Shown piece by piece: positions 1 to 43,354 of a stretch of 43,354 nucleotides of DNA. This DNA comes from Firmicutes bacterium HGW-Firmicutes-3. Lineage in GTDB: Bacteria; Bacillota; Clostridia; Lachnospirales; Vallitaleaceae. Position 1 is the first letter of the stretch. Each line of letters starts with the position of its first letter. The notes below the pieces were generated by a model. That model saw only the letters and a list, made by a program, of their open reading frames with translations, searched no databases and had not been told where the DNA came from. The stretch lies in assembly GCA_002841435.1 (NCBI GenBank), contig PGZS01000007.1, positions 1 to 43,354 of the forward strand, read 5' to 3'. The translations under genes were made by a program, and so were the position numbers.

Positions 1-58
1 GTTCTTTAATAACCCTTTGCCTATAATAGTAATAACATCTGATTAGAAAGAGGTTTTT

Positions 59-877
59 ATGAAAAAGTACACTTGGATTGGTAAGGTTGGCAAAAGCCTA
101 GTCCCATCTGAATTCTATGTTCAAATATTACAGGAGCCTTTGAGAAAGGCTTTTGGCTATATCATTCTTTTTATTTTATTACTTTCTCTTATTGTCGGTG
201 GCTACAATAGCTACAACCTCAAAGAAAGCTTTGATAAAACCATAGCGGCTTATGACGCTGGGGTTATACCAACTTTTAGTCTTATTGAAGGCACACTGGA
301 AGTGGAAGGCACAGAGATCTATCGTATCTTCTATTTTGGTTTTCCCATCATAATAGATGGGCAAGGTGTTTTAAACATCAATGATATGCTGGCCTATAAA
401 AATGCACTTATTTTGGCACCTGACCGATTCATCATCATTCGAGACGGTATCCCACCTATGGTTAACGGTTATGATAATTTCTATAACCCTTACGGAACCG
501 ATACTTCTTCCACCATCATTAGAGAAGCCATGGTCATAAGCGCTCTATTAGCCATACCGGTTGGTATGATCTTTCAATTTTTTATGTCCTTGATGGATTT
601 CTTTTTTAACAGCTTATTCATCCTTATGATTGCCAACTTACTTAGAACGCTATTGGGTCTTGGTTTGAAGCTTAAACAGCTTTATCATATGACCATCTAT
701 GCTATGACTTTCTCTGTTTTTTGGTCCCATTTCAAAATTATGCTCCCGGCAACCATGCCCAGATTTCTAGATAATTTTGTCTACTATATCATACCATCCT
801 TAATATTGGTTAATGTTTTTATACATATAAGAAAAAGAGCTCTGGATGAGATTGATAAAAATAAGAAAGATGATTGA
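59..877 (+). CDS. DUF1189-like multi-pass membrane protein
   Basis: 272 aa ORF; TM near the N-terminus, extracytoplasmic segment, several C-terminal TMs; RBS 'aaagaggt' upstream. Confidence 0.7.
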   Translation: MKKYTWIGKVGKSLVPSEFYVQILQEPLRKAFGYIILFILLLSLIVGGYNSYNLKESFDKTIAAYDAGVIPTFSLIEGTLEVEGTEIYRIFYFGFPIIIDGQGVLNINDMLAYKNALILAPDRFIIIRDGIPPMVNGYDNFYNPYGTDTSSTIIREAMVISALLAIPVGMIFQFFMSLMDFFFNSLFILMIANLLRTLLGLGLKLKQLYHMTIYAMTFSVFWSHFKIMLPATMPRFLDNFVYYIIPSLILVNVFIHIRKRALDEIDKNKKDD

Positions 878-892
878 TGTATTCTCATCATC

Positions 893-1900
893 CTATATAT
901 CTTCAATCATATACATTGAAACCAAAATCATAAGACTTCCCAAAATACCGGTGAACCTGAGCTGGTCATCATTCAAAAAAAGCTTATACAACAGGCTAAT
1001 AACCGGAATTAAGTTGATAAACAGTGCGGTCATAACAGCACCCACCTTTTTGAGCCCATCATTATAGAGATAATAGCTTGCACAGACTGCAAACAACGCT
1101 AAAAAAAGGATGCTGCCCACTATTTTTAAGTCTACTAAGGTCTGTGCTAATTCCTTAAGATTATATGTCAATGTTTCCATTTTGTAAATGAAGGACATCA
1201 CCAGAATAATTGTACCCGTTGTAACCTGAAGGGTTACGATTTCTCTTAAATCGTATTTTAAAGACATCTTTTCATTAAGCAAGGTGTAAAAAACCAAGCA
1301 TAAATTGGCAAGAAGCATCATCCCTACGGTTTTAGGCATAAAAGTCATAAGATGCATCATAGGAAAATTGATCAACAAAACACCAAAAAGGGAGAAGAAT
1401 ACCCAAAATATATTTCTAAATCTGGTTTTTTTCCCAATTAAAAGCGCACCTACCAGGGTCATAAGCGGTATCCCCCCTATAAAGAGCAGAGCAACATCTA
1501 AACTCATCTCCTCTAAAGCCATACTGATGTAAAAATGAAAACCCGCTATACCAAGTAAACCGCCGATGCTAAGCGTCAGTAGCTTTTTAAAATCCGATTG
1601 CATCTTTTTATGTAATAGAAAATGTAGAAACCAGAGAAAAAGCGTTGCCAAGATTAAGGTAATGGTGCTTATCACCATTGGTTCAAAAGCAAGCAAATTT
1701 TTTTGGATTATATTATACGTCGTTACACCAATTATTACCATGGTGCTTAAACCTAGATATGTCTTAGTATGCTTCATTAATGATATCTTCCTTAATTTGT
1801 GATATTTTCTAAATCCAATCCTTACAAATAAGGACAATAGACTATTTATTAGAACTCGAATTGTGACGATAACTATTTGTGACTTATTCGCTTTGGACAT
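893..1900 (-). CDS. DMT-superfamily (EamA) transporter
   Basis: ~10 hydrophobic segments arranged as a duplicated EamA fold. Confidence 0.7.
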   Translation of the reverse strand: MSKANKSQIVIVTIRVLINSLLSLFVRIGFRKYHKLRKISLMKHTKTYLGLSTMVIIGVTTYNIIQKNLLAFEPMVISTITLILATLFLWFLHFLLHKKMQSDFKKLLTLSIGGLLGIAGFHFYISMALEEMSLDVALLFIGGIPLMTLVGALLIGKKTRFRNIFWVFFSLFGVLLINFPMMHLMTFMPKTVGMMLLANLCLVFYTLLNEKMSLKYDLREIVTLQVTTGTIILVMSFIYKMETLTYNLKELAQTLVDLKIVGSILFLALFAVCASYYLYNDGLKKVGAVMTALFINLIPVISLLYKLFLNDDQLRFTGILGSLMILVSMYMIEDI

Positions 1901-1919
1901 AAAGACAAGGAGGTCTTAT

Positions 1920-2407
1920 ATGCAACCCGAACTCGTTCTTATCCTCACCATTTTTCTTTTATTTATAGGCATTAACTTGTCTGCTAATAACACTTTACAC
2001 AGCGCCATATTAAATGCCTTATTCTACAATGATACCCTCTCCCGTACCATGATTCGTATATTAGGCTTAGGATTTATAACCAGTGCACTTCTACTGTTAC
2101 TCGGTTTGTCCACGTATACATTTTTTACTGTCAGCTTCATTACCCTCGTTTTTATCTATCTTCTTATAAAAGGTAGATCCAAATCCGCGCTCTTCAAAGA
2201 ACAAAGAAGGGTGGAAGTAATGCGTGCCTACAATCAGGAAATCATGAATAAAAAAAGCAAATTGAAGACATGCGTCGCGCAAAAGAAAGAGCTATAGAAC
2301 TAGTCGAAAAGAAAAAGAAGCAGAAAAACGTCCAAGAACTCAAAGAAAAGCTTTGGGATGACGGTAGTATGACCAATAAAGAGTTAATAGATCGATTCCA
2401 AGAATAA
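1920..2407 (+). pseudogene. Membrane protein with SHOCT-like C-terminal tail, split by a frameshift at an A7 run (programmed shift, indel or sequencing error)
   Basis: ATG at 1920 after 'aaggaggt'; 0 frame ends at 2297; a -1 shift at A-run 2250-2256 continues ...IMNKKKQIEDMRRAKERAIELVEKKKKQKNVQELKEKLWDDGSMTNKELIDRFQE to the stop at 2405-2407. Confidence 0.6.
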
Positions 2408-2438
2408 ATGTCAAATACGACGTTATAATCTGATATCA

Positions 2439-2479
2439 ACACTACTAAAGGGACGTCTTAGACGTCCCTTTAGTAGTGT
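2439..2479. repeat. Perfect inverted repeat, 19-bp arms with 3-nt loop, between convergent genes
   Basis: acactactaaagggacgtc-tta-gacgtccctttagtagtgt; no clear T-tract on either side. Confidence 0.9.
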
Positions 2480-2523
2480 CCTTGCAGAGATCATCTTTAA
2501 TAATAAGGCCTCTTTACTTAATC

Positions 2524-3483
2524 TTATACCTCATTTATCTTATAGAGCATAGCTGCTCCAATAATGCCTGCATCATTGCCTAGTTGTGCAATCTCAATTT
2601 TGGTTTTAAATGCTGCTTCGCCACCGTAAATCTCATCTACTATTTTTCTCTTAAGAGGTACAATAAGGTTTTCTTTTTGAGCAGAAACGCCGCCACCTAA
2701 AACGATGATTTCAGGTTGGAATATATTGATAACATTCACGAGACCCACCGCTAAGTGGCCAATATAACTATCAACGACATCTTGGGCAACCTTGTCTCCT
2801 TTTTGTGCTGCATCAAAAGGTATTTTAGCATTCATTTTTTCAAGATTACCTTCTAATAAGGTATTCATTAATGATTCCGAGTTTTCTTTTGCAGCTTTTT
2901 TAGCATCTCTAATGAGTCCTGTTGCTGAAGAATAGGCTTCCCAACAACCTTTACGCCCGCAAGTACATGGTTCGCCACCATATTGAATAACCATATGCCC
3001 CACTTCAGCACCACCATACCAGCTTCCACTAATGATTTTTCTATCAATAATGATACCTGAACCTACGCCTGTCCCTAATGTAATGGCAACAAAATCCTTA
3101 TATAGTTTTCCTGCACCGGACTCATATTCACCTAGAGCCGCAACATTTGCATCATTTTCTAAATATACCGGTACATTTAAATATCTTTGAAATTCTTGAC
3201 GTATGGGTGCGTTATTAAAATGTAGGTTATTGGCATAGACGATTACACCATTAACAGGATCCGGTGTTCCCGGACTACCAATACCTACTGAATGAATATC
3301 CTCCGCTTCAAGACCTTCTTCTATCATTAACTTCATGCAAAGCTCTGCCATATCCTTAACAATAGCATCATATTTTCTATCGTTTAAAGTTGGTGTAGAA
3401 TCTTTTCTTACAATCTCACCCGTCTCGGTTACAATGGCTACGGCTATGTTTGTTCCACCCAAATCTATTCCTATATTATACAT
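2524..3483 (-). CDS. glcK: ROK-family glucokinase
   Basis: N-terminal GIDLGGTNIAVAIV; ROK zinc motif CTCGRKGCWEAY. Confidence 0.9.
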   Translation of the reverse strand: MYNIGIDLGGTNIAVAIVTETGEIVRKDSTPTLNDRKYDAIVKDMAELCMKLMIEEGLEAEDIHSVGIGSPGTPDPVNGVIVYANNLHFNNAPIRQEFQRYLNVPVYLENDANVAALGEYESGAGKLYKDFVAITLGTGVGSGIIIDRKIISGSWYGGAEVGHMVIQYGGEPCTCGRKGCWEAYSSATGLIRDAKKAAKENSESLMNTLLEGNLEKMNAKIPFDAAQKGDKVAQDVVDSYIGHLAVGLVNVINIFQPEIIVLGGGVSAQKENLIVPLKRKIVDEIYGGEAAFKTKIEIAQLGNDAGIIGAAMLYKINEV

Positions 3484-3522
3484 GTTGCCTCCTTATATGC
3501 GCTTTATGGTTATATTAACATT

Positions 3523-4479
3523 TTAGATTTTTTCGTTTTCTTCATCCCGTTCCTGTGAACGACGCAATAAATTACCGGTCACACGGTTGTTTAGTTCAAC
3601 CGCTGCATTATAACCCATTTTCTTCTGTCTATGATTAATTGCTGCACTTTCAACAATAATTGCTAAATTCCGTCCGGGTCGAATAGGAATAGTATGACTT
3701 ACAACTTTGTTACCCAGTATTTCATCATATTCCTCTTCCAATCCAAGGCGATCATACTCCTTTTGTCGATCCCATTCTGTCAAATTAATAATCAAATCAA
3801 TATTTTGACTTTCTTTAACCGATTCAACACCAAACAATGTTTTGCAATCCACAATACCTATGCCTCGAACTTCAATAAAATGTCTTATAATATCCGGCGA
3901 GGTTCCAAGAAGGGTGTCATCTGATACTTTTTTTATCTCAACCACATCGTCAGCTACTAGCCGATGACCTCTCTTGATAAGTTCAAGGGCCGCTTCACTT
4001 TTTCCGATACCACTTTCACCTTTAATCAAAATACCTTCTCCGTAAACGTCCACCAATACACCATGAATCGATATGCTAGGAGCAAGTTCAACTTTCAGGT
4101 ATCTGGTTAGTTCTGACAAGAAATAAGATGTAGATAGTTTTGTCTGTAGAAGGGGCACACCATGGCGCTTTGCAATCTCAATCATATCTTCATCCGGTTC
4201 AAGTGACCTTGCTAATATAAGACAGGGTATCTTAGAACCGAAAAGTCTTTCAAATGTTTCTAATTTTAAACTTGGTGCCATGTTTTCAATATAAGTATAC
4301 TCCACTTTTCCGATAATCTGTGCTCGATCCGCATCAAAATAGTCGTAAAAACCGGCCAGTTGCAGCGCAGGTCTGTTAACATCCGATTGGGATATTTCAT
4401 GACAGGATATATCAACTTCCGGTGTTAAATTGGTTAGTTTCATTTTAATGATAATATCAGATAGCTTTACAGAATACAT
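3523..4479 (-). CDS. hprK: HPr kinase/phosphorylase
   Basis: Walker A GESGIGKSE and the HprK C-terminal motif region; start set at M15 of the ORF, preceded by 'ggaggaaaaac'. Confidence 0.93.
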   Translation of the reverse strand: MYSVKLSDIIIKMKLTNLTPEVDISCHEISQSDVNRPALQLAGFYDYFDADRAQIIGKVEYTYIENMAPSLKLETFERLFGSKIPCLILARSLEPDEDMIEIAKRHGVPLLQTKLSTSYFLSELTRYLKVELAPSISIHGVLVDVYGEGILIKGESGIGKSEAALELIKRGHRLVADDVVEIKKVSDDTLLGTSPDIIRHFIEVRGIGIVDCKTLFGVESVKESQNIDLIINLTEWDRQKEYDRLGLEEEYDEILGNKVVSHTIPIRPGRNLAIIVESAAINHRQKKMGYNAAVELNNRVTGNLLRRSQERDEENEKI

Positions 4480-4620
4480 GTTTTTCCTCCATGTTATGGT
4501 TATGTTTGACCCTCTAACCATCTTATTATTCCATGCTTTGGCTTTTTGCCGAAGTTTTCACTTCTATAGAGTATCATAAATAATCCGTTAATGCACTAGA
4601 CATTTTTAATGCTTCTCATC

Positions 4621-6507
4621 TTAATTATTTTCTATATCTTCATCTTGCCCGTGAAAAAAATCATAAACCTTAAGTGCCACCATTTTGTTCATCGATGGCG
4701 CTTGACTCAACTCCTCAACACTTGCTTCTTGAATATGAGCAACTGATTTGAAGTGAAGGATGAGTGCTTTTCTTCTTGAAGGCCCTATACCTTTTATGTC
4801 ATCTAATATGGATGCTACCTGAGCTTTGCTTCTTAATTTTTTGTGATAGTCTATAGCAAACCTATGGGCCTCATCTTGTATTCTAGTGATGAGTCTAAAG
4901 GCCTCCGAGTTCTTCCTCATAATGATTTCACGGTTCTGATACAACAAAGCTCGTGTTCGATGTTGGTCATCTTTAATCATACCGCATACAACAATATCCA
5001 GACCTAGACTCTCAAGAACACCTAGGGCAATATTCACCTGACCTTTACCACCATCCATTAAGATGAGGTTCGGTAATCTTGCGAACTTACCGACATCCGG
5101 ATTCAGCTTTTTAACCAAGATCTCTTTCTGTTCTTCTAAAGCATGGGTGAATCTTCTTCTTAGAACTTCTTCCATGCTGGCATAATCATTGGGTCCTGTC
5201 ACATGTTTAATCTTGAATTTACGATAGTCTGTTTTTTTGGGTTTACCCCCCTCAAAAACAACCATCGATCCGACAGATTCAAATCCTTGGGTATTGGATA
5301 TGTCAAAAGCTTCAATTCTATCAATAGAAGTTTCCATACTCAGCAGAGACATGATTTCATCAACAGCACCTTTGGTTCTGGCTGCCTCTTTCTTCATCTG
5401 ATCCCCAAACTGATTCAGAGTTATGGCTGCGTTCTCAGCCGCTAGTTCTACCAATTTAGATTTTTCGCCTTTTCTAGGTACTTTGATATACACTTTTTGA
5501 CCACGCTTACTGGATAGCCAGGACTGAATGATATTGGCCTCATCCAACGCTTCTTGAAGCATCAATTCTTTTGGAATGTAGGGTGTTCCTGAATAAAATT
5601 GTTTTACAAAAGTGCCCATAATATCACTGTTGCTTAATTCTTCTATACCTTCTAATCTAAAATGTTCTCTTCCGATCATTTTTCCATTTCGTATGAAAAA
5701 AACCTGAACAATAGCTTCGGTTTCTGATTTTGCAAAAGCAATGACATCTTTGTCTTCCATGGCACCGTCAATTATTTTTTGTTTTTGAGCAATTGTCTGA
5801 ACACTTTGAAGTTGATCCCGGTAATCTGCTGCCCTCTCAAAATCCATCTCCTCTGAGGCATCATACATGGCCTTCTCTAACATATCAATGACTTTTTTAT
5901 AGTGACCGTTTAGAAAATCTATGGCTTGATGCACCTGCTCTCTATAAGCCTCTTTTGAGATATAGTCCTGACAAGGGGCATCACATTGATGTATATGATA
6001 GTAGAGACATGCCCGTTCTTTACCAATGTCTCTTGGTAAGATTCTATTACAATTTCTGATTTTATAGATTTTCCTAAGTAATTCAATGATTTCATTGGCT
6101 GCTAAGCTGTTTGTATAGGGACCATAGTATTTAGATTTATCTTTTTGCATCTCTCTAGCTATCATAATCCTCGGGTAAGGCTCACCCATGGTAATCCTAA
6201 TATAAGGGTAATGCTTATCGTCTTTTAGCATTGTATTGTATTTTGGACGATGTTTCTTAATAAGATTACATTCTAGGATCAATGCCTCAAGTTCAGAATC
6301 CGTTACAATGTATTCAAAAGAAGTCACACTTGCCACCATACGTTTGATTTTGTTGGTATGGTTCGTCGACTTTCTAAAATATTGTCTGACTCTATGACGT
6401 AGTTTAATAGCCTTACCTATATATAAGATTTCATCCTGACTGTCTTTCATAATATAAACGCCAGGCTTTAAGGGCAGTTTGTTTAATTCTGCTTGTATGT
6501 CAAACAT
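4621..6507 (-). CDS. uvrC: Excinuclease ABC subunit C
   Basis: GIY-YIG domain ([31 protein letters not shown]), UVR motif, RNase H-like domain, C-terminal HhH. Confidence 0.97.
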
Positions 6508-6710
6508 AAGCTCACCTTCTTTAATTTACATTTTTGTCTCAGTATTTTAGGTGGGGAACCAACTTCATTATAGCAAATTGGTTGTTATGGAACAAGCTTC
6601 TTAAAATCATATACTAGACACACTTCTTTTTTTTACCCTATAGTGATAAAATAGGATTAAGCGGTATGCTTTTTTATAAAAAATATATTGACACTAGGAG
6701 GTAACTAATT

Positions 6711-7394
6711 ATGAAGTATGAAATCAAAGGTCAAACACTGCCTGTTGTAGTTTGTACATTAAACGCTAATGAAACCTTAGTTTCTGAGGCGGGTGCTATG
6801 GGTTGGATGAGTGACTACATCACCATGGATACCAACATGAAGGGGGGTATAATGGGCGGACTTGGAAGAGCTTTTTCCGGTGAATCTGTTTTCCTAAATA
6901 CCTTTACTTCAACAGCAGACAACACCATCATTGCATTCCCATCTTCTTTTCCCGGAAAAATAGTAGCAAAAGAGCTTAAAGAGGGTGAAACCATCATCTG
7001 CCAAAAAGGTGCTTTTTTAGCAGGCACTTCTAATGTCAAACTTGAAGTCGCTTTTAGGAAAAAGCTGGGTGCAGGATTTTTTGGTGGTGAAGGTTTTATT
7101 TTACAAAAAATCACCGGGCCCGGATATGTTTTCTTGGAATTCGACGGTCATATTGAAGAGTATATTCTACAACCAGGGCAAAAATTCAAAGTAGATACCG
7201 GTAATGTGGCTATGTTTGACGCGTCTGTAGAGTATAATGTAGAAATGGTTAAAGGTCTTAAGAACATCTTCTTAGGCGGCGAAGGCTTATTCTTAACCAC
7301 CCTTACCGGTCCCGGCCACATCTCTCTACAAAGCATGCCGATTCAGAATCTGGCGGCACAAATGACCCGATACTTTAATACAAGTTCTAAATAG
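6711..7394 (+). CDS. AIM24 / TIGR00266-family protein
   Basis: Gly-rich beta-repeat pattern (AGAMGWMSDYITMDTNMKGG, GEGLFLTTLTGPG); RBS 'aggaggt'. Confidence 0.85.
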   Translation: MKYEIKGQTLPVVVCTLNANETLVSEAGAMGWMSDYITMDTNMKGGIMGGLGRAFSGESVFLNTFTSTADNTIIAFPSSFPGKIVAKELKEGETIICQKGAFLAGTSNVKLEVAFRKKLGAGFFGGEGFILQKITGPGYVFLEFDGHIEEYILQPGQKFKVDTGNVAMFDASVEYNVEMVKGLKNIFLGGEGLFLTTLTGPGHISLQSMPIQNLAAQMTRYFNTSSK

Positions 7395-7408
7395 ATTCAA
7401 TTAACAAT

Positions 7409-7452
7409 AAAAAACTTGGAAAACCTATTGAATAAGGTTTCCAAGTTTTTTG
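7409..7452 (+). terminator. Rho-independent terminator
   Basis: aaaaaacttggaaaacct...aaggtttccaagttttttgt hairpin with T-tract after the stop at 7394. Confidence 0.85.
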
Positions 7453-7498
7453 TTTACCAGATACTAATTAAATGTACTAAGGGCTATTTAATCAGGAT

Positions 7499-7738
7499 CT
7501 ATATTCTATAGGGGAAGCAATCATCAAATCCAGATACATCGTATTCTGAAAAGTCGGAACCCACTTGATCAACTAAATATTTATCGTTTGGATTCTGAAA
7601 TAGTAACTCAAAATCTTTTTCTTTGTATTTAAATGAAGCGATTTTACCACCTAATTCCGGCAAGACAACGACAGAGATATTACTATTTTCTAGTAAAAAC
7701 CCTTTAATATTTTTATAATCACATGCTTGAATTTGCAT
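7499..7738 (-). pseudogene. N-terminal remnant of an aldose-1-epimerase-like (galactose mutarotase) protein
   Basis: 79 aa resembling the family N-terminus (LPELGGKIASFKYK...GFDDCFP), ending right after the GFDDCFP motif; the rest of the domain is absent. Confidence 0.65.
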
Positions 7739-7800
7739 TTTTGTAACCTCTTCATGATTAGCATAAGCTTATTCGCTTGGCTCGACTGGCTTTTTCTTTT

Positions 7801-8052
7801 TTATTTTTTCTTATCCGTTTTATAGGCAATTCTCAATGCAATTTTAACGCCTAATACAGTAGCTACAAGGGCACCAATTATTGCTCCAACATAAGTTGCT
7901 AACTCATAGCCTTCAATACCAGTATGTTTATAGATTTCGAGTCCACCTAAAAAAGTCCCACCCACAACTAAGCCGAAATAACCGCCAACAAAAATACCAA
8001 CTAAGAAACCAATAAATCCACCCATGATACCCGGTAACAGTTTTGTTTTCAT
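7801..8052 (-). CDS. Small Gly-rich membrane protein
   Basis: MKTKLLPGIMGGFIGFLVGIFVGGYFGLVVGG...; start at M14 of the ORF with RBS 'aaaggagatgg'. Confidence 0.65.
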   Translation of the reverse strand: MKTKLLPGIMGGFIGFLVGIFVGGYFGLVVGGTFLGGLEIYKHTGIEGYELATYVGAIIGALVATVLGVKIALRIAYKTDKKK

Positions 8053-8207
8053 TGTTAACCATCTCCTTTGTATACAATTATATTTTACCATACTTAACCA
8101 TTTATCAAAAGAATAAAAAAAAAGACATAACCGCTATTAACGACTATGCCCTTTTTAAGAATTACGAATATTTATTTAAGTGTTTTTTATTGACTATCTT
8201 TTCAGTC

Positions 8208-8654
8208 CTACTCGACTTCAATTCGAATGGTATTATCCACTTCTTCTTTCTTAGGTGCCACAATGGTCAATACACCATTTTCTAACTTCGCGCTAATTTT
8301 GTCGCCTTGAATGTCTCTTAGTCCAAACATCCTCTGCATGGAGCAAAGTCTTCTTTCTCTATGAATGTAATTGGATCTTTCTTCATCAACTTCATCCTTA
8401 CATTCCACTTGAATTAATAATTGGTCATCCTTGTAATCAATGGTTAAGTCCTCTTTTTTCACACCCGGAAGATCCGCTTCAAGAATGTATGCTTGGTCGT
8501 TGTCTTTGATATCAATCTTAAATGAGCCATTATTTAGTGCTCTAGATTGAAACAAAGAATCATTGAATACATCATCAAACATATTGAAAATGTCTGAGAA
8601 ATCGTTGCTCCTTCTTGATACTTGTCCACGTGCATAAGGTGTTAATCTAAACAT
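8208..8654 (-). CDS. hsp20: Hsp20/alpha-crystallin small heat shock protein
   Basis: Alpha-crystallin domain (FKIDIKDNDQAYILEADLPGVKKEDLTIDYKDDQLLI...LENGVLTIVAPK); start after 'aaaggaggc'. Confidence 0.92.
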   Translation of the reverse strand: MFRLTPYARGQVSRRSNDFSDIFNMFDDVFNDSLFQSRALNNGSFKIDIKDNDQAYILEADLPGVKKEDLTIDYKDDQLLIQVECKDEVDEERSNYIHRERRLCSMQRMFGLRDIQGDKISAKLENGVLTIVAPKKEEVDNTIRIEVE

Positions 8655-8679
8655 ATAAATGCCTCCTTTTAATTTATTG

Positions 8680-8706
8680 TTAGCACTCCTCTGTAATGAG
8701 TGCTGA
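8680..8706. promoter_or_regulatory. CIRCE element (HrcA operator)
   Basis: TTAGCACTC-N9-GAGTGCTGA, one mismatch to TTAGCACTC-N9-GAGTGCTAA, upstream of the Hsp20 gene. Confidence 0.93.
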
Positions 8707-8834
8707 TTATGTTTATAATATACACCCAACTTCGTCTTATGTCAACCCCTTTTAAATAGTTTTTTTGTTTTTTTCTTCTTAAAATAAGGTATAATAGAAT
8801 CAGTATTCCACTTTATATACACGAGGTGAAGGTT

Positions 8835-9506
8835 ATGGAAAATTACTCTATTTTTGATATTATCGGACCCGCTATGATTGGTCCATCAAGCTCTCATACG
8901 GCAGGTGCTGCGAAAGTTGCTTATATTGCTAGGTCTATTTTTGGAAAGCCTATTAAGAAAGCTACTTTTTATCTTCATGGTTCTTTTTCCACCACTTATA
9001 AAGGACATGGTACAGACAAAGCCCTTATTGCAGGTGTTTGCGGTATGCGCCCTGATGATCCCAGAATTCCTTTCTCTTACGAAAAAGCCAAGACCATGAA
9101 TATTGAAATTCAATTTTTGAAAATCAACTTAGATGATGTTCATCCAAACACGGTCAAAATAGTATTTGAAGGCGTAGATGGGTCCACACAGTCTATTATC
9201 GGTTCTTCCATCGGGGGCGGTAAAGTCAAGATTATTTCCATTGATGATATTGATGTGGCCATCACTGGCAGTTATGCGACCCTCATCACCCAGCACTTAG
9301 ATTTACCGGGCTTTGTTGCTGATATAAGCCAAATTCTTGCCAAGTACCACATCAATATTGCCTTTATGAAAGTCTTTCGTGAAACCAAAGGTGAAAATGC
9401 CGTTATGGTTATTGAATCTGATGATGTCATACATAAGGATGCTTTGGAAAAAATCAGCGCCTTGGACGCATTGAATAAATTGACTTTTTTTGAAGCGATA
9501 CACTAG
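8835..9506 (+). CDS. sdaAB: L-serine dehydratase, iron-sulfur-dependent, beta subunit
   Basis: IIGPAMIGPSSSHTAGAAK motif and C-terminal ACT-like domain; start chosen after 'gaggtgaagg'. Confidence 0.93.
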   Translation: MENYSIFDIIGPAMIGPSSSHTAGAAKVAYIARSIFGKPIKKATFYLHGSFSTTYKGHGTDKALIAGVCGMRPDDPRIPFSYEKAKTMNIEIQFLKINLDDVHPNTVKIVFEGVDGSTQSIIGSSIGGGKVKIISIDDIDVAITGSYATLITQHLDLPGFVADISQILAKYHINIAFMKVFRETKGENAVMVIESDDVIHKDALEKISALDALNKLTFFEAIH

Positions 9507-9515
9507 GAGGTCACC

Positions 9516-10397
9516 ATGAAGATAGCAACCGCCAAAGATATCCTACAATTAAAACTAACCCACAACCTTAATCTTTTTGAAGTTGCTCTAAAGTATGAAG
9601 TCTCAAATAGCGATTTGGATCAAGATGTTATTCTAGACACCATGTCTCGCCAGTGGGAGATTATGAAGCAAGCTATTGCACAAGGTTTGGATCCGGATAA
9701 TCAACACCTTCATGGCAAGATTATTGGTCGTGAAGCCATTAAACTTAAGGCTTCTTATGAATCCGATAAATCTATTTGTGGCATGACAACAACAAAAGCC
9801 ATCACTTATGCTCTGAGTACCATGGAAGTCAATATGGCGATGGGTCAGATTGTGGCAGCACCAACCGCAGGCGCAAGTGGGGTTTTACCAGGCACTCTAA
9901 AAGCACTTCAAGAAGCCCATCATATAGAAGACAAAAAAATCATAGAAGCACTTTTTGTCGCCGGTCTTATAGGTATGATTATCGCCAAACAAGCTAGCCT
10001 ATCCGGTGCAAAAGGTGGGTGTCAAGCCGAGATTGGCTCTGCGGCAGCGATGGCTGCTGCGGCAACCGTCTTTCTTCTAGACGGAACCATGGAGCAATCC
10101 TTTGACGGGGCTGCTATTGCCATTAACAATATGATGGGGCTCATCTGTGATCCGGTAGCCGGACTGGTGGAGGTGCCCTGTCATAAAAGAAATGCCCTTG
10201 GTGCCGCCAACGCGTTGTTATGCGCTGAGATGGTTCTTGCAGGACTTCCCTCGGTGATTCCTTTTGATGAAGTGGTTCAAGCGATGAAACAAGTGGGTGA
10301 TCTATTACCTGCCTGCCACCGTGAAACCGCAACCGGCGGTATTGCCATCAGTAAGACCGCAAAAGCCATCGAAGCCAGAATAATGAATGATGAATGA
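9516..10397 (+). CDS. sdaAA: L-serine dehydratase, iron-sulfur-dependent, alpha subunit
   Basis: GASGVLPG, CQAEIGSAAAMAAAA, CDPVAGLVEVPC motifs. Confidence 0.95.
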   Translation: MKIATAKDILQLKLTHNLNLFEVALKYEVSNSDLDQDVILDTMSRQWEIMKQAIAQGLDPDNQHLHGKIIGREAIKLKASYESDKSICGMTTTKAITYALSTMEVNMAMGQIVAAPTAGASGVLPGTLKALQEAHHIEDKKIIEALFVAGLIGMIIAKQASLSGAKGGCQAEIGSAAAMAAAATVFLLDGTMEQSFDGAAIAINNMMGLICDPVAGLVEVPCHKRNALGAANALLCAEMVLAGLPSVIPFDEVVQAMKQVGDLLPACHRETATGGIAISKTAKAIEARIMNDE

Positions 10398-10415
10398 TAA
10401 ACAAAGATAAAATTG

Positions 10416-10453
10416 AAACCGCCTACAGAGTATACTCTACAGGCGGTTTTTTA
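10416..10453 (+). terminator. Rho-independent terminator downstream of sdaAA
   Basis: gaaaccgcctacagag-tatactctacaggcggtttttt hairpin with T-tract (approximate bounds). Confidence 0.85.
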
Positions 10454-10485
10454 GCTTATTTTAAGTCAACTCTACCAGAAGATTT

Positions 10486-11229
10486 CTAGTATAACACTTC
10501 CATAAGGCAAAGTCCTTGTGCGGGTGCTGTGTAACCGGCTTCACTTCTGATTTTGGATGCAAAGACCTGATCAATGGTGTCATCATGTCGAAGGCCAAGA
10601 CCAATCTCAATCAGCGTCCCAACCATGATTCTCGCCATGTTATATAAGAAGCCACTGGCATTCATAACGATTTCAATACGGTCTTCATCTTCTATAATAT
10701 CAATGCTATTAACTTTCCTCGTTGTTGTTTTCTTTGTTTTATCACTACAGAATCCCTTAAAATCATGCTCACCTATAAATTTGGTAGCTGCGACCAACAT
10801 AAGATCCACATCAACTTGTTCCTCTAATCTGTAAACATATTTGCGTTCAAACAGAGGCATGGTCTGTGCATTGGCCTTCCATAACGTATAGCGATAAATT
10901 TTACTTGTCGCAGCAAAGCGGCAGTTAAAGTCCTCATCCACTTTATAAACTTCCTTTACGATAATGTCTTCCGGTAAGACCTTGTTTAAATTGTACTTTA
11001 AATTACCCGGTTTTTGTTTAGACTTGGTAATGAAGTTCACCACTTGTCCGAGGGCATGAACACCTTTGTCCGTTCTTCCTGAGCCAACAACCACAATCTC
11101 TTCGCCTAAGTATTCACTTAAGGTGCTTTCAAGCTTACTTTGAATGGTATTTTTTGCATTCTTATTCTTTTGCCAACCTTGGTATTTGGCACCGTCATAA
11201 CCTATTATCATTTTATAATTGTACGCCAT
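10486..11229 (-). CDS. truA: tRNA pseudouridine(38-40) synthase
   Basis: GYDGAKYQGWQKN and GSGRTDKGVHALGQVVNF motifs. Confidence 0.95.
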   Translation of the reverse strand: MAYNYKMIIGYDGAKYQGWQKNKNAKNTIQSKLESTLSEYLGEEIVVVGSGRTDKGVHALGQVVNFITKSKQKPGNLKYNLNKVLPEDIIVKEVYKVDEDFNCRFAATSKIYRYTLWKANAQTMPLFERKYVYRLEEQVDVDLMLVAATKFIGEHDFKGFCSDKTKKTTTRKVNSIDIIEDEDRIEIVMNASGFLYNMARIMVGTLIEIGLGLRHDDTIDQVFASKIRSEAGYTAPAQGLCLMEVLY

Positions 11230-11242
11230 GTGACCTCTTTTC

Positions 11243-13300
11243 TTAGGAAGATTTTTCTTCCAACTCCTGATATTGTAACTGATACAAGTTATAGTATAAA
11301 CCTTTTTTGCTCAGTAAAGTTTGATGGTTACCTATTTCCTTAATACGACCTTTATGTAAGACAACAATTTTATCTGCATGTTGTATGGTGGACAATCGGT
11401 GTGCAACCACCAAAGTTGTACGATTTTCCATAAGCTTTAAGAGGGCATCTTGTATCAACACTTCTGTCTCCGTATCAATATTGGCGGTTGCTTCATCAAG
11501 CACCAGAACCGAAGGCTTGTATGCCAGTGTTCTTGCAAAAGACAGCAACTGCCTTTGGCCTGCGGATAATGTAGCCCCTCTTTCAAATACATGTTCATCA
11601 TACTTGCTGGGCATTTTTTCGATGAAAATATGAGCGTTGACGAATTTCGCTGCTGCTATTACATCTACGTCACTTATGCTTTCTTCACCAAGGCGTATGT
11701 TTTCTTTGATGTCTCCTGTAAAGAGAAACACGTCCTGCAACATTTGTCCCACATGTTTCCGTATATTATGTTTGTCCAGAGTCTTGATGTTGTGTCCATC
11801 CAGCAAGATTTCACCTTGTTGTATCTCATAGTATCTGGTAAGCAGGTTGAGTATGGAGGTTTTTCCTGCACCGGTCGCTCCCACAAAAGCTACCGTTTCC
11901 CCCGGATTCACTGTGAAGGATATGTCTTTTAACACATATTCCTCTTCATTATAAGCAAACCATACATTCTTGAACTCAATATGTCCTTTTACAGATTCCA
12001 ACGCTATAGGGTTCTCTGGGTTTTCAATACTTTGATCATCATCCAGTAGTGAGAATATTTTTTCTGCCGCTGCAAAAGCTGACTGAAGGATGCCAAATTG
12101 TTCTGCCAATTGTTGAATTGGGTCAAAAAAGTTTGATATGTACTGAAGGTAGATAACTAAGACACCGATTGTTAAGATACCTTCCATCACCTGATAGCCA
12201 CCATAGCCTAATACCATAGCTAAAGATAATACATAGATCAAATACATGGTTGGCCTATAAACACCAAATACCATTAGTTCCTTCATATTAGCCTTAAACA
12301 ACCCATCGTTGATATCATCAAAGGCTTTCAGTTTTGCTTTTTCTTTTCCGAATATCTGAACGATTTTCATACCGGATATATGCTCCGACAAGAAAGTATT
12401 CACCATGGATACCCGACGTCTAACATCTCTGTATGCTTTTCTTGAGTATTTTCTGAAAATCAAGGTAGATAAGAGAACTAAGGGTAAGACAAGAAAAACT
12501 GCAAGGGCTAGACGCCAGTTCAGAACTATCATCATAACGGATATTCCAACTAAGGTCAAGACACTTTGCACTGAGTTGACGATGACACTTGTGTACATCT
12601 CATTTAAAGTCTCTGTATCATTGGTTACACGTGTCACCAGTTTACCAACCGGGTTCTGATTAAAAAATTCGATGGAACGACCCTGTATATGGGCAAAAAC
12701 CTCGTCTCTAATCTCATAAATAATCTTTTGACCGGTATAATGCAACAATATGGTCTGAAAATATGCTATCAACAACCCCGCAATCAAAATGATGATAAAA
12801 ATCACCATCAATCTAAGGAGTGCTCTATAATCCATAGATCTTAACAGGTCAATCTCCTCAGGTGCTAAAAGCATCGCACTATAAGCCAAACCTTGGTCTG
12901 TTATAAAGTTACCCTTATCATTCAAGCTGCCTTCTACTTCCCTTATGCTTAAGGCTTCCTCATAGGTTAAATCTTGGATGAAATAGTATCGGCCTTCTTC
13001 ATAAATGATGGTGGCTTTAGGCGCTTCCATCAAATTGTTTTCATCTTCAACATAACCTTTTCCTGCAACCTCAAAACCTTCATCTGACGCTACCTGGCTG
13101 TAGATCTTTTGATAATTGACAATCACTTCATCAATGGCTTGGCCAATGATAATCGGTCTAATCAGTTCAATACCGACCACCACCACCAACAATATCATGG
13201 ACAGTGCTATGGCAAAATAATGTTTCTTAGCATATTTAAGCAGTCTCTTAAGTAAAACACCATCATAACCACTTTCAATAACATGATCCTCTACATCCAT
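11243..13300 (-). CDS. ABC exporter half-transporter (BmrD/YheH-like) with large extracytoplasmic insertion
   Basis: Walker A GATGAGKTS, divergent signature LSAGQRQ, Walker B VLVLDEAT; ~110-aa insertion between TM1 and TM2. Confidence 0.9.
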   Translation of the reverse strand: MDVEDHVIESGYDGVLLKRLLKYAKKHYFAIALSMILLVVVVGIELIRPIIIGQAIDEVIVNYQKIYSQVASDEGFEVAGKGYVEDENNLMEAPKATIIYEEGRYYFIQDLTYEEALSIREVEGSLNDKGNFITDQGLAYSAMLLAPEEIDLLRSMDYRALLRLMVIFIIILIAGLLIAYFQTILLHYTGQKIIYEIRDEVFAHIQGRSIEFFNQNPVGKLVTRVTNDTETLNEMYTSVIVNSVQSVLTLVGISVMMIVLNWRLALAVFLVLPLVLLSTLIFRKYSRKAYRDVRRRVSMVNTFLSEHISGMKIVQIFGKEKAKLKAFDDINDGLFKANMKELMVFGVYRPTMYLIYVLSLAMVLGYGGYQVMEGILTIGVLVIYLQYISNFFDPIQQLAEQFGILQSAFAAAEKIFSLLDDDQSIENPENPIALESVKGHIEFKNVWFAYNEEEYVLKDISFTVNPGETVAFVGATGAGKTSILNLLTRYYEIQQGEILLDGHNIKTLDKHNIRKHVGQMLQDVFLFTGDIKENIRLGEESISDVDVIAAAKFVNAHIFIEKMPSKYDEHVFERGATLSAGQRQLLSFARTLAYKPSVLVLDEATANIDTETEVLIQDALLKLMENRTTLVVAHRLSTIQHADKIVVLHKGRIKEIGNHQTLLSKKGLYYNLYQLQYQELEEKSS

Positions 13301-13308
13301 TTTGCCAC

Positions 13309-15072
13309 CTACCCTTCCTCTATGATTTCTCTTTCTAATTGTTGTTGTTTAACCATTTCATAATAGAGGCCCTTGTTGGCAATCAAAGCTTCATGTTGAC
13401 CTTGTTCCACGATGCGACCGTCATCTAGCACAATAATCAAATCGGCATGTTGTATTGTGGATATTCTATGGGCAATAAGAATCTGGGTTTGATGACCTCT
13501 TTGATTTTTAAGCATATCCAGTATGGCTTCTTCTGTTTTTGTATCCACGGCTGATACGGCGTCATCCAGAATCAGAATCGGCGCTTCGCTTAGCAATGCT
13601 CTCGCTATAGAAATACGTTGTTTTTGACCGCCGGATAATGTAACACCTCGCTCGCCTATTATGGTATCATACCCGTCTTTAAAATCTATAATATTGTCAT
13701 GAACACAGGCTTCCTTCGCTGCTTCACTTGCTTCATCTCTTTGAATAACCTCTTTTGCAAAGCCGATGTTGTTGATAATCGTATCCGAGAAAAGAAAATT
13801 ATCTTGTGGAACATAACCAAAGCTTTTCCTTAACTTTTCAAGTGGTAGTGCAAGCACGTCCACCCCGTCAAGGAAAACTGTGTTTTCAGGTGGGTCAAAA
13901 AGTCTTAAAAGAAGGTTGGCTAAGGTGGTCTTACCACTACCGGTACGTCCGAGAATACCCACCGATTGTCCTGCTTCTATGGAAAGGCTTATGTCTCTTA
14001 GGACCGGTTCAGCATCCTGCTTATAAGCAAAGGTCAAGTCTTTCATCTGAATGCTACCACTCAGTTGTGCCACTTCTATTAATACTTCTTTATCAGCCAC
14101 TGTGCTCTTAGTTGCCATGATTTCTTCATAACGCGATAGAGATGCCATACCTTGAGATACAATGTTAATACACCAACCAAAAGCCATCATTGGCCATACC
14201 AGTATTAAGATGTACTGAACAAAAGCGACAAACTCACCTAATGTAATCTCTCCCCTTATGGTCATCCTACCACCAAATCCAAGGGCAATTGCAATTGATA
14301 ACCCACTAATGAGTGTCACCAAGGGCATCATAATTGCAAACAGCTTTACGACGTGCATGTTCTTATCATAATTGTGTCGATTGGCTACACTGAACTTAGT
14401 CATTTCATAAGTTTCTTTGACAAATGCTTTAATCACACGCATACCGGATATGTTTTCTTGGACAAGATCTGATAAATGGGCAAAAGCCTCTTGTTTATCT
14501 TTGAATCGTTTTCGTATAAACTTACCTAGAATCAAGCTCCCGATGGCAATCACCGGTAAAGGTAAGATGCTGATCACTGTTAGCTTTAAGCTGATGGTGC
14601 CAATCATCTTGTAGAGCACCAAAACGGTTAAGATAACTGCATCTAGCGCCATTAAAACACCCGGTCCAACCATCATCCTTATGGCATTCAAATCGTTAGT
14701 AGCATAAGCCATTAAATCACCAGTTTTATGCTCGTTAAAAAAATCGGTAGACAAAGATTCCAGTTTAATAAAGTAGTCTCTTCTCATATTTTTCTCTATG
14801 TGTCTGGATGTACCAAATATATAATAACGCCAAGCAAAACGGCCAAGGGTAATCGTAATTCCAATCATCAACAACTTAAAAAGTTCTCTCATGAGTAAAG
14901 GCATCGTTAGAACACCATATTGAAGGTCATTGGTTATGTTACCGGTAATGACCGGTATATTTAATTGTATAACATCCACTAATATCACGGCTAGTATACC
15001 TAATATATAATGCCCAATGTATTGTTTCATATAGCCAATCAATCTTTGACCTTTGTTGATTTTTGGATCCAT
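13309..15072 (-). CDS. ABC exporter half-transporter (BmrC/YheI-like)
   Basis: Walker A GRTGSGKTT, signature LSGGQKQR, Walker B ILILDDAVSAVD with Asp in place of the catalytic Glu. Confidence 0.9.
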   Translation of the reverse strand: MDPKINKGQRLIGYMKQYIGHYILGILAVILVDVIQLNIPVITGNITNDLQYGVLTMPLLMRELFKLLMIGITITLGRFAWRYYIFGTSRHIEKNMRRDYFIKLESLSTDFFNEHKTGDLMAYATNDLNAIRMMVGPGVLMALDAVILTVLVLYKMIGTISLKLTVISILPLPVIAIGSLILGKFIRKRFKDKQEAFAHLSDLVQENISGMRVIKAFVKETYEMTKFSVANRHNYDKNMHVVKLFAIMMPLVTLISGLSIAIALGFGGRMTIRGEITLGEFVAFVQYILILVWPMMAFGWCINIVSQGMASLSRYEEIMATKSTVADKEVLIEVAQLSGSIQMKDLTFAYKQDAEPVLRDISLSIEAGQSVGILGRTGSGKTTLANLLLRLFDPPENTVFLDGVDVLALPLEKLRKSFGYVPQDNFLFSDTIINNIGFAKEVIQRDEASEAAKEACVHDNIIDFKDGYDTIIGERGVTLSGGQKQRISIARALLSEAPILILDDAVSAVDTKTEEAILDMLKNQRGHQTQILIAHRISTIQHADLIIVLDDGRIVEQGQHEALIANKGLYYEMVKQQQLEREIIEEG

Positions 15073-15117
15073 AATTGCCTCCGAGTCATTCTGTCTTTAC
15101 CTATTGTTCATCCCAAA

Positions 15118-17493
15118 TTAGTCGATGCTATACGCTTCCATAAATAAAAACCGATAGCTACAAGTATGCTTAATCTTTTCTACAGTACTTGTCTCTAAAG
15201 TACCTATTCCGTTTTGCGTCATGTTTCCGTCATCTATAAGAAGGGTTGTAGTTCCTTGGTCAAGAGTGGCTAAACTGGCATTAAAACCGTTTTTTTCCAA
15301 GCTTTCCACCATAATCCCTTCACCATCCGTACCCGTCAAGGTCATCCATCGAACATCCTTATAAGTGCCGGGCTTTATTGGGTTCATACCCTCATGATTG
15401 ATTTCATATAGATCCATTTGATATAGACCCATTTGTGCACTTGTCATAGAATTTAGATAGCTTGGATACGGCCCTCTGCCAAACCAGTTGACCTGATTTT
15501 TTATGGCTGGCAATGTCATTGTAGATCCAAGTCTATCCAACTTATTATCTGCCTCACCTTCATAATAAACACTAAGCTCTCCAGTTGAAAAAATCTCATA
15601 TTTAATCAATAAAAGCGTTTTCATTGCCTTGATTTTAATCTCAAAATAAAGATCCACTTGTGACCCTTTTCTATCTATACGGTATGCCTTAACATGATTA
15701 TTATGAGCTTCGGCTGCTTCAATGCCTGTTTTTAAATCTGACAAACTTCTCCAAATCGGTTGAATTGGTTGTGCCAATAAAGCTTTATTGTCCACCTTGA
15801 TTTGCGTGATATATCCTGTATTTTTATCAAATTCATAATGTGTTTTTTCACTGATAACTTCAACGCTCTGATTTGTTTCATTTATGATGCAGTCGATGCT
15901 TGATTTGGGCATATAGATGACCGGATGGTAGCCTTCTCTCTCAAACTGTTTACTAGCAATTATGTGTTCTTTTTTAGCCCACCATATCTCTTCTGTAAGT
16001 AAGACCTCAAATATAATATGGTACAATACAGTCTCATTTTTTAGTTGCAGCCATGATTTTATTACACCTGAAGTAACCTCACCCGGCTTAACACTCACCG
16101 AATCAAGGTATTCTTTCACAATTGGTGTACCGTCTTCTTGGATGATGACACGCACGTCTATATCCTCTTCCAATAGGTTCAAGTTCTTTATGCTGTAAAA
16201 AGCTGTTTGGGAATCAAAGCTGATGACATAAGGTTCAAATGCCCTTTTGATTTCATATGCTAATGGCTGGATTTCAAAGCTTTTTTCTCCAGAGGGACTT
16301 TGATATGAAAAATAATTCATGAAATTACCTACAAAGCCGCCATGCCATCTGGTATAGGTATGCATACTGTCCATCACCGGCTTCAAGTTTATAAGTTCTT
16401 CATAACCCATTTGCCTATTTGTACATAGTAAGGCAGGTTTTTTCTTATAGGCCATTGCTGTATATTCATCCATACCTTTTGAGAAGCGACTGTCTGCCAG
16501 TAAGACCATATCTCCACGAATATCAAGGCCTTTTCCGATTCTTTCTATTGTTTTCTCATGAAACTTCTCCATAACAAAAACATCACTCAAAAGAAAATCC
16601 TCTTCACTATGCATCATATATGGACGTCGGTCATCCAAGGACAACATGACTTTTTTAACCTCTATGTTTTCCTTTTTATTTAACGCACTTTCTAATGACC
16701 ACATAATGATGCATGGATGATTTCTCATTTTTCCAATTAAAGATGCCGCTTTTAAAAGTGTACCTTCTTTATTACTTTCTATACTATTCACTTCTACGAC
16801 AACATAAAAACCCAATTGATTACAACACTCAAAAAATACATGATCAATACTGTCAATGCTTACTTTAAGGGCATTTATATTGTATTGTTTCAAAAGCATA
16901 AGGTCTTTCCTAAATGTCTCTTTACTAAAAATATTTTTCAAGTCACCACCATAATTGATGCCTCTTATCAGCAAAGGCTTGTTATTCATCAATATTTTTT
17001 CGCCTCTGATTTTTATTTCTCTAAAGCCGTATTGTAAACCTACAACCTGGATAATCTCGTCAAGATGGTCCGTCATCACCACAAGTACCTCGTATAGGTT
17101 AGGTTCTTGATCTGACCAGAATTTTATTGTTTTTATCGGCACCTCAAAATAGCCCTTGGTTGTCATTCTACCTTGGGCAACCATCCTTATGTCCATTGCA
17201 TCTATAGATACTTGGTCTACATTTTCGTGTAGAAATAGTTTTATTTTTATCGGAATTTTTTCTTCTAATAGATTGCGGACTCGAATATTGACCTTCAAAA
17301 TAGATTCTGAAAAATCCCGATCAAAATCACACCTTAGATAAAGATCCTCTATATGGGTCATGGGATCAATCGGCTTATCGGATTGAATCTGCTTTTTCCA
17401 ATCTGAAACAGAATCATAAACCCTCATTTTGCAACGACCTTCATATTCCTTTTCCGTGACATTAGCATCGGTCTTTTTTTTATTTAAAGCCAT
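15118..17493 (-). CDS. LacZ-like glycoside hydrolase family 2 protein, N-terminal sugar-binding domain missing, catalytic residues lost
   Basis: FWSDQEPNLYEVLV, GFREIKIRGEKILMNNKPLLIRGIN, WSLE, GGFVGNF and C-terminal beta-gal small-chain-like domain (WFGRGPYPSYLNS). Start set at M22 of the ORF because 'ggaggtagcagg' precedes it. Confidence 0.8.
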   Translation of the reverse strand: MALNKKKTDANVTEKEYEGRCKMRVYDSVSDWKKQIQSDKPIDPMTHIEDLYLRCDFDRDFSESILKVNIRVRNLLEEKIPIKIKLFLHENVDQVSIDAMDIRMVAQGRMTTKGYFEVPIKTIKFWSDQEPNLYEVLVVMTDHLDEIIQVVGLQYGFREIKIRGEKILMNNKPLLIRGINYGGDLKNIFSKETFRKDLMLLKQYNINALKVSIDSIDHVFFECCNQLGFYVVVEVNSIESNKEGTLLKAASLIGKMRNHPCIIMWSLESALNKKENIEVKKVMLSLDDRRPYMMHSEEDFLLSDVFVMEKFHEKTIERIGKGLDIRGDMVLLADSRFSKGMDEYTAMAYKKKPALLCTNRQMGYEELINLKPVMDSMHTYTRWHGGFVGNFMNYFSYQSPSGEKSFEIQPLAYEIKRAFEPYVISFDSQTAFYSIKNLNLLEEDIDVRVIIQEDGTPIVKEYLDSVSVKPGEVTSGVIKSWLQLKNETVLYHIIFEVLLTEEIWWAKKEHIIASKQFEREGYHPVIYMPKSSIDCIINETNQSVEVISEKTHYEFDKNTGYITQIKVDNKALLAQPIQPIWRSLSDLKTGIEAAEAHNNHVKAYRIDRKGSQVDLYFEIKIKAMKTLLLIKYEIFSTGELSVYYEGEADNKLDRLGSTMTLPAIKNQVNWFGRGPYPSYLNSMTSAQMGLYQMDLYEINHEGMNPIKPGTYKDVRWMTLTGTDGEGIMVESLEKNGFNASLATLDQGTTTLLIDDGNMTQNGIGTLETSTVEKIKHTCSYRFLFMEAYSID

Positions 17494-17641
17494 TCCTGCT
17501 ACCTCCAATACCATTAGATCTTCTATCAATAAATCCCTTTTACTTCGTTCCCTCATTATACCTTAAGTAGGCATCTTTGCCTATCTTCTTTGCACATTCT
17601 ATCCATTCTATGACATAATCCTTAGAAATACTCTTAACTGA

Positions 17642-17697
17642 AAAAAGGGCTGTTTATCAAAGGTTTTTATACCTTTAATAAAACAGCCTACTTTTTT
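17642..17697 (-). terminator. Putative terminator of the 50-aa ORF
   Basis: ggctgttttattaaaggtataaaaacctttgataaacagccctttttt on the minus strand. Confidence 0.7.
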
Positions 17698-17850
17698 CTA
17701 TTTAGCAATTGGTCCACCGTGTTTTTTCGAATCAAAGGCCTCATGCTCCTTACCTGACTTCTTCTCAGGTCGTAAATGGTTATCCTGATGACCTCGATTC
17801 TTTTTCTCATCAATGAGTTTTTTTAGTTCCTCTTCTGTCTTTTTCTCCAT
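17698..17850 (-). CDS. 50-aa charged hypothetical protein, below the length cutoff of the ORF track
   Basis: MEKKTEEELKKLIDEKKNRGHQDNHLRPEKKSGKEHEAFDSKKHGGPIAK; RBS 'aaaaggagtg' before the ATG, terminator after the stop. Confidence 0.7.
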   Translation of the reverse strand: MEKKTEEELKKLIDEKKNRGHQDNHLRPEKKSGKEHEAFDSKKHGGPIAK

Positions 17851-17920
17851 AACAATCACTCCTTTTCTATACATGATTATAACATAAAAGTATGACCGCC
17901 TTGTGTCTATGACTTATCTA

Positions 17921-18937
17921 TTAACGCCTGACATAAGCCAAAGTTGATTCTCTTTCTATGTAATTTGCTTCAACAATTATATTTCTTTCCATAGATGTGT
18001 TCTTTTCTAATTGATCTATAAGCACTAAAGCTGCATAGTGACCTAGTTTCTCAGCATTGATATCCACTGTTGATATGGTTGGATTATTAAATACAGATAA
18101 AGGCGTATTGTTAAATCCTGCAAAAGCAACACCTAAAATGCCGGCTTCTATAGTGGCCTTATAAGCACCATAAGCAACCATATCATCTGTTCCTACTATG
18201 GCATCTGGACTAATCACTTTTAGCATTTGCTTCATAGCCTCATAAGCCTTTTGTTCTGTGGGTTCACCTTCAACCACCAGCTTATCATCCCATTCGATTC
18301 CATTTTGCTCAAGGGCTTGACGGTACCCTCTTAGGCGATGACGATAAACCGTAAACTGTTGTTCGCCACCAATATAAGCAATTTTTCTATGCCCTTGCTT
18401 AATTAAGCGGTTTACGATATTCTCCATGGCCATCACATTATCATTGTCAACCCATAACACTTTATCCCTTTGTGCTTCCGGTCTTCCAATTACCACAAAT
18501 GGTTGGTTTCTCTTCATAAGCAGCTCTACGCTCTTATCTTGAATACGCGTTGAGGTCAATATGATACCGTCCACCCATTTACTATCCATGTAATGTTTGA
18601 TGGTTTCTACTTCTTCTTCTTCACTTCTGCAGTAATTATACATGATGTAATAGCCTTTTTGTTTGGCATAGACACTAAGACCGCGCATCACCTGCATAAA
18701 AAATGGGTTCTCAAAAACTTCTTCGTCCTTACTCGGTAAAATAAGACCAAGTGTATAGGTTACTCGGTTGGCTAAGCTCCTTGCAATAATATTCGGCTGA
18801 TAGTTCATCTCTTTCATGGTTTCAAAGACACGTTTTTTTGTAGCCACACTTATTTTGGGACTATCCGCTATCACTCTCGAAACTGTGGATGGTGATACCC
18901 CGGCTTTTTTTGCTACATGTTTTATGGTTACATGCAT
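17921..18937 (-). CDS. LacI-family transcriptional regulator
   Basis: N-terminal HTH VTIKHVAKKAGVSPSTVSRVIADSPKISVATKKRV; periplasmic-binding-like effector domain. Confidence 0.93.
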   Translation of the reverse strand: MHVTIKHVAKKAGVSPSTVSRVIADSPKISVATKKRVFETMKEMNYQPNIIARSLANRVTYTLGLILPSKDEEVFENPFFMQVMRGLSVYAKQKGYYIMYNYCRSEEEEVETIKHYMDSKWVDGIILTSTRIQDKSVELLMKRNQPFVVIGRPEAQRDKVLWVDNDNVMAMENIVNRLIKQGHRKIAYIGGEQQFTVYRHRLRGYRQALEQNGIEWDDKLVVEGEPTEQKAYEAMKQMLKVISPDAIVGTDDMVAYGAYKATIEAGILGVAFAGFNNTPLSVFNNPTISTVDINAEKLGHYAALVLIDQLEKNTSMERNIIVEANYIERESTLAYVRR

Positions 18938-18970
18938 ATTGGCACTTCCTAACATCATTAATTTTGTTGG

Positions 18971-19324
18971 TTACTCTATGTTCTGTTCAACTGTGGCTTG
19001 GTATTCATCCACTTTTTTAGATAGAAATTCTGCAAGGCCAACAAATTCACAACCATATAAGTTGGTGCCATCATAATCGACTTTTCGCACAATCTTGACG
19101 ACACAATAAAAATAATTCTGCTGATCAAAATCAATCCTAGCATCAAAATAATAACCTAACGGCAATTCGGATTCACATTCAAATCCGATACCTGTTCTAG
19201 ATATGTTAATAACATGAATTTCCTTATTGGCCATTGGAATGATTTCATGATCCTGTCTAAATAATTCGTTGATGGCTAGCTCAAGTCTAATCGGTAAACG
19301 TTTGTTTTTTCTTCTCTCTTCCAT
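18971..19324 (-). CDS. PilZ-domain c-di-GMP receptor
   Basis: RKNKR (RxxxR) and NISRTG (N/DxSxxG) motifs; start at M7 of the ORF. Confidence 0.85.
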   Translation of the reverse strand: MEERRKNKRLPIRLELAINELFRQDHEIIPMANKEIHVINISRTGIGFECESELPLGYYFDARIDFDQQNYFYCVVKIVRKVDYDGTNLYGCEFVGLAEFLSKKVDEYQATVEQNIE

Positions 19325-20879
19325 TTGGCTTCTCCTCTTCATTCTGTGAATATCGGCAACACCTATTACGACCTTGATTTTTGGCTAGATAGAGTCCTTG
19401 ATCTGCTATATGTATCATTTCATCCGATGTTCTTGGTGATAGATACCTATTATCCGCAACCCCAATACTTAAGGTAACCGGTATCGGTCTTTTGTCTATT
19501 AGCAATGGCTCATAAGCTACACTGCTAATGAACTCATTAGCTTTTTCTTCTGCATCATTAATGTCTGCATCAATCATGAGTACCATAAATTCATCTCCAC
19601 CAAAACGACCAATGATGGAATCAGAATCCAATGACTCTTCACATATTCCACTGATGTGCTTGATGATTTCATCACCAACAAGGTGACCATAAGTATCATT
19701 AATACTTTTAAAGTGATCGATATCCATGATGATTGCCGCTAAATTCCGATTGTTTTCTTTGGCAATACTAAATTCTTCCCGAAGCTTCAAGGTGAAATAT
19801 TTTCTATTGTAGACGCCTGTCAGATAATCCTCAATAGCCGATTGATGAAGATCATCATTTTGTCTCGCCAGTACTTCATTCAGTCGTTCTAACTCATTGG
19901 ACTGTTCTTGTATTTTTCGATTCTGTTCTTCTAGGATTGCATACTGCTCTTTGAGCAAATCCGTCTCAGAATTTTTTTTATTCATATCATACTGAGCTTT
20001 TAGTTTCGCGACGGCGCCTTGCTTTGCGTCGTCCGATAATATGTCGGAATACTCAATATAGTCTTTAAGCTCATAATAAGCTTTTTCAAAATCTTCAGTC
20101 TTGACGTAAATCTCCGAAAGGATTCGTGTGGCTTCGGCAAGTTCTGCAATATAGCCATGTTTTAAAGATATAACCTTAGATGCTTTAACTTGATTAATAG
20201 CCTCTAGATTGTCTCCTTCGATGGCATAGATTTCACCTCTATACATGTAAGCTTCTGCTCTTGAGAAACGACTGCTTCCGGGTTTTAATGCTAAAAAAAC
20301 CTGCTCTAAATGCTGTTTAGATTTTTCAATTTGGTTGGTTCGAAGATAACTTAGAGCCAGATTACCTTGTATAATGGTAAGGAGATCATAGAATCTATAG
20401 GTAGATGCAAGTTCCACAGCCCGCTCCAAATGAGGAATCGCCTGCTCAAATGACTTGGTCGTATTATAAAAGAAACCGTAATTGTTTTCATTTTTCACTT
20501 CTTCTAATTTAAGCTGATGGTTTTTAGCTAGAATTTCTACTTTTTTTAGATAAATCAGTGCTTCCTCATAATCTCCTTGTCTTGTATAAAGGCTTATGAA
20601 AACATTATAAGTCTTAATTAACTCACTAATGTTGCCATCTTCTTCAACCACCTTAGAAAACTCAATGATATAGCGCATCGCACTGATATAATCAACCACA
20701 AAATAAGATGCGTAGGATAGAACTTCAAGAGACTTTCTTTCACTGGCCCTATCTTTCATATTCCTAGCTTTTTCAAGGAGTTCTTTACCAATCTTAATGG
20801 CGCTTCTGAACTTTTCCTCCTTAAATAGCCCAACCATTTCGTCATACATACTATTATTATCCGGAAATACCTGGCTCAT
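19287..20879 (-). CDS. TPR-repeat diguanylate cyclase
   Basis: N-terminal TPR-like repeats; coiled-coil; DYLTGVYNRKYF...GRFGGDEFMVLM. Confidence 0.92.
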   Translation of the reverse strand: MSQVFPDNNSMYDEMVGLFKEEKFRSAIKIGKELLEKARNMKDRASERKSLEVLSYASYFVVDYISAMRYIIEFSKVVEEDGNISELIKTYNVFISLYTRQGDYEEALIYLKKVEILAKNHQLKLEEVKNENNYGFFYNTTKSFEQAIPHLERAVELASTYRFYDLLTIIQGNLALSYLRTNQIEKSKQHLEQVFLALKPGSSRFSRAEAYMYRGEIYAIEGDNLEAINQVKASKVISLKHGYIAELAEATRILSEIYVKTEDFEKAYYELKDYIEYSDILSDDAKQGAVAKLKAQYDMNKKNSETDLLKEQYAILEEQNRKIQEQSNELERLNEVLARQNDDLHQSAIEDYLTGVYNRKYFTLKLREEFSIAKENNRNLAAIIMDIDHFKSINDTYGHLVGDEIIKHISGICEESLDSDSIIGRFGGDEFMVLMIDADINDAEEKANEFISSVAYEPLLIDKRPIPVTLSIGVADNRYLSPRTSDEMIHIADQGLYLAKNQGRNRCCRYSQNEEEKPNGREKKKQTFTD

Positions 20880-20902
20880 CTTAGATACGCTCTCTTCCTT
20901 TT

Positions 20903-21784
20903 TTATTCATAATCTTTTTTAAGCTGTGTCCGAATCATATTAGGATTTATTTGTTTTAAAGTGCCTTCAAACTTGCTAATCACTTTGCTATCATGAATGC
21001 CGTCTGTCATTTCTTTATATAAAACTTCCCATGCATGACCATCCTCTGGAAAAGTTACGCCGTATAAAAATAGTGCACCTCTTGATGGCGTCTCTTTCTT
21101 AATCTGGTCATAGGCTTTCCTTACTTTATTCTCAACTTCTACGAGAAAGTTTTTGGGTGTAAATGGGCATAGTAGCAAGATTTTGTTGGCTTCAAAGTAC
21201 ATCACAATATCTGTGGTTCTAAGCAACAAATTCAAAGCTTCTTTAAACAAAATCCATTGGAGTTGATTTAAACTATGGTATTCCACCAATACAAAAGAGA
21301 GTGGGTAATTGCCACGCATGGCTCTATTGATTTCATCTCTAACCTTATTTATATCTATTTTTATATAATTCTGTATCTGAACTTTATCTTGACTCGATGG
21401 CATTAATAGTGAGGGCTTCTGTGTGTCAAAGAAAGACAAAATCTTTTTGGATAAATGGGTTCGATCCATTGGTAAAACGATGATGTCTTTAACCTTTAGG
21501 GCCAAGGCATCGTCTATGACATGTTTTGAATATTTATGAATCAGGACAATGGAGCGTACATTTTCCGTATCTATACTTCGAATCTGATCCAATGAATCTT
21601 CATAATGGTTTTCATCCAACTCTTGTATATACAGATCTATCTGATCCTTAACCAAGTTGTATTTGAAGCCTAACTCGTTTTTATTGAAAACCTCTAAAAA
21701 ATCATGGCCTTTATTAACCAAAATACTTAATATGTCATTTTTTACCTGTGTTGTATAAATATGAATCAATACTTTCTTTTCCAC
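20903..21784 (-). CDS. Degenerate receiver / degenerate GGDEF protein
   Basis: REC-like alpha/beta N-terminus without canonical DD/D/K residues; GGDEF-like C-terminus in which the motif position reads EANKI (TDIVMYFEANKILLLCPF). GTG start at 21784 after 'gaggtg'. Confidence 0.6.
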   Translation of the reverse strand: MEKKVLIHIYTTQVKNDILSILVNKGHDFLEVFNKNELGFKYNLVKDQIDLYIQELDENHYEDSLDQIRSIDTENVRSIVLIHKYSKHVIDDALALKVKDIIVLPMDRTHLSKKILSFFDTQKPSLLMPSSQDKVQIQNYIKIDINKVRDEINRAMRGNYPLSFVLVEYHSLNQLQWILFKEALNLLLRTTDIVMYFEANKILLLCPFTPKNFLVEVENKVRKAYDQIKKETPSRGALFLYGVTFPEDGHAWEVLYKEMTDGIHDSKVISKFEGTLKQINPNMIRTQLKKDYE

Positions 21785-21861
21785 AAAATCACCTCTCAAT
21801 ACTAGTTTATCGGCAAATTCAGGTGATTTGTTAAGCAACTTCACTTGTCATCTAGGACAAC

Positions 21862-22782
21862 CTAACCGGTTGTTACCAAGTAACGCTCAGCTGCATAAAC
21901 AGAGATTGCGCCATCTGATGCTGCGGTTATAACCTGGCGTAAACTTTTGACTCTTAAATCACCGGCTGCAAATACACCAGGTACACTCGTTGCACAGTCT
22001 TCATTGGTCTTTATCCATCCTTTTAGGTCTGTCTCAACCTGATCTTGTACCAATCCTGAGTTAGGTTCACTTCCGACAGCAATAAAAACACCACTAACTT
22101 CAATCAACTGTTCTTCATCTGTTAGCCTATTCTTAACATGAATTTTTTCTACTGTTTGTTCGCCAATAATCTCATCCACTTCACTATCCCATATGATTTC
22201 GATATTTTCAATTTTGAATAGATGTTCTTGCAATACCTTAACAGCTCTAAGCTCATCTCTTCTATGAATCAAATAGACCTTTTTACATAATCTGGAAAGA
22301 TAAATGGCATCTTCAACCGCCACATCACCGCCACCCACAACTGCGGTTACCTTGTCTCTATAGAAGGCACCGTCACAAGTAGCACAATAGGAAACCCCCA
22401 TGCCTGAGAATTTGTCCTCACCTTTGGCGCCAAGCTTTTTCCATGATGCACCTGTGGCCATAATAATGGTTTTTGCCTCGTAGCTACCGTCATTCGTTAT
22501 AACTTTTTTAATAGGACTGTCTATGATGACTTCTGAAACTTCCTCACTTAAAAATTCAACATCTAACGTTTCAGCATGTTCCCGAAACATGTTGCTAAGC
22601 TCAAAACCTGAAGTCGCTTTGATTCCCGGGTAATTCTCTATTTCATAAGTGTTTACAATCTGACCGCCTGTAAAGGCTTTTTCCAAAATTACAAAAGAAA
22701 GCTTTGCTCGACTGGCATAAATCGCTGCAGCGATACCTGCAGGTCCTGCACCAATTATAATCAAGTCTAATACATTTTCCAT
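21862..22782 (-). CDS. trxB: Thioredoxin-disulfide reductase
   Basis: GAGPAGIAAAIYASR, CATCDGAFY, GGGDVAVEDA motifs. Confidence 0.95.
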   Translation of the reverse strand: MENVLDLIIIGAGPAGIAAAIYASRAKLSFVILEKAFTGGQIVNTYEIENYPGIKATSGFELSNMFREHAETLDVEFLSEEVSEVIIDSPIKKVITNDGSYEAKTIIMATGASWKKLGAKGEDKFSGMGVSYCATCDGAFYRDKVTAVVGGGDVAVEDAIYLSRLCKKVYLIHRRDELRAVKVLQEHLFKIENIEIIWDSEVDEIIGEQTVEKIHVKNRLTDEEQLIEVSGVFIAVGSEPNSGLVQDQVETDLKGWIKTNEDCATSVPGVFAAGDLRVKSLRQVITAASDGAISVYAAERYLVTTG

Positions 22783-22807
22783 TTATTTACCTCCAATGTC
22801 ATTCCCT

Positions 22808-23206
22808 CTAGTTTAGAGCCTTCTGAATGGCTTCTTCTAATTTTTTTATAGTTACAGGTTTTTGCATAAACCCAACCACACCTTCTTCTAGAAGCTGTGC
22901 CGTAACATGCACCATACTATACCCTGATAGTAAGATGACCTTATTATTGCTATCTACTTGACAGATACTACGATACAGCTGTAGCCCATTCATACCCGGC
23001 ATCATCATGTCCATAATAATAAGGTCAATACACGTCCGGTAATGGGTGAAAACTTCTAAAGCCTCTTCAGGAGATAGGCACAATACCACATTGTAACCCA
23101 GCAGATCCAAGATATCTCTTAGTAAGTTTAGGATAACCACTTCATCATCCACAATCAGAATCGTTTTTTTGTTTAGATCTAGCCCTAAATGATTAAAACC
23201 ATTTGT
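22808..23206 (-). CDS. Stand-alone response regulator receiver protein
   Basis: ILIVDDE, IIMDMMMPGMNG, FMQKPV; start at M15 of the ORF after 'gaggtaaaagaa'. Confidence 0.9.
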   Translation of the reverse strand, partial: TNGFNHLGLDLNKKTILIVDDEVVILNLLRDILDLLGYNVVLCLSPEEALEVFTHYRTCIDLIIMDMMMPGMNGLQLYRSICQVDSNNKVILLSGYSMVHVTAQLLEEGVVGFMQKPVTIKKLEEAIQKALN

Positions 23207-23369
23207 CATTTCTTTTACCTCGTAAATTTCCAACCCCATATCTCTCAAATCTACGCAGATGTATTCCAGTTAAATTATACCAATTCAAGTAGGGGAAATC
23301 AATGTATCATATTGTGTTTTAGCTTTTTTTTGTATATGATAGGATTATTATTCTAAAAAGGAGATTACT

Positions 23370-24659
23370 ATGACCTACCAAGAGAGTTTAGATGCTCTAA
23401 AAAATATAGAAACAGCTCAATATCGACCTGATCATCAAAACAGTCTTCATCTTATGACTTATTTGGATTCACCACAAAATACTTTACCTGTTATACATAT
23501 TGCTGGCACCAATGGCAAAGGTTCCACGGCCAAATATATTCAAAGCATTTTGACCCATGCCGGTTATACAGTTGGTACTTTTTTATCACCGCATATATTA
23601 GATTATAGAGAGTTAATTGAAGACTATGAAGGTGTCATCTCCGAATCCGACTTTTCAGAAGGAACGGATTTGGTGCTTCGTGCCTGCAACCGTATGGTTG
23701 ACGACCTTCTCAACCATCCTACCTTATTTGAATGCCTAGTCGCCATCGCCCTTGTTCATTTTAGACATAAAAAGCATGATTTCATAATCATAGAGGTCGG
23801 TATGGGTGGTACATATGACGCAACCAACGTCTTTGACAAACCATTGATGACCATCATTACCCCTATTTCTTTTGATCATGAACAGTATCTTGGCACTACC
23901 CTTGAAGCCATTGCTGCCCATAAAGCCGGTATCATTAGAGCCGATTCCCCTGTTATAATGGCACCCAATCCAATTGAAGTTGTTATGACAGTCACCAATA
24001 AAGTAAAGGAAGTGGATACTTTTCTATACCTGCTGGATGAAAGTCTCCTGCAAATATCTTTGCTTTTTAATAGTTATAAAAGAAAGCTGTTTAATATCAG
24101 CACACCTTTTTATGCCTATAATGGTTTATCAACCCAGATGATTGGTAGACATCAGGAAATCAATATTGCAACGGCTCTACTGGCTATCCATGAACTCAAA
24201 AAAAAATGGTCCATATCAGATTCGGCAGTAAAATCCGGTATTGCTAACACGACTTGGACATGTCGTAATGAATGGGTGTCTTATAACCCCATGATCTTAG
24301 TTGACGGTGGCCATAATCCTCAAGGCCTTATGGCTGTAAAAGATATATTGGAAACCTACTGTAAAGACAAGGCCATTATTACTGTTATTGGCATGCTTAA
24401 GGACAAAGATTATAAAGCTATGTTGAACTTGGCTGAAAGCTTCAGTCATAAAATAATTCTAACACCACCACGTAGTCCACGTGCAATGACCTTGGATGAC
24501 CTGAATCTATCCCCGAACACAAAAATTGAATGGATTGACCCTTTTGAACAAGCTATTAAAAAAGGGCTTAGTCTTTTAGATAATAGTAGCGTTCTTCTCA
24601 TAACCGGCTCTCTCTACTTGGCATATCCGGCAAAAATGTGGTTAAAAGATAATCTATAG
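23370..24659 (+). CDS. folC: Folylpolyglutamate synthase / dihydrofolate synthase
   Basis: HIAGTNGKGSTA P-loop, FLSPHILDYRE, Mur-ligase architecture; RBS 'aaggag'. Confidence 0.93.
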   Translation: MTYQESLDALKNIETAQYRPDHQNSLHLMTYLDSPQNTLPVIHIAGTNGKGSTAKYIQSILTHAGYTVGTFLSPHILDYRELIEDYEGVISESDFSEGTDLVLRACNRMVDDLLNHPTLFECLVAIALVHFRHKKHDFIIIEVGMGGTYDATNVFDKPLMTIITPISFDHEQYLGTTLEAIAAHKAGIIRADSPVIMAPNPIEVVMTVTNKVKEVDTFLYLLDESLLQISLLFNSYKRKLFNISTPFYAYNGLSTQMIGRHQEINIATALLAIHELKKKWSISDSAVKSGIANTTWTCRNEWVSYNPMILVDGGHNPQGLMAVKDILETYCKDKAIITVIGMLKDKDYKAMLNLAESFSHKIILTPPRSPRAMTLDDLNLSPNTKIEWIDPFEQAIKKGLSLLDNSSVLLITGSLYLAYPAKMWLKDNL

Positions 24660-25577
24660 CTATTTGTCCTTTCTTAAGATTTCTTTTATTTTAGAGGATG
24701 TTTTTATCAGATGCTCAAGCTCCTTATCTTCTTGCATATAGTCTGACATCTCCGGATATTCTTTGAGTATGACTAACAACTCTTTTTCACAGGTAGCCAC
24801 ATCGCCTAGTTTTAGGTAACAACAGGCTCTATTATAGGCCAAGTACACCCCGTCTTCACAATTCTTTATGCCGATACCAAAGACCTTTATCGCTTCCTCC
24901 AACATGCCCATGTCCCTTAAAATAACCCCTTTGTTCAGATAGGCATAACCGTATGAAGGTTCTATAAGGATTGTTTTGTTGAAACATTCCATGGCTAACT
25001 TGTTCTGATGGTTGCGCATAGCTAAGACACCTTTATTAAAGAGCACCATATAATGATCCGGTTCTATCATGGCCGCTCTGTTAATGAGCTCTTCTGAAAG
25101 CGCGTACTCACCACCTTCTTCATGAAGAGCACTCAGATTCACCAGACTCCAAAAGTCTTTGTCATCAATTTCAAGTGCTTTCTGGTAGTTCAGGATGGCA
25201 AGTTCATTCTTCCCCACTTGGTCATAAGCATAAGCTAAGAAAAAATGCGCCCTTAAAAAAGTCGGATCATAAGATATAGCCTTTTCATAATAAGGTATTG
25301 CCTTATCGAAATCATCCAAATGGTCATATAAAATGGCGATACCATAATAAGCCACAGGTTCCTGCGGATCAAGAGCAATGACTTTTTCGTATATATCCAT
25401 CGCTTGATCATAGGCCTCCAGTTCGTCGTAAAGCAGCGCCAACTCCAACATCCATTCCGTATCCCTGATGCCGGCACTTAATGTCTTTTCATATAGGCTT
25501 TTCGCTTTTAGAAGCTCACCTTTATCGTAATGTTGTCTTGCAATGACAATCATATTGTCTCTATGGTATTCTTTCAT
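24660..25577 (-). CDS. Tetratricopeptide-repeat protein
   Basis: At least six consecutive TPR units (e.g. PVAYYGIAILYDHLDDFDKAIPYYEKAISYDP); start uncertain, M38 preferred. Confidence 0.85.
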   Translation of the reverse strand: MKEYHRDNMIVIARQHYDKGELLKAKSLYEKTLSAGIRDTEWMLELALLYDELEAYDQAMDIYEKVIALDPQEPVAYYGIAILYDHLDDFDKAIPYYEKAISYDPTFLRAHFFLAYAYDQVGKNELAILNYQKALEIDDKDFWSLVNLSALHEEGGEYALSEELINRAAMIEPDHYMVLFNKGVLAMRNHQNKLAMECFNKTILIEPSYGYAYLNKGVILRDMGMLEEAIKVFGIGIKNCEDGVYLAYNRACCYLKLGDVATCEKELLVILKEYPEMSDYMQEDKELEHLIKTSSKIKEILRKDK

Positions 25578-25766
25578 CCTAATCCTCAGTTTGTTATTCT
25601 TCATACTTGTTTCTATGACACTGTTACCCTTTATTTTATCACATTTTTTCTTAAGCGTCTGATAATTTTCCTTACAAAAGTAGAACAATCCTGTTATAAT
25701 AATTGAGTATATATAATTTAGGTATTAGTATTTCCTAATTATGAAAAAAACAAAAGGAGATCATCT

Positions 25767-26381
25767 ATGAATTTTTTTTCCCTAGATAGCCCCTTTCACA
25801 AATATGGTTCGATGGTTTTTGATATGGTCATACTTAATTTTTTGTGGCTATTTACCAGCGTCTTGTCTCTTGGGTTTCTTTTTCCACTTGCAAGTGCCGG
25901 CCTCTTCCACGGTATCTATCATGTTGTTATTTTGGAAGAAGGCTATTTGTTAAAAGCATACTTTTCAGTTTTTCAAAAGAAATTACTCCGAAGTCTGGGA
26001 CTGACCTTGATGACCTTTTTACTGTACGGTCTGGCCTTACTTAATATTTGGAGTGTGTGGAGCGGTTATATCGACATTATCATTTTACTACCTATCTATA
26101 TGTTTTTACTTTTTGAAACCATGATTACGACGACTTATTCATATGCCTTACTTGGTGAGACGGATATGACCTTCAAGCAACTTATGAAATATGGTTTTTT
26201 ACTGGCAAACAAGCATCTTGTATCTTCAATAATATGCGTCATCACAATAGTTGCCCTTATATTTGCCACTGGGTTTTCTCTCCTTACACTTTTCTTTTTA
26301 GTTTCACCTGCTTATTGGCTTATGGCGACTGTTATTCATAAAGGTGTCCTATCTAAGTACCATCTCGATAAACTATTATAG
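25767..26381 (+). CDS. YesL-family (DUF624) membrane protein
   Basis: MNFFSLDSPFHKYGSMVFDMVILNFLWLFTSVLSLG N-terminus; RBS 'aaaggag'. Confidence 0.8.
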   Translation: MNFFSLDSPFHKYGSMVFDMVILNFLWLFTSVLSLGFLFPLASAGLFHGIYHVVILEEGYLLKAYFSVFQKKLLRSLGLTLMTFLLYGLALLNIWSVWSGYIDIIILLPIYMFLLFETMITTTYSYALLGETDMTFKQLMKYGFLLANKHLVSSIICVITIVALIFATGFSLLTLFFLVSPAYWLMATVIHKGVLSKYHLDKLL

Positions 26382-26404
26382 GAAAGTACACTTTCCTATA
26401 ATAG
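26373..26404. repeat. Perfect inverted repeat, 15-bp arms with 2-nt loop, overlapping the YesL-family stop codon
   Basis: ctattataggaaagt-ac-actttcctataatag. Confidence 0.9.
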
Positions 26405-26407
26405 AAC

Positions 26408-26447
26408 AAAATCCCCATGATGACCTTTCGGTTCATGGGGATTTTTA
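26408..26447 (+). terminator. Rho-independent terminator
   Basis: aaaatccccatga...tcatggggattttt hairpin with T5. Confidence 0.85.
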
Positions 26448-26452
26448 TGGTC

Positions 26453-28993
26453 TCAACTTCTAATGCCATATAGACTTACGGATTGTCTTCTAAGCTCGAC
26501 AGCTTCATCCAATGTTACCGGTTTTGAGAAATAATAGCCTTGAGCATAGTCACATCCCAACTCGAGTAATAAGTCCAACTCTTCTTTCTTCTCCACACCT
26601 TCAGCAGTTACAGATATTTCCATACTTTTTGCTAAGTTAATCATGGTCTTCACCATTTTATAAGCCTCCGGTTCAAATCTGATTTTACGAATATAAGATG
26701 CATCAATCTTAATTTCATTGATATCCATTTTATTTAATATAACCAGAGATGCATAACCCGTTCCAAAGTCATCTAAATTAACATGAACACCAAAGTCTTT
26801 AAGCTCATTTATATTTTTTGATATCAAACCAATTTGACTACCCTTAAAACGGTCCGTTATATCGATTTGTATTTCATTAGAATGGATGCCGTTATCAACG
26901 ATGGATTTTTTAAGACCCGCAATATGTTTTTCATTCATCAATTCCTTTGTTGTTAAGTTAACAGAGATAAAGCAACCTTGACCGGTTTCCTTTTTTATGT
27001 GCTTAACAGCTTTCAGTGCTATCCCCATAACCATATGCCCAATCTCAAGAATCTCGTCACTCTCATCTGCAATTGGTATGAATTCTTTAGGTGAATAGTT
27101 CGAACCATTTAAAGAATTCCATCTTAAGAAACCTTCAAAACCTATTATTCCCATGGTCTTAAGATCTATAATCGGTTGGAAAAGAAGATCCATTTCATCA
27201 TCAAAATCAGCAGCTTTAAGAGATAGCTCGATGTCATTATGACGTTCAACCTTCTTTTGAATGGATTTTTCATAGAAAATATAACGCCCACTACCACTCT
27301 TATCTTTTTTAGCTTCATACATGGCCTGGTCAGCCTCTTTAAGCAGTACATTAAAATCCCTATATTTGGATATGTTATCTACAATGCCGATGCTTGAGCT
27401 CACAGTTATGTTCACATCGTCCACCATAATGGGCATAGCAATTTCTTTTTGAAGACGCTTAATAAATTTGACAATCTCTCTTCGATCATGGTTTAGGAAG
27501 AGAATAGCAAATTCATCACCGCCCATTCTAGCTACAACGTCATCGTCTCGAACGGAATTTTTAAGCCTGTGCCCGATTTCTCTTAGAACATCATCTCCAA
27601 CGATATGACTATAGTTGTCGTTAACCTCTTTGAAGTAATTCAAATCAATTAAAGCAATCGAACGGTTCTGAGGACTCGCTATTTCTCTTTGGTTGTTCAG
27701 CCTTGCCTTAAGCTGTTCTATAAAATACTCTCTGTTATACAAGCTTGTATTTGTATCATGCTTCGCTTGATACATGATTTTTTTCGTGTTGGTAATTTTA
27801 GTAATCCCGCTTTTAACTTGCTCTGCTATAGTATTAATATATTTTAAGGCAACTTCGTTACTTTCTATCCACTCTTTGACTATGACGAGCATGATTTTGT
27901 CATTCATTGGATACGCCACAACAGAACCCATATTATTGTTCATAATGATATAGTCTTCATTACGGTTCTTTTTAATTATATTTCTAAGAGACTTCAAAAG
28001 GGTTTCAATTTGTTTCTGATCAAAACTTTTTTCACCTTCACCATAAAATTCTATATAAGATGCATCAAAATCCTCGCCGGCAATACACATCAATCTCAGT
28101 TCAAAATACTTTTTCAAGTACATATGTGCTTTTTTATACATCTCTACAACAGATTCTGATACGTTGATATGTTTTGACATCTCTAATAATGAAGCACTCA
28201 TGCCCTCGGCTCTTTTTTGATCTGTAATATCCAGTAGTGTCAAAACCATACCTATAGGTTGATTGACTTGATCAAAAACAGGAAAATACCGTATGAGTTT
28301 GTAAGTGTCATCTTCGAATTTCCGCTCAAATTTATATGGTTTCTTAGTAGACAATACTTGGTCCATGGGACAATTCGGACAGCTTTCCTTGAGTCCGTAA
28401 ATCTCCTTATAACAAAGTCCGGATGCCTTCCATATGAGTAGATCCCTATCTGCAACATTATTCTTCCATTGTATCTCATAATCTAAATTAACATATATGA
28501 TGGATTCGGAAATACTTTCCAAAATTAGGCTTTTTTGCTGTTCAGATACTCTTAATCGGCTCATGAGACCACTAAGTTCTATATCCGTATCGTATTGGTG
28601 ACATGCATCTTTTACCAATTGAATAAGAACATCCTCATCCCAAGGCTTTTTAATAATATTATAAACAACACTATGATTGATGATTTTTTGAGCAACGTCG
28701 ATATCCATTTTGTTAGCCATCAAGATCATCTTAATGCCTTGATATTTTCTCTTAATTGTATGTATTAACTCAAGACCATTCATATCACCCACTATATAAT
28801 CTGTGATGAGCACACTAGTCTCTATATTAATGTCACAGAGTGTCGTAATAATATCCATAGCCTCGCTAGAGTTTTCGGCCATTTCAATTACATACTCCTG
28901 TCCAAAGTTTGCACTTAACAGCTTCTCCAAACTTAAAAGCTGATTTATGGATTTACCTACACACAAAATCGCCTTATGATGTACATTGATCAT
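26453..28993 (-). CDS. REC-PAS-GGDEF-EAL c-di-GMP turnover protein
   Basis: Receiver-like N-terminus; PAS with CPNCP; RDDDVVARMGGDEFAIL (GGDEF plus RxxD I-site); EAL domain with DDFGTGYASL, KID, AEGVE, QGYYFSKP. Confidence 0.9.
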   Translation of the reverse strand: MINVHHKAILCVGKSINQLLSLEKLLSANFGQEYVIEMAENSSEAMDIITTLCDINIETSVLITDYIVGDMNGLELIHTIKRKYQGIKMILMANKMDIDVAQKIINHSVVYNIIKKPWDEDVLIQLVKDACHQYDTDIELSGLMSRLRVSEQQKSLILESISESIIYVNLDYEIQWKNNVADRDLLIWKASGLCYKEIYGLKESCPNCPMDQVLSTKKPYKFERKFEDDTYKLIRYFPVFDQVNQPIGMVLTLLDITDQKRAEGMSASLLEMSKHINVSESVVEMYKKAHMYLKKYFELRLMCIAGEDFDASYIEFYGEGEKSFDQKQIETLLKSLRNIIKKNRNEDYIIMNNNMGSVVAYPMNDKIMLVIVKEWIESNEVALKYINTIAEQVKSGITKITNTKKIMYQAKHDTNTSLYNREYFIEQLKARLNNQREIASPQNRSIALIDLNYFKEVNDNYSHIVGDDVLREIGHRLKNSVRDDDVVARMGGDEFAILFLNHDRREIVKFIKRLQKEIAMPIMVDDVNITVSSSIGIVDNISKYRDFNVLLKEADQAMYEAKKDKSGSGRYIFYEKSIQKKVERHNDIELSLKAADFDDEMDLLFQPIIDLKTMGIIGFEGFLRWNSLNGSNYSPKEFIPIADESDEILEIGHMVMGIALKAVKHIKKETGQGCFISVNLTTKELMNEKHIAGLKKSIVDNGIHSNEIQIDITDRFKGSQIGLISKNINELKDFGVHVNLDDFGTGYASLVILNKMDINEIKIDASYIRKIRFEPEAYKMVKTMINLAKSMEISVTAEGVEKKEELDLLLELGCDYAQGYYFSKPVTLDEAVELRRQSVSLYGIRS

Positions 28994-29276
28994 TGCTTCA
29001 CCTCCGTTCCATTTATCAAAAATATGGTTAACCCTACTTTATTACATGCATATATTAAGACTTTGCATACACGATCAAAATTAAAAAGGATAAAAAAAAC
29101 ATGATATAAAAACAACTCTGTTTTTATGTGCATGCTCTCATCAAAATGTCACTTATATACAATTATATTCCAATACTATTATACCACAACTCCATCTTGT
29201 TGTCTTGAATTTTTATTTTCCTCCAGTTGTAGTCAAGTATTTTGACAATTAGTATCCTATAGGTATTATTCTAGAA

Positions 29277-29303
29277 AAAGATGGTACCTAAGCACCATCT
29301 CTT
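29277..29303 (-). terminator. Putative terminator of the citrate synthase gene
   Basis: agatggtgcttaggtaccatctttttc on the minus strand. Confidence 0.65.
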
Positions 29304-29308
29304 TCCTT

Positions 29309-30703
29309 CTATTTTCTTTGATTTAAGGGTACATAAGTTACTTTAGGCGCTACACTTTTATAAGCAGGTCGTATGATTTTTCCCTGATTTACAATTTCTT
29401 CGATTCGATGGGCACACCAACCGGATATTCTAGATACTGCAAACAAGGGTGTGTATAGCTCTTCGGGTATGCCAAGCATTCGATAAACAAAACCTGAGTA
29501 GAAGTCTACATTAATTGATACACCTTTATACATTTTTCTATGTTTCTCAATAATTGAAGGTGCTAATCTTTCTACTTTATCAAAAAGCTCAAACTCAGCT
29601 ATCAATCCTTTTTCCTGTGCCAAAGTTTGTACATAATTCTTAAATATGACCGCTCTCGGGTCTGAAACTGAATAAACAGCATGACCTACACCATAAATTA
29701 ATCCACTTTTGTCAAAAGCTTCTTTATTCACTAATTTTTCAAGATAGGCAATAATCTGCTCTTCATCTTTCCAGTCTTTAATATTCACCTTAATATCCTC
29801 AAACATAGCTGTTACTTTAATATTGGCACCACCATGTCTTGGACCTTTTAAAGAGCCTATAGCTGCAGCTATGGCAGAATAGGTATCTGTTCCAGAAGAA
29901 CTCACCACATGTGTAGTAAAAGTAGAGTTGTTACCGCCACCATGTTCAGCATGTAAAACCAATGATAGGTCTAACAATTCTGCTTCTAGTTCTGTAAAAT
30001 TGTTGTCCGGTCTAAGCATATATAGGATATTTTCAGCAATACCTAAATCTTTATGAGGACTATGTATAAATAAACTTGTATTGCCATGATAGTGAGCATA
30101 AGCCTGATAACCATAAACAGCTAATAATGGCAACTGTGATATGAGTTGCATGCTCTGTTTCAGTATGTTCTCTACAGAAATATTATCTGGGTCCTCATCA
30201 TAACTATAAAGACTTAAAACAGACCTTGCTAGTACATTCATAATATCTTTACTTGGTGACTTCATAATCATATCATTGACAAAAAAGCTTGGTAATGTAC
30301 GATATTCAAGTAGTTGGTCTTTAAAAGTGCGGAGCTCATCACTATTTGGAAGTTCACCAAACAGGAGCAGATAAACTGTTTCTTCAAAACCATGTCGCTT
30401 GTCTTTTAAAAAACCATCCACCAGATCTTCAATGTCAATCCCTCTATAAATCAACCTTCCCGGAACCGGAATGGATTCACCTTCATCTATAATATAGGAG
30501 TGCACCTCACCTATTCGTGTTAGACCAGCTAAAACGCCTTTACCACTAATATCCCTAAGCCCTCTTTTAACTTCAAATCTTGTATAGAGCTCTCTATCTA
30601 CTACGTTACAGGCAACTGCCATTTCACTCCACTTTTTTATTCTATCCACAATATCACCCTTTCTTTCATGACTATATCCATATAAAAACACGTATCTTTT
30701 CAT
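29309..30703 (-). CDS. Citrate/2-methylcitrate synthase
   Basis: VLHAEHGGGNNSTFTTHVVSSSGTDTYSAI, GHAVYSVSDPRA, NVDFYSG motifs; true start may be the GTG at 30649. Confidence 0.93.
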   Translation of the reverse strand: MKRYVFLYGYSHERKGDIVDRIKKWSEMAVACNVVDRELYTRFEVKRGLRDISGKGVLAGLTRIGEVHSYIIDEGESIPVPGRLIYRGIDIEDLVDGFLKDKRHGFEETVYLLLFGELPNSDELRTFKDQLLEYRTLPSFFVNDMIMKSPSKDIMNVLARSVLSLYSYDEDPDNISVENILKQSMQLISQLPLLAVYGYQAYAHYHGNTSLFIHSPHKDLGIAENILYMLRPDNNFTELEAELLDLSLVLHAEHGGGNNSTFTTHVVSSSGTDTYSAIAAAIGSLKGPRHGGANIKVTAMFEDIKVNIKDWKDEEQIIAYLEKLVNKEAFDKSGLIYGVGHAVYSVSDPRAVIFKNYVQTLAQEKGLIAEFELFDKVERLAPSIIEKHRKMYKGVSINVDFYSGFVYRMLGIPEELYTPLFAVSRISGWCAHRIEEIVNQGKIIRPAYKSVAPKVTYVPLNQRK

Positions 30704-30773
30704 TCATCAGTGTGTTAACGTGCGAATCTGAATCTATTCTATCATTATACGAAAGAAAAATCAAACCTGACTT

Positions 30774-31604
30774 TCAATACCATTCAATAACCACAACTTC
30801 CGGTGGATTAAAGACCCTTGGCAATCTTGGGTTATATGAAAGACCTCGACTCACGATTAGCTCTGTATCATCCGTATAAGCATAGTAACCCCCTGCGTAT
30901 TTGGGAAACCAACCTTGGTTTGGGGCATATAAACCATTTATCAAAAAAGGTATTCTAACTTGACCACCATGGCTATGACCACTTACAACAAGGTCAAATC
31001 CATGACTTTCATAAAGCTCTATGTGCTCCGGGCGATGACTTAGTAGAATCCTATATCCTTCTTGACGATCTATATCTTTGACACGGCTTAATGATCGTTT
31101 AAGGGCTTCTTTGCCCATGTATGCTAAAGTCGCATCCGGATCAATTACACCAGTTATTGTAATTTTATTATCTCGTATATTAAGGGTAACGGATTCATTT
31201 TCTAAGATTGTTACACCATAAGATCTGATTGTGTCAAATACCAAATCAGGATCATCATGCCAATACTCATGATTGCCTGAAACGTAGTAAATCGGGCACT
31301 CGTTTTGAATGCCTTCAAGAAAATCTACAGCACCTTGAATTGACCTATTTTCATCCATTAGATCTCCGGTTATCCAAATCATATCCGGTGATTCTTCAAC
31401 AATCATACTTATTAATTTACTCTGTTTGTCTCCGTAATTACTACTATGTAAATCGGATATTTGGATTACTTTAAGATCAAAAATTTCTTGTTTTCCATCT
31501 ATCTTATAATATCTATATATCGGTTGATTCCATGTAATCAGAATAATGAAACTCATTATAACAATTATTCCTATCCATCTTTTGAAATATTTAAGACCTT
31601 TCAT
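30774..31604 (-). CDS. Membrane-anchored metallophosphoesterase (YkuE-like)
   Basis: ISDLHSSNYGD, GDLMD, SGNHEYW, SGHSHGGQ motifs; RBS 'gaggtg' before M4 of the ORF. Confidence 0.88.
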   Translation of the reverse strand: MKGLKYFKRWIGIIVIMSFIILITWNQPIYRYYKIDGKQEIFDLKVIQISDLHSSNYGDKQSKLISMIVEESPDMIWITGDLMDENRSIQGAVDFLEGIQNECPIYYVSGNHEYWHDDPDLVFDTIRSYGVTILENESVTLNIRDNKITITGVIDPDATLAYMGKEALKRSLSRVKDIDRQEGYRILLSHRPEHIELYESHGFDLVVSGHSHGGQVRIPFLINGLYAPNQGWFPKYAGGYYAYTDDTELIVSRGLSYNPRLPRVFNPPEVVVIEWY

Positions 31605-31744
31605 TTTATTCACCTCATTTTACTATTGATTCGGGTTATTATCCCATAAATGATATAAAAATGCAAACACTTGAAGCAATCATTGTGGTATCCATTCCTT
31701 AGACCAGAGGCTTTTTGTACTTAAATCAGAACACTCTTGATTTT

Positions 31745-31780
31745 TTGCAAAAAAATAAGCACCTAAGTAGGTGCTTGTAA
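31745..31780 (-). terminator. Putative terminator downstream of recQ
   Basis: aagcacctacttaggtgcttattttttt on the minus strand. Confidence 0.75.
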
Positions 31781-31909
31781 AGGATGAGGGGGAGAGTATT
31801 TAATACGTAAGAGGTAACTCATTCTTACATTAATATAATACACCATACTCATAAATAGTCAATACAAAAACACTAATTTTTTATTAAAATTGTATAATGT
31901 TCATAAAGT

Positions 31910-33703
31910 TCATCCATTTGTGTTTATATAATCTTCTATAACTTGCAAAAATTGGTCACCGTATTTTTTGAATTTGCTCTCACCGACACCACCAATCGCC
32001 ATAAAATTCACTTTGTCTCTAGGCTTTTGACTGGCCATTGCCTTTAAAGTCTTATCGTGAAAAATAGTATAGGGTGGTAATTTTGTCTTGACCGCTATAA
32101 TTTTTCTAAGAGCTTTCAGTCGATCAAAGAGTTGATCCGATGATTCAATGGCAACTATCTCTATACGGTTAGAGTACACCGCTTTACCACCATATAAGAT
32201 TGATTCTGCTTCTTGGGTCACCTTAATTACCGGGTAACCATCCTGAGTCATATGTAAATAGCCCTCCGCTATCAATAGATGAATCATTTCTTTGATCTGA
32301 ATCAATGTGTATTCTTTAAGAATACCATAGGTTGAAAGTGATTCAAGAGGTGTTCCTGAGACTTTTTGAGACTTAGAGCCTTTAAGAACTTCTGCCACAA
32401 TGGACACGCCATACCTTTCCTTCATTCGCAGAATGCAAGATATGATTTTTTGAGCTTCTGTGGTGATGTCAACTCGGTGGGCTTTTCCGTCACAATTACC
32501 GCAACCTTCACAAATTTCCTCATTGACCTCTTCTCCAAAATGTGCAAGTAACTGAACCCTTAGACAAGTGTTTATGTGACAATAATTAACCATTTTCTGA
32601 AGTTGCCCATATCTGTATTTTTTTCTTTCCGGTGTTATGTCCGGTGTCTCTTCAATTAAAAACCTTCTGAGCTTTTGATCCCCAGGTCCGTAGAGTAATA
32701 TACAGGCAGAATTTTCTCCGTCTCGTCCGGCACGTCCGGCCTCTTGATAATAAGATTCGATATTCTCCGGCATGTTATGGTGAATCACGTACCTTACATT
32801 AGACTTGTCAATACCCATACCAAAAGCATTTGTGGCTACCATAACTTTGTAATCATCATAAATAAACCGCTCTTGATGGAGGCGACGTTCTTCCATATTC
32901 ATGCCACCATGATACATCCCGACAGCAACATGCATCCGATCTAAAGCGTGATACAGCATTTCAGTTTCTTTCCGAGTCCCACAGTAAATAATCCCTGAGC
33001 TCTCACTGTTTTTTTTAACATATTGCCCGATATAGCGTTTTTTATTAACACCTTTTAAAACAGAAAAATGGAGATTTTTCCGATCAAAACCAGTAACAAA
33101 AACCTCCGGCTTATACAAAGACAGTTGGTCCATGATGTCATCACGTACCAACTCTGTAGCCGTCGCCGTTAGTGCTGCAATAACAGGTCTATATGGCAGT
33201 TTATTCAATATATTCGCAATATTTCTATAGCTTGGTCTAAAATCATGTCCCCACTGAGAAACACAGTGGGCCTCATCAATAGCAATAAACTCAATTGTAT
33301 TATAGCTGATGATATCTCTAATCAAGCGGCTTTCAATGCGTTCCGGGGCAATATAGATCATTTTATACCGTTGTGCCTTAATACCTTCATACCGATCCAT
33401 CAGCTCCGCTTCGTCAAGTGTACTGTTAATATAGGTCGCTTCTATCCCCATATCTTTAAGGGTGTCCACTTGATCCTTCATCAAAGATATGAGTGGTGAT
33501 ATCACCAAAGTGACCCCCGAAAAAAGCAATGCAGGAATCTGATAACAAATAGATTTCCCTCCACCCGTCGGCATCAAAATAAGAGCATCGTTTCTATTCA
33601 TAATGCATTCTATGGCCGGTCTTTGTCCTTCTTTAAAGTCCGTATAGCCATAATATTTTTTAAGACATGATTCTATTGTCCTTATTTCACTATATGTTTC
33701 CAT
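31910..33703 (-). CDS. recQ: ATP-dependent DNA helicase RecQ
   Basis: MPTGGGKSICYQIPAL, DEAHCVSQWGHDFRPSY, QEAGRAGRDG; Zn-binding cysteines; C-terminal HRDC. Confidence 0.93.
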   Translation of the reverse strand: METYSEIRTIESCLKKYYGYTDFKEGQRPAIECIMNRNDALILMPTGGGKSICYQIPALLFSGVTLVISPLISLMKDQVDTLKDMGIEATYINSTLDEAELMDRYEGIKAQRYKMIYIAPERIESRLIRDIISYNTIEFIAIDEAHCVSQWGHDFRPSYRNIANILNKLPYRPVIAALTATATELVRDDIMDQLSLYKPEVFVTGFDRKNLHFSVLKGVNKKRYIGQYVKKNSESSGIIYCGTRKETEMLYHALDRMHVAVGMYHGGMNMEERRLHQERFIYDDYKVMVATNAFGMGIDKSNVRYVIHHNMPENIESYYQEAGRAGRDGENSACILLYGPGDQKLRRFLIEETPDITPERKKYRYGQLQKMVNYCHINTCLRVQLLAHFGEEVNEEICEGCGNCDGKAHRVDITTEAQKIISCILRMKERYGVSIVAEVLKGSKSQKVSGTPLESLSTYGILKEYTLIQIKEMIHLLIAEGYLHMTQDGYPVIKVTQEAESILYGGKAVYSNRIEIVAIESSDQLFDRLKALRKIIAVKTKLPPYTIFHDKTLKAMASQKPRDKVNFMAIGGVGESKFKKYGDQFLQVIEDYINTNG

Positions 33704-33737
33704 TTGGCACCTCTTCTTGGTCTTACTCTTCTAAAAC

Positions 33738-34475
33738 TTAATTTTTTTCCCCTATATGAATACTGTCCGGCGTCAAATGATAAATCATATCCTTGCGTTC
33801 AACTACAATCTTTATCTTATCTCGTACAGTCAAATCCTTATCTATTTTTTGAAGCAATTCTTTTGTCGGGTTCATGGCTATGGGATGACCTACTGACTTA
33901 AGCATCTCAAAATCACCAGCAGTATCTCCATAGGCATAGGATTGACTCAGCTCAATATTATACGCTGACACCAGTTTCTTTAATGCCTCTTTTTTATTAT
34001 GACTGTCCCACATAGGGTGTACTTCACCTGTATAATAATGTTGGTCATTCATCTCATAGACAGAACCTACATAGTGATCAAATCCAAATTTCTGGCTGAT
34101 TTCCCGAACCAATTCAAAAGGAGATCCTGATATGGTGATAATCTGATGTCCTTGGCTTTTATGCCATCTAATCTGATCCCTTGTATATGTATAGACACGG
34201 TCTCCATTTTGTTCGATTACCTTATTTGCAATAAATTCAACCTGTGTTCTATGAAGACCTCGTATGGCATCTATATAGATCTCTGCCATTCTAACCAAGT
34301 AATCATCATAGTTACCAATGCGTTTGTCCCATCTGTTATATTTCTCCCGTAGTTCTTTGTACCATACTTCACTACTTATGATATCTGACTTAATCATTTT
34401 CTTGAAAATAGCCGTAATCATACCCTCTCGGTATAGCGTTCCGTCAATATCAAAAAAAGCTGCTACCTTACTCAT
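33738..34475 (-). CDS. HAD-superfamily (HAD-IB, SerB-like) hydrolase
   Basis: FFDIDGTLYREG, ISGSPFELV, YGDTAGDFEML motifs. Confidence 0.88.
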   Translation of the reverse strand: MSKVAAFFDIDGTLYREGMITAIFKKMIKSDIISSEVWYKELREKYNRWDKRIGNYDDYLVRMAEIYIDAIRGLHRTQVEFIANKVIEQNGDRVYTYTRDQIRWHKSQGHQIITISGSPFELVREISQKFGFDHYVGSVYEMNDQHYYTGEVHPMWDSHNKKEALKKLVSAYNIELSQSYAYGDTAGDFEMLKSVGHPIAMNPTKELLQKIDKDLTVRDKIKIVVERKDMIYHLTPDSIHIGEKN

Positions 34476-34485
34476 ATAAACACCT

Positions 34486-35355
34486 CTATTCTTGAGATTT
34501 CTCCGATAGGTATAAACCCATTAATATTAGTAGTGTTCCGATTAATGTCATATATGTGATTTTTTCTTTTAGTACCCATGCAGACATGATTGTTGTAACG
34601 ACTGGTACAAGATAAATATATTGGTTGGTTTTAACAGGTCCAATAACCTTAATGGCATTATTCCATAGTATGAAAGCCAATGATGAAGCAACAATACCTA
34701 AAAAGAGCATGCTGGCAACGATTCTAGAATTGATGACTTCAAAAGTTATGGGTTGTCCTTTAATGACTACGATAAGCAAGAGTACCAGTAAACCATATAA
34801 AAATACTTTTCTGGTGAGTTGAATCATATGGTAATCTTTCGAAGTCTTTTCCATCAAAACAGAATATACAGCAAACATCGCCGCCGCACCGAGAGCCAAG
34901 AAGTCCCCTATAGGCTCTACGCCTTCAAACTTACTACCATTAATGATGATTAGAAAAACGCCTAGGTAAGCCAGTATAAACCCAATAATACTTTTAAATG
35001 TAAAAAAATGTGTTTTATACACAACCATAGATAATATACCTGTTAGTAGTGGTATGGTCGACACAATCAAGCTTACATTAGAAGAATATGTGTGTTGTAA
35101 TGCAGTATTCTCAAAAACAAAGTAAAAAGCAAGAGCCGCACCTATAAACAAAAAAAGCACTTCTTCTTTTATGGACGTTGGCTTTTTGAATTTGGGATAT
35201 AACAGTGTTAAAAATACGATAGCCAGTAGGTAACGCACCACCAAAATCTGTAGTGGTGTGAATTGGTTCAACAAAATCTTGCTCACAATAAATGTGGAAC
35301 TCCATATGGTAATCGTGATTACTGCAAATATATGTCCTTTAATGGATGTTTTCAT
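34486..35355 (-). CDS. DMT-superfamily (EamA) transporter
   Basis: ~10 TM duplicated EamA architecture. Confidence 0.85.
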   Translation of the reverse strand: MKTSIKGHIFAVITITIWSSTFIVSKILLNQFTPLQILVVRYLLAIVFLTLLYPKFKKPTSIKEEVLFLFIGAALAFYFVFENTALQHTYSSNVSLIVSTIPLLTGILSMVVYKTHFFTFKSIIGFILAYLGVFLIIINGSKFEGVEPIGDFLALGAAAMFAVYSVLMEKTSKDYHMIQLTRKVFLYGLLVLLLIVVIKGQPITFEVINSRIVASMLFLGIVASSLAFILWNNAIKVIGPVKTNQYIYLVPVVTTIMSAWVLKEKITYMTLIGTLLILMGLYLSEKSQE

Positions 35356-35495
35356 GATGCACCTTATACTTTCTCTATTTTCTTCTCATCATTTTAACAT
35401 AAAATACTAAATTTCTCATCTTGAATCTAAAAAAAGAAAAGACAACAGGTGATATCGGAATTATGGACCTATCAAAATGCCTCGCGGACTAAATA

Positions 35496-35536
35496 AATAG
35501 GAAGTGTCTCAAATAGCTTGAGTCACTTCCTATTTT
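35496..35536. terminator. Long hairpin, probable terminator of the SLH-NlpC/P60 gene
   Basis: aaataggaagtgtctcaa-atagc-ttgagtcacttcctattt; one mismatch in the stem. Confidence 0.75.
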
Positions 35537-35558
35537 TATATCAAAATATTATTAATTT

Positions 35559-36890
35559 CTAAAATATCACTTTTCTATATCCGATAATAGGTTCACGCAT
35601 GTATCCGTCTAAAGCTGTAATTCTAACCCCATAAGAAGAAGTAGAATGAATAATCTGGCCATTACCAATAAATATGGCTACATGAGAGATTGATCCGCCA
35701 TAGCCGTAAACTACCAAATCTCCAGGAAGGAGCTGGTTTCTTGCTATTGCAACGCCATTTTTACCTTGTCCTCTTGAAGAACGATCAAGTGCATAACCGA
35801 ATTTCGCAAATATCTGACCGGTATAGCCTGAACAGTCGACACCACCTGTCAAGCTGGTGCCACCATAACGGTACCGTGTGCCAACAAAATTCTTCGCATA
35901 TGCTACAAGCTGAGTTCTAACATCTGATACAGGTTGACTTGGATCGTACTTTTGAATGTAATCTTTATGAACATATCCTGTAATTTGACTATTTGACTTC
36001 ACTTGATACCATGCATCAATCTCGCCAACGATGGTTACTTCCTCATTAGAGCTAAGCTTTCCAATGATATTGTTTGGATTGTTTAAATCCGGCTCAGATC
36101 TTAAGTTTAATATACTTGCTGTTACAATTGCTTTTATTTGCATAGGTGGTGCTAAGGTAATCTTGGCCACCGCTTTTTCTAGAGTAATGGTAGCATCTTC
36201 TTCATAATTCTCAAGTCGCCCTTGCCACTCTTTTTCCAAAAGATCATCTTCCAACATACGTTCAAAAACTCTGTAGTTCATAATAATGGCCTGCTCTGAG
36301 GTGCTAAAGCCATCCGGATTAATATTCTCATCACCCGTACCGGAAACAATCGTATTGGCAACCGCCAAATTGATGCTCTTCATAGCCCAACTTGAAATGG
36401 CATGTTGGTCATTAAATTCCGAATTGTTTTTGGTTGCTGTCAAAATCTGCACTTTATTTTCATCTTCGATTTTTTTTATCATACGCACCATCATAACAAC
36501 CATTTGTTCTCTCGTCACTAACGCTTCAGGAACAAAAGTTTTTTCAGTGATGCCTGTTGCAATACCTGCTTCAAATGCTTTTAATATAAAAGCTTTGTTT
36601 GTGTCTTCAAATGGATTTTGTACCGCTTCTATATCAATGATGCTGTTGGTGGATGCTTCATACGTTTTTACCAACAATTCTACATATGCTTCTCTTGTTA
36701 ATTTTTTCTGAAAATCTTGAACAAGTGTGTCTGTTACAAGATTAATCTCAACGGCTGATTCGATTTCCCTAGTTGCCCAAGAAGATGGTGTCGCTGCTTG
36801 TACACGAATACCCGCCGATAGACCTAGTGTCACCAATGTGCAAATACCTAGTGCTCTCACGCAATGCTTTTTGATTTGTGTCCCAAACAT
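35559..36890 (-). CDS. SLH-SH3-NlpC/P60 cell-wall hydrolase
   Basis: SLH-like repeats (VTREQMVVMMVRMI), SH3 domain (ASILNLRSEPDLNN), NlpC/P60 (GGVDCSGYTGQIF, ISHVAIFIGNGQIIHS); signal peptide. Confidence 0.92.
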   Translation of the reverse strand: MFGTQIKKHCVRALGICTLVTLGLSAGIRVQAATPSSWATREIESAVEINLVTDTLVQDFQKKLTREAYVELLVKTYEASTNSIIDIEAVQNPFEDTNKAFILKAFEAGIATGITEKTFVPEALVTREQMVVMMVRMIKKIEDENKVQILTATKNNSEFNDQHAISSWAMKSINLAVANTIVSGTGDENINPDGFSTSEQAIIMNYRVFERMLEDDLLEKEWQGRLENYEEDATITLEKAVAKITLAPPMQIKAIVTASILNLRSEPDLNNPNNIIGKLSSNEEVTIVGEIDAWYQVKSNSQITGYVHKDYIQKYDPSQPVSDVRTQLVAYAKNFVGTRYRYGGTSLTGGVDCSGYTGQIFAKFGYALDRSSRGQGKNGVAIARNQLLPGDLVVYGYGGSISHVAIFIGNGQIIHSTSSYGVRITALDGYMREPIIGYRKVIF

Positions 36891-36985
36891 GTTAGCCTCC
36901 TTGAAGTCAAATGCTTTTTTCTTGAACCTTTCTCCTTATAAAATATCTAAGACTAGGGTTCAATCATTTCACCTCATTAACCAAC

Positions 36986-37014
36986 ATTATAGAGAAATTC
37001 TAATAATAAGTCAA
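36986..37014 (-). promoter_or_regulatory. Sigma-A-type promoter for the SLH-NlpC/P60 gene
   Basis: Minus strand TTGACT-N17-TATAAT about 100 nt upstream of the ATG. Confidence 0.8.
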
Positions 37015-37211
37015 TAAAAATTTAACAAATATTTAATCTTTTAGAACTTCAAAAGTATGACAAAATCCCGTTTTAAAGCTTTTTAAATATTAAGACAATA
37101 ATTTTTGTTAATAAATATTTAATAACTCTATTTTCCAATATATCATTTAGATGTTGCTAATAGGCGCATTCATCACTAACAATCCTATAAGCGGTTTTGT
37201 TGAATTCAAAT

Positions 37212-37472
37212 CTACCTGTTGTGTAAATCATGATTCATCTGTAAAAACTCTTCTCTTGTAATATCACCACTTGCATAACGTCTACTTAGAATATCTTCAG
37301 GCTTATCTATGGAATGCAATGCCTCTACCTGTATTTCATGTTGTGTATCGTTTAAAAAAAACCGCCTAACAAGTCCTTTTGGGCCAAAAAATGTATACAT
37401 CATAAACAACATCATTGAAAAACCTATAATCGGAAAAATCCACATACCGCCCCACCAAAAAAATGGTCCCAT
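37212..37472 (-). CDS. SHOCT-domain small membrane protein
   Basis: N-terminal TM, C-terminal ILSRRYASGDITREEFLQMNHDL. Confidence 0.8.
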   Translation of the reverse strand: MGPFFWWGGMWIFPIIGFSMMLFMMYTFFGPKGLVRRFFLNDTQHEIQVEALHSIDKPEDILSRRYASGDITREEFLQMNHDLHNR

Positions 37473-37626
37473 TACTCAACACCCTTTCATAATTATAATA
37501 TCCTCATCATAACATACATACCTATTAATATCAATGACTGTTTATATAAATAATTATTGATGTTTTTGACTTTATCTTATATACTATAAGAAACTAACAT
37601 ATACATGTTATAAAGGTGGTGAAACT

Positions 37627-37960
37627 ATCAATAACTTATCTCAACTCTTCAAGTTACTTAGTGACCATAGTCGGCTCATGATATTATTGGCACTTGAAGC
37701 GGAACCTGGAACCTTTATCTGTTTCAAAGCTCATTGAAAGGACTGGACTGTCACAGCCTCTGGTCTCCTTTCACTTAAAAGTGCTTCGAGAGTCCAACTT
37801 GGTTTTGACCCACAGAAGTGGGACTTTTGTTTACAATGCCGTATGTGATCAAGATTTAATTCCTCTTATTCGTCAGTTCGAAAAATATCAGACAGAGACA
37901 TCCAATGATCCAAATCCATTCCCCTTTAATTGTCCACCTTGGCATAATACAAAGACATAA
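37627..37960 (+). pseudogene. ArsR/SmtB-family regulator disrupted by a 7-bp tandem duplication
   Basis: Frame 1: NNLSQLFKLLSDHSRLMILLALEAEP; frame 2: LSVSKLIERTGLSQPLVSFHLKVLRESNLVLTHRSGTFVYNAV. Removing one GGAACCT copy rejoins them. No ATG/GTG/TTG start in the upstream frame. Confidence 0.8.
37701..37714. repeat. 7-bp perfect tandem duplication GGAACCT x2
   Basis: gcGGAACCTGGAACCTttatctg. Confidence 0.95.
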
Positions 37961-38004
37961 TGATACCATCAACAATCATACTAAGAATATAGGAGGCACT
38001 CCCA

Positions 38005-38370
38005 ATGGATACAAACAAATGTTGTGGTGATAGCGGTAAAGATTTTAAAGATATGGCCGGTAAAATGGAAGGCATGCCCAAAATGATGGGTGGCGGCTTT
38101 AATCCCATGGATATGTGCAAACAAATGACAGAAAGCATTACGACCACAGCAAGGATGGCTGGCTTTGCCACACCAGAAGTCCAAGTTATTTTTGAAGACT
38201 GGGTTCTTGAAGTTGAAAAAGAAATCATCCAACTCATCACTCAAGATATCAACATCACGCCTTCAAAAATTGCAGAGCATTTGAAAATAAGTGAAGATAG
38301 CGTTTTGTATTTCATCAGCAAACTTATTCGAGACAAAAAAATCATTGTCACCGGTCTAGCCCTTAAATAG
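38005..38370 (+). CDS. Cys/Met-rich N-terminus plus winged-helix-like C-terminus
   Basis: MDTNKCCGDSGKDFKDMAGKMEGMPKMMGGGFNPMDMCKQM...ITPSKIAEHLKISEDSVLYFISKLIRDKKIIVTG; RBS 'aggaggc'. Confidence 0.75.
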   Translation: MDTNKCCGDSGKDFKDMAGKMEGMPKMMGGGFNPMDMCKQMTESITTTARMAGFATPEVQVIFEDWVLEVEKEIIQLITQDINITPSKIAEHLKISEDSVLYFISKLIRDKKIIVTGLALK

Positions 38371-38562
38371 ACTTTTGAAAAGGTGTCGTCATAAGGTACA
38401 ATAAATATGATTTTGAAGGTGGTCCCATAAAAACCCTTCCACAGTGCAGGAACTTCATGGTCGATGTCGGTTAAATATGGTACTACTGATTTCTTCAAAG
38501 CATTGTATGGGCAAACGAACTAAAGCCTATTAAAATGACACATTTGAGAAACCGAATGAGGA

Positions 38563-38630
38563 AAGAAAAAGCGCTGATCAATCACAGTTCTACATGGATG
38601 TAGAACTGTGATTGATCAGCGCTTTTTCTT
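38563..38630. repeat. Perfect inverted repeat, 33-bp arms with 2-nt loop; possible bidirectional terminator
   Basis: aagaaaaagcgctgatcaatcacagttctacat-gg-atgtagaactgtgattgatcagcgctttttctt. Confidence 0.95.
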
Positions 38631-38770
38631 GACGAAATGACGACCTATTACCGAGTAGATATGATACACCGGTTTTCCGATGACCGTACGAAGTGTAAGG
38701 CGAGGAAAAGCTGTGTGTTATAACTACGATTATGAAATTCTCATTCATCGATATCAAAACCACGTTACCC

Positions 38771-39175
38771 TTATAACCTATAATCTGCCTGAGCACCTAC
38801 AGCTTTTGCCACTGAAGCTTCTTTAGGATTCTGTGCATAGACTTGGTAGTGCAAAATCATCTGATTCCTTTTAAAACCTGGGATATCAGAATTTTCACCC
38901 ACTCTATCTATCGCCTTACTACGCTTAATATCAAGATTCTCACTTCGACTTTTATTAATCGTCGCACCTTGTTCAAAAGCATGACTTGCAGATACATGCT
39001 TGGAATGTACCTGCGAAGACTTCATATCATCCGTTTTAGCCTTACTACCTTGCTCTATTAATGACCCATCGCTCTCTGCTCGAGCCTGAGTTTTATTGTT
39101 TCGTGTTGTCCTGTCCGATTTTGACGACAGGGACATACTTTCATATGCGCGAATACCCATAGATCTGATGTTCAT
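38771..39175 (-). CDS. Hypothetical polar protein
   Basis: Start MNIRSMGIRAYES after 'gaaggtgatgg'; ~134 aa, low complexity, no recognised domain. Confidence 0.6.
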   Translation of the reverse strand: MNIRSMGIRAYESMSLSSKSDRTTRNNKTQARAESDGSLIEQGSKAKTDDMKSSQVHSKHVSASHAFEQGATINKSRSENLDIKRSKAIDRVGENSDIPGFKRNQMILHYQVYAQNPKEASVAKAVGAQADYRL

Positions 39176-39280
39176 TCCATCACCTTCTTCAGTCATCCCG
39201 TTGTTCAATCTTACTACGATTAGAATACCATATGTTTATGAACATTATGTGTCCTGTCTGTTACCATTCTTTTAGCTATG

Positions 39281-39700
39281 CTAGAAAAGACCGTATTCCA
39301 ACTCAATGGTATAATCACCACAAACTGCACATACATTAATACTTGCAATATAAGTACCGTCAACAATACCTTCATTTAACAATCGTGGTAAAGTCTTATC
39401 TTCATATGCCTTTGAAAGGCTGCTCATGACATATTTACCCGCCTTGGCAAATAGATAAAAATGAAACTCAAGAAATCGATAATAATGACTGTTGTCACTT
39501 TTATTGTTATGACAAGCTTCACAATCTTGGTCATAATACTCCATAGAAAAATCTACGAGATCATTTTCGTGAAGCAGATCTAATACTTCTTCCACTGTTA
39601 TACCCGAAATCGGGTTGTCATCATCGTTTAGGAACATGCTGCATTTTTCACTGTCCAATCTAAATTTGTTATCATTGTAAATCCATTCATAACTTGACAT
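39281..39700 (-). CDS. Hypothetical protein with possible zinc-binding cysteines
   Basis: 139 aa with CEAC and CAVC pairs; RBS 'agaaagggg'. Confidence 0.6.
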   Translation of the reverse strand: MSSYEWIYNDNKFRLDSEKCSMFLNDDDNPISGITVEEVLDLLHENDLVDFSMEYYDQDCEACHNNKSDNSHYYRFLEFHFYLFAKAGKYVMSSLSKAYEDKTLPRLLNEGIVDGTYIASINVCAVCGDYTIELEYGLF

Positions 39701-39748
39701 TGTATTGACCCCTTTCTATTTTCTATACTGTACACTCTTAAATTAGTC

Positions 39749-40783
39749 TTAACTTTTCTGATGAAGCGTCTTAATAGCCTTAGCGAGATCTTCTACTTCC
39801 TCTAATGTTGTGTCAAAAGATGTTACCAACCTAATCATGCCACCGTCTTCTTCCCATGTCATCTGATAGAAATAAAAAGTATTCAAAAGGCTATCAATCC
39901 ATGACTGAGGCATTTTTACAAACATCATATTACCGTATGGGATACTCATAAATTCAAGCACTTCTATACCTTTAATCTCATCGTAGAGCATTTTCATAGC
40001 ATTGTTTGCTATGTGTGCATTCTCAAGATAGAGATTATCTTCTAACAAGGCAATGTACTGAGCGCTAATATAGCGCATCTTGGACATAAGCTGCATCCCT
40101 TGTTTTCTAGAGTATTTTAAACCGTCACTTGTTGACTGATCAAAAGAGACAATAGCTTCACCATACATCATGCCGTTTTTGGCACCACCAAAGGAGAGTA
40201 CATCTACATCCGTATCTCCAATCATTTCATTCAAACTTATACCTAAAGCGGCTGCAGCATTGGCAATCCTAGCACCATCTACATGCAATAATAAGTCATG
40301 GCTATGAGCATAATCGGCTAATGCCTGTATCTCTTCAGTACTATAAAGCGTACCTAGTTCTGTAATCTGACTTATGGAGATGACTTTAGGTTGATTATGA
40401 TGTTCGTTACCTATATCCAATAAAAATCTATCAATTGCAGCAGGTACCAATTTACCGTTTACATGAGGAACCGTTAACAACTTAGCACCTGTATAGTGTT
40501 CAAATGCGCCACATTCATCTACATTAATATGGGCTGTATCCACACAAATCACTGCTTCATAAGACTTAAGCAACGAACTTAACCCAATAACATTGGCGCC
40601 TGTACCATTTAGAACAAGACTGACTTCACAAGGCTGACTGAACAAAGCCTTGATTTTTTCTACTGCTTCTTTTGTAATCGGATCATCGCCGTAGGGGATA
40701 GCATGTTCCTGATTGGCACTAACAATCGCTTCCATTATTTTAGGGTGCACACTGGCTGTATTATCACTTTTAAAGGTTTTCAT
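39749..40783 (-). CDS. ltaE: Low-specificity L-threonine aldolase
   Basis: FKSDNTASVHPKIMEAI, HVDGARIANAAAALG, SFGGAKNG (PLP lysine). Confidence 0.93.
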   Translation of the reverse strand: MKTFKSDNTASVHPKIMEAIVSANQEHAIPYGDDPITKEAVEKIKALFSQPCEVSLVLNGTGANVIGLSSLLKSYEAVICVDTAHINVDECGAFEHYTGAKLLTVPHVNGKLVPAAIDRFLLDIGNEHHNQPKVISISQITELGTLYSTEEIQALADYAHSHDLLLHVDGARIANAAAALGISLNEMIGDTDVDVLSFGGAKNGMMYGEAIVSFDQSTSDGLKYSRKQGMQLMSKMRYISAQYIALLEDNLYLENAHIANNAMKMLYDEIKGIEVLEFMSIPYGNMMFVKMPQSWIDSLLNTFYFYQMTWEEDGGMIRLVTSFDTTLEEVEDLAKAIKTLHQKS

Positions 40784-40874
40784 AGGTGATCTCCAATTCT
40801 ATTTAGTCCTCCTGTAACCTTTCATTTATCACGCCATAAAAGACTTACATTCACACTTTATTCTCTCTTAATTA

Positions 40875-40999
40875 TATGGTTAAGGTGTCAAAACTATATA
40901 GTTGAACTTTCGCATACAATATATAGTTTTGAATGTATCAACGTAATCTATATATTGTATGTGAATTTAGTGAAACTTAGTTTTGACCCTATAACCATA
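40875..40999. repeat. Nested imperfect inverted repeat (52-nt arms), MITE-like or structured regulatory region
   Basis: Arms 40875-40926 and 40948-40999 match at about 38 of 52 positions ungapped (hand count); inner perfect repeat tcaaaactatat / atatagttttga. Confidence 0.7.
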
Positions 41000-41059
41000 C
41001 ATACAAGCGCTAATTAATTATTATATAACAGAGTATAATACTACGTTCTAATGTTATAT

Positions 41060-41095
41060 AAAAAAAGGTTAAGACCATCACGTCTCAACCCTATC
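41060..41095 (-). terminator. Putative terminator downstream of the ACP-like gene
   Basis: gggttgagacgtgatggtcttaacctttttttata on the minus strand. Confidence 0.75.
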
Positions 41096-41104
41096 AATTT
41101 CATA

Positions 41105-41335
41105 CTATAATATTTCTTTTAAATAGCCAATTAGATGCTTAACTTTTTTGAATTGACTGTAATCGATATTAACCAAGTCTATATCATATTCTACTTCTAG
41201 TGCTTCTAGTACTTCTACCAAATCATCTTCATCCATTTGAAGATCGTCTTCAAAATCCATAGATGTACTGATTTCATTTGGGTCACCGTGTCCAATGACT
41301 TCTGCAATTATGCCTTTAACCACGTCTGTAATCAT
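41105..41335 (-). CDS. Acyl-carrier-protein-like protein lacking the phosphopantetheine Ser
   Basis: ACP-like four-helix pattern; DSL motif position reads DED (FEDDLQMDEDDLVEVLEALEVEYDIDL). Confidence 0.75.
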   Translation of the reverse strand: MITDVVKGIIAEVIGHGDPNEISTSMDFEDDLQMDEDDLVEVLEALEVEYDIDLVNIDYSQFKKVKHLIGYLKEIL

Positions 41336-41338
41336 AGT

Positions 41339-41527
41339 TTACTCCTCATTTTCATAATCGTATTCATTTAAATCGTAATCTTCATACCTTAGGTTCTTAA
41401 CAACTTGTCTTGAAGGCTTCTTATTTTTTTTTGGAATTATTTCATCTGTTTGTAACTTAAAATTGCGTCTTCTTTTCTCTTTTTGAATTAGAAATGTTTC
41501 AAAATCCAAAGGTTCTTGCCTTTCCAT
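41339..41527 (-). CDS. Small highly charged hypothetical protein
   Basis: 62 aa, basic middle and acidic C-terminus; stop is 3 nt before the ACP-like ATG; RBS 'gaggagag'. Confidence 0.65.
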   Translation of the reverse strand: MERQEPLDFETFLIQKEKRRRNFKLQTDEIIPKKNKKPSRQVVKNLRYEDYDLNEYDYENEE

Positions 41528-41756
41528 TCTTCTCTCCTCGTTGAAAATCGTTCATTCCATTAGCTTAGTCACCTATTTGCAAAACCATAAGAGACACCCC
41601 AAATGATAATCCCTTATAGAAAAAGGCTTAGAGCCCTATTCCCATATTTTCATTATAATCAATGATTCAAACTAGTCAAGCATTATTTTAACTTCTAAAA
41701 TGGGCATCTAGGACTTAGCTGATAGAAATATCCAAAATTAAATAACGACAAAAAAA

Positions 41757-41790
41757 ATACACCTCAAATTCAAAGATTATGAGGTGATTT
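41757..41790 (-). terminator. Terminator of the DUF4173 gene
   Basis: cacctcataatctttgaatttgaggtgtatttttttt on the minus strand. Confidence 0.8.
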
Positions 41791-41814
41791 TCTTATACGC
41801 CTAAACCGTATTGA

Positions 41815-43281
41815 TTAGTATTCCGATGGTGCTGCTGAGAATGGGAAAAGTTGTTTTTTGGCCTCCTTAGCCGACACCATGCTTTTGCTATACCTATGGT
41901 TATATTCAAAAAACCATTGATCTTCTTCATTAAGTATAATGTCTAGAATTCGCCCCTCATAGGCTTGCATCGTTACATCCTTTTCCATCGTTTCCCAATG
42001 CGTATTCATATATTCAATTAAATCCGGCATACCATCCTCCGACAATGTTGTTAAGTAGTACAAATCCAGATTACCGGTCCATTCATATTGTCTTAGGTTA
42101 TTACGAACAATCATAGCATCGATATTCACAAAGCTGATAACCAGATAATAAACAAGTCCGACCATGATACCCCATTCAATTACCTTATACTGCGATTTCC
42201 AGATTCCTAGAGCTATTAAGCTCATGAAAATAGCCATAAAGAGAAGAATCAGGTACACATATAGCCTAAGCCTTGTATAACCGTACATCGATTCATAAAG
42301 GTACATCTTGTAAAAAGAAGAAGCCATCATAATATAAGTACAAAAAACAGTTATAGTAAGACCAATCCTAATTGCCAAATTGCTTTTTACGAATTTCTTC
42401 ACAAATAAAACGCCAAGCGTGTTCAATATGCTTAGTACTAAAAGTTCAAAAAAACCTTCTCTCGCATAACTGGCATAATCGTAGTTTTTAAGTAATTCTG
42501 TAGATTGGGCCAGAAAAAGAAATCGAATCTGAACATAGGCAAAGATCAAATAAAGTAGATTTAAAAGTAATAAAACAGTACCACCAACCAAAATCGGAAT
42601 AACTTCGTGGTTCACTACAGGTGCTGCTGCGACCTCTGTTTTTTCCATTTTAATTTGGTTTAATCTAATCAAATAGATGCTTAACCCGTAAAAGAAACAA
42701 GCAATAATTACAAAGACAACAACCCTTTCAATCGTATCCCAAATGGCATCGGTTTCCAGAATCTCAAAACTTTGTTGCATTAACTCTCCAAAAGCTGCAT
42801 CGGCACTGGTCATTAAGGCAGATGCAACCAACAATATAGGTAGTGCAATAATTAAGCCAATACCAATTTGCTTAAAAATACCTGCATGATTATTATAAGC
42901 TTTTGAACCGTGATTAAAATACTTAAAGAAGTTAGATAAAGCACCTATATAGTGGTTAATACTTTCAACTAAATAAGTCGGCCATTTAAAGGTTAGATGA
43001 CTATAGCTTAAAGTCATGAGCAAACCGATTAATAAAAATGCCGATAACACTCTGATAACATCTACCGTTGTAACAGCAAAATTAAGGCTGAGTATGATTA
43101 CATACCCACTAAGGTAGAAAAAATCTTTTCCTATTGGCAGCTTGGCTTCTTTTTTGAAATGCCATATAGCAGCGACCGTCAACACCGTAGTCATAAAAAC
43201 AGAAATGCCTAAATCCTGATCCACAAAAAACAGCGTTGACATTAAAGCAATAGCAGTTGCATATATCCATGATTTTGACAT
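41815..43281 (-). CDS. DUF4173-like multi-pass membrane protein
   Basis: Multiple TM segments; start MSKSWIYATA after 'gaggaggaattata'. Confidence 0.75.
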   Translation of the reverse strand: MSKSWIYATAIALMSTLFFVDQDLGISVFMTTVLTVAAIWHFKKEAKLPIGKDFFYLSGYVIILSLNFAVTTVDVIRVLSAFLLIGLLMTLSYSHLTFKWPTYLVESINHYIGALSNFFKYFNHGSKAYNNHAGIFKQIGIGLIIALPILLVASALMTSADAAFGELMQQSFEILETDAIWDTIERVVVFVIIACFFYGLSIYLIRLNQIKMEKTEVAAAPVVNHEVIPILVGGTVLLLLNLLYLIFAYVQIRFLFLAQSTELLKNYDYASYAREGFFELLVLSILNTLGVLFVKKFVKSNLAIRIGLTITVFCTYIMMASSFYKMYLYESMYGYTRLRLYVYLILLFMAIFMSLIALGIWKSQYKVIEWGIMVGLVYYLVISFVNIDAMIVRNNLRQYEWTGNLDLYYLTTLSEDGMPDLIEYMNTHWETMEKDVTMQAYEGRILDIILNEEDQWFFEYNHRYSKSMVSAKEAKKQLFPFSAAPSEY

Positions 43282-43282
43282 A

Positions 43283-43354
43283 TTATAATTCCTCCTCATC
43301 ATAAACCAACAAGTCTCCCGGTTGGCAGTTTAACACTTCACATATTTTTTCCAA
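43283..43354 (-). CDS. C-terminal end of an XRE/Cro-like HTH regulator (cut by window edge)
   Basis: Minus-strand translation LEKICEVLNCQPGDLLVYDEEEL*, the typical end of HTH_26/YozG-like regulators. Confidence 0.75.
   Translation of the reverse strand: MEKICEVLNCQPGDLLVYDEEEL

What the first reader, a model, noticed from the sequence alone, without database searches (positions are those of the whole stretch)
15118..17493. LacZ-like GH2 protein that looks like a pseudoenzyme
Scaffold motifs of LacZ-type GH2 remain, but the active-site positions do not: RGVNRHEHH reads RGINYGGDL; the acid/base motif WSLGNES reads WSLESAL (no NE pair); the nucleophile motif ILCEYAHAMGN reads LLCTNRQMGYE (Glu to Thr); DEANIETHG reads VEVNSIESN; GGFVWDWVDQ reads GGFVGNFMNYF. 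The N-terminal sugar-binding domain is also missing. Yet a ~790-aa frame is fully open, with a good RBS, near a LacI regulator. This suggests selection for a non-catalytic role such as carbohydrate binding or sensing.
Basis: partly seen in the sequence, partly recalled or inferred. Interest (0 to 1): 0.65.

Follow-up and report, generated by a model that had tools for sequence, protein, structure and literature searches.

The report
A LacZ relative that lost catalysis
This gene makes a shortened relative of the sugar-splitting enzyme LacZ that has lost its whole cutting site, yet related bacteria of one family keep versions of it at the same chromosomal place under selection, which suggests an old enzyme scaffold reused for another, still unknown, job.

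Summary
It encodes a 791-aa LacZ-type GH2 homologue without the N-terminal sugar-binding domain and without E461, E537, H391, R388, Y503, H540 or W568. The barrel also lacks the strand-8 region.

All four held genus members (Petrocella) share the losses. Their dN/dS is 0.17-0.21, against 0.05-0.07 for true LacZ of the same species and 0.02-0.07 for most neighbours. So the gene is constrained but relaxed, and not a pseudogene.

The larger result is a family-wide series. Two other genera carry full-length LacZ homologues whose nucleophile is Ala; one of these also has the acid/base Glu as Asp. A third genus (six genomes) has ~695-aa, even more reduced versions. Conserved order (PilZ, pseudo-LacZ, ABC exporter pair, with partial losses) and a weakly supported clade point to one lineage: 13 of 22 family genomes, 4 of 8 genera. 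No close relative appeared among the other order and class genomes sampled.

Sugar sensing through the old pocket is unlikely here because the pocket is gone; it remains plausible for the intermediates. The nearby LacI gene is separated by a 50-aa ORF and a terminator. Function is inferred only.

The parts
15118..17493 (-). PSZ: LacZ-like pseudoenzyme, 791 aa (start ATG 17493)
   Evidence: Open frame, Pfam domains, catalytic positions, dN/dS
17362..17493 (-). N-terminal 43-44 residues with no detected LacZ counterpart; conserved in the four species (includes the invariant run KEYEGRCKM)
17020..17358 (-). LacZ domain 2-like beta-sandwich (residues 46-158); low dN/dS, 0.09-0.12
16264..17016 (-). 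Reduced TIM barrel (residues ~160-410): strands 1-7 recognisable, strand-8 region absent, no catalytic residues
15940..16167 (-). LacZ_4-like beta-sandwich (residues 443-518)
   Evidence: below the Pfam cut-off, 25.4 vs 27.3 bits
15271..15849 (-). Bgal_small_N (LacZ domain 5) remnant, residues 549-741
17555..17583 (-). Promoter-like site TAGGCA-17-TATAAT, identical hexamers and spacing in all four species
17630..17700 (-). Terminator-like hairpin between the small ORF and the PSZ promoter
17698..17850 (-). 50-aa conserved small ORF between LacI and PSZ
17921..18958 (-). LacI/CcpA-like regulator (neighbour; link to PSZ not supported)
18971..19342 (-). PilZ-domain protein; homologues directly precede pseudo-LacZ in five genomes of two other genera
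19287..20879 (-). TPR-GGDEF protein (linked also in genus g6)
13309..15072 (-). ABC exporter half 1, 45 nt downstream of PSZ; same order in genus g3
11243..13300 (-). ABC exporter half 2; same order in genus g3

Best explanation
PSZ is a cytoplasmic (no obvious export signal), non-hydrolytic LacZ homologue. It is the Petrocella representative of a family-wide pseudo-LacZ lineage that sits beside a PilZ (c-di-GMP receptor-like) gene. Proposed path: a LacZ-type enzyme at this locus first lost its nucleophile (E537A, the state in genera g2 and g6) and could still hold but not cleave a galactoside; in Petrocella and genus g3 the sugar-binding domain and much of the barrel were then lost, leaving the beta-sandwich domains as the conserved part. 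I think it now works as a protein-binding scaffold or regulator, most likely for neighbouring gene products (PilZ/GGDEF module or the ABC exporter). Shown: loss of catalytic residues, constraint, conserved position. Inferred: single lineage, order of losses, binding role, partner, location in the cell.
For: All catalytic positions lost in four species. Every other full-length LacZ-type protein examined keeps N460, E461, Y503, E537, H540 and W568; only the g2/g6 proteins and PSZ differ. Purifying selection in Petrocella and in g6 (dN/dS 0.061). Position: PilZ then pseudo-LacZ in g6 and in G005/G015/G020 of g3; pseudo-LacZ then both ABC genes in five of six g3 genomes. Best tree puts all 13 in one clade, 66/75, or 86/87 without g3. 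A recent duplicate of the genus's own LacZ is rejected, AU p 0.002. The g3 profile's only non-self hits at E<=1e-60 in 392 order genomes are the g6/g2 proteins.
Against: Clade support is not significant, and placements next to other LacZ groups are not rejected (p 0.09-0.12). Position partly reflects general conserved gene order (trxB...uvrC-hprK), so it does not prove a functional partnership. No expression, binding or interaction data. Constraint in Petrocella is relaxed about threefold against true LacZ.
Confidence: 0.55

Rival explanations
1. Sugar sensor or lectin: the protein still binds a galactoside or other glycan and reports it to a regulator.
For: The g6 proteins keep H357, R388, H391, E416, N460 and E461 while the nucleophile is Ala. 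Solved E. coli LacZ E537Q in complex with lactose (1jyn, listed) shows that a nucleophile mutant can hold substrate. A TetR gene directly follows the g6/g2 homologues. Carbon-control genes (hprK, ROK kinase, LacI family) lie in the block.
Against: In PSZ the sugar-binding domain, the strand-8 region and the pocket residues are gone and the pocket positions vary; the same erosion is seen in g3. No operator near the promoter.
Confidence: 0.25
2. Parallel origin: the Petrocella, g3 and g2/g6 proteins are separate LacZ copies that lost catalysis independently.
For: Tree support for one clade is only 66/75; the residues that replace E537 differ (T, A, deletion); right-hand flanks differ between g6/g2 (TetR, hydrogenase) and g1/g3 (ABC).
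Against: Shared PilZ neighbour in three genera and shared ABC neighbours in two; the best trees join them.
Confidence: 0.2
3. Non-functional relic that is slowly decaying.
For: Relaxed dN/dS compared with neighbours and with true LacZ; variable C-terminal linker with indels.
Against: dN/dS far below 1 over the whole length, no stops in any copy, conserved promoter, retention in all four species.
Confidence: 0.05
4. An enzyme that uses other residues or chemistry.
For: Conserved runs in the barrel (IERIGKGLDIR, RFSKGMDEY) could form a new site.
Against: No carboxylate at or beside the nucleophile position, no conserved Arg/His/Asn/Trp of the site, strand-8 region absent.
Confidence: 0.04

Closest known systems
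GH2 LacZ-type beta-galactosidase (E. coli LacZ, Thermotoga LacZ 6sd0)
   Same: Domain order 2-3-4-5, about 20-25% identity in aligned parts, recognisable WSL, GGF and LLC strand anchors
   Different: No domain 1, no acid/base, no nucleophile, no conserved Arg, incomplete barrel
Genus's own catalytically complete LacZ (G000:C277)
   Same: Same superfamily and genome
   Different: Complete active site; not a recent duplicate (AU p 0.002); dN/dS 0.05-0.07
Nucleophile-less LacZ homologues of genera g6 (G008, G013) and g2 (G004)
   Same: Lack E537; g6 copies follow a PilZ gene
   Different: Keep domain 1 and most other site residues; E461 kept in g6, Asp in g2
Glycosidase pseudoenzymes of animals (beetle GH28 pseudoenzymes PMC6549527, heparanase-2 PMC12406646)
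   Same: Inactive or catalytically depleted glycosidase folds kept under selection
   Different: Other GH families, eukaryotic; no GH2 or bacterial case turned up in the searches done

Membership tests
GH2 beta-galactosidase (LacZ type), as an enzyme | Catalytic nucleophile Glu (E537), described as invariant in GH2 (PMC12243196) | tested here: not met
   Thr in all four orthologues
GH2 beta-galactosidase (LacZ type), as an enzyme | Acid/base Glu of the NE motif (N460-E461) | tested here: not met
   S/N/T then A/T
GH2 beta-galactosidase (LacZ type), as an enzyme | Arg of barrel strand 2 that assists the nucleophile (R388) | tested here: not met
   K/I
GH2 beta-galactosidase (LacZ type), as an enzyme | N-terminal sugar-binding domain (Glyco_hydro_2_N) | tested here: not met
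   No Pfam match; E. coli residues 12-217 absent
LacZ-type GH2 homologue by descent | Pfam domains 2, 3 and 5 in LacZ order above cut-off | tested here: met
Pseudoenzyme | Catalytic residues lost in all orthologues | tested here: met
Pseudoenzyme | Coding sequence kept by purifying selection | tested here: met
   dN/dS 0.17-0.21; stop simulation
Pseudoenzyme | No catalytic activity of the purified protein | not testable with these tools
   Needs an assay
Carbohydrate sensor or lectin | Conserved sugar-contacting pocket | tested here: not met
   Pocket positions lost and variable in PSZ; partly kept in g6
Carbohydrate sensor or lectin | Sugar binding by the protein | not testable with these tools
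   Needs binding assays
Orthologue of the g3/g6/g2 pseudo-LacZ proteins | One clade in the gene tree | tested here: inconclusive
   66/75 and 86/87
Orthologue of the g3/g6/g2 pseudo-LacZ proteins | Shared gene neighbours | tested here: met
   PilZ upstream (g6, three g3 genomes), ABC pair downstream (five g3 genomes); G004 linked only through g6's right flank

The most novel reading that the evidence does not exclude
A bacterial family turned LacZ into a non-catalytic component of a c-di-GMP (PilZ/GGDEF)-linked module, and living genera still show the successive steps: nucleophile lost, acid/base altered, then sugar-binding domain and barrel eroded.
Probability: 0.25. Interest if true: 0.8.

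Novelty: new variant of a known kind. Interest (0 to 1): 0.6.

Why it matters
LacZ is among the best-studied enzymes, and the GH2 nucleophile is described as invariant (PMC12243196). A lineage in which it is lost in steps that are still visible in living genera would give a testable natural series for how an enzyme becomes a non-enzyme. It also warns that such proteins are likely to be annotated as beta-galactosidases. If the PilZ link is functional, it would be a new kind of output for c-di-GMP signalling.

Tried and rejected
First AlphaFold job with three orthologues gave pLDDT 31, useless. The second (seven rows, pLDDT 57, pTM 0.46) finds LacZ in the PDB, but one row was an E. coli-like LacZ, so that match is partly circular and is not used as main evidence. 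Genome-contig scan with the single protein found nothing; with the four-row alignment only two Petrocella-type loci. Viral-contig scans gave only ordinary LacZ genes. LacI operator search: no excess over chance and no site at the promoter. TetR of g6/g2: only weak homologues in two Petrocella genomes. Recent duplicate of the genus's own LacZ: rejected. Apparent internal TAA in G002: it is the natural stop. Rfam and tRNA scans of the window: nothing. Literature searches for a GH2 or LacZ pseudoenzyme found none.

Full report
OBSERVATION. The gene lies on the minus strand, 17493 to 15118 (the + strand of the interval has 40 stops). It encodes 791 aa from an ATG preceded by GGAGG. Pfam finds LacZ domains 2, 3 (in two pieces) and 5 above cut-off and domain 4 just below, but no N-terminal sugar-binding domain. 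An alignment to a profile made only from catalytically complete LacZ proteins confirms the loss of E461, E537, R388, H391, H540 and W568, and shows that the E. coli LacZ segments 12-217, 424-432, 573-584, 602-611 and 962-1020 are absent.

SELECTION. All three other held genus members have a syntenic orthologue of 70-77% identity. The third, one contig of 3,518,882 bp, matches P. atlantisensis 70B-A, which uses lactose (PMC6647913). dN/dS (Nei-Gojobori) is 0.17-0.21, against 0.02-0.07 for seven neighbours, 0.02-0.04 for LacI and 0.045-0.074 for the catalytically complete LacZ of the same genomes. Changes concentrate at codon position 3, and neutral divergence to dS 0.85 would leave about 34 stops, minimum 18 in 200 simulations. 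So the protein is kept by selection, about three times more loosely than true LacZ. Within it the domain-2 sandwich is tightly held (0.09-0.12), while old active-site positions 391 and 460-461 vary among the four. dS near 1 makes the absolute ratios rough; the contrast between genes is the sturdy part.

GENE CONTEXT. A TAGGCA-17-TATAAT promoter-like site is identical in all four species, although such matches are as frequent as chance in this region overall. A 50-aa ORF and a strong terminator hairpin (-28 kcal/mol, z -6.2) separate the gene from LacI. No LacI-type operator lies near the promoter. Two halves of an ABC exporter follow after 45 nt and may be co-transcribed (inference).

A FAMILY-WIDE SERIES. 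In genus g6 (G008, G013) the order is rsp - TPR/GGDEF - PilZ - LacZ homologue. That homologue is full length and keeps E461, R388, H391 and H357, but has E537A, Y503N, H540P or A, D201N and N604S; its dN/dS is 0.061 (one pair). In genus g2 (G004) the homologue has E461D and E537A and shares g6's right flank: TetR, response regulator, HPt, kinase, PHP; its left flank is cut by the contig end. E461 is not conserved there (Lys or Arg in five by profile alignment, uncertain in G021), and the E537 segment is deleted or unalignable. Every other full-length LacZ-type protein aligned, from the same family and order plus E. coli LacZ and EbgA, keeps N460, E461, Y503, E537, H540 and W568. The locus exists without a LacZ homologue in genus g4 (PilZ present).

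HOW SURE IS ONE LINEAGE. Trees place Petrocella + g2/g6 together (86/87) and all 13 together (66/75), below the usual threshold. Petrocella as a recent duplicate of its own LacZ is rejected (p 0.002), but two other placements are not (p 0.12, 0.09). Shared neighbours make common descent likely, about 0.75 to 0.8 in my judgement. The set covers 13 of 22 family genomes and 4 of 8 genera. With the g3 profile at E<=1e-60, 392 order genomes gave only g3, g6 and g2, and 391 class genomes gave none; that profile does not reach even the Petrocella copies at this cut-off, so more distant members could be missed.

MECHANISM. Shown: catalytic apparatus absent, sequence constrained, position conserved. 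Inferred: the protein does not hydrolyse; the g2/g6 forms could still hold a sugar, as the solved LacZ E537Q-lactose complex shows for a nucleophile mutant (1jyn, listed); in Petrocella and g3 the sandwich domains now serve as a binding scaffold. A role with PilZ/c-di-GMP or the ABC exporter rests on neighbourhood alone, and part of that neighbourhood is general gene-order conservation.

STRUCTURE. The better model (pLDDT 57, pTM 0.46) has barrel strands 1-7 and the sandwich domains and resembles LacZ in the PDB (TM 0.6), but an E. coli-like LacZ row was in its alignment, so this is not independent.

NOVELTY. Glycosidase pseudoenzymes are a known kind (for example beetle GH28, PMC6549527; heparanase-2, PMC12406646). 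The searches done found none from GH2 or LacZ, and a 2025 GH2 survey calls the nucleophile invariant (PMC12243196). I rate it a new variant of a known kind. The literature held is open-access only.

Noticed in passing
window 20903-21844 (-); homologues in G004, G006, G008, G012, G013, G016, G019: Conserved ~300-aa protein with no Pfam match, linked to PilZ in genera g1, g4 and g6 and to the TPR-GGDEF gene in g1 and g6; sequence resembles a response-regulator plus degenerate GGDEF arrangement (unverified).
   Followed up: partly
window 17698-17850 (-): 50-aa, Lys-rich ORF with its own RBS, strongly conserved between the four species, of unknown function.
   Followed up: partly
window 11243-13300 (-): ABC exporter half with a ~90-residue insertion between the first two membrane segments, as in heterodimeric exporters with an extracellular domain (from memory).
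   Followed up: no
L068 12459-13100; L041 9398-10057: TetR regulator directly after the nucleophile-less LacZ homologue in genera g6 and g2; only weak homologues in two Petrocella genomes.
   Followed up: partly
L049 (G004:C39), L050 (G004:C22): Two further LacZ fragments at contig ends in G004, possibly one catalytically complete LacZ split by assembly.
   Followed up: no
L113, L115 (IMG/VR contigs): Contigs listed as viral carry LacZ ~97% identical to E. coli LacZ, probably host or vector DNA.
   Followed up: no
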